Source: Nitrospinota bacterium | GTDB taxonomy: Bacteria > Tectomicrobia > Entotheonellia > J063 | Direction of reading: 5' to 3' | Assembly (NCBI GenBank): GCA_003696125.1 | Contig: RFHZ01000976.1 | Coordinates: 1 to 7,953 of the forward strand | DNA: 7,953 nucleotides | Shown here: positions 1-7,953 of the stretch, in pieces | Numbering within the stretch: position 1 is the first letter of the stretch | Layout: each line of letters opens with the position of its first letter | The notes under the pieces: generated by a model | Database searches by the model: none | What the model was told of the DNA's origin: nothing | The model's input: the letters and a program-made list of their open reading frames with translations, nothing else | Made by a program: the position numbers and the translations under genes

Positions 1-1
1 G

Positions 2-322
2 GCCTATATCGAGCGGTACGCCCATCAGCCGCTGAACGGCTATTTCGGTGTGGGGGAAGCCCTCCCCTGGCGCGAACCCTGGCTAAAGGAGGCGGCCCGT
101 TCCCTCACCATGCCGGTAGCCATCATTGCCGGGACCGAAGACGTGATGCACCGGGGAGCAGAACTGCTGCATCAACACCTGCCCCATTCTCACTTCGTCT
201 CCATCCAGAACGCACCGCACGACTCGGTCAATGCCCGGCCAGAGGCGTTCAACCAGGCGGTGCTCGACTTCCTGGAGGCGGTGGAACAGGGGAAGACGGT
301 TGCCGGCCATCGTGTCTTGTAG
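2..322 (+). CDS. Alpha/beta hydrolase, C-terminal part (5' end outside window)
   Basis: This reading frame is open from the first base of the window and stops at TAG 320-322, so only about the last 106 residues are seen. The visible part fits the C-terminal third of an alpha/beta-hydrolase fold enzyme. A strand (PVAIIAGTED) ends in the Asp usually used as the catalytic acid (codon 140-142). About 26 residues later comes the APHD motif with the likely catalytic His (codon 218-220), then a final helix (FNQAVLDFLEAVEQ). The nucleophile elbow would lie upstream and cannot be checked. The substrate is unknown: these enzymes include esterases, haloperoxidase-like proteins and C-C bond hydrolases. 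GTG at 50 is an internal codon, not the start, because the same frame reads through unbroken from base 2. Family assignment is fairly sure; function is not. Confidence 0.8.
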   Translation, partial: AYIERYAHQPLNGYFGVGEALPWREPWLKEAARSLTMPVAIIAGTEDVMHRGAELLHQHLPHSHFVSIQNAPHDSVNARPEAFNQAVLDFLEAVEQGKTVAGHRVL

Positions 323-494
323 CGAGCTGCCGGTCACCTTCCTTAGTTGGGCTTGAAGCTTGAGATTGAGGAAAGGGAGCCTGGCGAGGGGAGGGATCTA
401 ACAGATCGATAAAGCTCTCGCTTGCCTGCGGTGCCCACAGCTCAGGCAGGCCGTGAGGCGCGATGGAGAACCAGCAACGTGAGTCTTATCGGTT

Positions 495-540
495 CGACAC
501 TCTTGTCCATGCCTCATCATTGAGGTACGCGACACTGTTG
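495..540. promoter_or_regulatory. Candidate operator ahead of the PIN toxin-antitoxin pair
   Basis: A perfect inverted repeat, CCTCA-TCAT-TGAGG, lies at 512-525. It is flanked by an 11-bp direct repeat matching at 10 of 11 positions: CGACACTCTTG at 495-505 and CGACACTGTTG at 530-540. The block ends 13 bp before the antitoxin ATG at 554. Type II antitoxins commonly repress their own operon through such short dyads, so this is a natural operator candidate. I see no convincing -35/-10 pair, so the promoter itself is not assigned. Binding is inferred from position and symmetry only. Confidence 0.35.
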
Positions 541-553
541 CTTGGAGCTTACG

Positions 554-760
554 ATGAGAACGAAAGTTACAGATCAGGGCGTGCTCATCCCTAAAAACCT
601 CCTTGAAGGCATCGAGGAGGTCGAGATCCACAAAGTGCAAAACGTCATCATCCTCGTACCTGTCAGCGCTACTGACCCGATATTTATGCTGGGAAAACAG
701 CCGATCACCGTCGATGTGGATGACGCCTCCATCAACCATGATCGCTACCTCTACGACTGA
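554..760 (+). CDS. Small AbrB-like (VapB-type) antitoxin, partner of the PIN toxin
   Basis: This 68-residue protein begins MRTKVTDQGVLIPKNLLEGI. A short N-terminal beta-rich stretch (about residues 1-38, with the V-L-I-P-K pattern) resembles the swapped-hairpin DNA-binding domain of AbrB/VapB-type antitoxins. The C-terminal half is acidic (DVDDASINHD) and ends in Tyr-Leu-Tyr-Asp, as expected of a tail that wraps round a toxin. I chose ATG 554 over the in-frame TTG at 542 because GGAG at 544-547 sits 6 bases before it. The TGA stop (758-760) overlaps the ATG of the downstream PIN gene by one base, which implies translational coupling. The partner gene is the strongest evidence for an antitoxin role; the exact family is uncertain. 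Expected role: binds and neutralises the ribonuclease, and with it may repress the operon at the repeats just upstream. Confidence 0.7.
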   Translation: MRTKVTDQGVLIPKNLLEGIEEVEIHKVQNVIILVPVSATDPIFMLGKQPITVDVDDASINHDRYLYD

Positions 761-1167
761 TGAATGCCGTATTCGTGGACACAGGCTATCTGCTCGCGCT
801 CGAAATCGCTAATGATCAGTATCATCAAGCAGCCGTGGAGCACTGGCAACGTGTGACAGCCGCGCTACCATCCTTGGTGACTACCTCCTATGTCTTCGAT
901 GAGGTGGTGACCTTTTTCAACAGCCGGGGCTATCATGCGAAGGCGGTGCAAGTGGGCTCCAGCCTCTTGCACAGCCCATCAACGCAATTGATCCACGTCG
1001 ATGAGGCGTTATTCTACGAGGGATGGGCATACTTCTTGCGACATCACGACAAAGACTACTCGTTCACGGATTGTATCTCTTTCGTGGTGATGCAGCGGTT
1101 CGGCATCACCACGGCCTTTGCTTTTGATCACCATTTCGTCCAGGCCGGTTTTACGACAGAGCCGTAG
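760..1167 (+). CDS. PIN-domain ribonuclease toxin (VapC-like)
   Basis: This is a 135-residue single PIN domain, the usual length for VapC-type toxins. The acidic metal-binding residues appear in order: Asp7 in the N-terminal strand VFVDTGYLLAL, Glu48 in TSYVFDEVVT, Asp104 in YSFTDCISF, and Asp123 in AFAFDHHF. Together they would hold the Mg2+ or Mn2+ ions used for RNA cleavage. By analogy with the family it cleaves a specific RNA (tRNA, rRNA or mRNA) when freed from its antitoxin; the target cannot be read from sequence. Its ATG overlaps the antitoxin stop (ATGA-like TGATG junction) and no Shine-Dalgarno sequence precedes it, so translation probably depends on the upstream gene. All catalytic positions are intact, so the toxin looks functional. 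The pair resembles PIN/antitoxin modules common in cyanobacteria and Chloroflexota. Confidence 0.88.
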   Translation: MNAVFVDTGYLLALEIANDQYHQAAVEHWQRVTAALPSLVTTSYVFDEVVTFFNSRGYHAKAVQVGSSLLHSPSTQLIHVDEALFYEGWAYFLRHHDKDYSFTDCISFVVMQRFGITTAFAFDHHFVQAGFTTEP

Positions 1168-1209
1168 GCCAGGGTAGTCAGAGTAATATGCGTGGCGTTG
1201 CTACGATTT

Positions 1210-1233
1210 CCAGGGTTTTACTCTGGTTACCAG
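1210..1233 (+). terminator. Weak stem-loop downstream of the PIN toxin
   Basis: CCAGGG (1210-1215) can pair with CTCTGG (1221-1226) around a TTTTA loop, giving 6 pairs including one G-T. The right arm can alternatively pair with the following ACCAG (CTGGT-T-ACCAG, 1223-1233). It lies 43 bases after the toxin stop, where a terminator would be expected, but no clear T-run follows. It may be only a modest RNA hairpin. Confidence 0.2.
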
Positions 1234-1345
1234 GCTTTGTGAGAATCATTGCCATAGCTGTGTGCGGTTCGAGATGGAGCTTCCCGAGGGACAGGCGTTG
1301 AGCGAGAATGATCCGGCGCTCAGGGCGATGGCTGTTGAGGATTGA

Positions 1346-1726
1346 TCAACTCTCTCCTCCTCCGATGGGCAATGGACGAATCCGGATCCGGCTCTCTTCG
1401 AGAATCACCACACTACCCTGTTCAACCACCTCTGCAATATTCGGTAAATTGGCTAGCAACAGGGCTGCCTGAGCGACAGGTCGACGACCCGAAGTTCTGC
1501 GAAAAAGTATTACCGATGGCTTTCGTGCCCCCTTTTGGGCAAGCAGTGTTCCGAAATCTGTGTCGGCAGAAACGATGACTCGTTCCTCCCTGATCGCACA
1601 CTCGAAGATGATTTCATCCTCGGCGGCCTGTAGACCATAATCCCGCACATGCACCGCATCGTGACTCGCCTGCCGCAACGCCTCGGCAAACTTTGGCGAT
1701 AACGCATTATCCACCAGGAATCTCAT
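1346..1726 (-). CDS. DUF5615 PIN-like toxin
   Basis: This 126-residue protein matches the DUF5615 (Mut7-C/PIN-like) pattern along its length. It begins [11 protein letters not shown] (acidic Asp6), followed by [11 protein letters not shown] (Asp29), [11 protein letters not shown] (residues 34-44), the diagnostic [14 protein letters not shown] (Asp55 and Asp57), and the C-terminal [16 protein letters not shown]. The family is regarded as the nuclease-like toxin partner of DUF433 antitoxins; biochemical knowledge is limited, so activity is inferred from the PIN-like fold. The ATG (1726-1724) lies inside the DUF433 stop region in an ATGA overlap. No ribosome binding site is visible for it, pointing to coupled translation. 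The stop codon at 1346-1348 directly abuts the stop of a short + strand frame ending at 1345. All acidic positions are present and there is no sign of decay. Confidence 0.88.
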
Positions 1727-1950
1727 GGGATAACCAGCGGCAGCTCGCGCTCACGCACCGCTTCTGCGGCGTACCGAAGTGCCTCACGGATGTCTTCACG
1801 CTCCAGATCAGGATACGCGGCCAAGATTTCCTCCTCTGTCATACCGTCGGCGACCATGCCCACCACCGTGGCCACAGGGATGCGCAGGCCCCGGATGCAG
1901 GGTACACCTCCCATCTGCTTAGGATTCACTGTAATCCGTGTGAATTTCAT
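1723..1950 (-). CDS. DUF433 antitoxin
   Basis: This 75-residue protein has the complete DUF433 signature: [20 protein letters not shown] near the N-terminus, then [22 protein letters not shown], then [13 protein letters not shown]. In this family the GGxPxIxGxRI segment is followed by a compact helix-turn-helix-like core, and the protein acts as antitoxin to DUF5615 toxins. AGGGAG lies about 5 bases before the ATG at 1950, a good ribosome binding site. The gene precedes its toxin and overlaps it by 4 bases (1723-1726), the standard antitoxin-first order. The tail ([10 protein letters not shown]) probably contacts the toxin. It is likely to autoregulate the pair, but I found no clear operator in the 240 bp upstream. 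Confidence 0.9.
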
Positions 1951-2191
1951 ACTCTCTCCCTAACCGCTGTGCCTGGCAGAGTCCAATGGTACCACGCTCA
2001 CCACCTCATTCCCTCAAACCTCGATCCTCTTTGGCTTACCTTCATGTTCCCTGTTCTCCGGTGCTTCAAGAACTGTCGGGTGATAGAGGTAACGCCTGAA
2101 TAGCTCTGTCCTCTAGGCCATAATGTGATCCCAAGTATACCAGATTTTCGATTTTTTCAGATAGTCTCTTATAATGAGTCTGCCGGTAACC
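1951..2191. other. Gap between DUF433 and the ThDP enzyme gene
   Basis: This 241-bp stretch contains no credible gene; the frames crossing it are shadows. Bases 2125-2175 are markedly AT-rich. They carry a perfect TATAAT on the + strand (2170-2175), which would point antisense into the ThDP gene. They also carry TATACT on the - strand (2139-2134), which could serve the DUF433 pair about 180 bases downstream. Neither has a good -35 box at proper spacing. No hairpin with a T-run is visible for the ThDP gene on the - strand. Confidence 0.3.
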
Positions 2192-3865
2192 TTACCTGCG
2201 CACCGCGGTTGCCGGGGGTGGGAACTCCTCCGGATCGATCGGGATCTCGATGATGGCCGGTTTATCGCACTGCAAGGCGGCGTTGACCGTATCACCGATC
2301 TGATCCGGATGCTCCACATAGTACCCCTGCGCACCGAAGAGTTCGGCGTACCGGTCGTAGCGGGGATTGCCGATATCCGCTCCCACATACCGGGCCTGGT
2401 AGAAATACTTCTGGTACGCCTTCTCCGAGCCCCAGCAGTTGTTGTTCATGACGATGGTGACCACGTTGATCCGGTGACGCACCGCGGTCTCCAACTCCTG
2501 CGCGTTCATCAAGAATCCACCATCCCCATGGATGGCTATGACCGGCGAATCCGGAGCACCGAGCTTGACCCCTAAGGCGACCGGGAAGGCAAAGCCCAGG
2601 CAGCCAAGGTCGAGCGGGGTAAAGAAGGTGCGGGGTAAGGAGAAGTGGAGACGGTCGTACCCATAAGCCGGGGCCGCACCGGCATCGAGGGCAATCTTGG
2701 TCTCCGGCGGGAGGACACGACGCAGCTCGGCATAGATGCGTTGCGGTTTGATAGGCGTGGCGGTGAGCTGTGCTTCTGCCTGCAGGCGGGCCTGGCGCTC
2801 CCGGCGGAGAGCCTCTGTCTCCTGCTGCCAGGCAATAGAAGACGGGGGAACCGCCTCCTGCGCAAGGAGGGGCAACAAGGCCTGTAGCGTTTCTCTGGCA
2901 TCTGCCTCGATGCCCAGCGCGACCGGATAGAGACGACCGATATCCCTGCTCTCGACATCGATCTGGATGATGCGGGTGCCGGGTTGAATATAGCGGTCAT
3001 CGTAAAAAGTGGTGAAGTGCCCCAGCCGGGAACCGATGACCAGCAGGAGATCGGCACGACGACAGGCCTGGGCCGCCTCTGGGGACCCGGCCCGACCCAG
3101 GGGACCGATATAGCGGGGATGGTGGTTGGGGACGGCGTCGTTGCGTCCATACGCCGTGATCATGGGGAGGGCGAGTTGCTCACTCAGTTGCACCACCAGA
3201 TCGTTGGCCCCAGCCCAGGTGACCCCACCTCCCACCAGGAGAAGAGGTCGTTCTGCTTCTCGTAACAGGCGCACAAGCTCTCGCAGCGCTTCTGGATGGG
3301 GAGGACGGGGATGAGAAGGACGATACCGTTCGGGTGGCAGCGGGTCCATCTCCACCTCCTGGTTGTGCACCATGTCGCGGGGAATATCGAGGAAGACCGG
3401 TCCTTTGCGACCACTCATGGCTGTGCGGAAGGCGAAGCGCAGGATCTCCGGTATCCGCTCTGGTCTGTTCACCAGGAGTGAATGCTTGGTTACCGGCCGG
3501 AAGATGTTGACCAGATCGAGTTCCTGAAAGGCGTCTCGCTGGTAGTTGGCGCTCAGGGGTCCACCGGCAATGGCCACGACCGGAGAGTGGGCCACGTACG
3601 CTCCGGCTATCCCGGTGAGCAGATTGGTCGCTCCCGGACCACTGGTCACCAGGCACACGGCTGGCCGTCCGGTGACCCGGGCCAGGCCATCAGCCATGAA
3701 GGCGGCTCCCTGTTCGTGTCGCACATTGATATAGGTTACACTGGTATCATCATAGAGCACATCGAGGATATCGAGGAAACTTGAGCCGACAATACCAAAG
3801 ATGTGACGTACCCCTTCTGCTTTGAGCAGCTCGATAACCGCTTTTCCCCCTCTTACCTTACTCAC
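2192..3865 (-). CDS. Thiamine-diphosphate enzyme, acetolactate synthase/sulfoacetaldehyde acetyltransferase type
   Basis: The protein is 557 residues from the chosen GTG start, a normal length for the family. The N-terminal PYR domain carries GIVGSSFLDIL (25-35), the catalytic Glu51 in RHEQGAAFMADG, and TSGPGATNLLTG (74-85). The central domain holds LLLVGGGVTWAG (208-219). The C-terminal PP domain has the metal-diphosphate motif GDGG (447-450) through Asn475, then CWGSEKAYQKYFY. The WG-S/A-EK segment and the FGIVGS motif recall sulfoacetaldehyde acetyltransferase (Xsc) more than true acetolactate synthase, but this is from memory of those sequences. The reaction is probably decarboxylation or condensation of a 2-oxo acid or aldehyde; the substrate is open. 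GTG 3865 is preceded by GGAGGAGG about 6 bases away and begins VSKVRGGKAV, matching family starts. An in-frame ATG at 3973 adds 36 residues of no recognisable homology. No regulatory-subunit gene follows, unlike biosynthetic ilvBN. Confidence 0.88.
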   Translation of the reverse strand: MSKVRGGKAVIELLKAEGVRHIFGIVGSSFLDILDVLYDDTSVTYINVRHEQGAAFMADGLARVTGRPAVCLVTSGPGATNLLTGIAGAYVAHSPVVAIAGGPLSANYQRDAFQELDLVNIFRPVTKHSLLVNRPERIPEILRFAFRTAMSGRKGPVFLDIPRDMVHNQEVEMDPLPPERYRPSHPRPPHPEALRELVRLLREAERPLLLVGGGVTWAGANDLVVQLSEQLALPMITAYGRNDAVPNHHPRYIGPLGRAGSPEAAQACRRADLLLVIGSRLGHFTTFYDDRYIQPGTRIIQIDVESRDIGRLYPVALGIEADARETLQALLPLLAQEAVPPSSIAWQQETEALRRERQARLQAEAQLTATPIKPQRIYAELRRVLPPETKIALDAGAAPAYGYDRLHFSLPRTFFTPLDLGCLGFAFPVALGVKLGAPDSPVIAIHGDGGFLMNAQELETAVRHRINVVTIVMNNNCWGSEKAYQKYFYQARYVGADIGNPRYDRYAELFGAQGYYVEHPDQIGDTVNAALQCDKPAIIEIPIDPEEFPPPATAVRR

Positions 3866-4078
3866 TCTCCCCCTCCTCCTGATAATATTCAACTTGATAG
3901 CTCTGTCGTGATACCATCTGGGCTGGAAACAAACGACGGAGATTCCCCCTCTTCCTGCAGGAGGCAAATGCATGCGCGATTACAGGACCAGACAATCTCC
4001 TCTAGAGTCACGGTTAAAACCGCTCCTACAGGTCGGAAAAAATCTCCCCCACCCTATCTCTGTTCCCTTGTGCCTCTC

Positions 4079-4900
4079 CTACTTCTGATGGCACTCCAGG
4101 CACAATCTGCTGCCCCAGTTATCCATCACCAGACCATTGTTCCGCTCGGAAAAAGGCTCGTGACAGGAGACACAGCTCACCTTACCTTGAATCAGTTTTA
4201 TCCGCTTGTCAAGGGTAAAAACAGGGCGGAGTCTCCCGCGGCGCCTCCTGGTCTCCTCGTAGTCTATTCCGATCGGATGGCGACCGAGATTTGTCCCGCT
4301 AAAAGAGGCGTACCGCCATAGGCCGACACTGACAACGGGAAATCGGGCTATGGCACCGTCATGACAGGACAGGCACTCCCTCGATACCGGATCGATCATG
4401 CTGGAGCCGGGGAAACTTTGCACCTTGAAGTGAGCCTTCTGGAGCGCTTCGGCATGTGTCCCGACCCTGCGGAGACGGCTACGATGACAGAGGGTACAGA
4501 AATATACCCCCGACTCCTGGTGCCGTAGCAGATAGGGATTTCCCCAGGGGGTGGGGGTTAGGGCGTGGACATCGTGGCAGGTGGAGCAGGTAATGAAACC
4601 TTCAGGAGAGAGGGGCATGTCGACAGGGACCCGGACCGAAACGGGCCGGATGCCTACTGGGTGGGATAAGGAGAGGTCGATGGAACGATGGCAGCCTGTA
4701 CAGAGTTGCGTTTCAGGAGCCACCAGAGTCCAGGCGGATTGCTCCCCATTGGGAACTGTGCGATGGCATCTGGCACACCCTTTCTCTGGAAAACGATGCG
4801 GGTTACGTACCCCTCCCTGCACCGCCGGGACGGTTAAGAGTAAGGTAAGGATGAGGTACACGATAACACATGATAGATTGCTGTTCCTCTCTGTTCCCAT
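4079..4900 (-). CDS. Exported seven-heme c-type cytochrome, paired-CXXCH type
   Basis: The protein is 273 residues with seven CXXCH heme-attachment motifs at Cys42, 67, 105, 135, 176, 243 and 267. The first two sit in GCARCH and LCTGCH. HPVGIRP, ITCSTCHDVH and NPYLLRHQE then follow the pattern of the doubled-CXXCH domain. HPIGIDYEE and KVSCVSCHEPF form a second such unit, closing with LCLECHQK. A basic N-terminus, a hydrophobic run (about 11-25) and a likely cleavage site near 26-30 form a Sec signal peptide, so it acts outside the cytoplasmic membrane. Scattered His residues (35, 80, 112, 127, 157, 208) could give bis-His ligation. It should carry electrons; no catalytic domain is seen. I chose ATG 4900 because AGGTGA precedes it and the signal peptide follows at once; the in-frame ATG at 4978 would bury the signal sequence. 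No cytochrome-maturation or partner redox gene is in the window. Confidence 0.9.
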   Translation of the reverse strand: MGTERNSNLSCVIVYLILTLLLTVPAVQGGVRNPHRFPEKGCARCHRTVPNGEQSAWTLVAPETQLCTGCHRSIDLSLSHPVGIRPVSVRVPVDMPLSPEGFITCSTCHDVHALTPTPWGNPYLLRHQESGVYFCTLCHRSRLRRVGTHAEALQKAHFKVQSFPGSSMIDPVSRECLSCHDGAIARFPVVSVGLWRYASFSGTNLGRHPIGIDYEETRRRRGRLRPVFTLDKRIKLIQGKVSCVSCHEPFSERNNGLVMDNWGSRLCLECHQK

Positions 4901-4977
4901 CTTTTCACCTGTATGAACAAGATCATGCTTTTCCCTATGACCTTCCCGATTCCCGTTCTCCTCTTTGACAAGGCCCA

Positions 4978-5160
4978 ATGCCTTCCCGCTTGTTCTATCG
5001 GCAAGGCATGAATTTTCTTAAAAGGTTTTTAAACGAGTTTCTTTTTCTTATTGTGATGTTTTTAGAGCTCTTTATGCTTTACTTTTTTGTTACACACAGG
5101 CAAAATGGGGTGCAGCCATCAACCTCCGTACACGGTTGCTTCGGGTGCAGACAAGAGTGA
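4978..5160 (+). CDS. Possible small membrane peptide (doubtful)
   Basis: This short frame could encode 60 residues from ATG 4978, or 50 from ATG 5008. It has a basic N-terminal part (LKRFLNE), one strongly hydrophobic segment rich in Phe, Leu and Val (about residues 20-38 of the longer form), then a polar tail ending in GCFGCRQE with a CxxC motif. The pattern would suit a single-pass membrane protein with the tail outside. Only a weak AAGG lies 5 bases before 4978, and nothing better precedes 5008. The hydrophobic stretch may simply reflect the T-rich DNA, because T-rich codons give Phe and Leu. I do not recognise the peptide. It is listed because nothing else explains the composition shift. 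Confidence 0.22.
   Translation: MPSRLFYRQGMNFLKRFLNEFLFLIVMFLELFMLYFFVTHRQNGVQPSTSVHGCFGCRQE
5051..5078 (+). promoter_or_regulatory. Possible sigma70-like promoter for the GGT-family gene
   Basis: TTGTGA (5051-5056) and TATGCT (5073-5078) each match 4 of 6 consensus bases and are 16 bp apart within T-rich DNA. Transcription would begin near 5085 and give a leader of roughly 215 bases, containing the nested dyads, before the ATG at 5302. The match is modest, and AT-rich DNA throws up such pairs by chance. Confidence 0.28.
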
Positions 5161-5197
5161 GGGGAGAAAAGATCTGCCATGAGAGGGGAGGTCAGAA

Positions 5198-5253
5198 CTG
5201 GGGAATGCCGGACCTGAGGCTTTCTCCCTCAATCCCCAGCGCTTGCAAGCTGG
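5198..5253 (+). promoter_or_regulatory. Dyad-rich leader upstream of the GGT-family gene
   Basis: Two nested stems are visible. The outer pairs CTGGGGA (5198-5204) with TCCCCAG (5233-5239); the inner pairs TGAGG (5215-5219) with CCTCA (5227-5231) around a 7-base loop. Directly after lies a 10-bp palindrome, GCTTGCAAGC (5241-5250), within CCAGC-N8-GCTGG (5236-5253), which competes with the outer stem for CCAG. Mutually exclusive stems in a leader could mean attenuation or a protein-binding site. I matched it to no known riboswitch class and no T-run follows. Confidence 0.3.
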
Positions 5254-5301
5254 TGTCAGAGGGACAACGTAAAGAAAACAGGCTGAAGGAGAGAGAAAAA
5301 A

Positions 5302-6951
5302 ATGAAGCAAAGCAACCAGCTCTATCAGGCGCATCGTCCGGTAGTCATGGGAAAGCAGGGGATGGTCGCCACCGCCCATCCCCTTGCCTCGCAGGCCGGA
5401 CTCCGGATGCTCTTGGAGGGTGGGAATGCCATTGATGCGGCCGTGGCTGCCGCTGCCACCCTCAATGTGGTGGAACCGTACATGTCTGGGGTGGGAGGGA
5501 TCGGGGTTCTCCTCTGCTACCTGGCCCGGGAAGGTCAGATCCGGGTGTTGAATTTCAGTGGACGTGCCCCCTATGCGGCCACTCCGGACCGGTACACGCC
5601 GGAAACCAAGCAGGTGGGCCTCCGCTCTCCTTTAGTACCCGGCAACGTGGCCGGCTGGCTCACCCTCCTCGAGACGTACGGGAGCATGGAACGGAGCAGA
5701 GTCCTGGCCCCGGCAATCACCTATGCCGAGCACGGAGCACCGGTGAGTTATAAGAATCATCGCTTCATCAAGGAGAACATCCCCCTCCTCTCTCGCTTTC
5801 CCACCTCGGCACAGGTTTTTCTCCCCAACGGGAAAGCCCCCCGTCCGGGCAGTCTCTTGTCGCAGCCTGCCCTGGCCCAAAGCCTTCGCCTCATTGCCGA
5901 AGGGGGAAAGGAGGTTTTCTATCGGGGAGAGCTGGCAGAGAGGATGGTGCGCTTCGTGCAGGAGCAGGATGGACTCCTCACCTTGCAGGATCTGGCCGAT
6001 TATGAGGCCAGGTGGGAGGAACCGATCACGACCACGTATCGTGGCTACCATGTCCATGTGCCTCCCCCCAACTCGAGTGCTTTCCAGATGCTGGCTACCC
6101 TCAATATCCTGGAACAGTTCGATCTCTCTTCCCTGGGGTACGGCTCTCCCCGCCTACTCCACCTCCTCATGGAGGCGATCAAGCTGAGTGTGACCGATCG
6201 GATCAGGTACGCCGGTGATCCTGACCACACCTCCATTCCGCTGCGTGGTCTCCTCTCCAAGGAGTACGCCCTCAGCCAGCAGAGACGGATCGACTGGCAG
6301 CAGGCTTCGGTGGTCTCCGGGGAGCGGTACAGTCGTGAACCGGCTCCTGAATCCCTCCGGTCCGGTATCCCAGAAGAGTACACGGCCGGGCTGACCACCC
6401 ACCTTGCCGCTGCCGATGGAGAGGGCAACGTGGTCACGATCACGCAGACGCTGGGGAATGCGTTCGGCTGCGGTGTCCTGCTGGGGGATAGCGGGATCTT
6501 TCTGAACAACATGGCCTACTGGTTTGAGATCGATCCGGACAGTGACAGTCCCAACCTGATCGCTCCCTGGAAACGGGTCGATTTCTGTGTGGCCCCGATG
6601 CAGGTACTGCACAAAAACGCTTTTCTCTTGAGCCTGGGAACGCCGGGCAGCTATGGGATCTTGCAGACCACGGTGCAGATGCTCCTCAACCTCCTCGACT
6701 TTGGGATGAACATTCAGGAGGCGATAGAGGCTCCCCGTTTCCGGTACTACGAAGGACGACGCGTCCAGATGGAGCGTCGCTTTCCCATCGAGGTACGTAA
6801 AGCCTTACAGGAACTGGGACATCAGGTGGAGGTGATCGATGAATGGTCGTGGACGGTTGGGGGAGGACAGGGGATCTGGCGTGATCCGGAATCGGGTGTG
6901 TGGCAGGGAGGAGCCGATCCGCGGCGGGATGGCTATGCGGTCGGGTTTTGA
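5302..6951 (+). CDS. Gamma-glutamyltransferase-family Ntn hydrolase with altered substrate site
   Basis: The protein is 549 residues, collinear with GGT-family proenzymes that cleave themselves before a Thr. Landmarks are GGNAIDAAVAAAATLNVVEP (40-59), VPGNVAGW (112-119), the inferred cleavage point before Thr365 in GLTTHLAAADGEGN, and the C-terminal EAIEAPRF (473-480) and ADPRRDGYAVGF. Thr365 would be the nucleophile, with Thr383 conserved. Set against E. coli GGT as I recall it, most gamma-glutamyl-binding residues differ: Arg114 to Ser86, Asn411 to Gly385, Gln430 to Met404, Asp433 to Trp407, Ser462-Ser463 to Phe428-Cys429, and Gly484 to Ser450. The lid-loop region is about 8 residues shorter. 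No signal peptide is present, so it is probably cytoplasmic. A non-glutathione amide is the likely substrate; oxamate amidohydrolase (HpxW) and acylases are family precedents. AAGGAG lies 10 bases before the ATG. The gene converges on the permease gene with a 9-bp gap. Confidence 0.88.
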   Translation: MKQSNQLYQAHRPVVMGKQGMVATAHPLASQAGLRMLLEGGNAIDAAVAAAATLNVVEPYMSGVGGIGVLLCYLAREGQIRVLNFSGRAPYAATPDRYTPETKQVGLRSPLVPGNVAGWLTLLETYGSMERSRVLAPAITYAEHGAPVSYKNHRFIKENIPLLSRFPTSAQVFLPNGKAPRPGSLLSQPALAQSLRLIAEGGKEVFYRGELAERMVRFVQEQDGLLTLQDLADYEARWEEPITTTYRGYHVHVPPPNSSAFQMLATLNILEQFDLSSLGYGSPRLLHLLMEAIKLSVTDRIRYAGDPDHTSIPLRGLLSKEYALSQQRRIDWQQASVVSGERYSREPAPESLRSGIPEEYTAGLTTHLAAADGEGNVVTITQTLGNAFGCGVLLGDSGIFLNNMAYWFEIDPDSDSPNLIAPWKRVDFCVAPMQVLHKNAFLLSLGTPGSYGILQTTVQMLLNLLDFGMNIQEAIEAPRFRYYEGRRVQMERRFPIEVRKALQELGHQVEVIDEWSWTVGGGQGIWRDPESGVWQGGADPRRDGYAVGF

Positions 6952-6960
6952 GTCAGGTCT

Positions 6961-7800
6961 TCAGGTGCGGAGCCGGGGATCGAGGAGATCGCGCAGGCCA
7001 TCTCCCAGCAGATTGAACCCGAGTACGGTCAGCATGAGGGCCAGACCGGGGAAGACGCAGACCCAGGGCTTGACCGTGAGGTAGTTCCGTCCCTGGGCCA
7101 GCATGGTTCCCCAGCTCACCGTAGGGGGCTGGGTGCCGAAGCCGAGGAAGCTGAGCCCGGCTTCGGAGAGGATGTTCCCGGCAATGCCGATGGTGGCGGT
7201 GACGATGACCGGTGCAAAGCAGTTCGGCAAGACGTGCCTGACCAGGACACGGAGATCGCTGGCACCGGTGGCCCGTACCGCCTGGACAAAATCCCGTTCC
7301 TTGAGGGAGAGTACCTCACCCCGCACCACCCGGGCAATCGGTGTCCACTGCAGGATGCTGAGGACCACGATGACGTTGAAGAGACCGGGTTGCTGGAACA
7401 CGGCCATCAGCGCGATGGCCAGGACCAGGGAGGGGAAGGCCATGAAGGTATCGGTGATCCGCATCAGGAGGGTATCGACCTTTCCGCCGTAGAATCCGGC
7501 CAGTGTGCCCAGCGATACGCCGATGACTACGGCAAAGGCTTCCACCAGCAAGCCTACCTGTAGCGATACCCGGGCACCGTAGATCACCCGGCTCAAGACA
7601 TCCCTGCCCAGCCAGTCTGTACCAAAGGGATGGTTCCAGCGGGGAGGTTGCAGGCTCTGCCGGGTATGGACCCGGTAAGGATCATGAGGGGCGAGCCAGG
7701 GAGCCAGAAGGGCCGTCGTGATCAGGGTCAGGAGCATGACCAGACCGAGCAGGGCACTCGGGCTCTTCCTCAACCTGTGCCATATCTGGTGAGACCACAT
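6961..7800 (-). CDS. Peptide/oligopeptide ABC transporter inner-membrane permease, DppC/OppC/GsiD type
   Basis: The protein is 279 residues, typical of the C-type permease of dipeptide, oligopeptide, nickel or glutathione importers. It has an N-terminal OppC_N region with a membrane segment (about 15-37), then HPFGTDWLGRDVLSRVIYGAR (57-77), a signature of this group. Further membrane spans lie near 79-103, 118-135, 139-156, 195-220 and 246-268. The EAA loop that docks on the ATPase reads QAVRATGASDLRVLVRHVLP (173-192). It would pair with a DppB-type permease, two ATPases and a binding protein, none of which are in the window. No ATPase gene follows, since the stop lies 9 bp from the convergent GGT-family stop. 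GAGGG sits about 5 bases before the ATG at 7800. The heptamer array begins 57 bp upstream. Substrate class is inferred; the exact peptide is unknown. Confidence 0.92.
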   Translation of the reverse strand: MWSHQIWHRLRKSPSALLGLVMLLTLITTALLAPWLAPHDPYRVHTRQSLQPPRWNHPFGTDWLGRDVLSRVIYGARVSLQVGLLVEAFAVVIGVSLGTLAGFYGGKVDTLLMRITDTFMAFPSLVLAIALMAVFQQPGLFNVIVVLSILQWTPIARVVRGEVLSLKERDFVQAVRATGASDLRVLVRHVLPNCFAPVIVTATIGIAGNILSEAGLSFLGFGTQPPTVSWGTMLAQGRNYLTVKPWVCVFPGLALMLTVLGFNLLGDGLRDLLDPRLRT

Positions 7801-7856
7801 ACCATCCCTCGCCTTCCTTCAGAGTAACTGCAGAGAGGGCTGAGAACGCAAATAAT

Positions 7857-7953
7857 GAGTAATGAGTAACGAGTGATGAGTAACGAGTGATGAGTAATGA
7901 GTAATGAGTAACGAGTAATGAGTGATGAGTAATGAGTAACGAGTGATGAGTAA
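7857..7953 (+). repeat. Tandem GAGTRAY heptamer array, running off the window end
   Basis: Thirteen full 7-bp units and a 6-base partial unit lie head to tail without interruption. Only three variants occur: A = GAGTAAT, B = GAGTAAC, C = GAGTGAT. The order is A B C B C A A B A C A B C, then GAGTAA. The preceding AATAAT (7851-7856) looks like a decayed edge unit. The + strand has stops in every frame. The - strand has none in any frame and would read as a repeating heptapeptide such as ITHYSLL, so spurious genes are easily called here. Similar heptamer arrays are known between genes in cyanobacteria and some other bacteria. True length is unknown because the window ends inside it. Confidence 0.95.

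Follow-up and report, generated by a model that had tools for sequence, protein, structure and literature searches.

A GGT-family clade with a replaced donor pocket, probably an uncharacterised group of cytoplasmic amidases

The window, a stretch of 7,953 nucleotides from a genome assigned to the Nitrospinota, carries a gene of the gamma-glutamyltransferase (GGT) family on the plus strand at 5302–6951, the coordinates and strand given by an earlier sequence-only reading being correct. The gene stands alone: a gene for a multihaem c-type cytochrome with doubled CXXCH motifs (4079–4978, minus strand) lies divergent upstream, and a gene for a peptide transporter permease converges on it from downstream. 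Farther upstream, the window encodes a thiamine-diphosphate enzyme of the acetolactate synthase/sulfoacetaldehyde acetyltransferase group, which falls below every listed NCBIfam cut-off (2192–3973, minus strand), a DUF5615/PIN-like protein (1346–1726, minus strand) and a PIN-domain protein (760–1167, plus strand), both possibly toxin parts, and the C-terminal end of an alpha/beta hydrolase-like protein, recognised by eye with no Pfam match (2–322, plus strand). Positions 7840–7953, immediately upstream of the permease gene and running to the contig end, are densely packed with 7-nt direct repeats (GAGTAAT/GAGTGAT/GAGTAAC) that probably broke the assembly. The features of the GGT-family gene, its product and the adjoining permease gene are as follows, with residues lost from the E. 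coli enzyme in E. coli numbering and 'clade' denoting the 64 close relatives described below.

5286–5293, plus strand: Shine-Dalgarno-like AAGGAGAG, 8 nt 5′ of the ATG, from sequence
5302–6951, plus strand: GGT-family Ntn-hydrolase precursor, 549 amino acids (open reading frame, PF01019, TIGR00066, AlphaFold model)
5302–6393, plus strand: predicted large subunit, residues 1–364; putative cleavage before Thr365, from alignment with E. coli T391 and from solved small chains, which begin at query residue 365
5557–5559, plus strand: Ser86 for Arg114, mostly Ile, Leu, Met or Val in the clade (alignment)
6319–6327, plus strand: Gly340-Glu341-Arg342, a 'GER' specific to the clade, in the large-subunit tail (alignment; within the low-confidence model loop 340–362)
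6394–6948, plus strand: predicted small subunit, residues 365–549 (alignment; model 365–549 against E. coli 391–580)
6394–6402, plus strand: Thr365-Thr366-His367, nucleophile region (alignment)
6448–6450, plus strand: Thr383, equivalent to E. coli Thr409 (alignment)
6454–6456, plus strand: Gly385 for Asn411, 64/64 in the clade (alignment)
6511–6513, plus strand: Met404 for Gln430; Phe, Ile, Leu or Met in nearly the whole clade (alignment)
6520–6522, plus strand: Trp407 for Asp433, 64/64 in the clade (alignment)
6583–6588, plus strand: Phe428-Cys429 for Ser462-Ser463; mainly Met-Cys or Thr-Met in the clade (alignment)
6646–6651, plus strand: Gly449-Ser450, the oxyanion-hole pair; every clade member has Ser450 in place of Gly484 (alignment)
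6961–7800, minus strand: OppC/DppC-type peptide ABC transporter permease (PF00528/OppC_N, Opp4C-like), convergent with the GGT gene, with 9 bp between the stops

Full-length homology, an Ntn fold in the predicted model and a small subunit that begins with the Thr nucleophile make the protein a member of the GGT superfamily. In profile searches, PF01019 matches nearly its whole length at 474.9 bits, and the GGT equivalog TIGR00066 scores 420 bits, above its cut-off of 357.85; because the protein passes this curated model, annotation would make it an enzyme that handles glutathione. The nearest solved sequences are B. halodurans 2nlz, B. licheniformis GGT and E. coli GGT. An AlphaFold model built with 40 sequences reached a pLDDT of 90.6 and a pTM of 0.92, and is poor only at residues 1–8 and 340–362. 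The nearest solved fold is 2nlz (Z 55.4, 1.7 Å over 513), followed by B. licheniformis GGT (Z 52.4), E. coli GGT 2e0w (Z 51.9), the T. acidophilum protein (Z 50.8) and LmbA2991 (Z 48.7). With canonical bacterial GGT (E. coli Ggt and the B. subtilis and B. licheniformis enzymes; TIGR00066, MEROPS T03) the protein shares whole-length homology, the Ntn fold, the Thr nucleophile, the second Thr and the first oxyanion Gly, but it lacks R114, N411, Q430, D433, S462, S463, G484 and the signal peptide.

These correspondences come from MAFFT alignments of the window protein with K-12 ggt, taken from MG1655, and more than 100 relatives, the largest holding 207 sequences. The nucleophile region, reported as intact from sequence alone, is so: T391 aligns with T365 and T409 with T383. 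The pocket exchanges listed in that reading all hold as well (R114 to S86, N411 to G385, Q430 to M404, D433 to W407, S462 to F428, S463 to C429 and G484 to S450). Within the small subunit, the model (365–549) superposes on E. coli 391–580 with Z 15.1 and an rmsd of 1.4 Å over 178 residues, and this structural alignment agrees with the sequence-based mapping. Among the compared glutamate-pocket and oxyanion sites in the 207-sequence alignment, the sole residue retained is G483, as G449; in place of a Gly-Gly oxyanion hole, the window protein has Gly449-Ser450. The sequence-only reading had named placement of the lost Arg, Asp and Ser-Ser residues elsewhere in the protein as the finding that would count against it, and the sequence alignment places none of them elsewhere. 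Between NN and KR, the lid region is 8 residues shorter than that of E. coli, as proposed, the lengths being 20 and 28 residues rather than 21 and 29. Where the canonical donor pocket has Arg114, Asn/Glu411, Gln/Glu430, Asp433 and Ser462-Ser463, the aligned residues are thus Ser, Gly, Met, Trp and Phe-Cys. Judged from the alignment, the glutamate alpha-carbon has lost its polar cage, and the predicted pocket lining is now mainly apolar.

The same pocket recurs in a clade of 64 members, gathered by similarity and not by motif. Gly385, Trp407 and Ser450 are invariant in all 64, and the clade retains Thr365, Thr366, Gly449 and a Thr or Ser at 383. The Arg114 site holds Ile in 28, Leu in 25, Met in 4, Val in 3, Ser in 2 and Thr in 2, so that the Ser86 of the window protein is common to just 2/64; the Gln430 site holds Phe in 33, Ile in 26, Leu in 2, Met in 2 and Ser in 1. 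Arg88, put forward from sequence alone as a partial stand-in for Arg114, is not a general replacement, since this position is Arg in only 21 of the 64 members, Thr in 32 and Leu, His, Pro, Gln, Ala or Lys in the rest. The 'GER' at 340–342, found in 97–98% of the clade and a gap in nearly all other sequences, is a speculative candidate for a substrate contact. At the level of sequence, the fingerprint TTH[ST]G...Q[ST][LI]G..FG, LNN...W, GTPGS[YHF]GIL sets the clade apart.

Phylogenetic analysis gives moderate support to monophyly of the clade, which forms an exact split with support 0.85 in a FastTree of 207 sequences and has a UFBoot of 91 and an aLRT of 57 in an IQ-TREE of 53 sequences. It lies apart in the tree from canonical GGT and from the His-Thr group containing 2nlz, and these sequence comparisons distinguish it from canonical GGT as well as from LmbA and the HpxW/B. 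halodurans/extremophile type. Because the set was collected by similarity and the tree groups exactly the triad-bearing sequences, the pattern is no artefact of motif selection.

The window protein is not an isolated case. The source genome holds a second copy on contig C423 with 54% identity to the window protein, and two further relatives at about 52% identity occur in the sample of 386 genomes. In the orders to which these two belong, close relatives are present in 54/72 genomes of one and in about 29/60 of the second (28 full-length and one partial); one further relative belongs to a neighbouring family in the class of the second order, and another, at 42% identity, lies on a Roseomonas gilardii plasmid. 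To judge by marker phrases in the proteins encoded nearby, the two orders may be Poribacteria-like and Rokubacteria-like. Two window-type GGT genes stand in tandem in one genome (G512, L275:7899–11155, plus strand), and most genomes of the second order (that of G089) show a large expansion, with about 10–25 candidate GGT-family genes. The phylum of the window is represented by four other genomes, all without the clade and with only other GGT types. The host assignment is uncertain, given this absence and an estimated contamination of 8% in the bin; a binning contaminant was considered and set aside, the window's GC (0.577) and tetranucleotide correlation (0.949) being within the range of the bin's other contigs.

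Other GGT-like proteins were seen in the same set of genomes. In the source genome, contig C981 encodes another type with the pocket motifs GMAWF...KRPLNNMCP and GAPGGR, unlike the characterised enzymes compared (L133:367–2256, minus strand), and contig C965 a very divergent protein in which TSALC replaces TTH at the nucleophile, with LTPN and ASPGGD motifs (L134:1081–2772, plus strand). A genome of the window's class encodes an LmbA2991-like protein with 314 bits to 6j3a (L118:1501–3225, minus strand).

The pocket was compared with those of GGT homologues of known or proposed activity. CapD-type depolymerases are surface-anchored and have poly-glutamate activity, whereas the window protein has no signal peptide. 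The engineered E. coli acylase D433N/Y444A/G484A, in which GGT became a glutaryl-7-ACA acylase with activity up 50-fold (PMC8062742), and the class IV cephalosporin acylases differ from canonical GGT at three sites that are, by alignment, also changed in the window protein; D433N itself costs E. coli GGT its transfer activity and confers acylase activity (PMC8062742). The residues differ, however: the window protein has Ser rather than Ala at 484, no lid residue, and Trp407 rather than the Asn at Asp433 that defines class IV (PMC8062742). LmbA, Ant6 and LmbA2991 are likewise GGT-fold Ntn hydrolases, but carry out a non-glutamyl C–C cleavage, an activity known in the GGT family (PMC5519988), and the good match of the LmbA2991 structure to our model could speak for a C–C bond hydrolase of a biosynthetic pathway. 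We consider this highly improbable, and reject the LmbA type, as the LmbA2991 key-site motifs TPSGG, TRLQM, RPRTTL and GTPGGD are all missing from the window protein, which has QTLGNAFG and VDFC where TPSGG and RTT would be expected, and the gene neighbourhood does not resemble a biosynthetic cluster. An HpxW-like hydrolase of oxamate or another small oxo-acid amide had been raised by the sequence-only reading; HpxW (5hft) is a lid-less family member, and at the R114 site the HpxW/B. halodurans type has a Ser, matching Ser86. That Ser is confined to the two clade members noted above, no allantoin or oxamate pathway genes occur in the window, and HpxW, with its motifs IQSIYHEFGSG, QNRGAAF, PFHTLNP and GSMGGD, has Arg, His, Thr and Gly-Gly in its small chain (QNRG, PFHT, MGGD) against Met, Phe, Cys and Gly-Ser here. 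Membership is rejected on these pocket motifs, and this reading seems to us far-fetched. Finally, the many changed pocket residues, together with an unusual P1 residue (Leu364; Cys, His or Gln in most of the clade), might indicate an inactive pseudoenzyme or a decaying copy. The open reading frame and Thr365, Thr383 and Gly449 are intact, close relatives in three or more lineages keep the same catalytic residues, and fixation of the same replacements across the 64 members argues against chance and decay alike, making this explanation very unlikely.

The alternative with most in its favour, though in our view still unlikely, is a slow, lid-less gamma-glutamyl hydrolase resembling those of extremophiles, which would act on cytoplasmic gamma-glutamyl compounds and hold the glutamate by other contacts. 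The extremophile or intracellular type (B. halodurans 2nlz, labelled 'cephalosporin acylase', T. acidophilum 2i3o, GtGGT and HpxW 5hft, which belongs here by its Arg, His-Thr and Gly-Gly motifs) is likewise lid-less, with R114 replaced and Ser-Ser lost. Enzymes of the GtGGT/PtGGT kind, which are intracellular, lack the lid and have Arg114 changed to Ser and Ser-Ser to His-Thr, are reported to act as hydrolytic GGTs (PMC8062742); R109S B. licheniformis GGT retains 85% activity (PMC8062742); S460A and S461A, in the PLSSMXP motif, raise the activity of that enzyme (PMC6769717); and the TIGR00066 score of the window protein exceeds the cut-off. Several of the losses listed in the sequence-only reading are thus individually tolerated, and its conclusion of a cytoplasmic Ntn amidohydrolase with a non-glutathione substrate survives in respect of the nucleophile, the leaderless N terminus and the clade-wide pocket loss, but not in taking those losses as proof of a non-glutamyl substrate, since extremophile enzymes without R114, Ser-Ser and the lid are reportedly hydrolytic GGTs. 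By contrast, stronger evidence for an altered substrate comes from what the aligned clade puts in their place. In the extremophile type, the equivalents of Arg404, His428 and Thr429 are each present in 100/100 sequences and Gly-Gly in 96/100, whereas the clade has Met/Phe/Ile, Phe/Met/Thr, Cys/Met and Gly-Ser at these sites, along with the invariant Gly385 and Trp407; the window protein has M404, F428-C429 and G449-S450 where that type has Arg at Q430, His-Thr at S462-S463 and Gly-Gly. The clade thus lacks the Arg/His/Thr set and carries mainly hydrophobic residues there. In 60/64 members, moreover, R114 is replaced by Ile, Leu, Met or Val, and R114L abolishes E. coli GGT (PMC8062742). What is unusual in the clade is the combination of losses, the change of D433 to Trp and the absence of the extremophile replacement set.

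A cytoplasmic location of the enzyme is well supported by its predicted N terminus. The frame is closed by a stop five codons 5′ of the ATG, which makes a signal peptide impossible and bears out the earlier claim that there is none; a hydrophobic N-terminal stretch is found in 0/64 clade members against 12/14 canonical sequences. The leaderless N terminus makes a cytoplasmic enzyme probable.

Gene neighbourhoods in related genomes, with genes in high-GC flanks called by codon-usage scoring, suggest where a substrate might come from. In the second order, about 26 loci include upstream sequence, and at 13 of these dppA-dppB-dppC directly precede the GGT gene on the same strand; cobS-cobC are a constant part of this setting, and E1-alpha and E1-beta dehydrogenase genes also occur in some cases. 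This operon, which the GGT gene ends, suggests that the enzyme perhaps hydrolyses an imported amide. In the first order, a gene for a BMP-type binding protein directly follows the GGT gene at 5/12 loci, and CstA or an ABC ATPase lies near it at others. The link from uptake to hydrolysis is good for the one order with the operon and weak for the window, since DppC-like genes number 11–44 per genome (six genomes checked) and no specific orthology was found between the window permease and the dppC of the dppABC-GGT operons. As the permease gene is convergent and outside any operon with the GGT gene, and the source genome has about 25 DppC-like genes, their adjacency in the window may be chance. 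Literature searches found nothing relevant, either for GGT in candidate phyla or for a pairing of GGT with peptide transporters.

We therefore favour, with a probability of roughly 0.6, a cytoplasmic GGT-family Ntn amidohydrolase whose donor pocket has been rebuilt and which would hydrolyse a non-gamma-glutamyl, probably apolar, acyl amide. As in the GGT family generally, the precursor would cleave itself before Thr365; the freed Thr365 would attack an amide carbonyl held in the G449-S450 oxyanion hole, and water would resolve the resulting acyl-enzyme, the short lid presumably favouring hydrolysis over transfer. Every residue that binds the alpha-carboxylate or the alpha-amino group of gamma-glutamate has been exchanged, in most cases for a hydrophobic or small one (S/I/L86, G385, M/F/I404, W407, F/M/T428 and C/M429), so the enzyme probably prefers a less polar acyl chain or ring to gamma-glutamyl. 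A likely role would be the deacylation of an amide or peptide-like compound that enters through an ABC transporter, either Dpp/Opp-type or of another kind.

The same pocket change being fixed in relatives from several lineages, the clade probably represents an uncharacterised amidase carried in databases under the GGT label. That it forms a separate class of GGT-fold enzymes with a mainly hydrophobic pocket, deacylating a specific imported amide in several little-studied lineages, a substrate that would be novel for GGT homologues, is a more tentative proposal, to which we give slightly less than even odds. If the pocket does bind apolar acyl groups, the clade would be a natural equivalent of the GGT acylases engineered in the laboratory and could supply new amidases.
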